A stretch of DNA of 64,000 nt from Methylibium sp. NZG. GTDB lineage: Bacteria; Pseudomonadota; Gammaproteobacteria; Burkholderiales; Burkholderiaceae_C. Where the stretch lies: positions 1 through 64,000 of the forward strand of contig LGRD01000028.1 of assembly GCA_001263235.1 (NCBI GenBank), written 5' to 3'. Numbering within the stretch: position 1 is the first letter of the stretch; each line of letters begins with the position of its first letter. Made by a program: the position numbers and the translations under genes. The notes below the pieces were generated by a model. That model made no database searches. It saw nothing but the letters and a program-made list of their open reading frames with translations, and was not told where the DNA came from. Of the stretch, positions 1 through 64,000 are shown in pieces.

Positions 1-2387
1 GCCGGAGCCGCCGCCGTCGGCGCAGCCGCTGTCGGTCGCGGCTCCACACGCTGCGGCGGCCGGTCGCGCGGCCTGCGCTCGGCGTCGGCGCGTGCGGGGG
101 GCGCGGCCGGCGCCCGGGCGGCGCCGGCCACCGCGGCCGACCACTCCAGCCGCCATTGCACCGCGTCCAGCGGCCCGTTGATCTGCACCGGCAAGGTCGT
201 GCCCCTGAGCGCGGTCAGCTCTGCGCCGTCCTGGCTGCGAGGGGCGTCGGTGAAGCTCGTCTTCAGGCGCGCGTCGAGACGGCCCTTGACGATGTCCACC
301 GCCGCATCGCCCACCGCGCGCAGGGCAGGGCTCTTCAGTGCCAGGTCGGTCGCGCGGGCAAAGCCAGCGTCGATGCGGAAGCTCGCCGCCAGCTCCTGGA
401 ACTCGGTGCGGTCTGTGCGGTTGGCGCGGATCAGCGTGTCCTGGTTCAGGTTCAGGCTCAGCGGCGGCTTGGCCGGGCGCACTGCGCGCGCGAGGTTGGT
501 GCCGCGCAGCGCGCCATCGCGCGCCAGCAACGTGGCGCTGCCTTTCAGGCGGGACTTCAATTCGGCCTGCGTGCGGCCGGCGCTTTCGATGTCGAGCTCG
601 ATGCGGCCGGTGCCGTCGATCAACTCCTTGGCGGCCACGTCCTTCAGCACCGCGTTCAGGTCCACGCCATCGGCGCCGGCCTTGAGCGCGAGGCGGCTGG
701 CGCGTGCGTCGGCAAAGAAGCTGCCGTCCACCACACCGCCCCAGGCGCGGCCCCGAAAGTGGCTCACGCGCAGCATGCCGGCGTCGAGCGTGGCGTCCAG
801 CGCCACGTCGGTCGCGCGGTACTGGCGCAGCGCCAGGCTGCCCACGCGCACGCCCAGGCTGCCGTTCACGCTGCGCAGCGGCGCCAGGTCGATGGGCGCG
901 CTGTCGGTTGCGCCCGCTGCGGGCGGCGCCAGCATGGCGTTCAGGTCGAGCAGGTTGAAGCGCACCTGCGCCTTCACGTTCGGCGTGATGCCGGCCAGCG
1001 AGGCCGTGCCTTCGGTGCTGAAGGCATTGGCGTTCACGTCGCCCAGCAGGTTCCAGCGGGTGTTGCCGCCGGTTGCTGCGGTTGCGGTCGCCATGCCGGT
1101 CAGCGCCAGCGTCAGCGGCTTCAGGCCAGGTTCGTCCAGGCGCAGTTGCAGGTCGATCTTGTCGAGCAACGCGGTGCGCTTTTGCGGTTGCAGCACCAGC
1201 TCGCTGCGCAGCCCACCGACGATGCGGCGCGCCGCGGCGCTGCTGGTCAGGCGCGCCTCGAACGCGGGCACGCGCACGTTGTCGAAGTTGCCGCTGGGCG
1301 CGTCGCTCTTGAACGTCACCGCCAGCGGCAGGGCGTTGCCGTAGGTGAGCTTGCCGGCGAGCGCGCTGCCGCGCAGCGAGTCGCCGCTCACGTCGAGCTC
1401 GGGCCAGTCGAGGTCCAGCGCCAACAGGCTGCCGCCCTGGCTGCCCTTGACGCGCAGCTGGAGCTGGCCGATGGCGAAGGCGCGCCGCGCTGCGTCGAGC
1501 GCAAAGTGGTCCACGGCCAGCGTGCTGCCCACCAGGCGCAGGCCGGCGGCGTTGGCGCTGACGCGCAGGTTCAGGCCCGAGGCTGACAGCGAAGACCGCG
1601 CACCGTCCCACGCCAGCGCGCCCTTGAGCAGCGCGTCGATGCTGCTCGCGCCGGGCGCGTCGCCTTTGTAGGCCAGGCTCATGCCCGACAAGCGCAGCGA
1701 GCCGGTGCCGAAGTCGGGCGTGAAGCGCGTCGAGCCACTCAACTCGCCCTTGAGCGCCGGGGCCTTGAAGCCGAACTGCGCCACCAGGTGCAGCGCCGAT
1801 TCGCGCTGCGACTCGATGCGCCCGGTGCTCAGCTCCTTCAGCACCAGTTCGCCGTCGATGCCGGCCGCCTCGTCCTTCACGCGCGCCTGCACGGTGGACA
1901 GGCGGATGCGATGCAGGTCGAAGGTCGGTGTGGCGTCGCGTGCCGCGCCGTTGGTCTGGGTTGGGGACGTGGGCGCGGGTGGGGTCGTCGGCCGGAGCAA
2001 GTCGTCGAAATTGCGGCGCCCCTTGGCATCGCCCAGCAACACCACGCGCACGCCGCGCGCGTCGATGCGGTCCACCACCATCCGGCGGCGCAGCAGGGGC
2101 AACCACTCCACGCCCAGCGCCAGCTCATCGACGGCGGCAAACGGCTGGGCGCTTCCGGCTTCGCTCAGGGTCAAGCCGCTCAAGCGCACTTCAACTCGCG
2201 GGAACAGCGACAAACGCACTGGGCCGTCGATGGCGAGCGTGCGGTCATGGCGCGCCTTGACCCAGTCGATCGCCGCGCTTTGGTGAGGGGCCGGGTCGAA
2301 CACGCTGGCCAGCCACCACGCAGCCGCTGTCACCCCCAGCACCAACCCGGTCAGCGCGAGGGCCGTTCTGCGAATCCAAACGGGCAT
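1..2387 (-). CDS. AsmA family protein (N-terminal part, cut by window start)
   Basis: Read on the minus strand from an ATG at 2387, an open frame runs to the window edge, about 795 codons. It opens with a membrane segment (about residues 8-26, ALALTGLVLGVTAAAWWLA). An AsmA N-terminal domain follows, with the typical pattern 'AIDGPVRLSLFPRVEVRLSGL' near residue 55-75. The rest is long beta-rich sequence with many short L/V-alternating repeats. AsmA-like proteins are inner-membrane-anchored periplasmic proteins linked to outer-membrane lipid homeostasis. The start lies 122 bp from the divergent UbiH-family gene. The C-terminus is outside the window, so subfamily cannot be fixed. Confidence 0.85.
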   Translation of the reverse strand, partial: MPVWIRRTALALTGLVLGVTAAAWWLASVFDPAPHQSAAIDWVKARHDRTLAIDGPVRLSLFPRVEVRLSGLTLSEAGSAQPFAAVDELALGVEWLPLLRRRMVVDRIDARGVRVVLLGDAKGRRNFDDLLRPTTPPAPTSPTQTNGAARDATPTFDLHRIRLSTVQARVKDEAAGIDGELVLKELSTGRIESQRESALHLVAQFGFKAPALKGELSGSTRFTPDFGTGSLRLSGMSLAYKGDAPGASSIDALLKGALAWDGARSSLSASGLNLRVSANAAGLRLVGSTLAVDHFALDAARRAFAIGQLQLRVKGSQGGSLLALDLDWPELDVSGDSLRGSALAGKLTYGNALPLAVTFKSDAPSGNFDNVRVPAFEARLTSSAAARRIVGGLRSELVLQPQKRTALLDKIDLQLRLDEPGLKPLTLALTGMATATAATGGNTRWNLLGDVNANAFSTEGTASLAGITPNVKAQVRFNLLDLNAMLAPPAAGATDSAPIDLAPLRSVNGSLGVRVGSLALRQYRATDVALDATLDAGMLRVSHFRGRAWGGVVDGSFFADARASRLALKAGADGVDLNAVLKDVAAKELIDGTGRIELDIESAGRTQAELKSRLKGSATLLARDGALRGTNLARAVRPAKPPLSLNLNQDTLIRANRTDRTEFQELAASFRIDAGFARATDLALKSPALRAVGDAAVDIVKGRLDARLKTSFTDAPRSQDGAELTALRGTTLPVQINGPLDAVQWRLEWSAAVAGAARAPAAPPARADAERRPRDRPPQRVEPRPTAAAPTAAAP

Positions 2388-2496
2388 GGTGGGCGGTGGC
2401 GGGCTGGAAACGGTCGGCGCAAAAGGCTCTGGATTGTGCCTGCACGTCCTGGGCACGGTGTGACCGGCGCCCACGGTCGGCCGGTGCGTCCCTCTC

Positions 2497-2502
2497 TACA
2501 AT
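2497..2502 (+). promoter_or_regulatory. candidate -10 box (TACAAT) for the UbiH-family gene
   Basis: TACAAT ends 7 bases before the ATG at 2510. Transcription would therefore begin at or next to the start codon, giving a leaderless message. No convincing -35 box is visible at the usual spacing. This is inferred from sequence only. Confidence 0.35.
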
Positions 2503-2509
2503 CGCCCAG

Positions 2510-3667
2510 ATGAAACCCTTCGACGTGCGGGTCCGTGGTGCGGGCATCGTCGGCCGCAGCCTGGCACTGTCGCTGGCGCGTGCTGGCATGCAGGTGGCGC
2601 TGCAGCCGCAACCGGCGCGCGCGTCGGCTCAGCCCGACGTTCGTGCTTATGCGCTCAACGCGGCGTCTGTCGCCCTGCTGCGCGGTTTGAAGGTGTGGGA
2701 CGCGCTGCCCGCAGGCGCTGCCACTGCCGTTCACGAGATGCGCGTGCACGGCGACGCCACCGGCGCCATGCTGGAGTTCAGCGCCTGGCAGCAGCGCGTG
2801 GCTGAACTCACCTGGATCACCGACGCCGCCGTGCTGGAGCGCGAGCTCGAACGCGCGGTGCAGTTCGCGCCGCACATCACCGTGGTGGATGCCGATGCGG
2901 GCGCTGATGTGCCTGCCACGCTGACCGCGGTCTGCGAGGGCAAGGCGTCTGCCACGCGCGCAGCCTACGGCGTGGCTTTCGAGCAGCACGACTACGGGCA
3001 GGTGGCGATCGCCGCACGGCTGATCGCATCGCGCCCGCACCACGGTGTCGCGCAGCAGTGGTTTGGCGGGCCCGACGTGCTGGCGCTGTTGCCGTTCACG
3101 CTGCCGGACCAGGTGCAGCCACAGCCGCCGGCGCCGTCATCGTCGCCATCATCGGCTTACGCGCTCGTGTGGTCGCTGCCCCAGGCGCGTGCGCAAGACC
3201 TGCTCGCGCAGGACGCCGCTGCCTTCGAGCAGGCCCTGCTGCAGGCCACCGGCGGCGCGGCCGGCGAGTTGCGGCTGGCCTCTGACCGCGCGGCCTGGCC
3301 GCTGACCCTGGCGCGCGCTGAAGCCTGGTGCGGCCCCGGCTGGGTGCTGCTGGGTGACGCCGCCCACGTGGTTCATCCGCTCGCCGGCCAGGGCCTCAAC
3401 CTCGGCCTGGGCGACGTGACCGCGCTGTGCGCCGTCATCGCCGCCCGCGAACCTTGGCGCTCGCTGGGCGACGAAAAACTGCTGCGCCGCTACGCCCGCG
3501 AGCGCGCCGCGCCCACCTGGGCGATGGGCCAGGTGACCGACGGCCTGCAGCGCTTGTTTTCAACCACCGCGCCCGGCGCTGCGGAACTTCGCAACCGCGG
3601 CCTGACTCTGGTGAACCACCTTCCCCCGCTCAAGCGCTGGCTCGCCGCGCGCGCCCTCGATTCCTGA
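2510..3667 (+). CDS. UbiH/UbiF/VisC/COQ6-family FAD-dependent monooxygenase
   Basis: 385 residues, the usual size for the aromatic-ring hydroxylases of ubiquinone synthesis. The N-terminus carries the dinucleotide-binding fold GAGIVG (about residues 10-15). A central DYGQVAIAARL segment matches the family DG region. The second FAD motif GDAAHVVHPLAGQGLNLGLGD lies near residues 280-300. I chose the ATG at 2510 because the FAD motif then begins 9 residues in, as in the family, and the upstream open frame has no homology. The exact hydroxylation position (UbiH, UbiF or UbiI type) cannot be told from sequence. The dsbC-like gene follows after 9 bases, probably co-transcribed. Confidence 0.88.
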   Translation: MKPFDVRVRGAGIVGRSLALSLARAGMQVALQPQPARASAQPDVRAYALNAASVALLRGLKVWDALPAGAATAVHEMRVHGDATGAMLEFSAWQQRVAELTWITDAAVLERELERAVQFAPHITVVDADAGADVPATLTAVCEGKASATRAAYGVAFEQHDYGQVAIAARLIASRPHHGVAQQWFGGPDVLALLPFTLPDQVQPQPPAPSSSPSSAYALVWSLPQARAQDLLAQDAAAFEQALLQATGGAAGELRLASDRAAWPLTLARAEAWCGPGWVLLGDAAHVVHPLAGQGLNLGLGDVTALCAVIAAREPWRSLGDEKLLRRYARERAAPTWAMGQVTDGLQRLFSTTAPGAAELRNRGLTLVNHLPPLKRWLAARALDS

Positions 3668-3676
3668 AAGGCCGTC

Positions 3677-4429
3677 ATGTTCAACACTTCTCTTTTCAGT
3701 TCACGCTCGCTGTTGGCGGCGTGCCTTGGCCTGTTGATCGGGTTTGTCGTCGTCGCCCCGGCCACGGCGCAAGAAGCCGTGATCCGCAAGAACATCGCCG
3801 AGCGGCTGCCCGAGTTCCCGAAAATCGACGAGGTGAGCAAGACGCCGATTCCCGGCCTCTTCGAGCTGCGCGTGGGCACCGAGCTGTACTACAGCGACGA
3901 ACAAGGCAACCACATCATCGAAGGCCAGTTGATCGACACCAAGTCGAAAACCAACCTGACCGAAGCGCGCATCAACAAGCTCACCGTCATCAACTTCGCC
4001 GAGCTGCCGCTGAAGGACGCGGTGGTCTGGAAGAACGGCACCGGCGCCCGCAAGCTCGTGGTGTTTGCCGACCCGAACTGTGGCTACTGCAAACGCTTCG
4101 AGAAAGACCTGCAGCAAGTGAAGGACGTGACGGTCTACACCTTCCTGTATCCCATCCTCGGCGGCGACTCGCCCGAGAAGTCGCGCGACATCTGGTGCGC
4201 CAAAGACAGCAGCAAGGTCTGGCTCGACTGGATGCTGCGCAACGTGACGCCCGCCCGCATGATGGGCGAGTGCGATTCGTCGGCCCTGCAACGCAACACC
4301 GCCATGGCCCGCAAGTACCGCATCAACGGCACGCCGGCCGTCGTCTTCGAAGACGGCAAGCGCGTGCCAGGGGCGATGCCGGCGGAGGCGGTGGAGAAGC
4401 AGTTGGCGGCGAGCCGGGGGAAGTCGTAG
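3677..4429 (+). CDS. dsbC: DsbC-family periplasmic thiol:disulfide interchange protein
   Basis: 250 residues. A signal peptide covers about residues 1-31 (hydrophobic core LLAACLGLLIGFVVV, cleavage after ATA). An N-terminal dimerisation domain follows. A thioredoxin fold carries the active site CGYC at residues 135-138 in the context FADPNCGYCKRF, and the cis-Pro loop is 'INGTPAVVFEDG'. DsbC and DsbG isomerases use this reduced CxxC to reshuffle wrong disulfides in the periplasm. CGYC is the usual DsbC motif, which favours DsbC over DsbG. The gene lies 9 bases behind the UbiH-family gene. A repeat element follows its stop. Confidence 0.92.
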   Translation: MFNTSLFSSRSLLAACLGLLIGFVVVAPATAQEAVIRKNIAERLPEFPKIDEVSKTPIPGLFELRVGTELYYSDEQGNHIIEGQLIDTKSKTNLTEARINKLTVINFAELPLKDAVVWKNGTGARKLVVFADPNCGYCKRFEKDLQQVKDVTVYTFLYPILGGDSPEKSRDIWCAKDSSKVWLDWMLRNVTPARMMGECDSSALQRNTAMARKYRINGTPAVVFEDGKRVPGAMPAEAVEKQLAASRGKS

Positions 4430-4938
4430 CCCTGGTCGGTTGTTGTTCAGGTTGAGGTCGGCGCGAGCAAAGCCGCAGGCGAGAGGCGTGCTCCGCTTCA
4501 CTTCGGCGGTCGGCCGGGTACAGCCGACTCCCTTGCGGTGCTCGGTCTCGCGGCCCGTCGCCGAAACTCACTTCGCTCACCTTCGGCTCGCTCCGTTCAA
4601 ACAGTCGGCGACAAGTCAGTTGTTGATGCGCGCTTTGCGCGCGGGCCGCAAGCCCTGCGCTCCTCAGCGCCGAAGAGGCGCTGCGCCCACCTCCCGCCTG
4701 CGGCTTTGCTGGCAGTCCTAGCGGCAGGCTACGCAAAGTTGTGCGGATGGGAAATTTGACAGCTTCTTGGCTCCCGGCTGAAGTTGGTATTGCAGACATG
4801 GCTGGCGATTTAACCGATGATTTCTTGGCGCAGTGGCGCTTGCGCCGTGAGCGCCGTGACGCGCGGGATCAAGCTCAACCTGCAAACCAGCGCCACGGGT
4901 GGGTTCACTTCCAGTTTCGAGTCAATTGGAGATTCGGT
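4430..4938. other. 509-bp intergenic stretch holding repeat copy 1
   Basis: The space between dsbC and the next plausible start (4939) holds the terminal-inverted-repeat element at 4466-4710. After it comes about 230 bases whose base composition falls from GC-rich to near-neutral. An open frame in phase with the 4939 gene reaches back to 4741, but it lacks family-like sequence and a clear ribosome binding site. I do not call it coding. Confidence 0.5.
4466..4710. repeat. Terminal-inverted-repeat element, copy 1 (245 bp)
   Basis: The left end agcaaagccgcaggcg matches the reverse complement of the right end cgcctgcggctttgct. The arms continue imperfectly for about 45 bases, both reaching 'cttcggcg' inward. 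A second, closely similar copy lies in direct orientation at 9044-9312. An inner hairpin (gtcggc...gccgac) sits where copy 2 carries a much longer palindrome. No open frame of note lies inside, so it looks like a small non-autonomous element (MITE or REP-like). It lies directly behind dsbC and could act as a transcript end. Confidence 0.75.
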
Positions 4939-5376
4939 ATGGCACTCGATTTAGCAATGCTTCTGTCCGCTCTCGAAAGTCTTTTGGGCGTCGCGCAAAG
5001 AGAACGGCACCACAAAGAAGCTATTGCAGAGACGCACGACACCAAGAAGAAGGAGGCTCTTCAAGCAATCTACATTGCAATCGCAGAAACTCGCAAGTAC
5101 CAAGAGATGAATATCACGGCGCCGGTTCGCGAGAAGGAATATGAACTGGCAAAGCTCTGGACCACAGCCTCAATTCAGGCGCAGAGGTTCTTCGGTGAAC
5201 TCTCTCAGCTCGGAGCTGACAAGGCCGAGTACTGGACGTCGCAGCTCAAGCTTCCAGATGACCTGCTTGCGTCGAAAGGGATCGACTTGGTTAGTGTCGA
5301 GGCTAAGTTCAAGGCCCTGCTCGGGCAACCCGGCGCCACTCTCGAGCTTCGGCCAACTGGACAGGGCAAACGGTAG
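4939..5376 (+). CDS. Hypothetical protein in a lower-GC patch
   Basis: 145 residues from the ATG at 4939; an in-frame ATG at 4798 would add 47 residues. The sequence is helical and charged (SALESLLGVAQRERHHKEAI, then KKKEALQAIYIAIAETRKY), suggesting a coiled-coil-like soluble protein without signal peptide or membrane span. I do not recognise a family. The stretch has visibly lower GC and different codon choice (gca, aag, caa) from its neighbours, as does the next gene, which suggests recent acquisition. A small lipoprotein gene follows after 11 bases. Function unknown. Confidence 0.6.
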   Translation: MALDLAMLLSALESLLGVAQRERHHKEAIAETHDTKKKEALQAIYIAIAETRKYQEMNITAPVREKEYELAKLWTTASIQAQRFFGELSQLGADKAEYWTSQLKLPDDLLASKGIDLVSVEAKFKALLGQPGATLELRPTGQGKR

Positions 5377-5387
5377 CGAAGGAATCC

Positions 5388-5807
5388 ATGAAACAGAGCT
5401 TTCGACTATCGCTGCTCACCTTTCCGGTCCTACTTGCGGCGTGTGCCGCGCAGCCATTTGTCGTTCCAAGTCCAGGTACAGGAGGTCGGTATCTGCAGCT
5501 TCGACATCCAGTCAACGGAGTCGTGGGAATTCAGTTCACTCTGCCGACCAGCGAAGGATGCACATTCGTCCGAAATGCTTCGATTAGGACCGAGGAGTGG
5601 AAGGACTATGCCAAGTTCGCAGCGTGTAGCGATGTCTCGGCGTCCCAAGGTTTGCGCTACCGAGCCACGGTTCGGAACAAGGAGTTCGACTACGTCCTAG
5701 ACGTTGAAACCAAGTCCCTTTCGGATTGCAAGGACATAGTTTCAGACTCTACAAGCGACGGCAATCGTAGGAGTGTTGAGGTAGTCTCCCCGTGCAAGGA
5801 GAAGTGA
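5388..5807 (+). CDS. Small putative lipoprotein of unknown function
   Basis: 139 residues. The N-terminus has a lipoprotein signal: basic MKQSFR, hydrophobic LSLLTFPVLLA, then the lipobox LLAAC with the lipidation cysteine at position 19. The mature part is about 120 residues, rich in beta-type sequence, with cysteines in GCTFV, AACSD, SDCKD and SPCKE that could form two disulfides. No family recognised. It follows the preceding unknown gene by 11 bases and shares its lower GC, so the two may have arrived together. Confidence 0.7.
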   Translation: MKQSFRLSLLTFPVLLAACAAQPFVVPSPGTGGRYLQLRHPVNGVVGIQFTLPTSEGCTFVRNASIRTEEWKDYAKFAACSDVSASQGLRYRATVRNKEFDYVLDVETKSLSDCKDIVSDSTSDGNRRSVEVVSPCKEK

Positions 5808-5914
5808 TCAGCGACATCCATTCGAATGTCGCGCCCGAAGTCCGAACCGTGCGGGCACGACCAAAGTAGATGGCTGGAACCAGAGGCTGGCGTCGAGTCG
5901 GCCCGGCGGGCCGC

Positions 5915-7492
5915 CTACAACTCGTCCAGCCGACCGAGCACGCTTTGAGCCTCTGCGCTGACGGCCTCCCGCTCCTCCGCCCCCAACCGCCCCGCATTCT
6001 TCGCCATCAACGCCGTCCGCGGATTGCCGGCCAGCTCCGCCTCGTGCTTCAGCAGGAAGTTCCAGTACAGCACGGTGAACGGGCAGGTGGGTTTGCCGGC
6101 CTTGGCGGCGTCCTTGGCCGTCGGCGCGTAGGCGCAGCGGTCGCAGTGGTTGCTCATGCGCTGGATGTAGGCGCCTGAGGCGACGTACGGCTTGCTGGTG
6201 AAGCGGCCGCCGTTGGCGTACAGCGCCATGCCGGCCACGTTGGGCAGCTCGGCCCACTCGACGGCGTCGACATAGACGGCGAGGTACCAGTCGGCCACCT
6301 GTTTGGGGTCCGTCTCGGCCAGCAGCGCGAACAGGCCGGTGACCATCAGGCGCTGGATGTGGTGGGCGTAGCCGTACTTCAGCGTTTGTTCGACGGCCTC
6401 GCGTGCGCAGGCCATCTGCGTCTGGCCGGTCCAGTACCAGCGTGGCAGCGGCCGCGTGTGCTGCAAATGATTGGCTTGCGCCATGCCCGGCATGTCGAGC
6501 CAGTACACACCGCGGATGAACTCGCGCCAGCCCAGCACCTGGCGGATGAAGCCTTCTACACCGGCCAGCGGCGCGCGGCCCGCGCGATACGCGGCCTCGG
6601 CGGCCTTGATCACTTCGCGCGGGTCGAGCAGGTGCAGGTTGAGGCTGGTGGACAGCAGCGAATGCCAGCCGAACGGCGTGGCCGTCCACATCGCGTCCTG
6701 GTGGTCGCCGAAGTTGGCCAGGCGGGTTTCGACGAAGGTCTTCAGAGCCACCAGCGCCTGCGCGCGGTTCACTGGCCACGCAAAGTGCGCGAGTGTGCCT
6801 GGGTGGTCGGCGAAGCGTTGTTCGACGTCGGCGAACACCTCGCGCGTCAATGCGTCGGGCTCGAAGAACTCGGGCGGCGTTATCAAGCCGGGCCCGGCTT
6901 TCGGGTAGCCCTTGCGGTTGTCGGCGTCGTAGTTCCATTGGCCACCCTCGGGTTGGCCGTCTGCATCGAGCAGCACACGGTGCGTGCGGCGCATCTCGCG
7001 GTAGAAGAACTCCATGCGCAGGCTGCTGCCGGGCGCCTTGCTGTACTTGGCGGCCCAGCGCATGAAGTCGGCGCGCGAGCACAAGAAGTGCGTGTCGTCC
7101 AGCGTGCGCAGCGGCACCGATGCGGCTTGGGCGACTTGCGCGATGTCCTGCTGCAGGCGCCATTCGCCGGCTTCCAGCATCCTCAGCAACGCTGGCCGGT
7201 GGCGCTGAAGTTGTTTGGCCAGGCGTTGGGCGAGCGTCGGCAATTCGCTGTCGCTGTTGTCGCCCAGCGCGACGTAGTGAACGGTCAACCCGGTCGCGCG
7301 CAGCTCGTCGCGAAAGTGCCGCATCGCTGCGAGGAACAGCGCGATGCGGGCCTTGTGGCTCCACACGTGCGTGGCCTCTCCAGGGGCCTCGATCATCAGC
7401 ACGGCGTCTTGCTGCGGGTCGAGATCGACAAGGGCAGGGCTGTCGTGGCTGAGCTGGTCGCCCAGCACGAGCACGAGGGTGCGCACGGTCAT
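5915..7492 (-). CDS. Iron-sulfur bacterial cryptochrome/photolyase (PhrB/CryB type)
   Basis: 525 residues, beginning TVRTLVLVLGDQLSHDSPAL, the signature start of the FeS-BCP family (prokaryotic (6-4) photolyases such as Agrobacterium PhrB). Four cysteines sit at 362, 450, 453 and 470. The 88- and 3-residue spacings agree with the [4Fe-4S] ligands of PhrB as I know them; the last gap (17) is a little longer. The FAD-domain motif WAELPNVAGMALYANGGRFTSKPY is present. The product should repair UV photoproducts, or act as a light sensor, using FAD and a lumazine-type antenna. Its start overlaps the DUF2256 gene by ATGA-type coupling. Confidence 0.93.
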   Translation of the reverse strand: MTVRTLVLVLGDQLSHDSPALVDLDPQQDAVLMIEAPGEATHVWSHKARIALFLAAMRHFRDELRATGLTVHYVALGDNSDSELPTLAQRLAKQLQRHRPALLRMLEAGEWRLQQDIAQVAQAASVPLRTLDDTHFLCSRADFMRWAAKYSKAPGSSLRMEFFYREMRRTHRVLLDADGQPEGGQWNYDADNRKGYPKAGPGLITPPEFFEPDALTREVFADVEQRFADHPGTLAHFAWPVNRAQALVALKTFVETRLANFGDHQDAMWTATPFGWHSLLSTSLNLHLLDPREVIKAAEAAYRAGRAPLAGVEGFIRQVLGWREFIRGVYWLDMPGMAQANHLQHTRPLPRWYWTGQTQMACAREAVEQTLKYGYAHHIQRLMVTGLFALLAETDPKQVADWYLAVYVDAVEWAELPNVAGMALYANGGRFTSKPYVASGAYIQRMSNHCDRCAYAPTAKDAAKAGKPTCPFTVLYWNFLLKHEAELAGNPRTALMAKNAGRLGAEEREAVSAEAQSVLGRLDEL

Positions 7493-7668
7493 GAGGCAGC
7501 GCCTCCCGCGGCGCGGCGCGCGTCGGTTCGGCAGCGGTCAGAGCAGAACTTCACCTCGGCCCAGTTCTTCGCCCACGCGCGACGCCACGCCATCGGGCGC
7601 CCGCATTGAACGCAGGTTTTGCTGGGCAGCGAGCGCTTGTTGCCCTTGAATCCGGTGTCGACTGTCAT
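7489..7668 (-). CDS. DUF2256 small zinc-ribbon-like protein
   Basis: 59 residues starting MTVDTGFKGNKRSLPSKTC. Two cysteine pairs, C19-x2-C22 and C42-x3-C46, and the conserved core KTCVQCGRPMAWRRAW mark DUF2256, a short family often next to photolyase genes in proteobacteria. The stop overlaps the photolyase start by four bases (7489-7492), so the two are translationally coupled and this is the first gene of the operon. The pattern suggests a metal-binding protein. What it does for the photolyase is not known. The divergent photolyase-like gene starts 93 bp away. Confidence 0.85.
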   Translation of the reverse strand: MTVDTGFKGNKRSLPSKTCVQCGRPMAWRRAWAKNWAEVKFCSDRCRTDARRAAGGAAS

Positions 7669-7749
7669 CTGACGAGCCTATCGCACCACCCGCAGGGCCG
7701 CCACGCAAGGGCTTTGGCGCCGCGCCTAGACTCGCCCGCCGCCCTCTGC

Positions 7750-7754
7750 AGGAG
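7750..7754 (+). promoter_or_regulatory. Ribosome binding site fixing a TTG start
   Basis: AGGAG stands 7 bases before the TTG at 7762. It is the only good ribosome binding site near the start of the FAD-domain homology. It decides for TTG at 7762 over the upstream ATG at 7606, which would read back through the divergent DUF2256 gene. Confidence 0.6.
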
Positions 7755-7761
7755 CAGCACC

Positions 7762-9009
7762 TTGTTCGACTCGACCGCGCCAGATTTCGACCCCACCTTC
7801 ACCGAGGCGCTGCGCCGCCTGGCCGCGCTTCACCCCGGCGAGTACGCCCGCACGCGCAATGCGCTCGATGGGGCCGTCAGCGGCTTGTCGCCCTACCTCG
7901 CGCACGGCATCGTCTCGATGCGCCAGTGCGTGGCGCACCTGGCGCAGCGCCACCGGCTGGGCTTCGACGACAAGCTGATCTTCGAGTTCGCATGGCGCGA
8001 GTTCTTTCACCACGTGTGGTCGCGCGAGGGCGACGCGGTGCTGCGCGACATGCGCCCCGCCGCGCTCGGGCCGAGTCCTCGTGCGAGCGCGATGCCCAGC
8101 GACATTCGCGAAGCCCGCACCGGCGTGCCCGCCATCGACACCGCCGTTCGCCTGCTCTACACCACCGGCTACCTGCACAACCACGCACGCATGTGGCTCG
8201 CCAGCTATGTGGTGCATCTGCGCAAGGTGCATTGGCGGGCCGGCGCCGACTGGATGTTCGGCCACCTGCTCGACGGCGATGTGCCCAGCAACCACCTGAG
8301 CTGGCAGTGGGTGGCGGGCACGTTCTCAAGCAAGCCGTACCTGTTCAACGCCGACAACGTCGCGCGCTACGCGCCCAAGCGCGACTTCAAGGCGTGGGTG
8401 TCGAAGGGCACGGTGATCGACCAAGGCTACGACGCGCTGGAGCGCATCGCGCAGGCGCACGCGGACGTGGGGCCGGAGGCGGGTGCGCACGCGGCCGTTG
8501 CCGAGCCCGCGCTGCTGCCCGAGCCGCCGCAGGACGCTGCCACCTGCATCGACCTGCGCGCCACCGGTAGCGTCGCCAGCGATGCGTTCAGCCGCCTGTT
8601 CGCCAATCGGCGCGCGGTTGAACTGGTGCACCCCTGGCAGATGAGCGAGCGCGACGAGCCCAGCAGCCTGCGGCTGGGCGTGATCCACCTGCCCGCGCAC
8701 GCGGAGTTGCCGTGGAGCGAGCAGCGCTGGCGGTGGGTGCTGCAGCGTTTGCAGGCCGTGACGGATGGAGTCGTCATTGGCGACCTCGGCACGCTCCGGT
8801 TGCCACCCGGCGTATCGGCCACCACCTGCGCCGCGCCGATGCCCGGCTACGACGCCGCCCTGCGATCCGTCGCCACCCTGCAACCCGCGCCGCGGCTGAT
8901 GCCCAACCCTGAGCAGACATGCCGCTCGTTCACGTCGTACTACCAGGCGGTGCGCAAGTCGGTGCCGAGCTTGCAGCATTTGCTGAATCGGTCTCTCTTC
9001 GACGATTGA
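7762..9009 (+). CDS. Antenna-less photolyase/cryptochrome-like FAD-binding protein
   Basis: About 415 residues from a TTG start. The first 230 residues are the photolyase FAD-binding domain: LIFEFAWREFFHHVW, TGVPAIDTAVRLLYTTGYLHNH, RMWLASYVVH, then NHLSWQWVAGTFSSKPYLFN. The usual N-terminal alpha/beta antenna domain of about 130-200 residues is missing. About 170 further residues (from DAATCIDLRATG) do not resemble a photolyase domain I know. It is divergent from the DUF2256-photolyase pair, so all three may share light or stress control. It may be a repair enzyme working on FAD alone, a cryptochrome, or a partner of the other photolyase. Substrate unknown. Confidence 0.8.
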   Translation: MFDSTAPDFDPTFTEALRRLAALHPGEYARTRNALDGAVSGLSPYLAHGIVSMRQCVAHLAQRHRLGFDDKLIFEFAWREFFHHVWSREGDAVLRDMRPAALGPSPRASAMPSDIREARTGVPAIDTAVRLLYTTGYLHNHARMWLASYVVHLRKVHWRAGADWMFGHLLDGDVPSNHLSWQWVAGTFSSKPYLFNADNVARYAPKRDFKAWVSKGTVIDQGYDALERIAQAHADVGPEAGAHAAVAEPALLPEPPQDAATCIDLRATGSVASDAFSRLFANRRAVELVHPWQMSERDEPSSLRLGVIHLPAHAELPWSEQRWRWVLQRLQAVTDGVVIGDLGTLRLPPGVSATTCAAPMPGYDAALRSVATLQPAPRLMPNPEQTCRSFTSYYQAVRKSVPSLQHLLNRSLFDD

Positions 9010-9043
9010 TGCCGAACGTTTGTGCCTGCAACGACTTGAGCGG

Positions 9044-9312
9044 GCAAAGCCACAGGCGGGAGGCGTGCTCCGCTTCACTTCGGCGGTCGGCCGAGGGGCC
9101 ACGAAGGGGGCCCTTCGTGGCCCCTCGGCCGACTCCCTTGCGGTGCTCGGTCTCGCGGCCCGTCGCCGAAACTCACTCTGCGCCCTTCGTGCGCTCCGTT
9201 CAAACAGTCGGCGACAAGTCAGTCGTTGATGCGCGCTGCGCGCGCGGGCCGCAAGCCCTCCGCTCCTCAGCACCGAAGAGGCGCTGCGCCCACCTCCCGC
9301 CGGCGGCTTTGC
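9044..9312. repeat. Terminal-inverted-repeat element, copy 2 (269 bp)
   Basis: Nearly identical to 4466-4710 through long blocks (for example ggcgtgctccgcttcacttc and ccgttcaaacagtcggcgac). It has the same outer ends, gcaaagcc and ggctttgc. It is longer because its central hairpin is replaced by a 48-bp palindrome (9086-9133). It lies between the convergent ends of the photolyase-like gene and cydB, as copy 1 lies behind dsbC, which suggests insertion into, or tolerance at, transcript ends. Confidence 0.75.
9086..9133. repeat. 48-bp palindrome (23-base arms, 2-base spacer)
   Basis: Left arm 9086-9108 and right arm 9111-9133 are exact reverse complements, with GG at 9109-9110 between them. 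The core is cacgaaggg / cccttcgtg. This would form a very stable hairpin in RNA or a cruciform in DNA. No T-tract follows, so it is not a classic intrinsic terminator. Confidence 0.8.
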
Positions 9313-9382
9313 GGGAGGCATGGACTGCCCGGGTACCGAAAGTCCGTGGCATTGTTTTCTTGGCGCACAACGGTGGTGGCAG

Positions 9383-9481
9383 GCCGAGGGCGTCGGGTGA
9401 CCGACGGAGTGAAGTAAAGGAGGAGAGCCGGTACCCCGCCTCGGGGGACATGAACGGAGTCGGTTACCCGGCGGCCTCGGC
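9383..9481. repeat. Imperfect inverted repeat behind cydB
   Basis: Arms at 9383-9405 and 9459-9481 pair over 23 positions with about four mismatches, around a 53-base loop that contains AAAGGAGGAG. It lies 58 bases past the cydB stop in its direction of transcription. It may shape the 3' end of the cydAB message. Confidence 0.45.
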
Positions 9482-9538
9482 GAGCGCAGACCTCAGCGAG
9501 TGGGCCGACTGATGGAGCCAGATGGCAGCGCAACACCC

Positions 9539-10530
9539 TCACGCATACCTCAACTCCCCCGCCTTCCCGCTGAACACCCGGTACGCGAACACCGTGTAGC
9601 CCGCAATCGCCGGCACCGAGATGCAGGTGCCGATCAGGATGACCTTCAGCGCGGCCGGGCTGCTGGCGGCTTGCCAGAGGGTCATGCGGTCCATCACCAC
9701 GTACGGGAAGATGCTGTACGCCAGGCCGAAGAAGCCGAGTACGAAGACGGCGACGACGAGCATGAAGGGCACCCAGCAGAGTTTGCCCAGCACACGTTGC
9801 GAGTTGAGCATCGCGCGTGCGGCGAGCAGCGCGGCCACGGTGGTCAGCGGGATGGGCAGCAGCGCGATGATCTCCGGCATGCTGAACCAGCGCTCGCGCA
9901 CCGACGCGCTGACCCACGGCGTGGCCAGCGAGATCAGCGCCATGCCGATCACCATCGGCCACCACGCCAGCTTGGCCCAGCGCACCGCGTGCTCCTGCAG
10001 TTCGCCCTCGGTCTTCATGATCAGCCAGCACGCGCCCAGCAGCACGTAGGCCGCGGGCAGGGCAATGGCGATGGCGCCGGCGAACACGTCGTATTGCCAG
10101 CCGGTCTTGAGGCCGGTGATGTAGTGGCCGAGCATCCAGCCCTGCGATACCGCGGCCAAGGCCGAGCCGGCGATGAAGGCGTGGTTCCACCAGCGCTTGT
10201 GCACGTCGCGCGCCTTGACGCGAAAGTCGAACGCCACGCCGCGCAGAATGAGCCCGATCAGCATGAACGTGACCGGCAGGTACAGGGCGGTCAGCACCAC
10301 GCCGTGCGCCTTGGGGAAGGCGATGAGCAACAGGCCCACGCCGAGCACGAGCCAGGTTTCGTTGGCGTCCCAGAACGGGCCGATGGAGGCGACCATCACG
10401 TCCTTTTGCGCGTCGGTGGCGCGCGGCATCAGCATGCCCACGCCGAGGTCGTAGCCGTCGAGCACCACGTAGGTCAGCATCGACAGGCCCATCAGGGCCA
10501 TGAAGATGACGGGCAGCATCTCGTCAAAAC

Positions 10531-10534
<4 letters not shown>
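9539..10534 (-). CDS. cydB: Cytochrome bd-type quinol oxidase subunit II (cyanide-insensitive type)
   Basis: 331 residues with about eight to nine membrane spans. It begins MSFDEMLPVIFMALMGLSML and continues YVVLDGYDLGVGML, the conserved first-helix motif of CydB. It also has the GPFWDANETWLVLG motif. The length fits the shorter CioB-type subunit II. With CydA it forms a quinol oxidase that reduces oxygen to water without pumping protons. Its ATG overlaps the cydA stop by four bases (10531-10534). No small CydX or DUF2474-type gene is visible behind it. Confidence 0.95.
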
Positions 10535-11925
<1,391 letters not shown>

Positions 11926-12010
11926 GCGTCGTCCTCGGTCTCGTGGTGTTTTGAAGCACTGTACCGGGCAGCAGCGACAATTGCACCGCCCTTGCAAAGT
12001 ACCGTATCCG

Positions 12011-12460
12011 ATGACTCCAGCTTTCGTCTCGCCGGCTTTTGCCGCATCACCTGCCGCCCACCGCCTGGCGTATGCGGGCTTGCTGCCCTTCGTGCTGGGC
12101 GCCGCGCTGCTGTGGCTGGTACGGGCCGATGCGCACCCTTATGTGGCCGGCGCGTTGTCGGGCTATGCGGCCGTGATCGTCTCCTTCCTCGGCGGCATCC
12201 ACTGGGGCCTGGCGTTTGCGCAGCCGCGGCCGCCGGCCACGCTGTTTGCGTGGGGCGTGGTGCCGTCGCTGGTTGCTTGGGTGGCGGTGGTGCTGCCGCC
12301 GTACGCCGGGCTGGTGGTGCACGGCGTGATGCTGGTGGTGTGCTACCTGGTGGACCGGCGCGTGTACCCGCTGCACGGTGCGTCGCATTGGTTGACGTTG
12401 CGCTTTCGGCTCAGCGCCGTGGCGGCGTTGAGCTGTTTCATCGGCGCAGCGGGCAGTTGA
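12011..12460 (+). CDS. DUF3429 integral membrane protein
   Basis: 149 residues, mostly hydrophobic, with four to five predicted spans (LLPFVLGAALLWLV, SGYAAVIVSFLGGIHWGLAF, LFAWGVVPSLVAWVAVVLP, GVMLVVCYLVDR, LSAVAALSCFIGA). The GYAAVIVSFLGGIHWG segment is the hallmark of DUF3429, a family of unknown role found in proteobacteria and in a mitochondrial-protein context. The ATG at 12011 lies 85 bases from the divergent cydA start. The M61 peptidase gene follows 34 bases downstream. Confidence 0.8.
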   Translation: MTPAFVSPAFAASPAAHRLAYAGLLPFVLGAALLWLVRADAHPYVAGALSGYAAVIVSFLGGIHWGLAFAQPRPPATLFAWGVVPSLVAWVAVVLPPYAGLVVHGVMLVVCYLVDRRVYPLHGASHWLTLRFRLSAVAALSCFIGAAGS

Positions 12461-12494
12461 GTCACCCTTTCATCCCAACGCGGCGCAGCTCTTG

Positions 12495-14279
12495 ATGATC
12501 ACCTACCAGATCGGCTTGCCCGAGCCCCACACCCACAGCTTCCACGTCACGCTGACGATCCCTGCGCCGCATGCCGAGCAGCGGGTGAGCCTGCCGGTGT
12601 GGATTCCCGGCAGCTACCTGGTGCGCGAGTTCGCGCGCCACCTGAGCGGCCTGCAGGCGACCCACCGCGGCAAGCCGGTGGCCGTGCAGCAAATCGACAA
12701 GGCGACCTGGCTGGTGCGCTGCAAACCCGGCGCAGCGCTCACGCTGAGCTACCGCGTGTACGCATTCGACACCTCGGTGCGCGCCGCGTTTCTCGACGCT
12801 CAGCGCGGCTTCTTCAACGGCACCAGCCTGTGCCTGCGCGCCGAAGGCTTCGAGCAGAGGCTGCACCGGCTGGAGCTGCCGACGCTGCCCGAAGGCTGGC
12901 AGGTGGCGACTTCGTTGCCGGCGCTGAGTGTCGATGCGGCCGGCCGCGGCGCTTATGGCGCGGCCGACTACGACGAGCTCGTCGACCACCCGGTGGAGCT
13001 GGGCACGTTCTGGCGCGGCACGTTCGAAGTGCGCGGTGCGGAGCACGAGTTGGTCGTCGCCGGCGCGTTGCCCGACTTCGACGGCGAGCGCCTGCTGGCC
13101 GACACCCAGCGCATCTGTGAGGCGCAGATCGCCTTTTGGCACGGCGCTGCCGATGTGCCGCCGTTTGCTCACTACGTGTTCCTGCTCAACGCGGTGGACG
13201 ACAGCCACGGCGGCCTGGAACACCGCGCCAGCACCGCCCTCATCGCGCCGCGACGCGACCTGCCGCAGCGGGGCAAGCCCGAATCTGTGACGCTGAGCGA
13301 CGGCTACGTGAGCCTGCTCGGCCTCATCAGCCACGAGTACTTCCACACCTGGAACGTCAAGCGCCTGCGGCCGGCCGAGTTCGCGCGCTACGACTACACG
13401 CGCGAGAACTACACCGAGCTGCTGTGGTTCTTCGAGGGCTTCACGTCGTACTACGACGACCTGCTGCTGCGCCGCGCCGGCTTGATCGACGACGAGCGCT
13501 ACCTGCGCCTGCTCGCCAAGACGGTGAGCGGCGTGCTCGCCACGCCAGGGCGGCAGGTGCAGAGCGTGGCGCAGGCGAGCTTCGACGCGTGGGTGAAGTA
13601 CTACCGCACCGACGAGAACACGCCCAACGCAACGATCAGCTACTACACCAAGGGCGCGCTGGTGGCGTTGGCGCTGGACTTGAGCTTGCGCAGCGAGGCC
13701 GGTGCTGCCAAACGGGGAGGGCGTGCTGCCACGCTCGACACCGTGATGCGCCACCTGTGGGCCGCCAGCGCCGGTGGGCCGATCAGCGAGGCCGACATCG
13801 CCGCGGCGCTGCAGCACGTCGGCCGGCGATCGTTCGCCGCAGCACTGGCGGCGTGGGTGCACGGCACCGGCGAATTGCCGCTGCAGCCGCTGCTGGCCGC
13901 CGCGGGCGTGGCGTGGCAGCCGCAGAGCGCGACGCTGGCGCAGCGCCTGGGCCTGCGCGTCAGCGAGAGCGCGTTGACCGGCGTGAAGGTCAGCCATGTG
14001 CTTGCCGGCGGCGCTGCGCAGCAGGCGGGCCTGTCTGCCGGCGATGAGCTGCTGGCGCTCGACGGCTGGCGGCTGCGCCGCCTCGACGACGCGCTGCGCT
14101 TGCTGGCGCCGGGCCAGGCCGCCACGCTGCTGGCGGCGCGCGACCAGCGGGTGCTGAGCCTGGCGCTGACGCTGCCGTCAACGGACGCCGGCAACCCGCT
14201 CGCAGCGGTGTCGCTGGCGCTGCAGGACAAGCCGGCCCAGCCCGCGCTGGCCCTGCGCAAGGCGTGGCTCGGCACTTGA
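12495..14279 (+). CDS. M61-family metallopeptidase (glycyl aminopeptidase type) with C-terminal PDZ domain
   Basis: 594 residues. The N-terminal beta domain begins MITYQIGLPEPHTHSFHVTL. The zinc site is HEYFH at residues 280-284 with the family follow-up TWNVKRLRP. The third ligand is Glu314 in LLWFFEGFTSYY. A PDZ domain occupies about residues 490-560 (VSHVLAGGAAQQAGLSAGDELLALDG). M61 enzymes cleave N-terminal Gly/Ala residues. No signal peptide is visible, so it is probably cytoplasmic. The DUF3108 gene overlaps its end by 16 bases. Confidence 0.93.
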   Translation: MITYQIGLPEPHTHSFHVTLTIPAPHAEQRVSLPVWIPGSYLVREFARHLSGLQATHRGKPVAVQQIDKATWLVRCKPGAALTLSYRVYAFDTSVRAAFLDAQRGFFNGTSLCLRAEGFEQRLHRLELPTLPEGWQVATSLPALSVDAAGRGAYGAADYDELVDHPVELGTFWRGTFEVRGAEHELVVAGALPDFDGERLLADTQRICEAQIAFWHGAADVPPFAHYVFLLNAVDDSHGGLEHRASTALIAPRRDLPQRGKPESVTLSDGYVSLLGLISHEYFHTWNVKRLRPAEFARYDYTRENYTELLWFFEGFTSYYDDLLLRRAGLIDDERYLRLLAKTVSGVLATPGRQVQSVAQASFDAWVKYYRTDENTPNATISYYTKGALVALALDLSLRSEAGAAKRGGRAATLDTVMRHLWAASAGGPISEADIAAALQHVGRRSFAAALAAWVHGTGELPLQPLLAAAGVAWQPQSATLAQRLGLRVSESALTGVKVSHVLAGGAAQQAGLSAGDELLALDGWRLRRLDDALRLLAPGQAATLLAARDQRVLSLALTLPSTDAGNPLAAVSLALQDKPAQPALALRKAWLGT

Positions 14280-15649
14280 GCCTGACCGCGCGCCGGCCTG
14301 CGGCGTTGGCGCTGGTGGGCGTGGCGGTGCTGGCGGTCCACGGGTACGTGACGCAGTGGCTTGGCGAGCATCTGTTCGACCCTGCGCTCGCCGACGCTGC
14401 GCCTGCCCGCATGGAAGTGGCCTACGTGCGCGAGATGGCCGCCGAATCGACTCCGCCGGCCGTGGCGGCGCCGGCTGCGCCGCCGGCTCCGGCGGTGGCT
14501 GTGACGGCGGCTGCAACCGCGGTCGCTGTAACTCCTCCGCCCAAGGCGGCGTCGGCGCCGGAGCCCGCGGCGAGCCGCGCGAGCCGCCAGCCGCCTCTGC
14601 GCCCGAAGCCCGCGGCGTCGAGCGCAGAAGCAGAATCGGAGGTCGTGCTGTCGCCCGACTCGACCGCGGGCTCGTCGCCGGAGGCGGCTGATACATCGAT
14701 CGCCAGCGACACGCGCAATGCAGCGCCCGATGCGCCGCCCGAGGTGTCGGCGGCCGCGTCTTTGGCGGCGTCAGCGGCGGCCTCAGCGGCATCCAACCCG
14801 ACGGCCGCGCAGTCGGTCGCTGCGGTCGCGCCCGAGGCAGCGAAGCCGCGCGCAGCCGGCGCTGCAAGCGCCGCCGCGCCGGTTGGCAGCGTGTTCGCTG
14901 CACCCACGGTGCTGGCGCAGTCACCACCCGCTCCCGCTTCCGCTTCCGCAGCCGACGGCGCCAGCGGCCTGCCGCCGTTCGACTGGCCGGCCTCCACCCG
15001 CATGAGCTACCGCCTCACCGGCAAGGTGCGCGGCGAGGTGCATGGCGACGCGCAGGTCGAGTGGATCCGCGTCGGCCGGCGCTACCAGGTGCACCTGGAC
15101 GTGACCGTGGGCCTGAGCGTGGCGCCGCTGATGACGCGCCGCATGAGCAGCGACGGCGACATCACCGCCGAGGGCCTGTCGCCACGCCGCTACGACCAGG
15201 ACACCAAGATCGGGTTCGGCCCGCGCCAGCGCTCGACGGTGCTGTTCGAGCCCGCTGCCGTGGTGCTGGCGGGCGGCCAGCGCCGCGAAAGGCTGCCGGG
15301 CATGCAGGACACGGCGAGCCAGTTCATCCAGCTGATCTACTTGTTTGGCACGCAGCCGGGGCTGCTGCGCGCCGGCACCGCGCTCGAAGTGCCGCTGGCG
15401 CTGCCGCGCAACACCTCGGTCTGGGCCTACGACGTGGTCGGCGAAGACACGGTGCACAGCCCGATCGGCCCGATCGCCGCTTTCCACCTGAAGCCGCGGC
15501 GCGCGGTGGTCAAAGGCGGCGACCTGAGTGCAGAGATGTGGTTTGCGCCGGGCTACCGCTACCTGCCGGTGCGCATTCGCATCGAGCAGGATGCGCAGAC
15601 CTTCGTCGACCTGGTGGTGGCGCGCAAGCCCGAGCTGGGTGCGCCCTGA
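14264..15649 (+). CDS. DUF3108 domain protein with an Ala/Pro-rich linker
   Basis: 461 residues from a GTG at 14264 that overlaps the peptidase end. One N-terminal membrane anchor (about residues 12-32, ALALVGVAVLAVHGYVTQWL) is followed by roughly 190 residues almost entirely of A, P, S and E. A DUF3108 beta domain then runs from about residue 245 to the end (FDWPASTRMSYRLTGKVRG ... AEMWFAPGYRYLPVRIRIEQ). The layout resembles a TonB-like spacer that spans the periplasm. DUF3108 proteins are widespread in proteobacteria with unknown role. A later start (ATG at 14411) would remove the anchor. Confidence 0.8.
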   Translation: MARHLSLTARRPAALALVGVAVLAVHGYVTQWLGEHLFDPALADAAPARMEVAYVREMAAESTPPAVAAPAAPPAPAVAVTAAATAVAVTPPPKAASAPEPAASRASRQPPLRPKPAASSAEAESEVVLSPDSTAGSSPEAADTSIASDTRNAAPDAPPEVSAAASLAASAAASAASNPTAAQSVAAVAPEAAKPRAAGAASAAAPVGSVFAAPTVLAQSPPAPASASAADGASGLPPFDWPASTRMSYRLTGKVRGEVHGDAQVEWIRVGRRYQVHLDVTVGLSVAPLMTRRMSSDGDITAEGLSPRRYDQDTKIGFGPRQRSTVLFEPAAVVLAGGQRRERLPGMQDTASQFIQLIYLFGTQPGLLRAGTALEVPLALPRNTSVWAYDVVGEDTVHSPIGPIAAFHLKPRRAVVKGGDLSAEMWFAPGYRYLPVRIRIEQDAQTFVDLVVARKPELGAP

Positions 15650-15654
15650 GGTTG

Positions 15655-15690
15655 CGGATCGGACGGCGGATCGGACGGCGGATCGGGCGG
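15655..15690. repeat. 12-bp tandem repeat, three units
   Basis: The unit cggatcggacgg occurs at 15655-15666, 15667-15678 and, with one change, 15679-15690. It lies in the 84-bp gap between convergent genes. Confidence 0.7.
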
Positions 15691-15733
15691 CGGGTCAGCT
15701 TGCGCGTCAGCCGGGCTGGGCGCCTCCCGCGCC

Positions 15734-16219
15734 TCAACCGAGTGGCGTGTCGATGAACCGGCTGCCGAAGTCGGCCGCAACAGCCGCGCCGCGGGCCGTC
15801 TGCAACAACTGTTGGGCCGTCTGCAGGACCGGCATCAGCTGGTTCCAGTCGGAACACTTTTCCATGCGCAGGGCCAGCGTTTCGGCAGACGGCCCGAGCT
15901 GGTCGTTGAGCGCGCGCAGTGCCTCCCGGCGGCGCTGCTCGAAAGCCGGCGCGGGTGCGCTCGCAGCCCGTGGCGGCGAAGGCTCAGTGGCGCGCAGCGC
16001 GGGGCGTTGCTCAACCACAGCAATCGCTTCGATGAACCCGTCGTCCAAGAGAGTCTGCAGCGAGACTGCCGGGTCACCTGGAATCAGCTTGGCCAGTTCG
16101 ACGTCGTTGCGATGGCCGTCAACCAGGATCAGTGCCGTGCGCAAGCGAGGCAGCAGCCTGAACAGACGAGTTTCGATCTCGGTCTGACCCTTGTCGGTCT
16201 TGCGATAGATCGTGGCCAT
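15734..16219 (-). CDS. Conserved hypothetical protein
   Basis: 161 residues, MATIYRKTDKGQTEIETRLF at the start. The first 70 residues (LRTALILVDGHRNDVELAKLIPGD, then LQTLLDDGFIEAI) look like a winged-helix or response-regulator-output-like fold seen in short Burkholderiales proteins. A proline/alanine linker and a helical C-terminal half (RRREALRALNDQLGPSAETLALRME) follow. No catalytic motif is seen. It is divergent from the enoyl-CoA hydratase gene by 106 bases. A DNA-binding or signalling role is possible but unproven. Confidence 0.65.
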   Translation of the reverse strand: MATIYRKTDKGQTEIETRLFRLLPRLRTALILVDGHRNDVELAKLIPGDPAVSLQTLLDDGFIEAIAVVEQRPALRATEPSPPRAASAPAPAFEQRRREALRALNDQLGPSAETLALRMEKCSDWNQLMPVLQTAQQLLQTARGAAVAADFGSRFIDTPLG

Positions 16220-16325
16220 GGGTGTCGGAAGGAGGGATTGAGAAGCGTACCGCGCGGGCGGCTCGGGCGCCGGTGGTTCGTCACGTTCACCCGTATAGTG
16301 TGTTGGGTTTCAGAGGAGTTTCAAG

Positions 16326-17114
16326 ATGGAACGCGATTTTCTTCACACCGAGGTTCGTGGTACCGGCGAGCGCAAGGTCGGCCTGGTGACGCTGAACCGC
16401 CCCAAGCAACTTAACGCTCTGAACGACGGCCTGATGAACGAGTTGGGCGAGGTGCTCAAGGCCTTCGACGCCGACGACGGCATCGGCTGCATCGTCATCA
16501 CCGGCAGCGAAAAGGCATTCGCCGCCGGCGCCGACATCGGCGCGATGGCGAGCTGGAGCTACATGGATGTCTACAAGAGCGACTACATCACGCGCAACTG
16601 GGAGCAGATCCGCGCGGTGCGCAAGCCGGTGATTGCCGCGGTGGCGGGTTTTGCGCTGGGCGGCGGCTGCGAACTGGCGATGATGTGCGACTTCATCATC
16701 GCGGCCGACAACGCCAAGTTCGGTCAACCCGAAATCAAGCTGGGCATCATCCCCGGCGCCGGCGGCACGCAGCGGCTGCCACGCGCCGTCTCCAAGGCCA
16801 AGGCGATGGACATGGTGCTGACCAGCCGCATGATGGACGCCGCCGAGGCCGAACGCGCCGGCCTGGTGTCGCGCGTGGTGCCGCTGGCCGAACTGCTGGA
16901 CGTGACGCTGGCCGCCGCGCAGACCATCTGCGAGCTCAGCGGGCCGAGCGTGATGATGGCCAAGGAGAGCGTGAACCGCGCCTTCGAAGGGCCGCTGGCC
17001 GACGGCATCCAGTTCGAACGCCGCCTGTTCCATTCGCTCTTCGCGACCGAAGACCAGAAGGAAGGCATGGACGCGTTCGTGAACAAGCGCAAGGCGGCGT
17101 TCAAGCAGCGTTAG
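16326..17114 (+). CDS. Enoyl-CoA hydratase/isomerase family protein
   Basis: 262 residues, normal for a crotonase. The CoA/oxyanion-hole segment [12 protein letters not shown] lies near residue 65. The catalytic pair Glu116 ([11 protein letters not shown]) and Glu136 ([18 protein letters not shown]) has the 20-residue spacing of true hydratases. It should add water across 2-enoyl-CoA in beta-oxidation. A GAGGAG-type ribosome binding site lies just upstream (caGAGGAGtttcaagATG), with a TATAGT -10-like box before it. The stop TAG lies inside the TTAG that flanks the MITE-like element. Confidence 0.93.
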
Positions 17115-17275
17115 GGCGACGCTGAACAAGTCCCCGCGAGTGCGCGCGCCCTGATTTGGGATGGACTGCAAGGCGCAAACCGCAGCCATAGCCCAAGCTA
17201 TGGCGAGGATTTGCAACGCAGCAGGCCGCCCAAAGCAGGGATGCGCGTGCCGCGAGGGACTTGTTCAGCGTTGCC
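17115..17275. mobile_element. MITE-like hairpin element flanked by TTAG
   Basis: The ends ggcgacgctgaacaagtccc (17115-17134) and gggacttgttcagcgttgcc (17256-17275) are inverted repeats with one mismatch. Pairing continues imperfectly through the whole 161 bp to a central ccatag...ctatgg loop. TTAG stands directly on both sides (17111-17114 and 17276-17279), like a 4-bp target duplication of the YTAR type known for IS5-family transposition. No transposase is encoded here, so it would need one acting in trans. Confidence 0.75.
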
Positions 17276-17279
17276 TTAG

Positions 17280-17417
17280 AGCGCGGAGCGAAGGGCGAGG
17301 GGCCCCCAGGGGCAGGAACGGCCACTTCGAGGCCCCGGGGGGGATCGACCAGCGCAGCGGTCGGCAGAGGAGCGGGCTCGATGCCCGCGACCGAGGGGCG
17401 GCGGCACTCGGTGCCGT
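17280..17417. other. GC-rich spacer without a recognised feature
   Basis: Runs of G and C with small local inverted repeats (for example ggggcccccaggggc and gccccggggg). Together with the MITE-like element it forms the 303-bp gap between two convergent genes. I see no gene or terminator T-tract. Confidence 0.4.
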
Positions 17418-18017
17418 TCAGGGCTGGACCCAGCGGGCCCCGGCTCCCTCGAACACCGCGCGCCGGTGGCCGTCGCGGTGCAGCTCCAACCAGTCGATGC
17501 GTTGAACGTGCGCATCGACGACGGCAAAATGCTCTCCCGGCGTGGACCCCACAGCGCCGCCTGGATCCCGTGCCGACGGTGAATCGATGTCGAGCGGCGT
17601 ACCCGGCGCGAGGGTGCTGAGGTAGTCCAGTGCGGCGGGTGATTTCTCGACGCGCGCCCACAGCCCGTCGGTCGTCGCGTCGCGCGGCCGCAGCGTCAGC
17701 ACCGCGCGGCAGCGCAGCTGCCAGCCCAGCGCGTCTGACCACATCAACAACGTGGCCAGCGGATGGCTCACCAATTGAGCCACCTTGCCGGCGCGCCGGT
17801 CGGTGAAGAACGTCAGCCGGCGATCGATGCGGTCCACGGCGCGCAAGACCACGGTGCGCGCGTCGGCGCCGTTGCCGTTGACCGTGGCCAGCACCGGCGT
17901 GCGCCACGCGTGTGATGCGCTGCGCGCCTCACCCTGCGCCTTGCCTTGCACTGCACGTTCGAGTTCGTCCCAGACAGCAGCTTCGACCCGCGCCAGCGTC
18001 GCCAGCCGCTCTGCCAC
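17418..18017 (-). CDS. PNPOx-like flavin-binding protein (pyridoxamine 5'-phosphate oxidase family)
   Basis: 199 residues from a GTG at 18017. The split-barrel core reads TPVLATVNGNGADARTVVLRAVD, then LTFFTDRRAGKVAQLVSHPLATLLMW. This is the FMN-binding pattern of the PNPOx superfamily, close to the short 'Alr4036-like' branch. The C-terminal segment typical of true PdxH is not obvious, so I do not assign vitamin B6 oxidase activity. Its GTG lies 1 base past the lysS stop on the same strand, so the two genes are co-transcribed. Confidence 0.8.
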   Translation of the reverse strand: MAERLATLARVEAAVWDELERAVQGKAQGEARSASHAWRTPVLATVNGNGADARTVVLRAVDRIDRRLTFFTDRRAGKVAQLVSHPLATLLMWSDALGWQLRCRAVLTLRPRDATTDGLWARVEKSPAALDYLSTLAPGTPLDIDSPSARDPGGAVGSTPGEHFAVVDAHVQRIDWLELHRDGHRRAVFEGAGARWVQP

Positions 18018-18018
18018 C

Positions 18019-19506
18019 TCAGCTTTCCTTGCGCAGCGACGGGAACAGAATCACGTCGCGGATGCTGGGCGAATCGGTGATGAGCATCATCAGCCGGTCG
18101 ATGCCGATGCCGCAGCCGCCGGTGGGCGGCATGCCGTATTCGAGCGCGCGGATGAAGTCGGCATCAAAGTACATCGCCTCTTCGTCGCCCGCGTCCTTGT
18201 TGGCGGCCTGCGCCTGAAAGCGCGCGGCCTGGTCTTCGGCGTCGTTCAACTCCGAGAAGCCGTTGGCGTATTCGCGGCCGGTGATGAAAAGCTCGAAGCG
18301 TTCAGTGATCGACGGGTCGGTGTCCGACGCACGCGCCAATGGCGACACCTCGACGGGGTAGTCGATGATGAACGTCGGCGCCCAGAGCTTTTCTTCGACG
18401 GCCGCTTCGAAGAGGCCGAACTGCAACTCGGCCAGCTTCCAGTGCGCGGGCGCCTCGTGGCCGAGCGACTTGAGCCTCGCGCGCAGCACGTCGGCGTCGC
18501 CTGCCTGTGCCTCGGTCAGCTCGGCGTGGCGCACCAGCGAGTCGCGCACCGTCAGGCGGGTGAACGGCGGATCGAGGTCGACCACCTTGCCGCCATAACT
18601 CAACGTGGCCGAGCCGGTGGCGTGGCGCGCGGCGTGGCGCAGCACCTGCTCGGTGTAGTCCATCAGGTCGTGGTGGTTCCAGTACGCCGCGTAGAACTCC
18701 ATCATCGTGAACTCGGGGTTGTGCCGCACGCTGATGCCCTCGTTGCGAAAGCTCCGGTTGATCTCGAACACCCGCTCGAAGCCACCGACGATCAGCCGCT
18801 TCAGGTACAGCTCGGGCGCGATTCGCAGGAACATCTGCTGGTCCAGCGCGTTGTGGTGCGTGACGAACGGTTTGGCGTTGGCGCCGCCGGGGATCGGGTG
18901 CAGCATCGGCGTTTCCACTTCGATGAAGTGGTGCTCGACCATGAACTGCCGGATCGACGCGAGCGCCTTGCTGCGCGCCACAAACCTGGCGCGTGCATCG
19001 GCGTCGGTGATCAGGTCGACATAGCGCTGGCGATACTTCTGCTCCTGGTCGGCCATGCCGTGAAACTTGTCGGGCAGCGGTCGCAGGCTCTTGGTCAGCA
19101 GCCGCAGGCTCGTGACGCGCACCGACAACTCGTCGGTCTTGGTCTTGAACAGCGTGCCCGAGGCGCCGACGATGTCGCCGAGGTCGAGGTGCTTGAACGC
19201 GGCGTACGCTTCTTCGCCCAGCGCGTCTTTGGTGACGAACAGCTGCAGCTGGCCCGAGCCGTCCTGCAGCGTGGCGAAGCTCGCCTTGCCCATCACGCGC
19301 TTGAGCATCATGCGGCCCGCCAGCGCCACCTGAATGGCCTGCGGCTCGAGTTCGTCGTTCGGTTGCGGGTCGTGCTTGCGAAGCAGCTCTTGCGCGTGGT
19401 GGGTCGGCTTGAAGTCGTTCGGGAAGGCGACGCCGCGGGCGCGGATCGCAGCGAGTTTTTCGCGCCGTTCGGTGATGAGCTGGTTGTCGTCGGAGTGGTC
19501 GGTCAT
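18019..19506 (-). CDS. lysS: Lysyl-tRNA synthetase, class II
   Basis: 495 residues. It attaches lysine to tRNA-Lys in the cytoplasm. The N-terminal OB-fold anticodon domain includes [22 protein letters not shown]. Class II motif 2 is [20 protein letters not shown] and motif 3 is [14 protein letters not shown] near the C-terminus. I chose the ATG at 19506 ([20 protein letters not shown]), which fits the family start; the frame is open further upstream without homology. The flippase gene is divergent. Confidence 0.97.
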
Positions 19507-19625
19507 CGAAAGTCTTTCGTTGGTCGGGCCGATTTTAGGCGGGCTCTCATTCACAAGCCGCCGTTCGCGGCGCCGCTGCACCGCGTGTCACGCGAATAAA
19601 CTCAGTCGCGCATGAAGCCGCCCCC

Positions 19626-21179
19626 ATGTCCCTGAAGCACAACGTCGCCGCAAACTTCATCAGCCAGGCAGTGGTGGTGTTGATGACGTTCGCGTTGGTG
19701 CCGCTGTACATCCGCACGCTGGGGCTCGAGGCGTATGGGCTGATTGGCCTGTTCGTCGCGCTGCAGGCGTGGCTGACGGTGATCGACCTCGGCCTGTCGC
19801 ACACGCTGACGCTGGAGATGGCGCGCTACTCGGCCGGCAGCACGCGGCCGAGCGACGTTCGCGGGCTGCTCGGTGCGGTGCAGTGGTTGTACGGCGGCAT
19901 CGGGTTGACTGTCGCATTGCTGATCTGGGTCACGGCGCCGTACTTTGCCGAGCACTGGTTCCAGGCGTCTGGGCTCACGACGGCCGTGGTGCTGACCTCG
20001 CTGCAGCTGCTCGGCCTCAACCTGGTGCTGCGCTGGGCGGCGCAGATCTTTCGCGCTGCGATCCAGGGCCTGCAGCGCCAGGTGTGGCTCGCCACGTTCA
20101 CCGTGGCGGCCACAGCGCTGCGCACCGTCGGCACGGTGTGGCTGCTCGTGTGGGGTGGCGGTGGCGTCGTGGCGTTCTTCGTCTGGCAGCTTGCAGTGAC
20201 GGCGCTGGAGCTGGCCTGGCTTGTCGCGCGGCTGCACCGCTGGATGCCGCCGCGCGACGCCGCAGCGCAGGCCGGAGCCCATGCACCCGCCGGCCCGACG
20301 CTCGCGCCGCTGCGCCGCGTCTGGCGCTTTGCCGGCGCGGTGCTCGTGACCAACCTGTGCGCCGCCTTCATGACGCAGATGGATAAGCTGATCTTGTCGC
20401 GCGCGCTGCCGCTGCAAGAGTTCGGCACCTACAGCTTCGCCTTCACGTTGGGCACGGCGGTGGCGGTGTTCACCACGCCGATCTTCCAGGCCATCGGCCC
20501 GCGGTTGACGGTGGACATCGCCAGCGGCGACGAGAGCCGCCTAATCGCCACCTACCGCAAGGCGAGCCAGACGATGGCGGTGATCGTGCTGCCGCTGGGG
20601 GCGGTGATGATCTGCCACGCCCACGCGATCATCTTCGCGTGGTCGGGCGACGCGCTGCTGGCCGAGCGCAGCGCGGCGCTCGCGGCGGTGTTCGTCGCGG
20701 CCTACACGCTCAACTCGCTGGTGCACGTGCCGGCCGCGCTGGCGCTGAGCCACGGTTGGTCGGGCTGGGCGATGATCTCGAACCTGCTGGCCTGCGTGCT
20801 GGTGGTGCCGGCTGTGTTCATCGGCCTGGCGTACTTGGGCGCCATCGGCGCGGCGTTGGCGAACCTGGGGCTGAACGTGCTGTACTTCGTCGTGGCGGTG
20901 TGGTTCTTGCACCGGCGGTACCTTGTGGGGCAGTGGCGCACCTGGTTCTTCCGCGACAGCCTGCTGCCGATGGCGCTGGCCTTCGCCCTCGGCGGCGCGA
21001 CGATGTTGATGGCTGACGAAGCGTGGGGGCGGGTGACGACCGCGGGGTTCATCGTCGTCGTGTGGGCTGCGATAGCGACTGCGGTGGCACTGAGCCTGCC
21101 GTTCCCGCGCCGCATGCTCGCCTTGAGCCTCGCGCGCGCCGCCGTGTTGTTGGGGCTCCGACCGGCGCGACAGCCATGA
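19626..21179 (+). CDS. Polysaccharide flippase (Wzx/RfbX-like, MOP superfamily)
   Basis: 517 residues with about 13-14 predicted membrane spans and the N-terminal pattern MSLKHNVAANFISQAVVVLM ... LYIRTLGLEAYGLIGLFVALQ that marks oligosaccharide flippases. It should move lipid-linked glycan units across the inner membrane. First gene of the plus-strand polysaccharide block. Its stop overlaps the next glycosyltransferase start by four bases (ATGA). A second flippase lies at 42998-44341. Confidence 0.88.
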   Translation: MSLKHNVAANFISQAVVVLMTFALVPLYIRTLGLEAYGLIGLFVALQAWLTVIDLGLSHTLTLEMARYSAGSTRPSDVRGLLGAVQWLYGGIGLTVALLIWVTAPYFAEHWFQASGLTTAVVLTSLQLLGLNLVLRWAAQIFRAAIQGLQRQVWLATFTVAATALRTVGTVWLLVWGGGGVVAFFVWQLAVTALELAWLVARLHRWMPPRDAAAQAGAHAPAGPTLAPLRRVWRFAGAVLVTNLCAAFMTQMDKLILSRALPLQEFGTYSFAFTLGTAVAVFTTPIFQAIGPRLTVDIASGDESRLIATYRKASQTMAVIVLPLGAVMICHAHAIIFAWSGDALLAERSAALAAVFVAAYTLNSLVHVPAALALSHGWSGWAMISNLLACVLVVPAVFIGLAYLGAIGAALANLGLNVLYFVVAVWFLHRRYLVGQWRTWFFRDSLLPMALAFALGGATMLMADEAWGRVTTAGFIVVVWAAIATAVALSLPFPRRMLALSLARAAVLLGLRPARQP

Positions 21180-22147
21180 GCGACTTGCCGACAGAACCGG
21201 GTGCGGCGCGCGTCACGATCGTCATCCCGACGCTGAACCGGCCCCAGACGTGCGCCGCCGCGCTGCGTTCGGCGCTGGCGCAACTCGACGCGGCTTGCGA
21301 CATCGTGATCTCCGACAACGCCAGCGACGCGGTGCACGCCGCCGCGTACGACACGCTGTTCGCTGCGCTGCCGGCCCACACGCAACAGCGTGTGCATGCG
21401 CGCAGCCGAGGGAGCGTTCGGGTCGTTCGGCGCACAGAACGGCTCAGCCTCGAAGACCATTTCCCGTTCCTGCTGACCCAAGTCCGCACGCCCTGGGTCG
21501 TGCTGCTGGCCGACGACGACACGCTCGCGCCGACCTTCGTCGCCCGCGCGCTGGCGCTGGCCGAGCGCAGCGGCGCTGGCTGGGTGTTCGGCCCGTACGC
21601 GTCGGTCGATGCCGCGGCCGGCCGCTCGCGCACGCGCAGCTTCGACTACAGCGGCACGTCGCGTGGCGTGCGTGCATGGCGCTTTGTGTGCCGGCGTGAC
21701 GACGCGTTCATCTACGGCCTGGTGCGCACCGACGTGCTGCGCGCGGCGCTCGCAGAGTTCCGGCCGCTGCGCATCCTGGGCCAGCGCACGCTCACGCGCA
21801 TCGCTTACGCGCCGCTGCTGCACGGCTTGCTGGCGGTGCCGTACGCGCACCTGGCCGGCGAGCCGGTGTGGGTGCGCGCGGAAGATTCGGTCAAGAACGA
21901 GTCGTACCTCGGCGAGAACAACGTGCGCAAGCTGGTGATGTTACTGCTGGGCGAGCCGGTGCTGGCGGCGCGCTTCGTGCGCGTGGCGTGGCGCAGCGGC
22001 GGCGTGGGGCTGGCGCTGGGGCTGCTGCCGGCGGCGGGGGTGATGGCGTTGGTACATGCGGTCGGCTTCGTGCTGCAAGGCGCTGGTCGGTTGGTGCGCA
22101 TCGCGCGGTATCGGCTGCTGAGGCGTGAGCAGGGGCCGGCGTCGTGA
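21176..22147 (+). CDS. Glycosyltransferase family 2
   Basis: 323 residues. The GT-A fold starts RVTIVIPTLNRPQTCAAALRSA. The metal-binding acidic motif is LLADDDTLAPTFV near residue 105. C-terminal hydrophobic stretches (GVGLALGLLPAAGVMALVHAVGF) may touch the membrane. It should transfer one sugar from a nucleotide donor onto the growing lipid-linked unit; donor and acceptor cannot be read from sequence. It is linked by four-base overlaps to the flippase before it and to the GT2 after it. Confidence 0.82.
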   Translation: MSDLPTEPGAARVTIVIPTLNRPQTCAAALRSALAQLDAACDIVISDNASDAVHAAAYDTLFAALPAHTQQRVHARSRGSVRVVRRTERLSLEDHFPFLLTQVRTPWVVLLADDDTLAPTFVARALALAERSGAGWVFGPYASVDAAAGRSRTRSFDYSGTSRGVRAWRFVCRRDDAFIYGLVRTDVLRAALAEFRPLRILGQRTLTRIAYAPLLHGLLAVPYAHLAGEPVWVRAEDSVKNESYLGENNVRKLVMLLLGEPVLAARFVRVAWRSGGVGLALGLLPAAGVMALVHAVGFVLQGAGRLVRIARYRLLRREQGPAS

Positions 22148-23196
22148 CGCTGCGCGTGGTCAGCGTGATCGTGCCGTGCCGCAACGAGCGCGGGCACATC
22201 GCGAGCTTCGTGGCGGGCGTGCAGCGCCAGCAATTGCCAGCGGGCTGGGCGCTGCAATTGCTGATCGCCGACGGCATGAGCGACGACGGCACGAGGGACG
22301 TGCTTTTGCCCTTGAGCGCAGCGGTCGCGCGTGGTGACGGCAGCGCACCGATCCAGCTGATCGACAACCCGAACCGCATCGTTTCGAGCGCGCTGAATGC
22401 TGCGCTCGCGCGCGCAAGCGGCGAGGTCATCGTGCGCATGGACGTACACACCGACTATGCCGACGACTACATCGCGCAGTGCATCGCCACGCTCGCTGAG
22501 ACCGGCGCCGACAACGTGGGCGGGCCATGGCGCGCCGAGCCCGGGCCCGGCGCAGCCGCCATGCAGCGCGCGATCGCCGCGGCCTTCCAGTCGCGCTGGG
22601 TGGCGGGCGGTGCGGCGTCGCGCAGCCTTCGTTTCAGCGGCTGGGCCGACACCGTCTACCTCGGCTGCTGGCCGCGAGCCACGTTCGAGCGCTTCGGCCA
22701 CTTCGACGAATCGTTGGTGCGCAACCAGGACGACGAGCACAACCTTCGCATCGTGCGTGGCGGCGGGCGCGTGTGGCAGAGCGCTCGCATCCGCAGCACG
22801 TACCGGCCGCGCGCCACGCTCACGCAGACGGCGCGGCAGTACTTGCAGTACGGCTACTGGAAGCCGTTCGTGATGAAGAAGCACGGGCAGGCAGCGTCGG
22901 TTCGGCATCTGTTGCCGGGGTTGTTCGTGGCGCTGCTGATCGTGCTGGGGTTGGTGGCGGCAATCGGCGCGCCGGCCTGGCCGCTCGTCGCGCTGGTGGC
23001 GCTGTATGCGTTGGCCGTGGCGGCGCTGACGGCGACGGTTGCCGCCGAGCGCCCTCCGGGAGGGGCGGCGCTGCTGTGTGTGCCCCTCGTGATCGGCGCC
23101 TACCACCTCGGCTACGGCCTGGGTTCACTGCTGGGTGCGTTCGATGTGTTGCGCGGTGCGCGCGGCCGCGAGCGACTTTCCTCGTTGACGCGCTGA
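22144..23196 (+). CDS. Glycosyltransferase family 2, ExoA-like, membrane-anchored
   Basis: 350 residues from a GTG that overlaps the previous stop. The GT2 start is [21 protein letters not shown], with [15 protein letters not shown] and [14 protein letters not shown] supplying the nucleotide and metal sites. The acceptor region is [32 protein letters not shown]. Two to three C-terminal spans ([20 protein letters not shown] and following) resemble succinoglycan ExoA-type enzymes. Part of the plus-strand polysaccharide block. Confidence 0.85.
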
Positions 23197-23253
23197 CATG
23201 GCCACCCGATACGACAGGGGCGCGAGCGCAACCGCAAGCAAGCGGGCTCAGGG

Positions 23254-23958
23254 ATGAGCGACACCGAAGCCGACCGCGTTCGCCGGCGCTACGCGCGCCG
23301 CGTCCCGCACGACGCACGCTACAGCCTGCTCGACCCCGCCGCCCTGATGGCCTGGCAAGAACGCCAGCGCGCGCTGCTGCGCTGCTTCGCCGCTGCGGGC
23401 CTGACCGACCTGAGCACGTTGCGGCTTGTCGAGGTCGGCAGCGGCGACGGCGCCAACCTGCTCGAACTGATGCGCATCGGCTTCACGCCGCAGCACCTGG
23501 CTGGCATCGAGCTGCTGCCCGAGCGTCACGCCGCCGCGCGCGAGCGGCTGCCCGGCAGTGTGAGGCTCGCCCTCGGCGACGCGACTGCAGCGCCCTTGGC
23601 GCCCGCGGCCAGCCAGGACATCGTGCTGCAGGCCACCGTCTTCTCGTCGCTGCTCGACGACGCGTTCCAGCAGCGCCTGGCCACGGCGATGTGGACGGCG
23701 CTCAAGCCCGGCGGTGCCGTGCTGTGGTACGACTTCACCGTCGACAATCCACGCAACCGCGACGTTCGCGGCGTGCCGCTGCAGCGCGTCCGCGAGCTGT
23801 TCCCCAGCGGCACAATGCAGTCCCGGCGCGTCACGCTGGCGCCACCGATCGCGCGGGTGGTGTGTCGCGTTCACCCGTCGCTCTACACCCTGTTCAACAC
23901 GCTGCCGCTGCTGCGCACGCACGTGTTGGCGTGGATTGTCAAACCCCTTGTCGAATGA
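23254..23958 (+). CDS. SAM-dependent methyltransferase (class I)
   Basis: 234 residues. Motif I is [18 protein letters not shown] (about residues 57-74). Later come [13 protein letters not shown] and [24 protein letters not shown]. The C-terminus carries [20 protein letters not shown] and a hydrophobic tail. It may methylate a sugar of the glycan or a lipid-linked intermediate. The next gene (aminotransferase) starts inside its last codons. Confidence 0.8.
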
Positions 23959-25142
23959 CCGTCGCCGTGCCCACGCCCCCGCCTTCGCCCCTGCCATTCC
24001 TTCCGTTTGCCTTGCCCGACATCGGCGAAGAAGAGATCGCCGAGGTGGTCGACACCTTGCGCTCCGGCTGGGTCACCACCGGCCCGAAAGCACGCCGCTT
24101 CGAAGAGGATTTCGCTGCATGGCTGGGCGACCCCGGCCTGCACGCGCTGGCCGTCAACTCCGCCACCGCGGGGCTGCACCTCGCGCTCGAAGCGCTGGGC
24201 ATGGGGCCCGGCGACGAAGTCATCACCACCACCCACACCTTCACCGCCACCGCCGAGGTGGTGCGCTACCTCGGCGCCGACGTGGTGCTGGTGGACATCG
24301 ACCCGGCGACGATGTGCATCGACCCGGCGTTGGTCGAGGCGGCCATCACCCCGCGCACCAAGGCCATCGTGCCGGTGCACTACGGCGGGCTGGCGGCCGA
24401 CATGCCTGCGCTGCTCAACATCGCGAAGCGGCACGGCCTGAAGATCGTCGAAGACGCCGCGCATGCCTTGCCGGCCACGAGCGGTGGCCGACTCGTCGGT
24501 ACGCTCGGCTCCGATGCGACCGTGTTCAGCTTCTACGCCAACAAGAACATCACGACAGGTGAAGGCGGCATGGTGGTGACGCACGACGCCGCGCTCGCCG
24601 CGCGAATCAAGGTGATGCGGCTGCACGGCATCAGCCGCGACGCGTTCGACCGCTTCACGGCCAAGGTGCCGAGCTGGTACTACGAGATCGTGGCGCCCGG
24701 CTTCAAGTACAACCTGACCGACATTGCCGCCGCGCTGGGGCTGCAGCAGCTCAAGCGCGCCCACACCTTCCAGCAACGCCGCGCGCAGATCGCGAAAGGG
24801 TACGACGACGGGCTGCGGGGCCTGCCGCTGACGCTGCCGCCGCAAGCGCGGGCCGGCGACGTTCACTCTTGGCACCTGTACGTGATTCGCCTGTTGCCTG
24901 CCGCGCCGCTCACGCGCGACGCGCTGATCGAGCGGCTGTTCGCGGAGCGCATCGGCTGCAGCGTGCACTACATCCCGCTGCACCTGCAGCCGTATTGGCG
25001 CGACCGCTATCGCTTGAGCGCTGCGCAGTTCCCGCAGAGCCAGCGCGCGTTCGAGGGGCTGGTGAGCCTGCCGATCTACCCGCGCATGAGCGATGCCGAC
25101 GTGGCCCGCGTGTGTCGCGCGCTGCGCGACGCGCTGGGCTGA
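23955..25142 (+). CDS. DegT/DnrJ/EryC1/StrS-family sugar aminotransferase
   Basis: 395 residues, the family length. It has [20 protein letters not shown] near the N-terminus, then [13 protein letters not shown] and [12 protein letters not shown]. The PLP-binding lysine is Lys197 in [15 protein letters not shown]. Such enzymes use glutamate to aminate keto-sugar nucleotides, often at C4 after a CapD/PglF-type 4,6-dehydratase. The product of the WbpM-like gene at 27915-29900 would be a suitable substrate. Overlaps the methyltransferase stop by four bases. Confidence 0.92.
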
Positions 25143-25209
25143 GGCGCGCTCGCGGCGCATGCCGAGCTCGTCGTCCTCGCGCAACCTGTTCAGCGACACC
25201 TGAAGCGCC

Positions 25210-26649
25210 GTGCTGAAGCGAACCCTCGACATCGTTGCGTCGGCCGCCGGCCTGCTGCTGCTGTCGCCGCTGATGCTGGCGATCGCTCTGGCGATCAAGC
25301 TCGACTCGCCCGGCCCGGTGTTCTTCCGCCAGGTGCGCGTCGGGCGCCACGGGCGGCCATTCCGCATCTTCAAGTTCCGCACGATGACGCAGGCGCAGGC
25401 GGCCGGTGCACCGCAGCTCACGGTCGGGGGCGACGCGCGCATCACCCGCACGGGCCGCTTCCTGCGGCGCAGCAAACTCGACGAGCTCCCTCAGCTCATC
25501 GACGTGCTGCGCGGCACGATGAGCCTGGTGGGCCCGCGGCCCGAGGTGCCGCGCTACGTCGAGCACTACCCGCCAGAGCACCGCGAGCGCGTGCTGAGCG
25601 TGCGCCCGGGCATCACCGACTTCGCGTCGGTGCACTATCGGCGAGAGAGCGAATTGCTGGCCCGCGCCGCCGACCCCGAGCGCGAGTACCTCGACGTGAT
25701 CCTGCCCTCCAAGCTGCGCTACGCGATGCACTACGTCGACAACGTGAGCGTGGCAGACGACCTGCGCGTGCTGGGGTTGACGCTGCGCACCGTGTTCGTC
25801 CCGACGTTCCCCGCTTCAAGGAGATGGCGTGCCATGAACGACAGCAAGCTGTGGGGCCGGCTCGACCGCGCCATGTCGTCGCTGCACCCGCGGCGCAACC
25901 TGTTTGCCACACTCACCGACGCGGCCACGGTGCTGGTGTGCTGGCACATCACCTACCTGTTCCGGCTCGGCTTCGAGCGCTACCAGCCCGGCCGGCCGTG
26001 GTACGACGACTACGTGTCGTTCGGCGTCGTCTTGGTGTACCTGGTGTGCCTGGCGCTCGCCGGTTCGGAGCGCAGCGTGTGGCGCTATTTCGGCTTCGAC
26101 GACCTCAAGCGCATCACCGTGGCCTGCCTGTTGGCCGGGCTCATCAGTGGTGCGGCGGTGCTGATGGCGCAACTCAGTGCCGTCGCGCGCGCGGTGCTCG
26201 TGTTGCACCCGCTGTTCTGCATCGCGGCCTTGAGCATCGTGCGCATGCTCTACCGCATGGTGTGGGAGCAGGCGCGGCAGCACGCGAACGGCCAGCAGGG
26301 CGAGCCACGCCGCGCCATCGTGCTGGGGGCGGGCGGGGCCGCGCGCCGGCTCGTTGCCGGCATCCACCTGCGCGATGGCTGGACGGTGCTCGCGCTGCTG
26401 GACGACGACCCCGCCAAGCGCGGCACCCGCGTCGGCGGCCTGCCGGTGCTGGGGCCGCTGGCCGACCTGGCGCTGCCGCACATCCATGCCGAGGCGACGC
26501 ACGTGATCGTGGCGATGCCGGGGGCGTCGGCTGAAGTGCGCGGGCAGGCCGTCGCGATGGCCCGGGAAGTGGGGCTGCTGGTGTTGACGGTACCGAGCCA
26601 GCATGAGCTGCAAGAGGAGGCTGGGCAGGTATTCGATCGAAAGGCCTGA
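25210..26649 (+). CDS. Phosphoglycosyl transferase fused in frame to a truncated CapD-type membrane/CoA-binding domain
   Basis: 479 residues from a GTG. Residues 1-200 form a complete small phosphoglycosyl transferase: MLKRTLDIVASAAGLLLLSP, FFRQVRVGRHGRPFRIFKFRTM, and DELPQLIDVLRGTMSLVGPRP. It would load a sugar phosphate on undecaprenyl phosphate. Residues from about 209 (an internal ATG at 25834, with AAGGAG shortly before it) match the N-terminal half of CapD/WbpM proteins: four spans, then a Rossmann fold with AIVLGAGGAARRLV. The frame stops at VPSQHELQEEAG, just before the catalytic dehydratase domain should begin. The neighbouring AAA gene probably marks the break. Confidence 0.8.
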   Translation: MLKRTLDIVASAAGLLLLSPLMLAIALAIKLDSPGPVFFRQVRVGRHGRPFRIFKFRTMTQAQAAGAPQLTVGGDARITRTGRFLRRSKLDELPQLIDVLRGTMSLVGPRPEVPRYVEHYPPEHRERVLSVRPGITDFASVHYRRESELLARAADPEREYLDVILPSKLRYAMHYVDNVSVADDLRVLGLTLRTVFVPTFPASRRWRAMNDSKLWGRLDRAMSSLHPRRNLFATLTDAATVLVCWHITYLFRLGFERYQPGRPWYDDYVSFGVVLVYLVCLALAGSERSVWRYFGFDDLKRITVACLLAGLISGAAVLMAQLSAVARAVLVLHPLFCIAALSIVRMLYRMVWEQARQHANGQQGEPRRAIVLGAGGAARRLVAGIHLRDGWTVLALLDDDPAKRGTRVGGLPVLGPLADLALPHIHAEATHVIVAMPGASAEVRGQAVAMAREVGLLVLTVPSQHELQEEAGQVFDRKA

Positions 26650-26682
26650 CGCAACTCGCTGCGGTGACAGGGCAGCTTCAAG

Positions 26683-26719
26683 TTGTACAATTCCAAGATC
26701 GAAAATCTAAACTGTACAA
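26683..26719 (+). promoter_or_regulatory. Repeated TGTACAA boxes before the AAA/DUF4143 gene
   Basis: ttgtacaa at 26683-26690 is an 8-bp palindrome. ctgtacaa at 26712-26719 directly touches the ATG at 26720. The flanking 12-mers agree at 9 of 12 positions and are 29 bases apart. The first box also reads as a TACAAT -10 (26686-26691). A repressor or autoregulation site is a reasonable guess. Confidence 0.4.
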
Positions 26720-27895
26720 ATGTTGCCTCGCCACGCCACGCCCATCCTGCGGGAGTTGGCGCGTGGATTCCCCGTCGTCGCCATCACCGGGCCGCGCCAA
26801 TCGGGCAAGACGACGCTGGCGCGGCAGACGTTTCCGCAGCTGCCTTACGTCAACCTCGAAGACCTGGACACGCGTGGGCTGGCCTTGTCCGACCCGCGTC
26901 GCTTTCTGGCGCGGCACGCCGACGGCGCCGTCTTCGACGAGGTTCAGCGCGCGCCAGCGTTGATGTCCTACCTGCTCGACGTGGCCGATGCCGACGCGCG
27001 CATGGGCCGCTTTGTGCTGACGGGGTCTCAGCAGTTCGGCCTGATGGACAGGATCACCCAGTCGCTGGCGGGCCGCGTTGGCATGCTCACCTTGCTGCCG
27101 CTGGGCAATGCCGAGCTTGCCGCCGCCGAGCCACCGGCCCGCGCGGCCAAGGCCGCAGACCTTGAGCAGCGGCTGTGGCGTGGCGGGTTTCCGGCGTTGT
27201 ACGCGCAGCACCGGCACGTACAGCCGGCCCAGTGGTTCGCGGCCTACGTTGCGACCTACATCGAGCGCGACGTGCGCCAGGTGCTTAACGTCGGTAACCT
27301 GCTGACCTTCCAGCGCTTCGTCTCCATGTGCGCAGCCCGCAGCGGCCAGTTGTTGAACCTGCACAGCCTGGCAAGCGATTGCGGCATCAGCCAGCCAACG
27401 GCTCGCCAGTGGCTGACGGTGCTACAGGCCAGCCACCTCGTCACGCTGCTTCCGCCGCACTTCCGCAACTTCGGCAAGCGCTTGGTCAAGACGCCCAAGT
27501 TGTACTTTCTCGACAGCGGGTTGCTGTGCCATCTGCTGCGCATCGCCAGCCCCGACGACCTGCATGCCCATGCGATGCGCGGGGCCGTCTTCGAGACCTG
27601 GGTCGTCGGCGAGACGCTCAAGCACCGCCACAACCTGGGCTTGCCCGCCGACCTGTACTTCTGGCGCGACAACCATGGCCTGGAGATAGACCTCGTCTTC
27701 GAGCACGGCTCACGCCTGCATGCGGTGGAGTGCAAGTCGGGCACGACCTACAGCCCGAGCTGGCTGGAGCCGGCCCGAAAGTGGCGCGCGCTGGTCGGCG
27801 CGGCGGCGGCCGATCCGGTCCTGGTGTACGGCGGCGACCAAGGGCACCGCGGCGCCGATGATGAAGTGATTGGCTGGCGATCCGTGGGCCGCTGA
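26720..27895 (+). CDS. AAA ATPase with DUF4143 C-terminal domain
   Basis: 391 residues. Walker A is GPRQSGKTTLA (residues 24-34). Walker B-like DGAVFDEVQRAP and the sensor FVLTGSQQFGLM follow (AAA_14). The C-terminal DUF4143 part carries GLEIDLVFEHGSRLHAVECKSG, a D...ExK arrangement like restriction-type nucleases. These two-domain proteins are common accessory genes of unknown function, often discussed with toxin-antitoxin or mobile DNA. It lies between two convergent polysaccharide blocks, right after a truncated gene, and 19 bases from the convergent wbpM-like stop. Confidence 0.9.
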   Translation: MLPRHATPILRELARGFPVVAITGPRQSGKTTLARQTFPQLPYVNLEDLDTRGLALSDPRRFLARHADGAVFDEVQRAPALMSYLLDVADADARMGRFVLTGSQQFGLMDRITQSLAGRVGMLTLLPLGNAELAAAEPPARAAKAADLEQRLWRGGFPALYAQHRHVQPAQWFAAYVATYIERDVRQVLNVGNLLTFQRFVSMCAARSGQLLNLHSLASDCGISQPTARQWLTVLQASHLVTLLPPHFRNFGKRLVKTPKLYFLDSGLLCHLLRIASPDDLHAHAMRGAVFETWVVGETLKHRHNLGLPADLYFWRDNHGLEIDLVFEHGSRLHAVECKSGTTYSPSWLEPARKWRALVGAAAADPVLVYGGDQGHRGADDEVIGWRSVGR

Positions 27896-27914
27896 GGCCG
27901 ATCCGGCGCAGCCC

Positions 27915-29900
27915 TCAGCGTGCCTGCAGCGAGGCAGCCACTTCCCGGTTCACCTCGTCCGCGGGTCGGAACTCGGGCACGACGTTCCTGATCTGGCGCA
28001 GCATCGCATCGGGCTGGTTCGCGTCGCAGGCACTGCGCAGCGACTCGATCATCTTGTCCAGCAGCACCGGCTCGATGTGCCGTTCGCGCGCGCACAGGAT
28101 GCGCGGGTGGCCGCTGGGCACCACGTCGTCGCCGATCAGCAGCTCCTCGAACAGCTTTTCGCCTGGGCGCAGGCCGACGTACTTGATCTCGATCTCGCCA
28201 TCCGGGTGCTCGGCCGACTTCTCGGTCACACCCGACAGGTGGATGATCGAGCGCGCCAAATCGGCGATGCGCACCGGCTCGCCCATGTCGAGCACGAACA
28301 CCTCGCCGCCCTGCGCCATCGCGCCAGCCTGGATGACGAGTTGCGCCGCCTCCGGAATGAGCATGAAGTAGCGAATGATGTCCGGGTGCGTGATCGTGAC
28401 GGGACCGCCCGCCTGGATCTGCTTCTTGAACAGCGGCACCACCGAGCCCGACGAGCCGAGCACGTTGCCGAAGCGAACCATCGAGAAGACGGTCTTGCCG
28501 TCGGCCGCGCCCCACGGACGCGCTGCGGCAAGCGCCGCTGATCCTGGCGCCGGGCCAGCGGGCGAGGCGGTGTGGGCCTGCGCCCGCAGCGCTCCGGCCT
28601 GAAAGATCAGCTCCGCCGCACGCTTGGAGGCGCCCATCACATTGGTCGGCCGCACCGCCTTGTCGGTAGACACGAGCACGCACGTCTCGACGCCACAACG
28701 CAGCGCCGCACGCGCCACCGCGAGCGAGCCAAACACGTTGTTGCGCAGGCCCTGCTGCATGTTGCTCTCGACCAGCGGCACGTGCTTGTAGGCAGCGGCG
28801 TGGTAGACGGTATGCACGCCATGTTCCCGCATCGCGGCTTCGACCAACGCATCGTCCAGCACCGAGCCCAGGCAGGCCACGAGCTCCACGCCGCGGTCGG
28901 CATCGCGCAACTCGTGGTCGATGGCGTAGAGGCCGAACTCGGAGTGGTCCAGCAGCACCAGCCGCTTGGGCTTTTGAGTGATGATCTGGCGGCACAACTC
29001 CCCGCCGATGGAGCCGCCTGAGCCCGTCACCATCACCACCTTGCCAGTGATGTTGCGCGAGAACAGGGCCGGTTGCGGCGGCACCGGGTCGCGGCCCAAC
29101 AGGTCCGCCACGTCGACCTCGCGGATGTCGGAGACGCTGGCCTGGCCGTTCACCATGTGCGACAGGCTGGGAAGGATCTTCACCGGCAGGCCTGCATGCT
29201 CGACCTTGGCGATGAGCTGCCGGCGCTGCGCCGTCTTGGCCGACGGCACCGCGAGCACGATCTGCGCCACGTCATGGCGCAGGATGGCTTCCTGCAATGC
29301 CCCGGGTGGGTAGACCTTCATGCCGGCAACAGTCTTTCCGTGCAGCACCGATCGGTCGTCCAAAAAACAGACCGCCTGGTAGTCTGAGCTCAGCTGCATG
29401 GTTTGCGCGAGTTGGGCGCCGGCATCACCAGCACCGTAGATCGCGGTTCGCACGCGTGGGCGGCCCGCTCGCTTCAGGTTTTGGCGCAAGAGCACCCGTG
29501 CAATGAAGCGCGACGTGATGACGTAGGTGAAGGCAACGAACCAGTAGATCAGGAATGCCGAACGCGGGATCACATGTACGTCAAACGCGAGGGCCAGGCA
29601 GAACATGACAAGCACAGCAGCCGCCAGCGCAAGGCTCGACGCGGCGATCACGCGCAAGTCGATGTAACGCACGACTGTGCGGTACAGGCCGGCCATGCCA
29701 AGGATGGGCAGCGTCAGCCAGCCGATGACCAGCAGCACCCACGGCGCCGTTTGTGCCGCCTCCGACACCGATCCCAGGCGCATCGTGACCGCAGCGAACA
29801 CGAAGAGTGGCAGGAAGACAGCGTCCGCGCCAATCATCACGGCCAGCTTTGAGGTGGGGGACAGGGCCGCGAGGCGCTGTCCTATGTGCAACGGTGTCAT
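27915..29900 (-). CDS. WbpM/CapD/FlaA1-type membrane nucleotide-sugar 4,6-dehydratase
   Basis: 661 residues. Four N-terminal spans (residues about 18-135) lead to a first Rossmann fold (RTAIYGAGDAGAQLAQ). The catalytic SDR domain starts near residue 288 with KVVMVTGSGGSIGGELCRQI. It has VLVSTDKAVRPTNVMGASK, where Met replaces the usual catalytic Tyr (SMK triad), as in WbpM. Such enzymes turn UDP-GlcNAc into UDP-4-keto-6-deoxy sugars. About 25-30 Ala/Pro-rich residues (around 437-466) are inserted after AAELIFQAG. It is the last gene of the long minus-strand block. Confidence 0.92.
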   Translation of the reverse strand: MTPLHIGQRLAALSPTSKLAVMIGADAVFLPLFVFAAVTMRLGSVSEAAQTAPWVLLVIGWLTLPILGMAGLYRTVVRYIDLRVIAASSLALAAAVLVMFCLALAFDVHVIPRSAFLIYWFVAFTYVITSRFIARVLLRQNLKRAGRPRVRTAIYGAGDAGAQLAQTMQLSSDYQAVCFLDDRSVLHGKTVAGMKVYPPGALQEAILRHDVAQIVLAVPSAKTAQRRQLIAKVEHAGLPVKILPSLSHMVNGQASVSDIREVDVADLLGRDPVPPQPALFSRNITGKVVMVTGSGGSIGGELCRQIITQKPKRLVLLDHSEFGLYAIDHELRDADRGVELVACLGSVLDDALVEAAMREHGVHTVYHAAAYKHVPLVESNMQQGLRNNVFGSLAVARAALRCGVETCVLVSTDKAVRPTNVMGASKRAAELIFQAGALRAQAHTASPAGPAPGSAALAAARPWGAADGKTVFSMVRFGNVLGSSGSVVPLFKKQIQAGGPVTITHPDIIRYFMLIPEAAQLVIQAGAMAQGGEVFVLDMGEPVRIADLARSIIHLSGVTEKSAEHPDGEIEIKYVGLRPGEKLFEELLIGDDVVPSGHPRILCARERHIEPVLLDKMIESLRSACDANQPDAMLRQIRNVVPEFRPADEVNREVAASLQAR

Positions 29901-30067
29901 ATCTGTGCTGCTCCGATCAGCTCGAAGCTGAATGGGCGGAGTTGTCTCCCCGGGCCGGCATGATAGTGATCGAATTGGCAGATGGCGACCATGAGACCCC
30001 GCTTCAGCCCCCGGGGCCTTTGGAATTCGCGAATTGTTACCTGTCCGCCCCAAGCCTCCGAACGGCT

Positions 30068-31129
30068 TCAGCGACCAGGGGCCTGCGATTGGCCCGCGCG
30101 GTCCCCCGCGCGAAGGCCAAACGCGAGCCAGACCAGCGGTAAGTAGGCCAATGCGGTGGCGGCAGCGCCGTCGAGCCGCTTCGTCGCCACGAGCACCGCC
30201 AGCGGCAACAACCAACCCAGGTTGATGGCGCCGACGGCGAGCGAGACTTTGCCGTGCGAGCCTATTCGCCTGGCGGCGTATTGATAGGCGTGGCTGCGGT
30301 GGGCTTGATGAAACTTCTCGCCGCGCCGAACGCGGCGCACCAGCGTGGTCGTTGCGTCCACCACGAAACAGCCGAGCAGGATGAACCAGCACCAAAACAC
30401 CTGCGTTGCATTCTGAGCAGTCCAAAGCGACAACACCCCGAGGACGAAGCCCATGAAGCCACTGCCTGCGTCGCCCATGAAGATCCGCGCCGGTGGCGTG
30501 TTCCAAACCAGGAAGCCCGCAGCACAGGCAGCGAATGCAAAGCACAGCGGCCACCGCGGGTCGCCGGTGGCGAGCCACCAGCACAGTGCACCACCCAGCG
30601 CCACGGTGACCGCTTCAACGCCTGCAATGGCATCCACGCCGTCCATGAAGTTGTACAGATTGACCATCCACACGAGGTACACGGCGGCCAGCGCCAAGCC
30701 TGTCCAACCCAGGTTCACATCGAATCCGAACAGGGGCACGGGTGGAATGCCACCCATCAACCACAACGACATCAGAGACGCTAGGCAGTGCGCGCCAAAG
30801 CGCCAACGCGCGGCCAGGGGCCTTCGGTCGTCGAGGAAACCGACCAGCGCTACAAGCAGCCCACCGCCGCTGATAGCGAGCACCATTTGGACCGGGATGC
30901 TGCCAAGGGCTCCCAGCGCACAGACCAGCGCCACGAAAGGGAACACGACTCCGAGCCCTCCGCCGCGGGGGGTGGGCACCGTGTGAGAACTTCTTTCGTT
31001 CGGGTGATCCAGCAGCGAACTTGCCAGCGCGTGGCGGCGCACCCGCCCCGTCAGCCACCAGCTTGCTGCCATGCCGACTGGCACCAAGAGCAGGGCCAGA
31101 GCTAACGGCTCGCGCCAGACGAGGCTCAT
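30068..31129 (-). CDS. wbpL: WecA/WbpL-type polyprenyl-phosphate sugar-phosphate transferase
   Basis: 353 residues, about ten to eleven spans. Family motifs: HPNERSSHTVPTPRGGGLGV, VGFLDDRRPL, VNLYNFMDGVDAIAGVEA, and NTPPARIFMGDAGSGFMGF, followed by HRSHAYQYAARR. It should start O-unit assembly by moving a 2-acetamido sugar phosphate to undecaprenyl phosphate. It pairs with the epimerase/reductase gene upstream by a four-base overlap, as wbpV-wbpL do in Pseudomonas. With the phosphoglycosyl transferase at 25210 the window holds two different initiating enzymes. Confidence 0.9.
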   Translation of the reverse strand: MSLVWREPLALALLLVPVGMAASWWLTGRVRRHALASSLLDHPNERSSHTVPTPRGGGLGVVFPFVALVCALGALGSIPVQMVLAISGGGLLVALVGFLDDRRPLAARWRFGAHCLASLMSLWLMGGIPPVPLFGFDVNLGWTGLALAAVYLVWMVNLYNFMDGVDAIAGVEAVTVALGGALCWWLATGDPRWPLCFAFAACAAGFLVWNTPPARIFMGDAGSGFMGFVLGVLSLWTAQNATQVFWCWFILLGCFVVDATTTLVRRVRRGEKFHQAHRSHAYQYAARRIGSHGKVSLAVGAINLGWLLPLAVLVATKRLDGAAATALAYLPLVWLAFGLRAGDRAGQSQAPGR

Positions 31130-32115
31130 TGCTCGGAGCGAGCCGCAGGCGCGGCTCCCGACTCACCGAGAAAGGCCGCTGCCGCACGGCGCAGTCCTTC
31201 GTCCAGGCCGATTGGAGGGCGCCAGCCGAGCCGGGTACGAGCTTCGCCGATGTCGACCTGGAGCGAATTGAACAAGCGCCGTGACACGTCCGCCTTCCCC
31301 GCCAGAGAGAAGAAGGCAGACAGCGCGGCTGGCGGTACGCCGATGAGTCTGGCGGGATATCCCAGCGCTGTGCCCAGTCGCCGTAGGAGCTGGGTGGTCG
31401 AAACATCTTCTCCGTCGCCTGCCAGGAAGGTACCTCCCGGCGCGTCGGGGTGCCGCGTGCAAACCGCAATCAGGTCGCAAAGATTGTCCAGGGCCACCAG
31501 GCTGCGCTGGTTGTGTATCGCACCGAAGGGCAGCGGGATGCCTCGCGTCAGCCACTGCATCATGCTGCGGAAGTTGGCTCGCACGCCAGGCCCGTAGACC
31601 AGGGGAGGGCGCACGATCACCAGTTCCATGCCGCTCGAATCCGCCAAGCGACGCAACCCCAGTTCGGCCTCGTGTTTGCTGATGCCGTAGGCGTCGCGCG
31701 GCTGCGGTGTGTCGGTGGCTGCGAACGGCTGGCCAGGCAGGGTGTGTTCGCCGTTGACCTTGATTGAACTCACGTAGACGAACCGGCGCACGCCGGCTTG
31801 TGCTGCCTGGCGCGCGAGCTGCAGGCTTCCGTCCACATTCACGCGCCGGAACTCGGCCAACGGGTCGGTGGCATCGTCGCGCATCACGTGCACGCGGGCT
31901 GCAAGATGCACCACGGCGTCAACCTGCGCCAGCACAGGCCGCCAATCGGTGTGAGCATCCAGAGCGTCAATCTGGAGCGTTTCCACACCGACCGGGTGGG
32001 GGGTCGGCTTGCTGTGTCGCTGAACCGCGACGACGCGTTGACCCGGGTCTGCCAACAGGTGGCGGATCAAACTGCTGCCGACAAACCCGTTCGATCCGGT
32101 GACGAGAGCGCGCAT
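31126..32115 (-). CDS. wbpV: NAD-dependent sugar-nucleotide epimerase/reductase (WbpV-like)
   Basis: 329 residues, extended SDR. Cofactor motif MRALVTGSNGFVGSSLIRHL, catalytic YVSSIKVNGE and Tyr-x3-Lys in DAYGISKHEAEL. It matches WbpV-type enzymes that act on UDP-4-keto-6-deoxy-GlcNAc, giving UDP-QuiNAc or UDP-FucNAc, the substrates of the WbpL enzyme encoded next to it. The 4-keto substrate would come from the WbpM-like dehydratase. Together wbpV, wbpL and wbpM-like form a consistent initiation module. Confidence 0.85.
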   Translation of the reverse strand: MRALVTGSNGFVGSSLIRHLLADPGQRVVAVQRHSKPTPHPVGVETLQIDALDAHTDWRPVLAQVDAVVHLAARVHVMRDDATDPLAEFRRVNVDGSLQLARQAAQAGVRRFVYVSSIKVNGEHTLPGQPFAATDTPQPRDAYGISKHEAELGLRRLADSSGMELVIVRPPLVYGPGVRANFRSMMQWLTRGIPLPFGAIHNQRSLVALDNLCDLIAVCTRHPDAPGGTFLAGDGEDVSTTQLLRRLGTALGYPARLIGVPPAALSAFFSLAGKADVSRRLFNSLQVDIGEARTRLGWRPPIGLDEGLRRAAAAFLGESGAAPAARSEQ

Positions 32116-32127
32116 AGAGACGACGCC

Positions 32128-33252
32128 TCAGCCCCGATGCCAGACGCGGCGATTAACGAAGTCGGTGTAGCTCAACAGGATCCGCAGGACCTTGTCCGAC
32201 ACGTTGGAGGTCTGGTAGTCGCCGACCATGCCAATCAGCCGATCGGCGCCGCGTGGCTGGTGGTCGAGCACGGCGAGCGCGTCCAGAACCCGCTCAACGT
32301 CCAGGCCGACCATCATCACCGCCGACTCCTCGAAGCCCTCGGGGCGTTCGTGGACTTCACGCAGGTTCAGGGCGGGGAAGTTGAGGATCGACGACTCCTC
32401 CGTGATCGTGCCGCTGTCGGACAACACCGCGCGGGCCTGCAGCTGGAGCTGCACATAGTCCAGAAAGCCGAACGGCTTGCAGAACTGCACCCCCGGCCTG
32501 GCCTGAAGGCCGAGCTGCTCCAGGCGCTTGCGCGTTCTAGGGTGGGTGGAGACGATGACCGGCAGCCCGTAGCGGTCGGCCAGCGTATTCAGGATCGTGA
32601 AGAGCCGAGTCAGATTGTCAGGTGAGTCGACGTTTTCTTCGCGGTGCGAGCTGACCAGGAAGTAGCCCTGCGCCGCAAGCCCCAGGCGAGCGAGCACGTC
32701 CGACGCGTCGATGCCCTTGCGGTAGTGTTCCAGCACTTCGCGCATCGGGCTTCCGGTGCAGATGACCTGGTCGGGGGGCAGGCCCTCGCGCAGCAGGTAC
32801 TCGCGGGCGATTCGGCTGTAGGTCAGGTTGATGTCGGCGATGTGGTCGACGATGCGCCGATTGATCTCCTCGGGCACCCGAAAGTCGAAGCACCGATTGC
32901 CCGCTTCCATGTGAAAGATAGGAACTCTGCGGCGCTTGGCCGCAATCGCGGCAAGCGCACTGTTGGTATCGCCCAGCAGCAGCAACGCATCGGGCTGGAC
33001 CCGTTCCAGCACCTCGTCCGCACCCATGATCACCTTGCCGATGGTCTGCGCCGGCGTCGCGCCCGCCGCCTGGAGGAAGTGATCCGGGCGCCGAATCGCC
33101 AACTCGACAAAGAAGACCTCGTTCAATTCATAGTCGTAGTTCTGGCCGGTGTGCACCAGCGTGTGGCTGCAATGGCGGTCGAGCTTGTTGATCACGCGCG
33201 AGAGCCGGATGATCTCCGGCCTCGTGCCGACGATCGTCATGACCTTAAGCAC
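32128..33252 (-). CDS. fnlC: UDP-N-acetyl-hexosamine 2-epimerase (WecB/FnlC/WbjD family)
   Basis: 374 residues from a GTG at 33252; an ATG at 33240 would drop four residues. Family start VMTIVGTRPEIIRLSRVINK, UDP site LLLLGDTNSALAA, FHMEAGNRCFDFRVPEEINRR, and SHREENVDSPDN. The length and the CFD-rich segment fit the FnlC/WbjD/CapG branch, which inverts C2 of a 6-deoxy-L-hexosamine, rather than WecB. Its start overlaps the dehydratase gene by eight bases, so the pathway genes are coupled. Confidence 0.9.
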   Translation of the reverse strand: MLKVMTIVGTRPEIIRLSRVINKLDRHCSHTLVHTGQNYDYELNEVFFVELAIRRPDHFLQAAGATPAQTIGKVIMGADEVLERVQPDALLLLGDTNSALAAIAAKRRRVPIFHMEAGNRCFDFRVPEEINRRIVDHIADINLTYSRIAREYLLREGLPPDQVICTGSPMREVLEHYRKGIDASDVLARLGLAAQGYFLVSSHREENVDSPDNLTRLFTILNTLADRYGLPVIVSTHPRTRKRLEQLGLQARPGVQFCKPFGFLDYVQLQLQARAVLSDSGTITEESSILNFPALNLREVHERPEGFEESAVMMVGLDVERVLDALAVLDHQPRGADRLIGMVGDYQTSNVSDKVLRILLSYTDFVNRRVWHRG

Positions 33253-34255
33253 GGGCTGCCTCGCGGACCGTGGCGAGCTTCATCAACAACTCCTTCACCT
33301 GCGCCACGTTCAATCGGCGGGTGTTGTGCGAGGTGTAGTCGTCGATCCGGGAAATCTGCGTCTCGCCCTCCACGAAGTACTTGTCGTAGTTGAGGTCGCG
33401 CGAATCGGCTGGGATGCAATAGTAGTCACCGAGGTCTTGGGCTCGGGCCATCTCTTCGCGCGAGACAAGGGACTCGTAAAGCTTTTCGCCGTGCCGCGTG
33501 CCGATGACGCGAATCTCGTTGTCGACTTTGAGCAATTCTCGCAAGGCCTGCGCCAGATCGCCCACTGTCGACGCGGGTGCTTTCTGAACGAAGATGTCGC
33601 CTGGCTGCCCATGCTGGAAGGCATACAGCACCAGCGCGACGGACTCCTCAAGCGACATCAGGAAGCGCGTCATCGTCGGGTCGGTCACCGTCAACGGCAG
33701 GCCAGCCTGCAACTGCGATAGGAACAACGGGATCACCGAACCGCGCGAGGCCATCACGTTGCCGTATCTGGTCGCGCACAGCACGGTCTTGCCGGGGTCG
33801 CACAGACGCGACTTCGCCACCATCACCTTCTCCATCATCGCCTTGGACATTCCCATGGCGTTGATCGGATACACCGCTTTATCGGTGCTCAGCACGACGC
33901 AGCGCTGCACACCGTTGGCGATGGCCGCACGCATGACGTTTTCGGTGCCGATGACGTTCGTGCGCACGGCTTCCATCGGATAGAACTCGCACGACGGCAC
34001 CTGCTTCAGCGCGGCAGCGTGAAACACGTAGTCCACGCCGCGCAATGCGTCGGCAACGCTGTCGTAGTCGCGCACGTCACCGATGTAGAACTTCAGCCGG
34101 TCGCTCTTGAACGCGAGGCGCATGTCCTCCTGCTTCTTCTCGTCCCGGCTGAAGATGCGGATCTCGGCAAACTGGGAATGCAGAAAATGCTCAAGTACGG
34201 CATTGCCGAACGAACCCGTTCCACCGGTGATGAGCAAGACCTTGTCTTTGAACAT
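33245..34255 (-). CDS. fnlA: UDP-GlcNAc 4,6-dehydratase/5-epimerase (FnlA/WbjB/CapE family)
   Basis: 336 residues. FKDKVLLITGGTGSFGNAVL is the SDR cofactor motif. LSTDKAVYPINAMGMSKAMMEK shows the Met-x3-Lys catalytic variant, and YGNVMASRGSVIPLF and RHGEKLYESLVSREEM follow. These are the fixed motifs of FnlA, WbjB, CapE and WbvB. It makes the UDP-4-keto-6-deoxy-L-hexose intermediates that lead to UDP-L-FucNAc or UDP-L-QuiNAc. Sits between the reductase and the 2-epimerase of the same pathway. Confidence 0.93.
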   Translation of the reverse strand: MFKDKVLLITGGTGSFGNAVLEHFLHSQFAEIRIFSRDEKKQEDMRLAFKSDRLKFYIGDVRDYDSVADALRGVDYVFHAAALKQVPSCEFYPMEAVRTNVIGTENVMRAAIANGVQRCVVLSTDKAVYPINAMGMSKAMMEKVMVAKSRLCDPGKTVLCATRYGNVMASRGSVIPLFLSQLQAGLPLTVTDPTMTRFLMSLEESVALVLYAFQHGQPGDIFVQKAPASTVGDLAQALRELLKVDNEIRVIGTRHGEKLYESLVSREEMARAQDLGDYYCIPADSRDLNYDKYFVEGETQISRIDDYTSHNTRRLNVAQVKELLMKLATVREAARA

Positions 34256-34285
34256 GGGGCGTTTCCTTGCGTGAAAGTGCTGCGC

Positions 34286-35155
34286 TCACCCGAATTCGTG
34301 CATCGCACGAACCAGTTCGGGCCAGCCCGGGGGCACGTGGCCGGTGCGTTCGCGAAAGCGCGTCGAGTCCAGGGAGCGGTCGATGACGAGCTTGTCGTCT
34401 GGGGCAATGGCGTTGCTGCGCCCGTAGGCCGTGGCGATCAGGTTCAGCAGATCGAACTTGGCAATCGGCTCCGAAGACACGTGGTAAAGACCGTGCAACT
34501 GCGGGTCTGGAATCACGTGGTCGCGGATCACCCGCGCCAACTCGACCGTGGGCAGCCCGGAGAACACGGCTCGCGTGAACCCCTTCACCGGCCCGCTCTG
34601 CGCCAGGAACCAGTCGACCAACCCGTGTGCTCCGGTCAACTCGTGCCCGATGATCGACGTGCGCAGCGTCACCGCGTGCGCGGAGTCCACCTCACCGAGG
34701 AGTTTGCTGCGGCCGTACAGGTCTTGCGCATCGGGCGGATCGGCCTCGCGGTACCGGCCTTTGGTGCCGAGAAACACGCAATCCGTGCTGACATGAACCA
34801 GGCGCGCGCCCGCCAGTTCGCACAGCCGGGCCAGGCGGTGCGGCAGCAGCGCGTTGATCGGGATCGCCAGCAGCGGGTCTTCGGCCTCGGCGAGTTGCTT
34901 GACCAGACCGACGCAATTGATCACCACGGCGGGCCGCACCTGGAGGAACAGCCGGGTCAGGCCGTCGAAGTTTTCCACATCGACGCCGACCAGCACACGC
35001 TCGCGCACCGCGGCCGGCAGGCGATGCAACGCCTTCGCGGACCGGGCCGTGCCCCAGGCGTCGAAACCTTCGCTGGCGGCGAACAGCCTCAACACGGCGT
35101 TGCCCAACATGCCCGTGGCGCCCAGCACCAACACCTTGTTGCCTGCCTCAGCCAT
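34286..35155 (-). CDS. RmlD-like 4-keto-sugar reductase of the L-QuiNAc/L-FucNAc pathway (WbvR/QnlA-like)
   Basis: 289 residues. SDR motif KVLVLGATGMLGNAVLRL, VHVSTDCVFLGTKGRY, and Tyr-x3-Lys in DLYGRSKLLGEV, all RmlD-superfamily features. It lies directly upstream of the fnlA-type dehydratase. The FucNAc reductases (FnlB, WbjC, CapF) are about 370 residues with a C-terminal cupin domain. This one has no cupin and resembles the RmlD-type WbvR/QnlA reductases of UDP-L-RhaNAc/L-QuiNAc synthesis. The product is therefore more likely UDP-L-QuiNAc. The glycosyltransferase frame before it overlaps by eight bases. Confidence 0.82.
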   Translation of the reverse strand: MAEAGNKVLVLGATGMLGNAVLRLFAASEGFDAWGTARSAKALHRLPAAVRERVLVGVDVENFDGLTRLFLQVRPAVVINCVGLVKQLAEAEDPLLAIPINALLPHRLARLCELAGARLVHVSTDCVFLGTKGRYREADPPDAQDLYGRSKLLGEVDSAHAVTLRTSIIGHELTGAHGLVDWFLAQSGPVKGFTRAVFSGLPTVELARVIRDHVIPDPQLHGLYHVSSEPIAKFDLLNLIATAYGRSNAIAPDDKLVIDRSLDSTRFRERTGHVPPGWPELVRAMHEFG

Positions 35156-36413
35156 GGTCTGACTCCGCGAGGTTGACCCGCGCCGGCTGCGCGGCGCCGT
35201 GGGTGGTTGCCACCAGCGCCGCAAATCGCTGGACCAGACGTTCGGCGAGCATGCCGGGCTCGAAGTGCTTCAGGTAGTAGTCCCGCCCGGCACGACCCAG
35301 CCGATCCCGCTCTTGTGGCGGCAGGGCGTGCAACGTGCGGATGGCCTCGGCCAGCGCGCCGGCGTCTTCGGCCGGGCAGACGGGGCCCGCGCCGGCTTGC
35401 CTCACGACCCGCGCGCCTTCGCCATTGAGCGATGCGATCACAGGTCGCCCGGTGGCAAGGTACGCCTGGATCTTGCTCGGCACCGTCTGGCCGAGCGCGG
35501 GGTCCTGCGTGAGGCTGACGAGCAGCGCCGACGCCTGGCTCAGGATCGAGGGCATGGCCTGCGGTTCGAATCGGCCCGGCATAAGGACGTTGGTCAGGCC
35601 CAGCCTGGTTACCTCGCGCTTCAGCCAATCGCCCTGGCTTCCGCTCCCGATCAGGACGAAGCGGATGCTGGGTTCGTCCCGGAGCAACGCTGCCGCGGCA
35701 ATCACGGTGTCGAGCGCCTGCACGGTGCCCAGGTTGCCGGCGAACACCACGTTGAAGCCGGAAGGCAGGGTCAGCGCTGGCGATTCGGCTGCCGGGGCCA
35801 AGAAAGCCTGCTCTCCAGGGTTGGGGTGGTACTCCACGGGCGTCGAACCCGCCATCGCCGCGACGATCGGCACGAAGCCCTGCGACTGCACGAGCAGCAG
35901 GTCGTTGTGCCGGTACAGCCAGCGCACGATCGCTTCGACGGCACTGAGCAAGCGTGGGCTGCGCACGTGCCCCGTCACCCTCAGCGCCTGTGGCCACAGG
36001 TCCTGCACCCACGTCACCACGGCACCTCCCGTGCTGCGTCGTATCGCCAGTGCGGCGAAAGCGTTGAGGATGGGTGACACGCCGTACACGAAGATCACGT
36101 CGAAGCGCTGACGGCGCAATGACCAGGGCCCAATCACACTGGCTGCGAACAGGAACGAAAGATAGTTGACCACGAGCTGGCCGGCGCCTGCCTGGCCGCG
36201 CGGCGCGAGCGGAACACGGTGAATGGGAATCCGCTCGTGAGTCTCCCGCCGCACCGACCACGCTCGGTAGCCCGCAAACGTCTTCCCGTCGGGATAGTTC
36301 GGCTGGCCGGTGAGAACGGTGACGTCGCAACCCGCATCGCGCAACGATGTTGCGACATCGTTGATGCGGAACGACTCGGGCCAGTAATACTGGCTCAGGA
36401 TCAGGACCTTCAT
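35148..36413 (-). CDS. wbuB: Glycosyltransferase family 4, WbuB/WbjE-like
   Basis: 421 residues. The N-terminus MKVLILSQYYWPESFRINDVA is the WbuB/WbjE signature. It continues with VTWVQDLWPQALRVTG, NVVFAGNLGTVQALDT (donor fold start) and VPSKIQAYLATGRPVIAS. WbuB-type enzymes transfer the L-2-acetamido-2,6-dideoxyhexose whose pathway is encoded directly downstream, so the neighbour order supports the assignment. Its start overlaps the stop of the preceding glycosyltransferase by four bases. Confidence 0.9.
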   Translation of the reverse strand: MKVLILSQYYWPESFRINDVATSLRDAGCDVTVLTGQPNYPDGKTFAGYRAWSVRRETHERIPIHRVPLAPRGQAGAGQLVVNYLSFLFAASVIGPWSLRRQRFDVIFVYGVSPILNAFAALAIRRSTGGAVVTWVQDLWPQALRVTGHVRSPRLLSAVEAIVRWLYRHNDLLLVQSQGFVPIVAAMAGSTPVEYHPNPGEQAFLAPAAESPALTLPSGFNVVFAGNLGTVQALDTVIAAAALLRDEPSIRFVLIGSGSQGDWLKREVTRLGLTNVLMPGRFEPQAMPSILSQASALLVSLTQDPALGQTVPSKIQAYLATGRPVIASLNGEGARVVRQAGAGPVCPAEDAGALAEAIRTLHALPPQERDRLGRAGRDYYLKHFEPGMLAERLVQRFAALVATTHGAAQPARVNLAESDHG

Positions 36414-37540
36414 GCAGAGGGCTTCGCCACCAGGCCGGCCAAGGTGGCCCAGGTCGTTCCGGCCGATTCCGACCAGTCATAGCGGTGGCTTTGTGCCAGG
36501 GCAGCGGCCGCCACCGAACGTGCGTGTGCCGGGTCGTCGAGCACCCGGATCAACGACCGGGCGATGTCGTCGGGGTCGAAAGGCGAAAAGTACTCGATCC
36601 CAGGTCCACCGAACTCGGGCATCGGCATGACGCTCGACGACAGGACCGGGCGACCCGAGGCCAGCGCTTCGAGGAGGATATTTGGACAGTTCTCGCAGGA
36701 GGATGCGAATAAAACCGCTTCAGCGTGGTGATAGCAGGCCGGCAGCTCGGCGTACGGCACGGGGCCGAGAAGGTGCACGCTGCCCGGCTCGCACAAGGTG
36801 TCCTTCGTGGCCTCGATTTGTGCAGCACTCGGGTGGTCGGTTTCGCCGATCAGCACCAGCGGGTGCCGCCTCTGAAGTTCCCTTGGCAGCCTTGCAAAGC
36901 CCTGCATGACCTCAAGGTGATGCTTGTAGCTGTCGAACTTGGACACGTACAGAACGCAGCGCCCCGGCGGCAGCCGCGCCGGCCGTTCGCCGAGGCGGCC
37001 GTCGGTGCGGAAGCCGGGCGCGATGCCGTGAGGAATGGTTCGGGCATTGCGCACGCGAATGCGCCTTTCGATCACTTGCCGCGCAAAGTCGGAAATGAAG
37101 ATCGTCAGGTCGGCCTTTGCCATGCTTCTCAGCATCAGCGGCTCCAGCAGCCAGTTGCGAAGCCGCTGCATCCCCCAGGGCAAGGCACTGCGCGCCCGCT
37201 GGTCGAACGGAGTCATATTGCGGAACATGGTCGCCGTCCGGCACCCTGCAGGCGGCCGCGTTGACACCAGTCCGCCAGGACAGAAGAGCAGATCCGCGCG
37301 CTCTTGCTCGAGGACGCGAGGCAATGCAAGCCGCTCCCAGAGTCCACGCAGCAGCGGGTTCTCGGTCGGCCAGCGGGGGTTCTTGCGGCGGATGCGTTCA
37401 TCTGGCGGTAGTCGCAGCGATGCCGGCGCGTAGACGAGGATGTCCAGGCCAGGCTCATCGGGCAGGTGCGCCAACAGATTCTTGAGGTAGGTCTGCCCGC
37501 CCCCCAAGCGCGCGGACAAGGCGTTGATCACGATCCTCAT
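36410..37540 (-). CDS. Glycosyltransferase family 4 (GT-B)
   Basis: 376 residues. N-terminal acceptor domain MRIVINALSARLGGGQTYLKN. The donor domain has CVLYVSKFDSYKHHLEVMQGFARL, HPLVLIGETDHPS and the E-x7-E type motif ENCPNILLEALASGRPV. It should be a retaining glycosyltransferase working on the cytoplasmic side of the inner membrane; the linkage is unknown. Four-base overlaps on both sides place it firmly in the operon. Confidence 0.85.
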   Translation of the reverse strand: MRIVINALSARLGGGQTYLKNLLAHLPDEPGLDILVYAPASLRLPPDERIRRKNPRWPTENPLLRGLWERLALPRVLEQERADLLFCPGGLVSTRPPAGCRTATMFRNMTPFDQRARSALPWGMQRLRNWLLEPLMLRSMAKADLTIFISDFARQVIERRIRVRNARTIPHGIAPGFRTDGRLGERPARLPPGRCVLYVSKFDSYKHHLEVMQGFARLPRELQRRHPLVLIGETDHPSAAQIEATKDTLCEPGSVHLLGPVPYAELPACYHHAEAVLFASSCENCPNILLEALASGRPVLSSSVMPMPEFGGPGIEYFSPFDPDDIARSLIRVLDDPAHARSVAAAALAQSHRYDWSESAGTTWATLAGLVAKPSA

Positions 37541-38589
37541 GGGGTGATCGCAGCCGGCGTTGCGGTGGTGCCTGTATTGGCGCTCGCAGCGGGGATCGCG
37601 TTCGCGCCCACCGGCCTGTGGCCCGAGCCGACCACGCCGTTCAGACCGTGACGCACGCTGACGTTCTCGAAGCCAGCGGCCTCGAACCAACTCGCCACCG
37701 AGCTCAGGCTCTGGGGATGGTCGTGGGCCGGCGAGTACATATCGAAGGTGTCGAGGATGGCCCACTGCACGTTGAGCCGCGGCGGCAGTCCAAGGTGCGA
37801 ATACTCGACGATCGGCACCAGCCTGGCGCCCAGGCGCCCGGCGATTCTCCTGAGCAGCTTGGCCACGGGGACCAGCGGCGGCGTGAGCACCTCTACGATC
37901 TTGTAAAGCGTCTCCTTGCGCATGCGTCGGGTGATCGGTCTCAGCACGTACTTCCATTGCAGCAGGGCGGCGAGGTTGCGGGTGTAGGCGTCGACCACCA
38001 GTTGGCCGCCGGGGCGCACATACTTCGCCAGGCTCATGAATGCGGCCTGCGGAGCGGGGGTGTGCTGGATCACACCCAGACACAAGACCTTGTCGAAGCT
38101 CGCTTCGACCAACGGGATGTTGAAGATGTCGCCCTGAAAGAAGTGAAGCCGCGGCGACGCCGGCTGGTTGCGCGCATTGGCATCGACGGCGGACGAATAG
38201 TCGAACGTCACCACATCGGCGCCGCTCGCCGCCAGCACTTCAGTAAAGCGCCCCGCGCCCGAGCCTGCTTCGAGGACGCATTGCCCGTGCATATCGACCT
38301 TGCCACCGATGGCCGCCCAAAGCCTGTCGTGGCTGATCGGCATACCGGAGTGGCTGTCGAGTTGCGTGCGCGCGTGCAGGTTCCACTGGAAGCCGAACGA
38401 CTGGGCATAGTTGTCCTCAGGCACAAACCGAGGCAAGCCGCCGCGCACCGCAAAGCGACAGTCGCAGGACTGGCAGGTGATGGTGCCGGACTCGATGACC
38501 TCGGGCACGGGCGTGCCGACATCTTGCCAAGCGAGTCGGTCGGAGCGGCAGGCGGGGCAGACGTGCAAGTGAAGGCGTGTGGATTTCAT
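37537..38589 (-). CDS. SAM-dependent methyltransferase with N-terminal zinc-ribbon-like segment
   Basis: 350 residues from the ATG at 38589; the frame is open far upstream but that part belongs to the next gene. CPACRSDRLAW and CQSCDCRFAV form a Cys4-like N-terminal ribbon as in Trm112-type methyltransferase proteins. Motif I is VLEAGSGAGRFTEVLAASG, with FDYSSAVDANARN and FDKVLCLGVIQHTP following. It probably methylates a sugar or lipid-linked glycan. Confidence 0.85.
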   Translation of the reverse strand: MKSTRLHLHVCPACRSDRLAWQDVGTPVPEVIESGTITCQSCDCRFAVRGGLPRFVPEDNYAQSFGFQWNLHARTQLDSHSGMPISHDRLWAAIGGKVDMHGQCVLEAGSGAGRFTEVLAASGADVVTFDYSSAVDANARNQPASPRLHFFQGDIFNIPLVEASFDKVLCLGVIQHTPAPQAAFMSLAKYVRPGGQLVVDAYTRNLAALLQWKYVLRPITRRMRKETLYKIVEVLTPPLVPVAKLLRRIAGRLGARLVPIVEYSHLGLPPRLNVQWAILDTFDMYSPAHDHPQSLSSVASWFEAAGFENVSVRHGLNGVVGSGHRPVGANAIPAASANTGTTATPAAITP

Positions 38590-39680
38590 GGTGTTTGGCG
38601 ACCCCGCGCTGCCGCCGATTGGTAGATCGTTCGATAGGTGCTGACTGTGCTGTCGAGGTCCATTCCGGATGCAACGAGCCGGGCCTTCGCAGCCCGGCCC
38701 CGGGCGTGCTGCGGATTGTGAAGCGTCTGTAGCACGGCGTCGCCGATGAGACCCGGCGAACCAGCGGGGGCGAAGGCACAGGAGTTTTCGTCGAACAGTT
38801 CGCGATGGGCTGCAATGTCCGACAAGACCAGCGGACAACCAGCGGCCGCCGCTTCCATCACCACATTCGGGTGACCCTCGAAGTGGCTCACCGAGACGCA
38901 GACCGATGCGCGTGCCATCCAGGCCGGGAGGTCGGCAGAGTAGTCGCGAATGACGAACCGCTCGCCGAAGCCTTCCGCGGCGACGCGAAGCGTGGCCGCA
39001 GCCCGCTCGGGCCCGTCGCCGAACATGATGACGAAAGCGTCGGGCTGGCGTCGCGCCACCAGGACGAGCGCCTCGACGAGGTTCGGGATGTTCTTCTCGT
39101 GGCTGAACCGGCCGGCAAAAATGACCAGGGGGAGGCCGTTCGGCGGAAAGTCCTCGGCGGACTCGCTGACGGCAACCTTCGCCTGCGCCGGCAAAACACA
39201 GTTGCGTACGACACGCAATCGGTCGGCACCGACATGGGGGCGCCAGTAGTCGAGGCCGCCCAGCGAGTTGGCGACGATGCAGGAGGCACGCTTGCCGACG
39301 CTCAGCCGGAGCCGGGTCTTCCAGCCCGGCGGGTATGCGGCAGCCGACGATCGCTCGCTCACGATCAACGGAACCTTGCACAACAGTGCTGCATGGCCGC
39401 CCAGCACGTCCATCTGGAGCAGCCAGGTCTGCACAACGTCGGGTCTCACGCGCTTGAGCAGGCGCAGAATCGCCCATGCCAACGCCGGGTTGTGGTTCCC
39501 GGAAGGCTTGAGCGCGTGCAACTGCACGCCACCACCTTCTATCCGGCCGAAGTTGGGGCCAGCGCTGCAATAGGCCACGTGGACGTCGTCGCCGTTGCGC
39601 GCGAGCGCGGGCGCAATGAGCGACAACTGGCGCTCTGCACCGCCGGGGCCGAACGACGCAATCAGCTGAAGCACCTTCAT
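38586..39680 (-). CDS. Glycosyltransferase family 4 (GT-B)
   Basis: 364 residues. The start MKVLQLIASFGPGGAERQLSL has the GGAER loop typical of GT4. The donor half has LPLVIFAGRFSHEKNIPNLVEAL, FVIMFGDGPERAA and SHFEGHPNVVMEAAAAGCPLVLS, where the E-x7-E motif is recognisable. Sugar specificity unknown. Its start overlaps the stop of the Wzy-like gene by four bases. Confidence 0.87.
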   Translation of the reverse strand: MKVLQLIASFGPGGAERQLSLIAPALARNGDDVHVAYCSAGPNFGRIEGGGVQLHALKPSGNHNPALAWAILRLLKRVRPDVVQTWLLQMDVLGGHAALLCKVPLIVSERSSAAAYPPGWKTRLRLSVGKRASCIVANSLGGLDYWRPHVGADRLRVVRNCVLPAQAKVAVSESAEDFPPNGLPLVIFAGRFSHEKNIPNLVEALVLVARRQPDAFVIMFGDGPERAAATLRVAAEGFGERFVIRDYSADLPAWMARASVCVSVSHFEGHPNVVMEAAAAGCPLVLSDIAAHRELFDENSCAFAPAGSPGLIGDAVLQTLHNPQHARGRAAKARLVASGMDLDSTVSTYRTIYQSAAARGRQTP

Positions 39681-41032
39681 GGCGGCAGTAGCGGCGCAGG
39701 AGCCTGCGGTCCGATGCTTCGAGTCCGCCGGGTGCCCTGCAACACTCCGGCGATACGCAGCACGATCAGCAGGGGCACCACCTGGAAGGCGAACCGGGGA
39801 AGCGTCGAGAACGTGGTGTCGCGGACGGATTGGTAGGCCATGACCACGAACCACACGTAGACGAACGCCCGGACCACCGTCAGCCGGCTCGCGAGGCAGC
39901 GATTGGCGATGCTTGCATAGAGCCAACCGAGCAGCGCCCCGCGAACCAGCGCTTCCGGCCATCCGAATCCCACGCTCGACTCGGCGATGGAGCCAAAGGC
40001 GAGCCCGCCTCCCGCTTCGCTGAAGTCGGGGTAGAAGGTCTTGACGTAGAACGTTGCCGGGTCGATCTTGAACTCGCCGATGAACTGCTGAGGGATCAGC
40101 CGAAGCACATCGACCAGGTACATGCCCACCCGCACACTCGCCAAGTCTGCGTCGCCCAGGCGGTCCAGCAGATCGAGCGAGTTGTAGTAGACCGCCAGAA
40201 ACTCGCCACTCTGCAGCAATTGCAAGCTCAGGGAGCCTTCGCTCGCATCGATCCCCGCGCGAACCAGCCCCGCCAGAAGAAAGGCAGCGAGGCCTGCCGC
40301 AGCAAAAATCGCCACCGATCTCTGTCGGCGGTCATACAGCGACCTCGCGGCGATCACCGCGAACGCACAGAGGAATGCGGTTGCGCGGCTGCCTCCGCCC
40401 AACACTGCGAGCACGATCTGCAACACCACGACAACCGCGACGATGGACGACAGCGTGGGTCGGTACGCGATGACGGTGGTGATCAACAGGACGGTGGCAG
40501 CGAAGTCGGTCGCCGTTAGTAGGCCGGACAACTGCTGGACCCACAGAGACTGATCACGGAGGGCGGTGTAACTGCCGATATAGTCTTCCGACGCCTGCAC
40601 GTCTAGGCCGGCGCGAAGCAGCACCCCTGCCAACTTGATGCCGATGACCAGGCCGAGGATGAAGCGGACGTCGGCGGCGGTCGGCACTTGCATGGCGAGG
40701 CGCGTGCCGCCTGACGGGAGCGTGCGCTGCCGCAGGTAGGCCCAGGCGAATGCCAGCATGAAGGCCGCGTGGCTCGCCGCCACGCTGACCACCAGTGCGG
40801 ATTCGGGAATGTCGTTGCCCAGCCGCTGGTCCTGTAGTGCGCCGACGCCCATTTGCGCCAGCAGGATGCCGAGTAGCGGAAGGAAGGCATACAGAAAGAC
40901 GACCCAGACAAAGGCCACGCCCAGATCGATGGCGCGCAGGCCGCTTTTGCGCGCCCGCCGATTGAAGCGAATCGTCATCACGATCGGAGTCGCGACGACC
41001 ACAACGAGCAGGAGGATCAGCGCTGCCGACAA
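39677..41032 (-). CDS. Wzy-like O-antigen/polysaccharide polymerase
   Basis: 451 residues from a TTG at 41032, with about 11-12 membrane spans and a large loop in the second half (LLDRLGDADLASVRVGMYLVDVLRLIPQ ... SEAGGGLAFGSIAESSVGFGWPEAL). That late loop and the lack of other motifs fit O-antigen polymerases of the Wzy/oligosaccharide-repeat type, which join glycan units in the periplasm. Sequence divergence is normal in this family, so the call rests on topology and position. It starts 4 bases past the amidotransferase stop. Confidence 0.75.
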   Translation of the reverse strand: MSAALILLLVVVVATPIVMTIRFNRRARKSGLRAIDLGVAFVWVVFLYAFLPLLGILLAQMGVGALQDQRLGNDIPESALVVSVAASHAAFMLAFAWAYLRQRTLPSGGTRLAMQVPTAADVRFILGLVIGIKLAGVLLRAGLDVQASEDYIGSYTALRDQSLWVQQLSGLLTATDFAATVLLITTVIAYRPTLSSIVAVVVVLQIVLAVLGGGSRATAFLCAFAVIAARSLYDRRQRSVAIFAAAGLAAFLLAGLVRAGIDASEGSLSLQLLQSGEFLAVYYNSLDLLDRLGDADLASVRVGMYLVDVLRLIPQQFIGEFKIDPATFYVKTFYPDFSEAGGGLAFGSIAESSVGFGWPEALVRGALLGWLYASIANRCLASRLTVVRAFVYVWFVVMAYQSVRDTTFSTLPRFAFQVVPLLIVLRIAGVLQGTRRTRSIGPQAPAPLLPP

Positions 41033-41036
41033 AGTC

Positions 41037-42971
41037 TCACTCCGCTTCGGTGCTGGCGAGCCAGGCCTGGAACGAAATCACATTCCACAGGTAGGGGCTG
41101 CGGTCGAAGCTGCCGGTCTGATGCTGTTGCCACAATTGGGTCACTTTGGTGACGTCGAGATGTCCCTGCTGCCCGAGTCGCGCGGGGTCGAGCAAATGCG
41201 CCGCCCAGTCGCGTAGCGGCCCGCGCAGCCATTGCGCCAAGGGGACGGCAAAGCCGGCCTTGGGGCGTTCGATCAACTCCCTGGGAACATATCGGTCCAG
41301 CACGCGGCGCAGAATCCACTTGCCCTGGCCCTCGCGTATCAACATGCGCTCGGGCAGCGCAAAAGCCAGTTCGACCACGCGGTGGTCGAGCAGCGGGGCA
41401 CGCGACTCCAGGCTCGCGCTCATGGCCGCGCGGTCGACCTTTACGAGCAGGTCATCAGGCAGGTACTGGCCCACGTCCCAGCGCCGCATCTGCTCGATGT
41501 GTGAACCACCGTCGGTCCAACTCAGACGGTCGGTGACCGACCCGCGCACGCCCAGAACAAGTTCCTCCTCAGGTTGCCACTGCGACATCAGGCGCACGTA
41601 CATCTCGGCGAGGCTGCTGCAGACCATGAGCTGCGCAAGGCGGTGCATGCGACGGCCGTTGATGCTTTGGCGGCGCGCTGCCGGCAACAGCGAAAAGACC
41701 CGGTCCCAGGCCTGTGCCGATGCACCACGGATTGCCCCGGAAGCAACGCTGCGCAGGCCCGACGGCATGCCGTTGATGCGCTGCCACAGCGCTGCGGTGA
41801 TGGCATAGCGCGGGTAGCCGGCAAACAACTCGTCGCCGCCGTCGCCGGAGAGCGAGACGGTGACGTGACGGCGCGTCAACCGGGACACCAGCGTGGTGGG
41901 GATCTGCGACGAGTCGGCAAACGGCTCGTCGTAGATCTGCGGCAATTCGGGAATGAGCCTGGCGGCATCGTCGGCGCTGACGTAAAGCTCGGTGTGGTCG
42001 GTGCCGAGGTGCTGCGCCACCGCCTTGGCGTACGGCGCTTCGTCGAAGGCCCTTTCGGCAAAGCCGATCGTGTAGGTCTTGACCTGCCGCTGGCTCTGGG
42101 CCTGCATCAGCGCGACCACGGTGCTCGAGTCGACCCCGCCGGAGAGGAACGCGCCCAGCGGCACATCGGCCACCATCTGCAGGCCGATCGATTCCTTGAG
42201 CCGGTCGTGCAACAGGTCGATGAGGGTGGCATCGTCGGCATCGCTCAGCGAGGTTGCCAAAGCCGCAGACTCGGGCGTTGTCAACCGCCAGTATGGTTGC
42301 GGCTGACCCGCCGTGCCGTCGCGATGGATGTGCACGACTTGACCTGCAGGCAGTTTCGCCAGACCTAGGTAGATGCATTGAGGTGCCGGAATGTAGGCAA
42401 ACTGCATGAAGGTGGACAGCACCTGCGGGTCAAGCGCGGGCATGCCGCCGCCGAGCGCACGAATGGCCTTGAGCTCGGAGGCGAATGCAAACCCCAGCGC
42501 CGTACGGCCGTAGTAGAGCGGCTTCTCGCCGATGCGGTCGCGTGCCAGGCTGAGCGTCAGAGTCTGCCGGTCCCACAGGGCCACCGCAAACATGCCGACG
42601 GTGCGCGCTAGCGCCGCCTCCAGGCCCCAGGCCTCGATGGCGGCCAGCAGCACTTCGGAGTCGGAGTGGCCGCGCCACGCCGGTGCCAACCCACCGGCCT
42701 GCAACTCGCGCCTGATCTGCTCGAAGTTGTAGATCTCGCCGTTGTAGGCCATCACGAAGCGTCCGCTCACCGAGTGCATCGGCTGGTGGCCCTGGGGCGA
42801 CAGGTCGATGATTGCCAGCCGCCTGTGGGCCAACGCCACGCCGTGTTCGTGATCAAGCCAGATCCCTTCGTCGTCTGGCCCGCGGTGCACAAGGGCCGCG
42901 GCCATGCGATGCGCAGCCGATGGCAGGTTCAGCCCTGCCTGTGCGTCGAGGATGCCCGCAATTCCACACAT
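41037..42971 (-). CDS. asnB: Asparagine-synthase-like glutamine amidotransferase
   Basis: 644 residues. It begins MCGIAGILDAQAG, so Cys2 is the glutaminase nucleophile. Then come LVHRGPDDEG, MAYNGEIYNFEQIR and the synthetase P-loop VPLGAFLSGGVDSSTVVAL, with SLSGDGGDELFAGYPRY. In polysaccharide clusters such enzymes (WbpS type) amidate hexuronic acids. The nearby wbpO and wbpP genes would supply UDP-GalNAcA, so sugar amidation is more likely than free asparagine synthesis. It lies between the flippase and Wzy genes. Confidence 0.9.
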   Translation of the reverse strand: MCGIAGILDAQAGLNLPSAAHRMAAALVHRGPDDEGIWLDHEHGVALAHRRLAIIDLSPQGHQPMHSVSGRFVMAYNGEIYNFEQIRRELQAGGLAPAWRGHSDSEVLLAAIEAWGLEAALARTVGMFAVALWDRQTLTLSLARDRIGEKPLYYGRTALGFAFASELKAIRALGGGMPALDPQVLSTFMQFAYIPAPQCIYLGLAKLPAGQVVHIHRDGTAGQPQPYWRLTTPESAALATSLSDADDATLIDLLHDRLKESIGLQMVADVPLGAFLSGGVDSSTVVALMQAQSQRQVKTYTIGFAERAFDEAPYAKAVAQHLGTDHTELYVSADDAARLIPELPQIYDEPFADSSQIPTTLVSRLTRRHVTVSLSGDGGDELFAGYPRYAITAALWQRINGMPSGLRSVASGAIRGASAQAWDRVFSLLPAARRQSINGRRMHRLAQLMVCSSLAEMYVRLMSQWQPEEELVLGVRGSVTDRLSWTDGGSHIEQMRRWDVGQYLPDDLLVKVDRAAMSASLESRAPLLDHRVVELAFALPERMLIREGQGKWILRRVLDRYVPRELIERPKAGFAVPLAQWLRGPLRDWAAHLLDPARLGQQGHLDVTKVTQLWQQHQTGSFDRSPYLWNVISFQAWLASTEAE

Positions 42972-42997
42972 GATCTGCGCTCGTTCGCCTGGTAGTT

Positions 42998-44341
42998 CTA
43001 CAGCGGTCGTGGCACGGCATGCGACGCACACCATTGCGCCACTACACCCGTCGACACGAGCGCCAGAATCTGTGCCATCAAATAGGCGTAGGCCGCACCC
43101 ATCGCGCCTAACTCTGGCATCAACAGGGCCGATGCCCCGAGGTACAGGTAGTCTCGTGGCATGGCGATCAGGAAGAGCGAGTGCCACATCCGACCGCTCG
43201 TCTGGACCAACTGGTACAAGCTCATACCGAGCATTTCCGGGATTGCCGAGAGCAGCAGCACCACGAGGACTCCCTGGGCTGCAGCGAAAGAAGGGCCATA
43301 CAGACTGAGCACCGGCCCTGCTGCAAGTAGCAGCACGCCCACGGCCAAGATTGAAAACAACGAGGTCATCGCGAAGTTCGACCAGAACACCTCTCGAAAC
43401 CCCTTGCCTTGGCGCTCTCCGATCAGGCGGCTGAGAACTGAGAACGAGACCGCGTTCAGCATCGATGGGATCTGAAGTACGGCCAAACGAACTTGATTTG
43501 CAACTGCAAACAGCGCCACCAGCACCAACCCGTCTTGCATGCGCGCGAGCAGCACGGTCACGAGCCATTGGCAGGGCAGTGAGATCATCCCAGCCAAGCC
43601 TGTTGGTAGTGCAAACGTCCAAATGCGTCGAATCTCATGGCGCGCGAGGTGCGCGCTCGGGCGAGGAATGCCATGACGTCGGCGAACCATGCCTAGAGTC
43701 AGGCCAAGCGTCACCGAACGCAGCGCGCTGGCGGCAACAAATCCGACCAAAGCTCCGGACAACCCCCCCAGGGCAGCACCGGCGGCGGTAGTCGCCACAT
43801 TCCACAAGCCCACCCCTACACTCGCAAGGCCAAGTTCTCTGAAGGCGCCGAAACCTTGGAGAGCTCCGATTTGGTACGAGACGGCCATCTGAAAAAAAGC
43901 TGCTATGGCCACGGTGCGCACCAGCTCGACAAGTTCAGGTCTTCCCAACAAGTGGACGCTCAGCAATTCGGCCAAACCGAACAGCAATGCCGCAACACAA
44001 ACACCCATGCCGAAGGCAAAGGCGCGGCAAAGGTCTAACACTCGACCGACTCGGCCGGGGTCGCTGGCCGCCGACTCAGCAACGAACTTGGTGGCGACAA
44101 CACCAGTGCCGCTTTGGGCAATGGCGGCCGCTGTCATCACAGTGGAAACAAGTACCGAGTAGGCACCGAACGCCTCCAGTCCAAGAATGCGGGCAACGAG
44201 AATCGTAGAAATCAGCGTTGAGCCCTGGAGCGCGACGGCGAACACGATGTTCCAAGATAGAGCGGCGAGCAGGCGCCTCCGAAAGACTCTGATCGTCTCG
44301 ACAAAGCGGCTGACCCAGGTGAGGGGCATCACGCTGGACAT
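42998..44341 (-). CDS. Polysaccharide flippase (Wzx-like, MOP superfamily)
   Basis: 447 residues, about 12-14 membrane spans. The start region LAALSWNIVFAVALQGSTLI ... ARILGLEAFGAYSVLVSTVMT matches lipid-linked oligosaccharide flippases. The ATG at 44341 touches the stop of the wbpP-like gene. It is the second flippase in the window and belongs with the Wzy-like polymerase downstream, giving a full Wzx/Wzy export set for the minus-strand block. Confidence 0.88.
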   Translation of the reverse strand: MSSVMPLTWVSRFVETIRVFRRRLLAALSWNIVFAVALQGSTLISTILVARILGLEAFGAYSVLVSTVMTAAAIAQSGTGVVATKFVAESAASDPGRVGRVLDLCRAFAFGMGVCVAALLFGLAELLSVHLLGRPELVELVRTVAIAAFFQMAVSYQIGALQGFGAFRELGLASVGVGLWNVATTAAGAALGGLSGALVGFVAASALRSVTLGLTLGMVRRRHGIPRPSAHLARHEIRRIWTFALPTGLAGMISLPCQWLVTVLLARMQDGLVLVALFAVANQVRLAVLQIPSMLNAVSFSVLSRLIGERQGKGFREVFWSNFAMTSLFSILAVGVLLLAAGPVLSLYGPSFAAAQGVLVVLLLSAIPEMLGMSLYQLVQTSGRMWHSLFLIAMPRDYLYLGASALLMPELGAMGAAYAYLMAQILALVSTGVVAQWCASHAVPRPL

Positions 44342-45420
44342 CACCGTGGGATCAGATCTAAGTGCGCGGCGTACCACCGGGCCACGATTTCAATGCCTTG
44401 GGCAATCGTGTGGCTGGGGCGATAGCCAAGCAGTTCGCGTGCTTTGCCGATGTCGGCCTGGCTGTGCCGAACGTCGCCGGATCTGAAGTCGCGGTACACC
44501 GGGCTTGCCGAGTCGGCGCCACCCTGTGCGCGAAGGTTCTCTCGCAACAAGCCGAACAACTCGTTCAGGGTCGTTCGATCGCCGACGGCAACGTTGTAGA
44601 CCTGATCCTTTGCGCCATCGACCTCGGTCGTCGCAGAGAGCAGGTTGGCCTGCACGGCGTTGTCGACGTAGCAGAAATCGCGGCTGGTTTCCCCATCGCC
44701 GTTAATGAACACCGTGGAACCCCTAAGCAGCGCTGCGGCCCACTGTGGGATGACTGCGGCGTAAGCGCCGTTCGGGTCCTGCCGTGCTCCGAAGACATTG
44801 AAATAGCGCAGACCGATCGTCTTGAATCCGTAGCTGCGGGCGAAAACGTCTGCGTACAACTCGTTGACGTACTTCGTCACTGCGTAAGGACTGAGCGGTT
44901 TGCCAATGGTGTGCTCGACCTTCGGCAGCCCTGGGTGGTCACCGTAGGTGCTGCTGCTGGCTGCGTAGACAAAGCTGCGCACGCCCGCGTCTCGGGCGGC
45001 CACCAGCATGTTCAAGAACCCGGAGATGTTGGTGGCATTGGTCGCGATCGGGTCATTCAGGCTGCGCGGGACGCTTCCGAGTGCGGCTTGATGCAGCACA
45101 TGGTCGACGGCGATGCCGCTCTCGACGGCGGCGGTCGCGCGATCGGCCGGCCAGCGGGTGGCGCGCCGGCAATCGTCGAGCCTGCCGATGTCGCCTTCGA
45201 CGAAGCGAAAACGCTCCCACTGCGCAGGCGTCACCAGGCCGCGCACTTCGTCGAGGTTGCGCTGGTGGCCGGTCGAGAAGTTGTCGAGCCCGACGACGCG
45301 CTGATCGAGCCGCAGCAACGTTTCCAGCAGGTTGCTGCCGATGAACCCGGCGACGCCGGTGATCAGCCAGGTGCGGGGCTCGGAGGCCAGGCGGCTGCGC
45401 AGGGTTTCGTAGGCGTTCAT
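44341..45420 (-). CDS. wbpP: UDP-GlcNAc/GalNAc(A) C4-epimerase (WbpP/TviC-like)
   Basis: 359 residues. SDR cofactor motif [35 protein letters not shown]; Ser in [16 protein letters not shown]; Tyr-x3-Lys in [12 protein letters not shown]; and [21 protein letters not shown]. These are WbpP/TviC/WbgU motifs for N-acetylated UDP-hexosamines. With the dehydrogenase upstream (46 bases away) it makes the TviB/TviC or WbpO/WbpP pair that yields UDP-GalNAcA. Confidence 0.92.
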
Positions 45421-45466
45421 GTTCGAGGCGTTGGGGCTGGGCGGCGGGCAGGATCGGTCAGCTGGA

Positions 45467-46762
<1,296 letters not shown>

Positions 46763-46803
46763 GGTTGGGATGTCAGGGGCGCCGTGGCAGGGCAGCGGGC
46801 CGG

Positions 46804-46816
46804 CTCAATCGTTGAG
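46804..46816. promoter_or_regulatory. Inverted repeat with core TCAATCGTTGA between gmd and wbpO
   Basis: ctcaatcgttgag is a perfect 5-bp-arm inverted repeat around TCG, touching the gmd stop codon. Its 11-base core is the same as in the larger inverted repeat 48340-48358 at the start of the EPS-associated regulator gene. It could be a second binding site of that regulator, in the gap ahead of wbpO. Confidence 0.4.
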
Positions 46817-47938
46817 TCACTCGTTGTAGTCGTAAGCCTGGAATCCCGCCATCTTCACCAGGCTGTCGCGCCGGGCTGCCGTGTAGTCGGCCTCGACCAT
46901 CTCCTTCACCAACTCGGCCAGCGTGGTCGTGGGCTCCCAGCCGAGCTTTGCCTTGGCCTTGCTCGGGTCGCCCAGCAGCGTTTCGACTTCGGTGGGTCGG
47001 TAGTAGCGTGGATCCACCCTCACCACCACGTCGCCGACCTTGCACTTGGCCTGGCTGCCCTCGACCTTGGCGACGGTGGCGGTTTCCCGGTCGCCTGTGC
47101 CGCTGAATTTCAGCGTGATGCCCAGCTCGGCCGCCGCAAACTCGACGAACTGCCGCACGCTGTACTGCACGCCGGTGGCGATGACGAAGTCTTCCGGCTG
47201 GTCTTGCTGCAACATCAGCCATTGCATCTGCACGTAGTCGCGTGCGTGGCCCCAGTCGCGCAGCGCCGACAGGTTGCCCAGGTACAGGCAGTCCTGCAGG
47301 CCGAGTGCAATGCGCGCGATGGCGCGCGTGATCTTGCGCGTGACGAAGGTTTCGCCACGAAGCGGGCTCTCATGGTTGAACAGGATCCCGTTGCAGGCGT
47401 ACAAGCCGTAGGCCTCACGGTAGTTGACGGTGATCCAGTAGCCGTACAGCTTGGCCACTGCATACGGGCTCCGCGGGTAGAACGGCGTGGTTTCCTTCTG
47501 CGGCGTTTCCTGCACCAGGCCGTACAGCTCGGAAGTGCTGGCTTGGTAGAAGCGGGTCTTTTTCTCAAGCCCCAGGATGCGGATCGCCTCCAAGATGCGA
47601 AGGGTGCCGATGCCGTCGGCATTGGCCGTGTACTCGGGCGTTTCGAATGAGACCGCCACATGGCTCATCGCCGCCAGGTTGTAGATCTCGTCGGGCTGCA
47701 CCTGCTGGATGATGCGGATCAAGTTGGTGCTGTCGGTCAAGTCGCCGTAGTGCAGCTTGAAGCGTTGGTGGTCGACGTGCGGGTCCTGGTACAGGTGGTC
47801 GATGCGATCCGTGTTGAACATGCTTGCGCGGCGCTTGACGCCATGCACCGTGTAGCCTTTGTCCAGCAGCAACTCCGACAGGTAGGCGCCATCCTGGCCG
47901 GTCACACCGGTAATGAGGGCGGTCTTGTTTTTGGTCAT
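46817..47938 (-). CDS. gmd: GDP-mannose 4,6-dehydratase
   Basis: 373 residues, normal for Gmd. [74 protein letters not shown] and [16 protein letters not shown] are all present. It makes GDP-4-keto-6-deoxymannose, the precursor of GDP-L-fucose, GDP-D-rhamnose and GDP-perosamine. None of the enzymes that would finish those pathways (Fcl, Rmd, Per) is visible in the window. The regulator gene ends 4 bases inside its start. Confidence 0.95.
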
Positions 47939-48372
47939 GTGAGGTGGCTTGCCTTGAATTCGGCGGCCGTGCTCGACGGTGACGCCTCGTCTCGGCCCAT
48001 CAGTTCGCCCTTGAGCGTGGCAATCTCGGTCTGAAGCATCTTGTACTCGGCTTCCTTGCGGGCCAAGAAGGCTCGCGTCAGCCGGAACCGCTGGCTCACC
48101 CCCGCGGGCGTGAGTACGTAGAGATAGCCTAGCTTGCTGTCGTTGCGCTGGAAGTTCTGGGCAATGACCCATCCCTTTCCGAGCAGCGCCTTCAGCAGGT
48201 AGTGCGTCTTGCCCAGGCTGACGCCCATCGCGCGCGACAGCTGCCGCTGTGAGTACTCGGGGTGTTGCTCCAGAACGCGCAGCAGTTCGAGGTGCGCCGA
48301 GTGTTCTGCCGAGGGCGAAGAGAGTTCCGGTATCACGGTGCGTTCAATCGTTGAACGCTGGATTCTACACAT
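47935..48372 (-). CDS. MarR-type EPS-associated transcriptional regulator
   Basis: 145 residues from the ATG at 48372; a GTG at 48336 (133 residues) fits the family start better, but neither has a clear ribosome binding site. The winged helix-turn-helix reads [40 protein letters not shown], then [22 protein letters not shown], the pattern of the EPS-associated MarR family found inside exopolysaccharide operons. A helical tail with [16 protein letters not shown] follows. A strong inverted repeat overlaps the start region, suggesting autoregulation. Confidence 0.85.
48340..48358. promoter_or_regulatory. Inverted repeat GCGTTCAA-TCG-TTGAACGC at the regulator start
   Basis: Perfect 8-base arms around a 3-base spacer, typical of a dimeric winged-helix operator. 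It lies 4 bases before the GTG at 48336, or inside the first codons if the ATG at 48372 is used. Its core TCAATCGTTGA recurs at 46805-46815. Confidence 0.55.
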
Positions 48373-48458
48373 GCGGATGAGACGCCTTTGGCCGATGGAT
48401 GATGGATCGCCATGTGCGACCAACGCTCAAGCAAGGGCCCGAGCGACTGCCCGGTGCA

Positions 48459-49010
48459 TCACGGCGCAGCTCGGATGCTGCTGAAGCTGGCGCCTTGAAC
48501 GTCCTTGCCTGACACGAGCGGTGTTGCGTTGCCCAGTGGCCAGTCGATCGCCAGTTCCCGGTCGTCCCACCTCACGCACCGCTCCAACTCTGGCGCGTAG
48601 TAGTCGGTCGTTTTGTAGAGGAAGTCGGCGCTGTCGCTTGTCACCAAAAAGCCATGCGCCATGCCGGGAGGCAGCCACAGGAGGCGGTTATTTTCGCCGC
48701 TCAACTCGACGCCGACCCAGCGGCCGAACGTGGCGCTGCTGCGGCGCAGGTCCACCGCCACATCGAACACTCTGCCTCGCGTCACCCTCACCAGCTTGCC
48801 CTGCGCATGCGGCGGCAGCTGGTAGTGCAAACCTCGCAGCACGCCCTTGGCCGAGCGCGAATGGTTGTCCTGCACGAACGTCACCTCGTGCCCGACGGCC
48901 TCGTTGAACGCGCGCTGGTTGAAGCTCTCCATGAAGAAGCCGCGCTCGTCGCCGAATACCCTTGGCTCCAAGATCAGGACGCCAGGGATGGCGGTCTCAG
49001 AGACTTTCAC
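48459..49010 (-). CDS. rmlC: dTDP-4-dehydrorhamnose 3,5-epimerase
   Basis: 183 residues from a GTG. Cupin enzyme with FGDERGFFMESFNQRAF, FVQDNHSRSAKGVLRGLHYQ (active-site His), GKLVRVTRGRVFDVAVDLRRSS and LPPGMAHGFLV. It inverts C3 and C5 of dTDP-4-keto-6-deoxyglucose, the third step to dTDP-L-rhamnose. It follows rmlA by 13 bases. The regulator gene starts about 86 bases downstream. Confidence 0.96.
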   Translation of the reverse strand: MKVSETAIPGVLILEPRVFGDERGFFMESFNQRAFNEAVGHEVTFVQDNHSRSAKGVLRGLHYQLPPHAQGKLVRVTRGRVFDVAVDLRRSSATFGRWVGVELSGENNRLLWLPPGMAHGFLVTSDSADFLYKTTDYYAPELERCVRWDDRELAIDWPLGNATPLVSGKDVQGASFSSIRAAP

Positions 49011-49023
49011 GCCGAGATCTCCA

Positions 49024-49914
49024 TCAGTAAACGCCGCCTTTGATCACCTGCATCAAGTACTGACCGTAGCCATTCTTCAGCATCGGCTGCGCCAACGCGT
49101 GGAGCTGCTCGGCGGTGATCCAGCCGCTTCGGTAAGCGATCTCTTCGGGGCAGGCGACTTTCAGGCCCTGGCGCTTCTCCAGCGTGGCGATGAACTGGCC
49201 GGCTTCGAGCAGGCTGTCGTGCGTGCCGGTGTCGAGCCACGCGTAGCCGCGGCCCATGATCTCGACGTTGAGCTGGCCTTGCGCCAGGTAGCGCGCATTC
49301 ACGTCGGTGATTTCCAGCTCGCCGCGGGCCGACGGTTGGATGCTGGCCGCGATGTCGCAGACCTGCTCGTCGTAGAAGTACAGCCCCGTTACCGCATAGT
49401 TGCTCTTCGGCGCCTTGGGCTTTTCTTCGATGCTCTGGGCGCGCTTGTGGGCGTCGAAGGCGACCACGCCATAACGTTCGGGGTCGTGCACGTGGTAGGC
49501 AAACACCGACGCACCGGCAGCGCGCCGGCCCGCGGCGCCGAGCAGGCCCTGGAAGTCGTGTCCGTAGAAGATGTTGTCGCCCAACACCAGCGCGCTCGGT
49601 TGGCCGCCGACGAACTGCCGGCCCAGGACGAACGCCTGCGCCAGGCCGTCGGGGCTGGGTTGCACGCAATAGCTGATGTTCACGCCCCACCTCGCGCCGT
49701 CGCCCAGCAGTGCCTCGAAGCGGGGCGTGTCTTGCGGCGTGCTGATGAGCAGGATGTCACGGATGCCGGCCAGCATCAGCGTGCTGAGCGGGTAGTAGAC
49801 CATCGGCTTGTCGTAGACCGGCAGGAGCTGCTTGCTCATTGCCAGCGTGGCCGGGTGCAGCCGGGTGCCGGAGCCTCCGGCGAGCACGATGCCTTTGCGG
49901 TTTGAAGCGGTCAT
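49024..49914 (-). CDS. rmlA: Glucose-1-phosphate thymidylyltransferase
   Basis: 296 residues. The nucleotide-binding start [20 protein letters not shown] is followed by [34 protein letters not shown] and [11 protein letters not shown], all standard RmlA motifs. It joins glucose-1-phosphate and dTTP into dTDP-glucose, the first step to dTDP-L-rhamnose. Order rmlB-rmlD-rmlA-rmlC on the minus strand. Confidence 0.97.
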
Positions 49915-49933
49915 GGGATCGGCACGTGAAGAG

Positions 49934-50830
49934 TCAGGTCAGCACTTCGGCCAACAGCCGGTCAACGCCGGCTTGCCACGGCGGCAAGCTCAGGCCGAAA
50001 GTGTGCTGCAGCTTGCGTGTGTCCAATCGCGAATTGTGCGGGCGCCTGGCTGGCGTGGGGAAGGCGCTGGTGGGCACCGGCTCGATGGCGTGCTCGGCCA
50101 CCTTCACAGGCCGGCCAGCGGCACGCGCCACACCGATCACGTGGCGGGCGTAACCATGCCAGCTCGTCTCGCCGCTCGCCACGGCGTGGTAGGTGCCGGC
50201 CAACTCGGGCCGGGTCTGCGCCGACCGCAGCGCGTGGGCGGTCAGGTCGGCCAGCAGGTCCGCGCCGGTGGGCGCGCCGATCTGGTCGTCGATGACGGTC
50301 AGCCGGTCGCGTTCGGCGGCGAGCTTGAGCATGGTCTTGGCAAAGTTGCCGCCGCGCACGGCGTAGACCCAACTGGTGCGAAAGATCAGGTGGCGACAGC
50401 CGCTGGCTCGGATGGCTTGTTCGCCTTCGAGTTTGGTACGGCCGTAGACGCTCAGCGGGCCTGTGGGCGAGTCTTCGACCCACGGCCGGTCGCCGCTGCC
50501 GTCGAACACGTAGTCGGTGCTGTAGTGCATCAACCAGGCGCCGCTCGCCGCGGCCTCGCGTGCCAGCACGCCGGGCGCGGTGGCGTTGATGGCGCGCACG
50601 AGGTCGGGTTCGCTCTCTGCCTTGTCGACGGCGGTGTGCGCTGCGGCATTCACGATGATTTGTGGAGCGATCGCACGCACCGTCGCCGCCAAAGACTCGG
50701 GCCGCGAAAAGTCGGCGCTCAACGGGCCCGGGCTGTCGAAGTCCAACGCCACCACCTCGCCCAACGGCGCAAGCGACCGCTGCAACTCCCAGCCGACCTG
50801 GCCGTTCTTGCCGAGCAGCAGGATCTTCAT
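49934..50830 (-). CDS. rmlD: dTDP-4-dehydrorhamnose reductase
   Basis: 298 residues from the ATG at 50830. [20 protein letters not shown] is the cofactor motif; [18 protein letters not shown] and [14 protein letters not shown] (Tyr-x3-Lys) form the catalytic part, with [18 protein letters not shown]. It reduces dTDP-4-keto-L-rhamnose to dTDP-L-rhamnose with NAD(P)H. It is a typical RmlD, distinct from the second RmlD-like reductase at 34286-35155. Confidence 0.96.
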
Positions 50831-50837
50831 GCGCTGG

Positions 50838-51905
50838 TCACGCTGAAGCGCGCTCGCTGTACTGCGTGGCCACCCAGTCGCGGTACGCGCCGGACTGCAC
50901 ATGCGCCACCCAGTCGGCGTTGTCGAGGTACCAGCGCACCGTCTTGCGGATGCCGGTCTCGAAGGTCTCGGCCGGCTTCCAGCCGAGTTCGCGCTCGATC
51001 TTGCGCGCGTCAATCGCGTAGCGGCGGTCGTGGCCGGGCCGGTCGGCAACAAAGGTGATGAGCCGGGCGTGCGGGCCCGCGGCGCTTGGCCGCATCTCGT
51101 CGAGCAACGCGCACACGGTTTGCACGATCTCGATGTTGGGCTTTTCGTTCCAGCCGCCGACGTTGTAGGTCTCGCCCACGCGCCCGCGGGCGAGCACCTC
51201 GCGGATTGCGCTGCAGTGGTCTTTCACGTAAAGCCAGTCGCGCACCTGCTGGCCGTCGCCGTAGACCGGCAGTGGCTTGCCGGCCAGTGCGTTGACGATC
51301 ATCAGCGGGATCAGCTTCTCGGGGAAGTGGTACGGGCCGTAGTTGTTCGAGCAGTTCGTCGTGACCACCGGCAGGCCGTAAGTGTGGTGCCAGGCGCGCA
51401 CCAGGTGGTCGCTGGCGGCCTTGCTGGCGGAATAGGGGCTGTTGGGCTCGAACGGATGGGCCTCGGTGAAGGCCGGGTCGCCCGGGCCGAGGGAGCCGTA
51501 GACCTCGTCGGTCGAGACATGGTGAAAGCGGAACGCGGCCTTCTCTGTCGCGGGCAGCTGGGCCCAGTGCGCCCGAGTGGCCTCCAGCAGCGTGAAGGTG
51601 CCTTCGACGTTGGTCTTGATGAAAGCGCCGGGGCCGTGGATGCTTCGATCGACGTGGCTTTCCGCCGCGAAGTGCACCACGGCGCGCGGCCGGTGCTCCG
51701 CCATCAGGCGGTCGAGCAGCGGCCGGTCGGCAATGTCGCCCTGCACGAACCGATGCCGGGGGTTGCCCGCCAACGAGCCCAGGCTCTCCAGGTTGCCGGC
51801 ATAGGTGAGCGCGTCGAGGTTGAGCACCGGCTCCGCGCTCGCCGCCACCCAATCGAGAACAAAGTTTGCGCCGATGAAACCGGCCCCACCCGTGACGAGG
51901 ATCAT
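50838..51905 (-). CDS. rmlB: dTDP-glucose 4,6-dehydratase
   Basis: 355 residues. [34 protein letters not shown] (Thr-Asp-Glu active site), [17 protein letters not shown] (Tyr-x3-Lys) and [17 protein letters not shown] are intact. First gene of the long minus-strand polysaccharide operon, so the promoter for the block probably lies in the 100-bp gap to the divergent helicase gene. Confidence 0.97.
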
Positions 51906-51993
51906 GAAGTGTTGCCCTGAGGCAGCGCCTGGAAAAACCGGCCGATTCTAGTGGCCGGAAACCGGCAGGATCCTCTCGCGCACCCGCAAGGGC

Positions 51994-51999
51994 GATAAT
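51994..51999 (+). promoter_or_regulatory. candidate -10 box (GATAAT) for the helicase gene
   Basis: GATAAT ends 6 bases before the ATG at 52006, so transcription would begin at about the start codon. No ribosome binding site is visible, consistent with a leaderless message. Inferred only. Confidence 0.35.
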
Positions 52000-52005
52000 C
52001 CAAAG

Positions 52006-53526
52006 ATGACCGAAACACAGACCAGCGCGCAGACCGAAACAACCACCAGCGACGAATCCGCCCCCCAAGACGGCGACGGAGGTCACATTTCAGCCCCTGT
52101 CTCGCTCGAATTCTCAAGCGTGGGCCTGGCCGAGAGCCTGCAGCGCGCCGTGGCCGACCAAGGCTACACGACGATGACGCCGATCCAGGCCAAGGCCATC
52201 CCGATCGTGCTGGCTGGCCGCGACGTGATGGGCGCGGCCCAGACCGGCACCGGCAAGACGGCGGCGTTCTCTCTGCCGCTGCTGCACAAGATGCTGCGCC
52301 ACGAAAATGCCAGCATGTCGCCCGCCCGCCACCCGGTGCGCGCACTCGTGATCGCCCCCACGCGCGAACTGGCCGACCAGGTGGCCGCCAACATCAAGGG
52401 CTACGCGCAGCACTCCAAGCTGCGCACCGCGGTGGTCTACGGCGGCATCGACATGAAGCCGCAGACGGCCGAGCTGAAGGCTGGCGTCGAGGTGCTGGTG
52501 GCCACGCCGGGGCGCTTGCTCGACCACATCGAGGCCAAGAATTGCGTGCTGAACCAGGTCGAGTACGTCGTTCTTGACGAGGCGGACCGCATGCTCGACA
52601 TCGGTTTTCTGCCCGACTTGCAGCGCATCCTGAGCTACTTGCCCAAAACACGCCAGACGCTGCTGTTCTCGGCCACGTTCTCGCCCGAGATCAAGCGCTT
52701 GGCCGAGAGCTACTTGCAAGACCCGATCCTCGTCGAGGTGGCGCGCCCGAACGCGACCGCGACCAATGTGGAGCAGCGCTTTTTCAGCGTTGCCACCGAT
52801 GACAAGCGCAGCGCGGTGCTCAAGCTGCTGAAGGAGCGGGCGATCACGCAGGCGCTGGTGTTCGTCAACTCCAAGCTCGGCTGCGCGCGGCTGGCTCGGT
52901 CGTTCGAGCGCGACGGGTTGCGCACCAATGCGCTGCATGGCGATAAGTCGCAGGACGAGCGGCTGAAAGCGCTCGACGCGTTCAAGCGCGGCGAGGTGGA
53001 TGTGCTGGTGGCGACCGACGTGGCTGCCCGTGGCCTGGACATCGCCGACCTTCCGGCGGTGTTCAACTTCGACGTGCCGTTCAACGCCGAGGACTACGTG
53101 CACCGCATCGGCCGCACCGGCCGCGCCGGCGCATCGGGCCTGGCGGTCACGCTGGTCTCGCGCGACGACGCGCGCTTGATCGGCGACATCGAAAAGCTGA
53201 TCCGCAAGAAGATCGAGCTCGAGCCGCTGGAACTTGAAGAAGATCGCCCGCGCCGAACCTTCAGCGAGCGCCCGCGCCGCGACGACGATGAAGACCGGCC
53301 GGTGCGCGCTCCGTTCACGGCGCGCAGCGCATCGCCGGCCGCGCCGCGCGCTTCGAGCGACCCGTTCTTCGACAAACCCTACGAGCCCGCATCGGCCACC
53401 GCCGAGCCCGCCTGGGAGGCCAAGGCCACCACGTCGGCTCGTTCTTTCTCGCCCAACATCAAGCCCAAAAAGCGCGTGGCGGCCCTGTTCGGCGCTGCCT
53501 GCAAGCCTGAAGAAGTGGCGAACTGA
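52006..53526 (+). CDS. rhlE: DEAD-box RNA helicase, RhlE type
   Basis: 506 residues. After a 25-residue acidic lead come the Q motif (YTTMTPIQAKAIP), Walker A AQTGTGKTAAFSLP, PTRELADQVA, ATPGRLLDHI, the DEAD box at residues 191-194, LLFSATFSP and VHRIGRTGRAG. A basic, low-complexity tail (ERPRRDDDEDRPVRAPF ... NIKPKKRVAALFG) is typical of RhlE. It unwinds structured RNA in ribosome assembly and mRNA decay. Divergent from rmlB. Confidence 0.93.
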   Translation: MTETQTSAQTETTTSDESAPQDGDGGHISAPVSLEFSSVGLAESLQRAVADQGYTTMTPIQAKAIPIVLAGRDVMGAAQTGTGKTAAFSLPLLHKMLRHENASMSPARHPVRALVIAPTRELADQVAANIKGYAQHSKLRTAVVYGGIDMKPQTAELKAGVEVLVATPGRLLDHIEAKNCVLNQVEYVVLDEADRMLDIGFLPDLQRILSYLPKTRQTLLFSATFSPEIKRLAESYLQDPILVEVARPNATATNVEQRFFSVATDDKRSAVLKLLKERAITQALVFVNSKLGCARLARSFERDGLRTNALHGDKSQDERLKALDAFKRGEVDVLVATDVAARGLDIADLPAVFNFDVPFNAEDYVHRIGRTGRAGASGLAVTLVSRDDARLIGDIEKLIRKKIELEPLELEEDRPRRTFSERPRRDDDEDRPVRAPFTARSASPAAPRASSDPFFDKPYEPASATAEPAWEAKATTSARSFSPNIKPKKRVAALFGAACKPEEVAN

Positions 53527-53572
53527 GCACGCGCCGGAAGGGAGAGATGCGCCGTCCGATGCGCTCGCTGCC

Positions 53573-54385
53573 TCAGCCGGCCAGCAACGAAAACACCGCT
53601 GGCACGTCGCCTGGCATCGTGGTGGCCCGGGCCCGCCATGCGGCCACCGTGTCGCTGCGTGTGAAGCCCCCGGCCAGGGTCAGCCCGCAGCTCACCGACA
53701 GCTGTGTTGTGGCTTGCAGGTGAGCTACGAGCGCGCCCAGCAGGGCCTCGTTGCGGTACGGCGTCTCGATCATCAATTGGGTTTGCCGCTGCCGGCGTGA
53801 CAGGGCTTCGAGGTCGCGGATGCGGGTGGCGCGTTCGGCAGCGTCCACGGGCAAGTAGCCAATGAACGCAAAGCTCTGCCCGTTCAGCCCGCTGGCCGCC
53901 AGTGCCAGCAGCAACGAGCTGGCGCCGGGCAGGGCCATGACGCGAATCCCCAGGCCGTGAGCCGCCTGCACGAGTGCGGCGCCGGGGTCGGCCACGGCAG
54001 GCAAACCGGCCTCTGAGATCAGGCCGACGTCGTGTCCGTGCTGCGCCGGAGCGAGCAGCGGCTGCAACGACGCCTGCGGGGCCATCGCCGACGGCAGATT
54101 CGGCGCGGCCCCCTTGAGCGGCGCGCCCTTTTGCGCTCGCGGCAGCTCAACGATGCACAGCGACTGCAGCGGCAGCACCAGCGGCACCACTGCATCGACG
54201 CGCTTCAGAAATGCCCGCGTCGACTTGGCGTTCTCGGCCACCCAGTGCTGCAAACCGGCAGCAATGCGGATGACACCCAGTGGAAGCAGCGCTTGCAGGT
54301 CGGCGCCGCTGTCCGGCGTGCCCAGATCCAGCGTGTTGGGCACGAGATACAGCGTGCCCGTCGAGCCGGGAGTCGGCTCGCTCAA
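53573..54385 (-). CDS. Tetrapyrrole-methylase-type SAM-dependent methyltransferase (RsmI-related)
   Basis: 270 residues from a TTG at 54385 that overlaps the maf stop (TTGA). The tetrapyrrole-methylase fold shows DVGLISEAGLPAVADPGAALVQ, GIRVMALPGASSLLLALAASGLNG and FIGYLPVDAAERATRIRDLE. It is related to RsmI, the 16S rRNA 2'-O-methyltransferase, but is the shorter branch common in Burkholderiales. I leave the symbol open. Translationally coupled to maf. Confidence 0.85.
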   Translation of the reverse strand: MSEPTPGSTGTLYLVPNTLDLGTPDSGADLQALLPLGVIRIAAGLQHWVAENAKSTRAFLKRVDAVVPLVLPLQSLCIVELPRAQKGAPLKGAAPNLPSAMAPQASLQPLLAPAQHGHDVGLISEAGLPAVADPGAALVQAAHGLGIRVMALPGASSLLLALAASGLNGQSFAFIGYLPVDAAERATRIRDLEALSRRQRQTQLMIETPYRNEALLGALVAHLQATTQLSVSCGLTLAGGFTRSDTVAAWRARATTMPGDVPAVFSLLAG

Positions 54386-54984
54386 GACCGGCCGCCCGCG
54401 AGTGGGTCGATGCCCGCCTGACGCAGCAGCGCACAGGTCTTGATGAGCGGCAGGCCGATCAACGCCGTCGGGTCGTCGGACTCGATCGCGTCGAGCAGCG
54501 CGATGCCGAGCGTCTCGCACTTGGCGCTGCCGGCACAGTCGTACGGTTGTTCGGTGAGCAGATAGTGCTCGATCTCACCCTCGGTCAGCGTGCGAAATTG
54601 CACCCGCACAGGCACCAGCGCCGAAGCGGCAAAGCCGCTGGCCTCGCAGACCACCGACACCGCGGTGTGAAACATCACGCTGCGCCCACTCATGGAGCGC
54701 AGTTGCAGGGTCGCTCGCGCATGCGTGCCCGGCTTGCCGATCGGCACGCCGTCCAGGTCGGCCACCTGGTCGGAACCGATCACCACGGCAGACGGGTGGA
54801 GCGTTGCCACGGCACGCGCCTTGGCCAGCGCAAGCCGTTGCGCCAGCGCGTCGGGCAGTTCGCCGGCACGCGGGGTCTCGTCGACGTGCGGCGACTGAAC
54901 CTGGAAGGGCAGCCGCAAGCGTTCGAGCAGTTCGCGCCGGTAGCGCGAAGTGGATGCCAGGATGAGCGCGCGTGCTTGTTCCAT
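54382..54984 (-). CDS. Maf/YceF-type nucleoside triphosphate pyrophosphatase
   Basis: 200 residues. LILASTSRYRRELLERLRLPF is the Maf signature start, VVIGSDQVADLDGVPIGKPG holds the catalytic Asp, and YDCAGSAKCETLGIALLDAIE the C-terminal motif. Maf proteins hydrolyse non-canonical nucleotides; the YceF branch prefers m7GTP. Divergent from the DUF177 gene, an arrangement that is common in betaproteobacteria. Confidence 0.93.
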   Translation of the reverse strand: MEQARALILASTSRYRRELLERLRLPFQVQSPHVDETPRAGELPDALAQRLALAKARAVATLHPSAVVIGSDQVADLDGVPIGKPGTHARATLQLRSMSGRSVMFHTAVSVVCEASGFAASALVPVRVQFRTLTEGEIEHYLLTEQPYDCAGSAKCETLGIALLDAIESDDPTALIGLPLIKTCALLRQAGIDPLAGGRS

Positions 54985-55010
54985 CGGGCAGATTGTCCCA
55001 TCGCGCGTCG

Positions 55011-55016
55011 TACACT
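55011..55016 (+). promoter_or_regulatory. candidate -10 box (TACACT) for the DUF177 gene
   Basis: TACACT ends 7 bases before the ATG at 55024, again suggesting a start of transcription at the start codon. It is the third such case in the window. Confidence 0.3.
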
Positions 55017-55023
55017 GCATCGC

Positions 55024-55578
55024 ATGGCTGCGCGCGCTTTCGACCCCTTTCGGCTGGACGTGCAAGTGTTTGCGAGCGACAACGGCGAGTTGTCTGGCCG
55101 CTGGCCGCTTCAGGACATGACGCGTTTGGCCGACTCGATGCACTCAGACTCGCCCGCCACCGGTGCGAGCCAGGTCGGCTGGAGCGCGAGAGGTGAACTG
55201 CGCGCCGCCCGCGGCGGACCGGCACAGGTCTGGCTGCACTTGCGCGCCGAGGCGCGCTTGCAGCTTGAGTGCCAGCGTTGCCTGCAGGCGGTGGAAAGCG
55301 AATTGAGCATCCACCGCTGGTTTCTTTTCGTGCCCGGCGAAGACGCGGCGGCGCAGATGGACTCCGAGAGTGAAGACGACGTGCTTGCGCTGACCCGTGC
55401 GCTGGACCTGCGCGACCTGGTCGAAGACGAACTGCTGCTCGCCTTGCCGCTGGTACCGCGTCACGATGTATGCCCCACCGCGTTGTCGTTGCTGAACGAC
55501 GCGCCGCAGGCGTCTGCCGGACCGGTCCACCCCTTTGCTGTGCTGGCCACCCTCAAGCGAGGCGGATCACTCAATTAG
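55024..55578 (+). CDS. yceD: DUF177 (YceD-type) protein
   Basis: 184 residues. The Cys pair in [13 protein letters not shown] (near residue 83) and the acidic stretch [29 protein letters not shown] match the DUF177/YceD family. It is almost always encoded just before rpmF in bacteria, as here, and is linked to ribosome or 23S rRNA maturation. Cytoplasmic. Confidence 0.92.
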
Positions 55579-55616
55579 CGCGGTCGGCCTCGTGCCTCTG
55601 CGCCGCCGGCCCGTGC

Positions 55617-55622
55617 TAGAAT
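55617..55622 (+). promoter_or_regulatory. candidate -10 box (TGC-TAGAAT) for rpmF
   Basis: TAGAAT with a TGC just before it lies about 100 bases ahead of the rpmF ATG. An rpmF-specific promoter behind DUF177 would fit the need for high L32 output. No clear -35 box is seen. Confidence 0.35.
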
Positions 55623-55720
55623 CGCGGGCTTTCCGCTTGGAGCGTTTCGGGTTGTCGTCAGGCGCGTCACCCCAGCATGCGCCACGGCGTCGGCTCGTTG
55701 CAGAGCGTCAGGAGAACCCC

Positions 55721-55903
55721 ATGGCCGTTCAACAGAACAAGAAGTCCCCTTCCAAGCGCGGCATGCACCGCGCGCACAACGCACTGAACACCCCGGGCAC
55801 CGGCATCGAGCCGACCACCGGCGAAGTGCACATGCGGCACCACATCAGCCCGAACGGTTTCTATCGCGGTCGCAAGGTGCTCAAAACCAAGGCAGACGCG
55901 TAA
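55721..55903 (+). CDS. rpmF: 50S ribosomal protein L32
   Basis: 60 residues, [20 protein letters not shown] at the start and [15 protein letters not shown] at the end, the full L32 sequence pattern. The Cys4 zinc site of the C+ form is absent (the zinc-free form is common in betaproteobacteria). AGGAG lies 9 bases before the ATG. First gene of the rpmF-plsX-fab cluster. Confidence 0.97.
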
Positions 55904-55973
55904 GCGCACGTCGCTGGTTCCCGCGCGTTGAAGGCGGCACCGGTCGAGCGCCGCTGTTGATTTCTCCTTCGTC

Positions 55974-57113
55974 ATGACCGAATCGTCTGCGACGCCGCGA
56001 ACGGCAGAGTCGACGCAGCTCGCCGTAGTCCGCCTGTCGGTGGATTGCATGGGCGGGGACCACGGCCCGGCAGTCACGCTCCCCGCCTGCAAGGCCTTCC
56101 TGGCGGCGCACCCGCAGGCTGAACTCATGCTCGTTGGGCGTGCCAAGGCGCTCGCGGCTGCGGCAGGCTGGCCGCGCTGCACCATCGTCGAGGCCAGCGA
56201 GGTCGTCGAGATGCACGACCCGCTGGAAGTTTCGCTTCGGCGCAAGAAGGATTCGTCGATGCGGATCGCGATCGGGCTGGTCAAGCCTGACGCGACCGGC
56301 ACGGCCATTGCGCAGGCCTGCGTCTCGGCCGGCAACACCGGCGCCCTGATGGCCTTGTCACGCTACGTCTTGAAGACGCTGGAAGGCATCGACCGCCCCG
56401 CCATCGCGTCAGTGATGCCCAACGAGCGCGACGGCTACACCACCGTGCTCGACCTCGGCGCTAACGTCGATTGCACGGCCGACCACCTGTTGCAGTTTGC
56501 GGTGATGGGCAGTGCGCTGGTTTCCGCCGTCGAGGGCAAGGCCAACCCGAGCGTCGGGCTGCTCAACATCGGTGAAGAAGCCATCAAGGGCAGCGAGGCC
56601 GTCCGTGACGCCGCCACCTTGCTGCGCGCCGCGGCGGCGAGCGGACAGCTCAACTTCCACGGCAACGTCGAAGGCAACGACATCTTCAAAGGCACGACCG
56701 ACATCGTCGTGTGCGACGGCTTCGTCGGCAACGTGATGTTGAAGTCGGCCGAGGGCCTGGCGTCGATGCTCTCCAGCTTCATCAAGCAGGAGTTCAAGCG
56801 CAACGTTCTGACCAAGATGGCGGCGATCGTGGCGCTGCCGGTGTTGAACCACTTCAAGGCGCGCGTGGACTACCGCCGCTACAACGGTGCAGCCCTGCTG
56901 GGCCTGCGCGGGCTGGTCTTCAAGAGCCACGGTTCAGCCGATGCGTTCGCTTTCGAGCAGGCGCTGAATCGGGCTTATGATGCGGCCCGGAATGGGTTGC
57001 TCGCCCGGGTGCACGACAAGATTTTGGGTGCCCTTGCGGCCATCCCGCCCACGGAGGCAACCGCTGCACTGATCAACGCAAGTCAGGCAGCCGACACAAC
57101 GCTGTCTGCATGA
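55974..57113 (+). CDS. plsX: Phosphate acyltransferase PlsX
   Basis: 379 residues. [21 protein letters not shown] is the family start, with [56 protein letters not shown] and [20 protein letters not shown]. It makes acyl-phosphate from acyl-ACP for phospholipid synthesis. The first 20 residues precede the usual start and a shorter protein is possible. fabH begins 13 bases later. Confidence 0.96.
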
Positions 57114-57126
57114 ACGCTCACCCGAG

Positions 57127-58104
57127 ATGAAGGGCTACTCGCGCATCACCGGCACCGGCAGCTGCCTGCCGCCGCACCGCGTGAGCAATGAGGCGCTGGC
57201 GGCGCAGCTGGCGCGGGACGGGGTCGAGACCTCGGACGCCTGGATCGTCGAGCGCACCGGCATACGCGCGCGGCATTTTGCGGCGGCCGAGGTGGTGTCC
57301 AGCGACCTGGCGCTGGTGGCCGCGCGGGCAGCGCTGGAAGCCGCCGACTGCGATGCGGCCAGCATCGACCTGATCATCGTTGCTACGTCCACGCCTGACA
57401 TGATCTTCCCGAGCACGGCCTGCATCGTGCAGAACAAGCTTGGTGTGCACGGTTGCGCGGCATTCGATGTGCAGGCGGTCTGCTCCGGCTTCGTTTACGC
57501 GCTCACGGTGGCCGACTCGATGATCCGCACCGGCGCTGCCAGCAAGGCGTTGGTGATCGGCTCCGAAGTGTTCTCGCGCATCCTCGACTTCAAGGACCGC
57601 ACCACCTGCGTGCTGTTCGGCGACGGCGCCGGCGCAGTGGTGCTGGAAGCCAGCGACCGGCCGGGCATCCTGGCGACTGAATTGCGTGCCGACGGCCGGC
57701 ACGCCAACATTTTGTGCACCCCCGGCACGGTGGCGGCTGGCAAGGTGCTGGGCCACCCGTGGCTGCGGATGGACGGCCCCGCCGTGTTCAAGCTCGCCGT
57801 GACCGTGCTGGAAGACGCCGCCCGCTCGGTGCTGGCCAAGGCCGACCGCACCGAGGCCGACATCGACTGGCTGATTCCGCACCAGGCCAACATCCGCATC
57901 ATGCAAAGCACCGCCCGCAAGCTGAAGCTGGCGCCGGAGCGGCTGATCGTCACGGTCGACGAGCATGGCAACACGTCGGCCGCGTCGATCCCGCTGGCGC
58001 TGGACGAGTCGGTGCGCAGCGGCAAGGTCAAGCCGGGGGACACCGTGCTGCTCGAAGGCGTCGGTGGCGGCTTCACCTGGGGCGCTGTGCTGCTCGATTT
58101 TTGA
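57127..58104 (+). CDS. fabH: 3-oxoacyl-ACP synthase III (KAS III)
   Basis: 325 residues. Catalytic triad Cys119 (VQAVCSGF), His252 ([10 protein letters not shown]) and Asn282 ([10 protein letters not shown]), all at the normal spacing. The N-terminus reads [20 protein letters not shown]. It starts fatty acid synthesis by condensing acetyl-CoA with malonyl-ACP. Lies between plsX and fabD. Confidence 0.98.
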
Positions 58105-58148
58105 TCGACGTCCGAACGGCTTCCAGCTTCCATTGAGAGACAGCGGCG

Positions 58149-59087
58149 ATGACCGACTTCGCATTCGTATTTCCTGGTCAGGGCTCGCAGGCCGTGGGCA
58201 TGCTCGACGCCTGGGGCGACAACCTTGCCGTGAACCAGACATTGGCCGAAGCGTCCGACGCGCTCGATGAAGACGTCGCGCGGTTGATCCGCGAAGGCCC
58301 GAAGGAGCGGCTCGACCTCACCAGCAACACCCAGCCCGTCATGTTGGCGGCCGGCATCGCCTGCTACCGCGCCTGGCTGGCGCAGACTGGTCGGCCGCCG
58401 GCGCTGGTGGCAGGCCACTCGCTGGGCGAGTACACCGCACTGGTGGCGGCCGGCGCGCTGACCTTGAAGGACGCGCTGCCGCTGGTTCGATTCCGCGCGC
58501 AGGCGATGCAGGACGCCGTGCCGGTCGGCGTGGGCGCGATGGCAGCGATCCTCGGCCTGGAAGCCGACGACGTGCGCGCTGGCTGTGCCGAAGCCTCAGC
58601 CGCCACGGGCGAAGCGGTCGCGGCGGCCAACTTCAACGACCCGAAGCAGACCGTGATTGCCGGTACGCAGGCCGGCGTCGACAAGGCTTGCGAGTTGCTC
58701 AAGGCCAAGGGCGCCAAGCGGACGCTGCCGCTGGCGGTTTCTGCGCCGTTTCATTCCAGCCTGATGAAGCCCGCTGCCGATCGCCTGAAAGCCAGACTCG
58801 CCGAGACGACCTTTGCGACACCGCAGATCCCGGTGCTCAACAACATCGATGTGGCGGTGCAGACCGATGCAGCGGCCATCCGCGACGCGCTCTACCGGCA
58901 GGCGTTCGGCCCGGTGCGTTGGGTCGAAGTGGTGCTGGCCATTCGCGCGCGCGGGCTGAGCCACATCATCGAATGCGGCCCGGGCAAGACGCTGGCCGGC
59001 ATGGTCAAGCGCATTGACCCGCAGGCGGTGTCGGGCAGCGTGCTCGACCCGACCACGTTGAGCAGCGTGCAGGAGCTTCTTTCATGA
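58149..59087 (+). CDS. fabD: Malonyl-CoA:ACP transacylase
   Basis: 312 residues. FAFVFPGQGSQAVGMLDAW, the nucleophile Ser91 in GHSLGEYTALVAAG, and catalytic His202 in SAPFHSSLM. It loads malonate onto ACP. The ATG of fabG overlaps its stop by four bases. Confidence 0.98.
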   Translation: MTDFAFVFPGQGSQAVGMLDAWGDNLAVNQTLAEASDALDEDVARLIREGPKERLDLTSNTQPVMLAAGIACYRAWLAQTGRPPALVAGHSLGEYTALVAAGALTLKDALPLVRFRAQAMQDAVPVGVGAMAAILGLEADDVRAGCAEASAATGEAVAAANFNDPKQTVIAGTQAGVDKACELLKAKGAKRTLPLAVSAPFHSSLMKPAADRLKARLAETTFATPQIPVLNNIDVAVQTDAAAIRDALYRQAFGPVRWVEVVLAIRARGLSHIIECGPGKTLAGMVKRIDPQAVSGSVLDPTTLSSVQELLS

Positions 59088-59848
59088 GCACAAGCCTTGG
59101 CACAAGCAGCGGGCTGGCCGGGCAGGTGGCGCTGGTCACCGGTGCGTCGCGCGGCATCGGCCGCGCCATTGCACTGGCATTGGCCGAGCAGGGCGCCAAG
59201 GTGGTCGGCACTGCCACCACGCCCTCAGGCGCGCAAGGCGTCAGCGATGCACTTGGGTCGTTCGCAGGCTGTCGAGGCATCTGCCTTGACGTCAACGACG
59301 GCCCGGGCATCGACGCCGCGGTCGACGCCATCGTGAAGGAGTTCGGCGCGCTGCATGTGCTCGTCAACAATGCTGGCATCACGCGCGACATGCTGTCCAT
59401 GCGCATGAAGGACGACGACTGGGACGCGGTTCTCGACACCAACCTCAAGGCGGTATTCCGCGTCAGCCGAGCGGTGACGCGCCCGATGATGAAGCAGCGC
59501 CAGGGCCGCATCATCAACATCACGTCTGTCGTCGGCGCCAGCGGCAACGCGGGGCAGGCCAACTATGCCGCCGCCAAGGCAGGCGTTGCCGGCCTCACAC
59601 GCTCGCTCGCGCGCGAACTCGGCAGCCGCGGCATCACGGTGAACTGTGTTGCACCGGGCTTCATCGAGACCGACATGACCAAGGCTCTGTCTGAGGCCCA
59701 GACCGCAGCGCTGATGGCTCAGATTCCGCTGGGGCGGCTGGGTCAGGCCAGCGAGATCGCGCATGCGGTGGCGTTCCTGGCTTCGGCTGCAGCAGGCTAC
59801 ATCACCGGCACCGAACTGCACGTCAACGGCGGCATGTTCATGAACTGA
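59084..59848 (+). CDS. fabG: 3-oxoacyl-ACP reductase
   Basis: 254 residues. NADPH motif VALVTGASRGIGRAIALALA, NNAGITRDMLSMRMKDDDW, and the catalytic set Ser148, Tyr161 and Lys165 in NITSVVGASGNAGQANYAAAK. VNCVAPGFIETDM completes the family pattern. It performs the first reduction of the elongation cycle. Confidence 0.97.
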   Translation: MSTSLGTSSGLAGQVALVTGASRGIGRAIALALAEQGAKVVGTATTPSGAQGVSDALGSFAGCRGICLDVNDGPGIDAAVDAIVKEFGALHVLVNNAGITRDMLSMRMKDDDWDAVLDTNLKAVFRVSRAVTRPMMKQRQGRIINITSVVGASGNAGQANYAAAKAGVAGLTRSLARELGSRGITVNCVAPGFIETDMTKALSEAQTAALMAQIPLGRLGQASEIAHAVAFLASAAAGYITGTELHVNGGMFMN

Positions 59849-59863
59849 GCCGGCTGCACCTAA

Positions 59864-60151
<288 letters not shown>

Positions 60152-60178
60152 GCCTCTAGGCCGCAGGTCACGCCTTTC

Positions 60179-61423
60179 ATGAGCCGCCGTCGCGTCGTCG
60201 TCACCGGTCTGGGCATCATCAGCCCGGTCGGCAACACCGTGGCCGAGGCCTGGACGAACATCGTGGCCGGGCGTTCGGGCATTGCCAACATCACCAAGTT
60301 CGACGCGTCGAGCTTTGCGTGCAAGTTTGCGGGCGAGGTGAAGGGCTTCAAGGTCGAGGACTACTTCCCCGCCAAGGACGCCCGCCACATGGACACCTTC
60401 GTCCACTACGGCCTGGCGGCGGCGATGCAGGCGGTGCGCGATGCCGGCCTGCCCACCAACGACGCCTTGAGCGAAGAGCAGGCCGAGCGCATCGGCTGCC
60501 TCGTCGGCTCCGGCATCGGTGGCTTGCCGCTGATTGAAGAGACGCATGCCGAGTTCGTCGCGCGCGGCGCGCGGCGCATCTCGCCGTTCTTCGTGCCGGC
60601 GTCGATCATCAACATGATCTCGGGCCACGTTTCGATCCGGTTCGGCTTCCAGGGTCCGAACCTGGCCATCGTCACCGCCTGCACCACGGGCCTGCATTGC
60701 ATCGGCCAGGCAGGCCGCATGATCGAATACGGCGACGCCGACGTGATGGTCGCCGGCGGCGCCGAGTCTTGCGTGTCGCCCCTGGGCATCGGCGGGTTCG
60801 CCGCGGCCCGCGCCCTGTCCACGCGCAACGACGACCCGCAAACGGCCTCCCGCCCATGGGACAAGGACCGCGACGGGTTCGTGCTCGGCGAGGGTGCCGG
60901 TGTGATGGTGCTCGAAGCCTACGAGCACGCCAAGGCCCGCGGGGCGAAGATCTACGCCGAGCTCACTGGCTTCGGCATGGGTGCAGACGCGTTCCACATG
61001 ACCGCACCCAACGTCGACGGCCCGAAGCGCTCGATGAAGGCGGCACTGCGCAATGCCGGCATCAACGCCGACCAGGTGCAGTACCTCAACGCCCACGGCA
61101 CCTCCACGCCATTGGGCGACGCGAACGAGACGAACGCCGTGAAGATGGCCTTCGGCGACCACGCTCGCCGTCTGGTGGTCAATTCCACCAAGTCGATGAC
61201 GGGCCACCTGCTCGGCGGAGCGGGCGGCATCGAGTCGGTGTTCACGGCCCTGGCGGTGCATCACCAGGTGTCTCCGCCCACCACCAACATCTTCAACCAG
61301 GATCCGGCCTGCGACCTGGACTACTGCGCCAACACCGCGCGCGACATGAAGATCGAATCCGCCGTGAAGAACAACTTCGGCTTTGGTGGTACCAACGGCA
61401 CGTTGGTTTTCAAGCGCATTTGA
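60179..61423 (+). CDS. fabF: 3-oxoacyl-ACP synthase II (KAS II)
   Basis: 414 residues. Catalytic Cys168 (VTACTTGLHCIG), His306 (LNAHGTSTPLGD) and His343 (KSMTGHLLGGAGG) are in the usual places, with SRRRVVVTGLGIISPVGNTV at the start. It elongates acyl-ACP and sets the chain's saturation balance. Starts 27 bases past acpP. Confidence 0.98.
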   Translation: MSRRRVVVTGLGIISPVGNTVAEAWTNIVAGRSGIANITKFDASSFACKFAGEVKGFKVEDYFPAKDARHMDTFVHYGLAAAMQAVRDAGLPTNDALSEEQAERIGCLVGSGIGGLPLIEETHAEFVARGARRISPFFVPASIINMISGHVSIRFGFQGPNLAIVTACTTGLHCIGQAGRMIEYGDADVMVAGGAESCVSPLGIGGFAAARALSTRNDDPQTASRPWDKDRDGFVLGEGAGVMVLEAYEHAKARGAKIYAELTGFGMGADAFHMTAPNVDGPKRSMKAALRNAGINADQVQYLNAHGTSTPLGDANETNAVKMAFGDHARRLVVNSTKSMTGHLLGGAGGIESVFTALAVHHQVSPPTTNIFNQDPACDLDYCANTARDMKIESAVKNNFGFGGTNGTLVFKRI

Positions 61424-61444
61424 GACCGCCAGGTTCCAGCGCCG

Positions 61445-61933
61445 ATGCGAGCCATCGCCGCCTGCCAATTCACGCTCTGCCGCTTCGACGCGTGGCGCTG
61501 GGGGGTTGCAGCGTTCGCCTTTTGCGGCGCCGCTGCCATCTGGGTTTGGTTCTTGAGCCTCCCTGCGGGATGGGGCGGCTGGGTCGCGGTGGCGCTCGGG
61601 GGCGTCACCCTGGTGCTGCTTGCGCTGGCGGCGTCGCTGCTGCGCACGTCGGCTGTCAGCTTGCGCTGGGACGGGCTCGTTTGGCAACTCGCCCCGGCCG
61701 AGTCGGCGGCGGACGGTTCGATGGCAGGCGATGTGTCGGTGGCGATGGACCTCGGGAACTGGATGTTGCTGGAGTTTCGTGCCGACTCCGGCGGGCGAGG
61801 TCGGCGGGTGACGTGGCTTCCCGTGCAGCGCGGCGGCATGGAGACGCACTGGCACAGCCTGCGCTGTGCGGTATATTCCCCGCGGCCTGCCGCCGGCTCG
61901 GCGCAAACCGCTGGCCCCGCGGCTGACTTCTGA
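61445..61933 (+). CDS. Small membrane protein between fabF and rpoE, function unknown
   Basis: 162 residues. Two hydrophobic spans near residues 18-38 (WGVAAFAFCGAAAIWVWFL) and 44-66 (GWVAVALGGVTLVLLALAASLL) are followed by a soluble part with GNWMLLEFRADSGGRGRR and WLPVQRGGMETHWHSLRCAVYS. A protein of this type stands at the same place in other Burkholderiales. No motif names a function. The rpoE ATG comes directly after its stop, suggesting coupling to the stress sigma factor. Confidence 0.75.
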   Translation: MRAIAACQFTLCRFDAWRWGVAAFAFCGAAAIWVWFLSLPAGWGGWVAVALGGVTLVLLALAASLLRTSAVSLRWDGLVWQLAPAESAADGSMAGDVSVAMDLGNWMLLEFRADSGGRGRRVTWLPVQRGGMETHWHSLRCAVYSPRPAAGSAQTAGPAADF

Positions 61934-62542
61934 ATGAATGCTCCAGATGCCGATGCCCCGTTGATCGAGCGGGTCAAGCAAGGTGACGTCAAGGCGTTCG
62001 AGATGCTGGTGGTCAAGTACCAGCGCCGCATCGAAAGGTTGATCGGACGCATGGTGCGCGACGTTGATCTGGTGCCTGACATCGCTCAGGAGACGTTCAT
62101 CCGGGCCTACCGCGCCATCCCCCGATTCAGGGGGGAGAGCGCGTTCTACACCTGGCTCTACCGGATCGCGGTCAACACGGCCAAGAAGTCGCTGATGGAA
62201 CTCAAGCGCGACCCCACCGTCTCCGAGTCGGCGCTGGCTTCGCGCGACGAGGACGACGAAACTTCCCGAGTCGAGAACGAACTAACCGACGGCGAGACGC
62301 CCGACGCTGTGCTGGCCAGCAAACAAATTGCGGCGGCGGTGAACTCGGCCATCGAATCCTTGTCTGAGGACCTCCGCCAAGCGATCACGTTGCGCGAGAT
62401 CGAAGGTCTCAGCTACGAGGAAATCGCCGAGTTGATGAACTGTCCGATCGGTACGGTGCGCTCGAGGATTTTCCGGGCGCGTGAAGCGATTGCGGCGCGT
62501 TTGCGCCCGCTCATCGACACGCGGGACGGCGAGCGGTGGTGA
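61934..62542 (+). CDS. rpoE: RNA polymerase sigma-E factor (ECF family)
   Basis: 202 residues. Region 2 is LVVKYQRRIERLIGRMVRDV ... DIAQETFIRAYRAIPRFRGESAFYTWLYRIA. Region 4 is ITLREIEGLSYEEIAELMNCPIGTVRSRIFRAREAI. It directs the envelope-stress response and is held by RseA and RseB, encoded next. The ATG abuts the previous stop codon. Confidence 0.97.
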   Translation: MNAPDADAPLIERVKQGDVKAFEMLVVKYQRRIERLIGRMVRDVDLVPDIAQETFIRAYRAIPRFRGESAFYTWLYRIAVNTAKKSLMELKRDPTVSESALASRDEDDETSRVENELTDGETPDAVLASKQIAAAVNSAIESLSEDLRQAITLREIEGLSYEEIAELMNCPIGTVRSRIFRAREAIAARLRPLIDTRDGERW

Positions 62543-62596
62543 TCGGGCGAGCAGGCGAGTGTGATCAGGTGCACGAGACGAGTGATGGAGTGAAAC

Positions 62597-63256
62597 ATGG
62601 CAACGGGCTCTGAAGCGGCAAAGGCGTCAGCAGAAGAATTGTCGGCACTGGTCGACGGTGAACTCGACTCAGAACAGGTCGCCGGTGCTTGTGCACGCTG
62701 GCGCAGCGACAGCACGTCACGCGCCACATGGCATGCCTATCAGTTGATCGGTGACGTGCTTCGCTCGGAAGATCTTTCGGCCGAGCCTGCGCATGATGCG
62801 GCGTTCTTGAATGCCTTGCGTGCCCGGCTTGCCACCGAGCCCGTCGTGCTGGCGCCTCAGCCTGTGGCGACTGCGGCCGATTCGCTTGTTCGAGGCGACG
62901 TGGCGACGCGCAAGCGCTGGGCTTGGGCCGCGCCGTCGGCCGTGGCCGCGGGCTTTGTTGCAGTGGCAGGTGTGTTGGTGGTGACGCGGAGCCCGGCACC
63001 TCCTGCGGCGCCGGTTGTTGCGAGCGCGAATTCGATGATGGCGGCGCCGCAAGCCGTGCCGCCTGCGGCATTGCAGGTGGTGACGTCGAGTTCTCCGCTC
63101 GCAGCCGAGCCCTCACGCGTTGCAACGGGGCAGTTGATTCGCGACTCGCGTCTTGATCAGTACCTGGCTGCGCACAAACACTTTGCCGGCAGTGCTGCGC
63201 TCGGGGTACCGTCGGCATTTCTGCGCAGCGCCACGGTGGATGCCGCGGGTCGATGA
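62597..63256 (+). CDS. rseA: Anti-sigma-E factor RseA/MucA
   Basis: 219 residues. The cytoplasmic sigma-binding domain is EELSALVDGELDSEQVAGAC ... RATWHAYQLIGDVLRSEDL. A single span lies near residues 113-133 (WAAPSAVAAGFVAVAGVLVVT). A periplasmic part rich in Ala and Pro follows. It holds RpoE at the membrane until cleaved by site-1 and site-2 proteases. Starts 54 bases past rpoE. Confidence 0.92.
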   Translation: MATGSEAAKASAEELSALVDGELDSEQVAGACARWRSDSTSRATWHAYQLIGDVLRSEDLSAEPAHDAAFLNALRARLATEPVVLAPQPVATAADSLVRGDVATRKRWAWAAPSAVAAGFVAVAGVLVVTRSPAPPAAPVVASANSMMAAPQAVPPAALQVVTSSSPLAAEPSRVATGQLIRDSRLDQYLAAHKHFAGSAALGVPSAFLRSATVDAAGR

Positions 63257-63275
63257 GATCTTGAGTCCTGCTTTC

Positions 63276-64000
63276 ATGTTTCACCGCCGGTTCTCTGCGC
63301 TGAGCCTGGTCTGCGCTGCTTTGGTGTTGACGCCGGGAGCGCATGCCCAGCAGGTCGCGCCGGAGGTATCGGCGACGCCCCATCAGGTCAGGGCGTGGTT
63401 GACCCGCATTCACGAAGCGGCCACGACGCGCAACTTCCAGGGCACGTTCGTCGTGAGCGGAGGCGGTACCGTCGCCAGCGCACGCATCTCTCACTTCTGC
63501 GAGGGCACGCAGCAGTTCGAGCGTATCGAGTCGCTCGACGGGCAGGCTCGCCATGTGCTGCGCCACAACGACATCGTTCAGACCGTTTGGCCCGGCAAGC
63601 GCGTGGCGCTGGTCGAACAGCGCGACATGCTGACGTCCTTCCCGGCGCTGTTCCAGGCTGGCGACGACCGCATCACCGAGTTCTACGACGTTTTCAAGCA
63701 GGAAGCCGATCGCGTTGCCGGGCACGAGGCCCATGTGTTGTGGGTCAAGCCGAAAGACCCGCACCGCTACGGCTACAGACTCTGGGCCGACAAGGCGTCG
63801 GGGCTGCTGCTGCGAGCCGACGTGCTCGGCGAGCGCAGCGAAGTGCTGGAGACGTCGGCCTTCTCCGATGTCGTCATTGGCGTGAAGCCTCAGCCCGAGC
63901 TCGTCCTGCAGGCGATGCGGAAGCTCGACGGCTACCGCGTCGTGCGTCCCGTTCTGACCGCAACCAGCCTGGAGGCCGAGGGGTGGTCGCTTCGTGAAGG
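63276..64000 (+). CDS. rseB: RseB/MucB periplasmic regulator (C-terminus beyond the window)
   Basis: About 241 residues are visible. A signal peptide covers residues 1-25 (ALSLVCAALVLTPGAHA). The MucB/RseB N-terminal domain includes WLTRIHEAATTRNFQGTFVVSGGG, FEGTQQFERIESLDGQARHVLR, QTVWPGKRVALVEQRDM and GYRLWADKASGLLLRADVLG. RseB binds RseA in the periplasm and senses mislocalised lipoproteins or LPS. The window cuts the gene near residue 241 of an expected 310-340. Confidence 0.93.
   Translation, partial: MFHRRFSALSLVCAALVLTPGAHAQQVAPEVSATPHQVRAWLTRIHEAATTRNFQGTFVVSGGGTVASARISHFCEGTQQFERIESLDGQARHVLRHNDIVQTVWPGKRVALVEQRDMLTSFPALFQAGDDRITEFYDVFKQEADRVAGHEAHVLWVKPKDPHRYGYRLWADKASGLLLRADVLGERSEVLETSAFSDVVIGVKPQPELVLQAMRKLDGYRVVRPVLTATSLEAEGWSLRE

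Follow-up and report, generated by a model that had tools for sequence, protein, structure and literature searches.

A conserved, domain-permuted large phosphoglycosyl transferase with a probable second product nested in its gene

The stretch of DNA analysed here (64,000 nucleotides of Methylibium sp. NZG, contig LGRD01000028.1; called the window below) contains a gene in which, as read from the sequences, a phosphoglycosyl transferase (PGT) and the N-terminal half of a CapD protein are joined in one frame, the dehydratase domain of CapD being gone. Together with its relatives, this gene appears to represent a functional, rearranged type of large PGT, with reversed domain order, rebuilt from the N-terminal half of a dehydratase. 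A conserved internal start codon makes it a probable case of one gene specifying two proteins in a central glycan pathway. The reading that we favour, a functional family of rearranged large PGTs of single origin in which one gene gives two products, is assigned a probability of roughly 0.65.

The fused gene (25210–26649, + strand, as for all features below unless stated) is a 479-amino-acid frame with a GTG start and without an internal stop codon, assigned from the open reading frame, Pfam and relatives. Pfam matched Bac_transf (PF02397) to residues 3–196 (E = 3e-60), which places the PGT catalytic domain at 25216–25797, and CoA_binding_3 (PF13727) to residues 298–438 (E = 6e-9); Polysacc_synt_2 gave no Pfam match in the 479-residue protein. 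Four long helices (residues 229–359; 25894–26286) are read as transmembrane (TM) from an AlphaFold model and from PF13727 beginning at residue 298, and a Rossmann-type domain with a GAG motif (residues 365–471; 26302–26622) is supported by Pfam, the model and a structure match. An internal Shine-Dalgarno-like AAGGAG (25818–25823), assessed by motif search, shuffles and column ranking, is separated by 10 bases from an ATG at 25834, where a second product of 271 amino acids, containing the four TM helices and the Rossmann domain, is predicted to start (25834–26649). Among 14 fused proteins, PF02397 was found in all and PF13727, at E 1e-3, in 12, the other two falling short; the Pfam scan detected the dehydratase domain (PF02719/Polysacc_synt_2) in none of the 14, and it is present in the unfused relative L010. 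The pair D91-E92, which we take to be the catalytic dyad of the PGT, is invariant in 14/14 fused proteins and aligns with LDELPQL of PglC and WbaP. The in-frame PGT–CapD fusion described in an earlier note on this DNA was thus borne out by a frame that is open both in the window and in relatives, as was the ending of the CapD part before the dehydratase domain: the piece missing is the C-terminal catalytic domain of CapD.

When each half was scanned alone, the C-terminal half aligned with positions 2–227 and the N-terminal half with positions 256–440 of the 445 of TIGR03025; the corresponding values were 2–234 and 262–448 of 453 for the WcaJ model, and 3–231 and 257–449 of 456 for the WbaP model. 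The order of parts in the fused product is therefore PGT–TM–Rossmann, against TM–Rossmann–PGT in WbaP and WcaJ. The module formed by the C-terminal half is 46–55% identical to CapD proteins of sister genomes, its matches to WbaP-type models being much weaker; since it is nearest to CapD, the composition of a large PGT would have been reached anew from a dehydratase. The whole protein scored 298.1 against NCBIfam TIGR03025, narrowly passing the cut-off of 295.55, so automatic annotation may hide the permutation behind the name of an ordinary large PGT.

An AlphaFold model (pLDDT 89.3, pTM 0.73) contained a PGT fold, the four long helices and the Rossmann domain, with a low-confidence linker at residues 204–208. 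The alignment behind it had 79 rows, of which 16 were fused and the other 63 were PGT or CapN alone, so there is little information behind the position of one half relative to the other; an earlier model from 14 sequences was weak (pLDDT 64). The PGT part superimposed on WbaP (8t53) with Z 20.8 and 1.3 Å over 152 residues, and on PglC (8e37) with Z 18.7, while the best solved match to residues 365–471 was 3nkl (Z 14.9), with Rex repressors next. For the helix bundle VIA-align returned almost no solved match, which is not read as absence of a known fold, and the dimer hairpin of WbaP was not evident in the AlphaFold monomer model. The suggestion that the fusion sets a sugar-binding membrane domain beside the transferase fits this architecture of PGT, TM helices and PF13727 Rossmann module.

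The uninterrupted fusion was found in 13 of 399 genomes of the family of the window, its own included, distributed over ten genera. The fused open frames measure 475–513 amino acids, except for one of 702 that extends upstream. In a further 16 family genomes the match (E < 1e-110) was interrupted in its frame by one or two stops, and all those 16 loci continue into a dehydratase domain. A separate collection of named records yielded nine fused loci, one of them cut by a contig end, including those of Rubrivivax rivuli, Paucibacter oligotrophus, a Piscinibacter MAG and Beta proteobacterium AAP65; at least three of the nine appear to duplicate genomes in the 399-genome family sample. Whole-length matches in the phylum sample (398 genomes, E 1e-50) came solely from G000 and G090, the remaining matches spanning little beyond the PGT part, and the same two genomes were the only ones with stop-free whole-length matches in the order sample (399 genomes, E 1e-60); the genus-level search comprised one genome, that of the window. 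Before counting, L033, L038 and L039 were dropped as duplicates of L082, L085 and L081, as were the repeat fetches L044, L053, L055–L061 and L063, the equivalence of L055 with L034 and of L059 with L037 being judged by equal identities. The close pairs L003/L054 and L008/L037 were both kept, and L036 ends inside the fused gene at a contig end. A fused gene 74% identical to that of the window (L032) was present in a MAG titled Rhodobacteraceae bacterium PARR1; it clusters among the fused sequences of the family to which the window belongs, and the contig is perhaps misbinned or misnamed.

In 34 of 37 unfused loci the PGT gene lies directly before a full CapD gene; one set of 21 such loci accounted for 18 with this arrangement and for three without it (L018, L025 and L027). 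The PGT ends in its own stop codon in the 26 unfused loci inspected, and CapD starts anywhere from about that stop to some 135 bases on, in the same or another frame. The proposal in the earlier note that the second part descends from a separate gene is supported by this arrangement, the unfused relatives mostly keeping two neighbouring genes, PGT and then full CapD. Fused and unfused forms, distinguished by frame length and stops, coexist within several genera (e.g. g90, g91, g100 and g127); together with the single group formed by the fused genes (see below), this suggests that the locus has been exchanged between lineages.

Quick trees, drawn with a midpoint root, were built for both parts. 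In the CapN tree a single branch separated the 17 fused rows from the 35 unfused ones (SH-aLRT 100), and in the PGT tree the fused rows formed one group against 39 unfused rows (support 93). All seven rows of the PGT tree that come from other families of the order are unfused, which is why the fused condition is regarded as derived. A single evolutionary event seems to underlie the fusion, and the two-gene state, also seen outside the family, would be ancestral. Values of dN/dS (NG86) were obtained for the 22 closest pairs and three parts of the gene; 56 of the 66 values fell within 0.05–0.4, with 3 below and 7 above, the highest being about 0.66 at pS 0.23–0.34. Between L003 and L054 (pS 0.04–0.06, pN 0–0.005) there is nearly no amino-acid change. 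Both halves, the C-terminal one included, thus bear the signature of purifying selection and not of decay.

The junction of the two halves was analysed for an internal start, the motif being defined as a complement of the anti-Shine-Dalgarno sequence 4–11 bases before a start codon. The pattern GGCTGGATCACCTCCTT, which we take to be that of the 16S 3′ end, was found once in the organism's own genome. At the junction, every one of the 17 fused genes has a start codon preceded by a motif of at least 4 bases, which in 11 genes extends to at least 5 bases, while 20,000 rounds of synonymous shuffling gave a mean of 3.4 genes (maximum 9) and 0.77 genes (maximum 5), respectively. Other in-frame ATGs of the same genes were preceded by such motifs in 28/191 cases (at least 4 bases) and 3/191 cases (at least 5 bases), and unfused CapD starts, for which the nearest start codon was taken, in 3/36 (4 bases) and 0/36 (5 bases). 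In a control that keeps relatedness, the junction ranked first of 464 alignment columns for motifs of at least 4 bases, and 16 of the 17 rows have a start codon at this column (209). The junction is the sole column that combines a motif in at least 80% of rows with a start codon in the majority of rows; start codons are few at columns 167 and 417, where 15 rows have the motif. Motifs of at least 5 bases were present in 12/17 rows at columns 115–117 versus 11 at the junction; at column 461, 12/16 rows contain a motif of at least 4 bases and 11 have ATG, GTG or TTG. The motifs at columns 115–117, 167, 417 and 461 are put down to conserved residues.

The strength of the signal differed between rows. 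A Trp-Ser pair in L008, L037 and L062 renders a chance motif likely (null 0.52), the motif of L009 is AGGTG (null 0.86), and the null for the window gene itself is 0.29; the ATG used for L012 lies two codons before the one shared by the other rows and was chosen after the alignment had been seen. For nine lineages with less than 72% mutual identity the joint null was 7e-8, if they are independent. The amino acids at the junction vary (e.g. R, W, K or T followed by R, S or V) while the bases are retained. RNA folding at the internal start was weaker than the gene mean in 17/17 genes and weaker than in synonymous shuffles in 12/17 (not so in 5/17); the mean z was +0.50 at internal starts versus −0.33 at 295 control sites (P = 0.002, the rows being non-independent). 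The earlier note took the internal ATG and its AAGGAG as a hint that the second part was once its own gene. The pair does not look like a relic, a motif with a start codon being conserved in 17/17 fused genes, and inheritance of the motif from the ancestral CapD start was rejected, as it precedes only 3/36 unfused starts. The simplest account seems to be that the second translation start arose with the fusion, the coupling of the two neighbouring genes then being lost.

The gene directly upstream encodes a DegT/DnrJ aminotransferase (23955–25142). Such an aminotransferase, assigned to DegT by Pfam, lies at this position in 14/14 other fused loci (in L032 in part, with 55% identity), and likewise in the unfused loci L088 and L089. 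Downstream, on the − strand, lies a second, intact CapD with its dehydratase domain, CapD-B (27915–29900, the start being the likely one); its frame is open for about 230 codons further upstream (27915–30584, 899 amino acids), probably an effect of high G+C. CapD-B was present in 16/16 fused genomes tested versus 0/20 unfused ones. Its identity over the first matched stretch was 55–70% in the 15 other fused genomes (E < 1e-145), against 35–44% in the 20 unfused genomes, where the CapD-B query matched at the place of their own CapD and with 50–70% in the conserved dehydratase stretch; G786, a fused MAG, gave an additional CapD hit, with 37% over that first stretch. Since the fusion arose once, this association counts as one event and not as sixteen. 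CapD-B faces the fusion from downstream in 12/14 other fused loci, the two exceptions being L036, which ends before it, and L035, where it is located beyond the sequence retrieved. Two fused genomes contain, in the same region, a second PGT that shares about 45% identity with the fused one (L084:16343-16879 and L086:11705-12286), coordinates being as printed in the locus listing, where some loci are turned round.

Between the fusion and CapD-B the window contains an AAA_14/DUF4143 ATPase gene (26720–27895), preceded by an AT-rich stretch. Relatives with 38–41% identity occupy the corresponding position in L081 and a different one within the cluster in L034, as if the gene were mobile; none was found in the remaining 12 of the 14 other fused loci, one of which, L036, breaks off within the fused gene. 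Truncation of CapD by this gene was rejected, a relative lying directly 3′ of the fusion solely in L081.

Several other explanations of the fused gene were weighed. The earlier note had considered a decaying remnant, and the missing dehydratase domain would suit this, as would the ATPase gene of mobile look directly 3′ of the fusion in the window. However, the same fusion is present in 16 genomes and both its halves are under purifying selection; the C-terminal half occurs in ten genera with dN/dS mostly 0.05–0.4, and the ATPase has a relative in only 2/14 other fused loci, directly after the fusion in one. A fused gene with the same truncation is thus under normal selection in relatives, and a decaying remnant or an assembly error is extremely improbable. 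A sequencing error was rejected, the same stop-free fusion being found in many genomes. More serious is the case in which only the fusion protein is made and the motif is a relic of the CapD start, a chance match, or a site of ribosome pausing between the two membrane domains. No stop codon separates the halves, so the fusion is made whenever the PGT is translated, and Shine-Dalgarno-like motifs do result elsewhere from conserved residues (columns 115–117, 167, 417 and 461, in 12–15 of 16–17 rows), with GTG-type codons at column 461 in 11/16 rows and at column 117 in 8/17. Even so, the motif is rare in unfused relatives (3/36) and therefore no relic of their type of start, the residues of the junction vary while the bases stay, the junction alone pairs a frequent motif with a start codon (16/17), and reduced RNA folding suits initiation better than pausing, all of which makes a fusion-only gene rather unlikely.

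The remaining alternatives concern what the module does. It might mainly dock the PGT on the membrane half of CapD-B, channelling the dehydratase product through the DegT aminotransferase to the PGT. The distribution of CapD-B (16/16 fused, 0/20 unfused genomes) and the gene order (CapD-B downstream and facing the fusion in 12/14 loci, the aminotransferase directly upstream in 14/14) would be expected under such a role; yet the N-half of CapD-B and CapN are about 25% identical, which leaves hetero-pairing uncertain, and in L035 CapD-B is outside the fetched stretch while L036 ends inside the gene. We consider docking as the main role unlikely. The protein would instead be a bifunctional enzyme if the Rossmann domain had a redox or sugar-modifying activity of its own beside the PGT, as the deposition of 3nkl, the best match to residues 365–471 (Z 14.9), as a UDP-D-quinovosamine 4-dehydrogenase might suggest. 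That name is the depositor's label, though, the domain is by family the module found at the N terminus of CapD and large-PGT proteins and lies apart from their catalytic domains, and the dehydratase domain is absent in 14/14 fused proteins; a bifunctional enzyme is very unlikely.

According to the study of WbaP (PMC10942596), the PF13727 domain provides the majority of contacts in the dimer and binds uridine nucleotides, and it was proposed to regulate the PGT. For EpsZ, modelling and expression tests led to the proposal that a response regulator activates this large PGT by favouring the dimer (PMC12802240). Under the favoured reading, that of a rearranged large PGT whose gene gives two products, the PGT half would carry out the first step towards a surface polysaccharide by transferring a sugar-1-phosphate to undecaprenyl phosphate, while the attached module might keep the PGT oligomeric and act as a sensor of uridine nucleotides, in line with the proposal for WbaP. 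Ribosomes would also initiate at the internal ATG, giving the module by itself (271 amino acids), which may join the full-length chain and set its ratio, activity or docking to CapD-B; the dehydratase step would be carried out by CapD-B or another dehydratase. For the fuller version, in which a large PGT was remade by moving the membrane and nucleotide-sensing module of a CapD dehydratase to the other end of a small PGT, an internal ribosome-binding site arose simultaneously, and the ratio of free module tunes the start of polysaccharide synthesis, we regard the chances as even.

The sharing of an N-terminal module by large PGTs and PglF-like dehydratases was called 'puzzling' in the WbaP study, since the two enzymes are functionally unrelated (PMC10942596). 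The fused family offers a natural experiment on this question, the module having been freed from the dehydratase, joined to a PGT and maintained by selection, which argues for a function of its own and makes the question testable in environmental bacteria. Under the fuller version given above, the module would be a transferable regulatory part common to PGTs and dehydratases. The domain-permuted large PGT itself is real and conserved, and its nested second product probable.

A permuted PGT fusion of this kind was not found in the papers searched; the classification of PGT fusions by O'Toole 2021 (PNAS; via PMC10942596) may mention one. The Bi-PGT, defined in the WbaP study by an extra functional domain at either end of the PGT core (PMC10942596), includes the fused protein by virtue of the C-terminal module in the window gene and its fused relatives. 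With large PGTs such as WbaP and WcaJ it shares three parts, the four-TM bundle, the PF13727 domain and the PGT catalytic domain; it differs in having the PGT first, where in those proteins the TM helices and PF13727 are N-terminal to it, and in the conserved start motif at the junction, a feature of the fused genes. The catalytic domain is common to the small PGT PglC (35% identity to C. concisus PglC over 170 aligned residues), which consists of the catalytic core only, while the fused protein adds a 271-residue module of four helices and a Rossmann domain. The UDP-sugar 4,6-dehydratases CapD/WbpM/PglF are the apparent source of the C-terminal half, PF02719 being missing in the fused proteins. 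Genes within genes provide a further parallel: internal in-frame starts were reported to give a free C-terminal part in RpnL/RpnS, where it binds the long form (PMC10327210), and in Cas11b (PMC11899642). The separate translation of a C-terminal part is what is proposed for the fused gene, with the difference that here the second product is predicted and its start seems to have come with a gene fusion.
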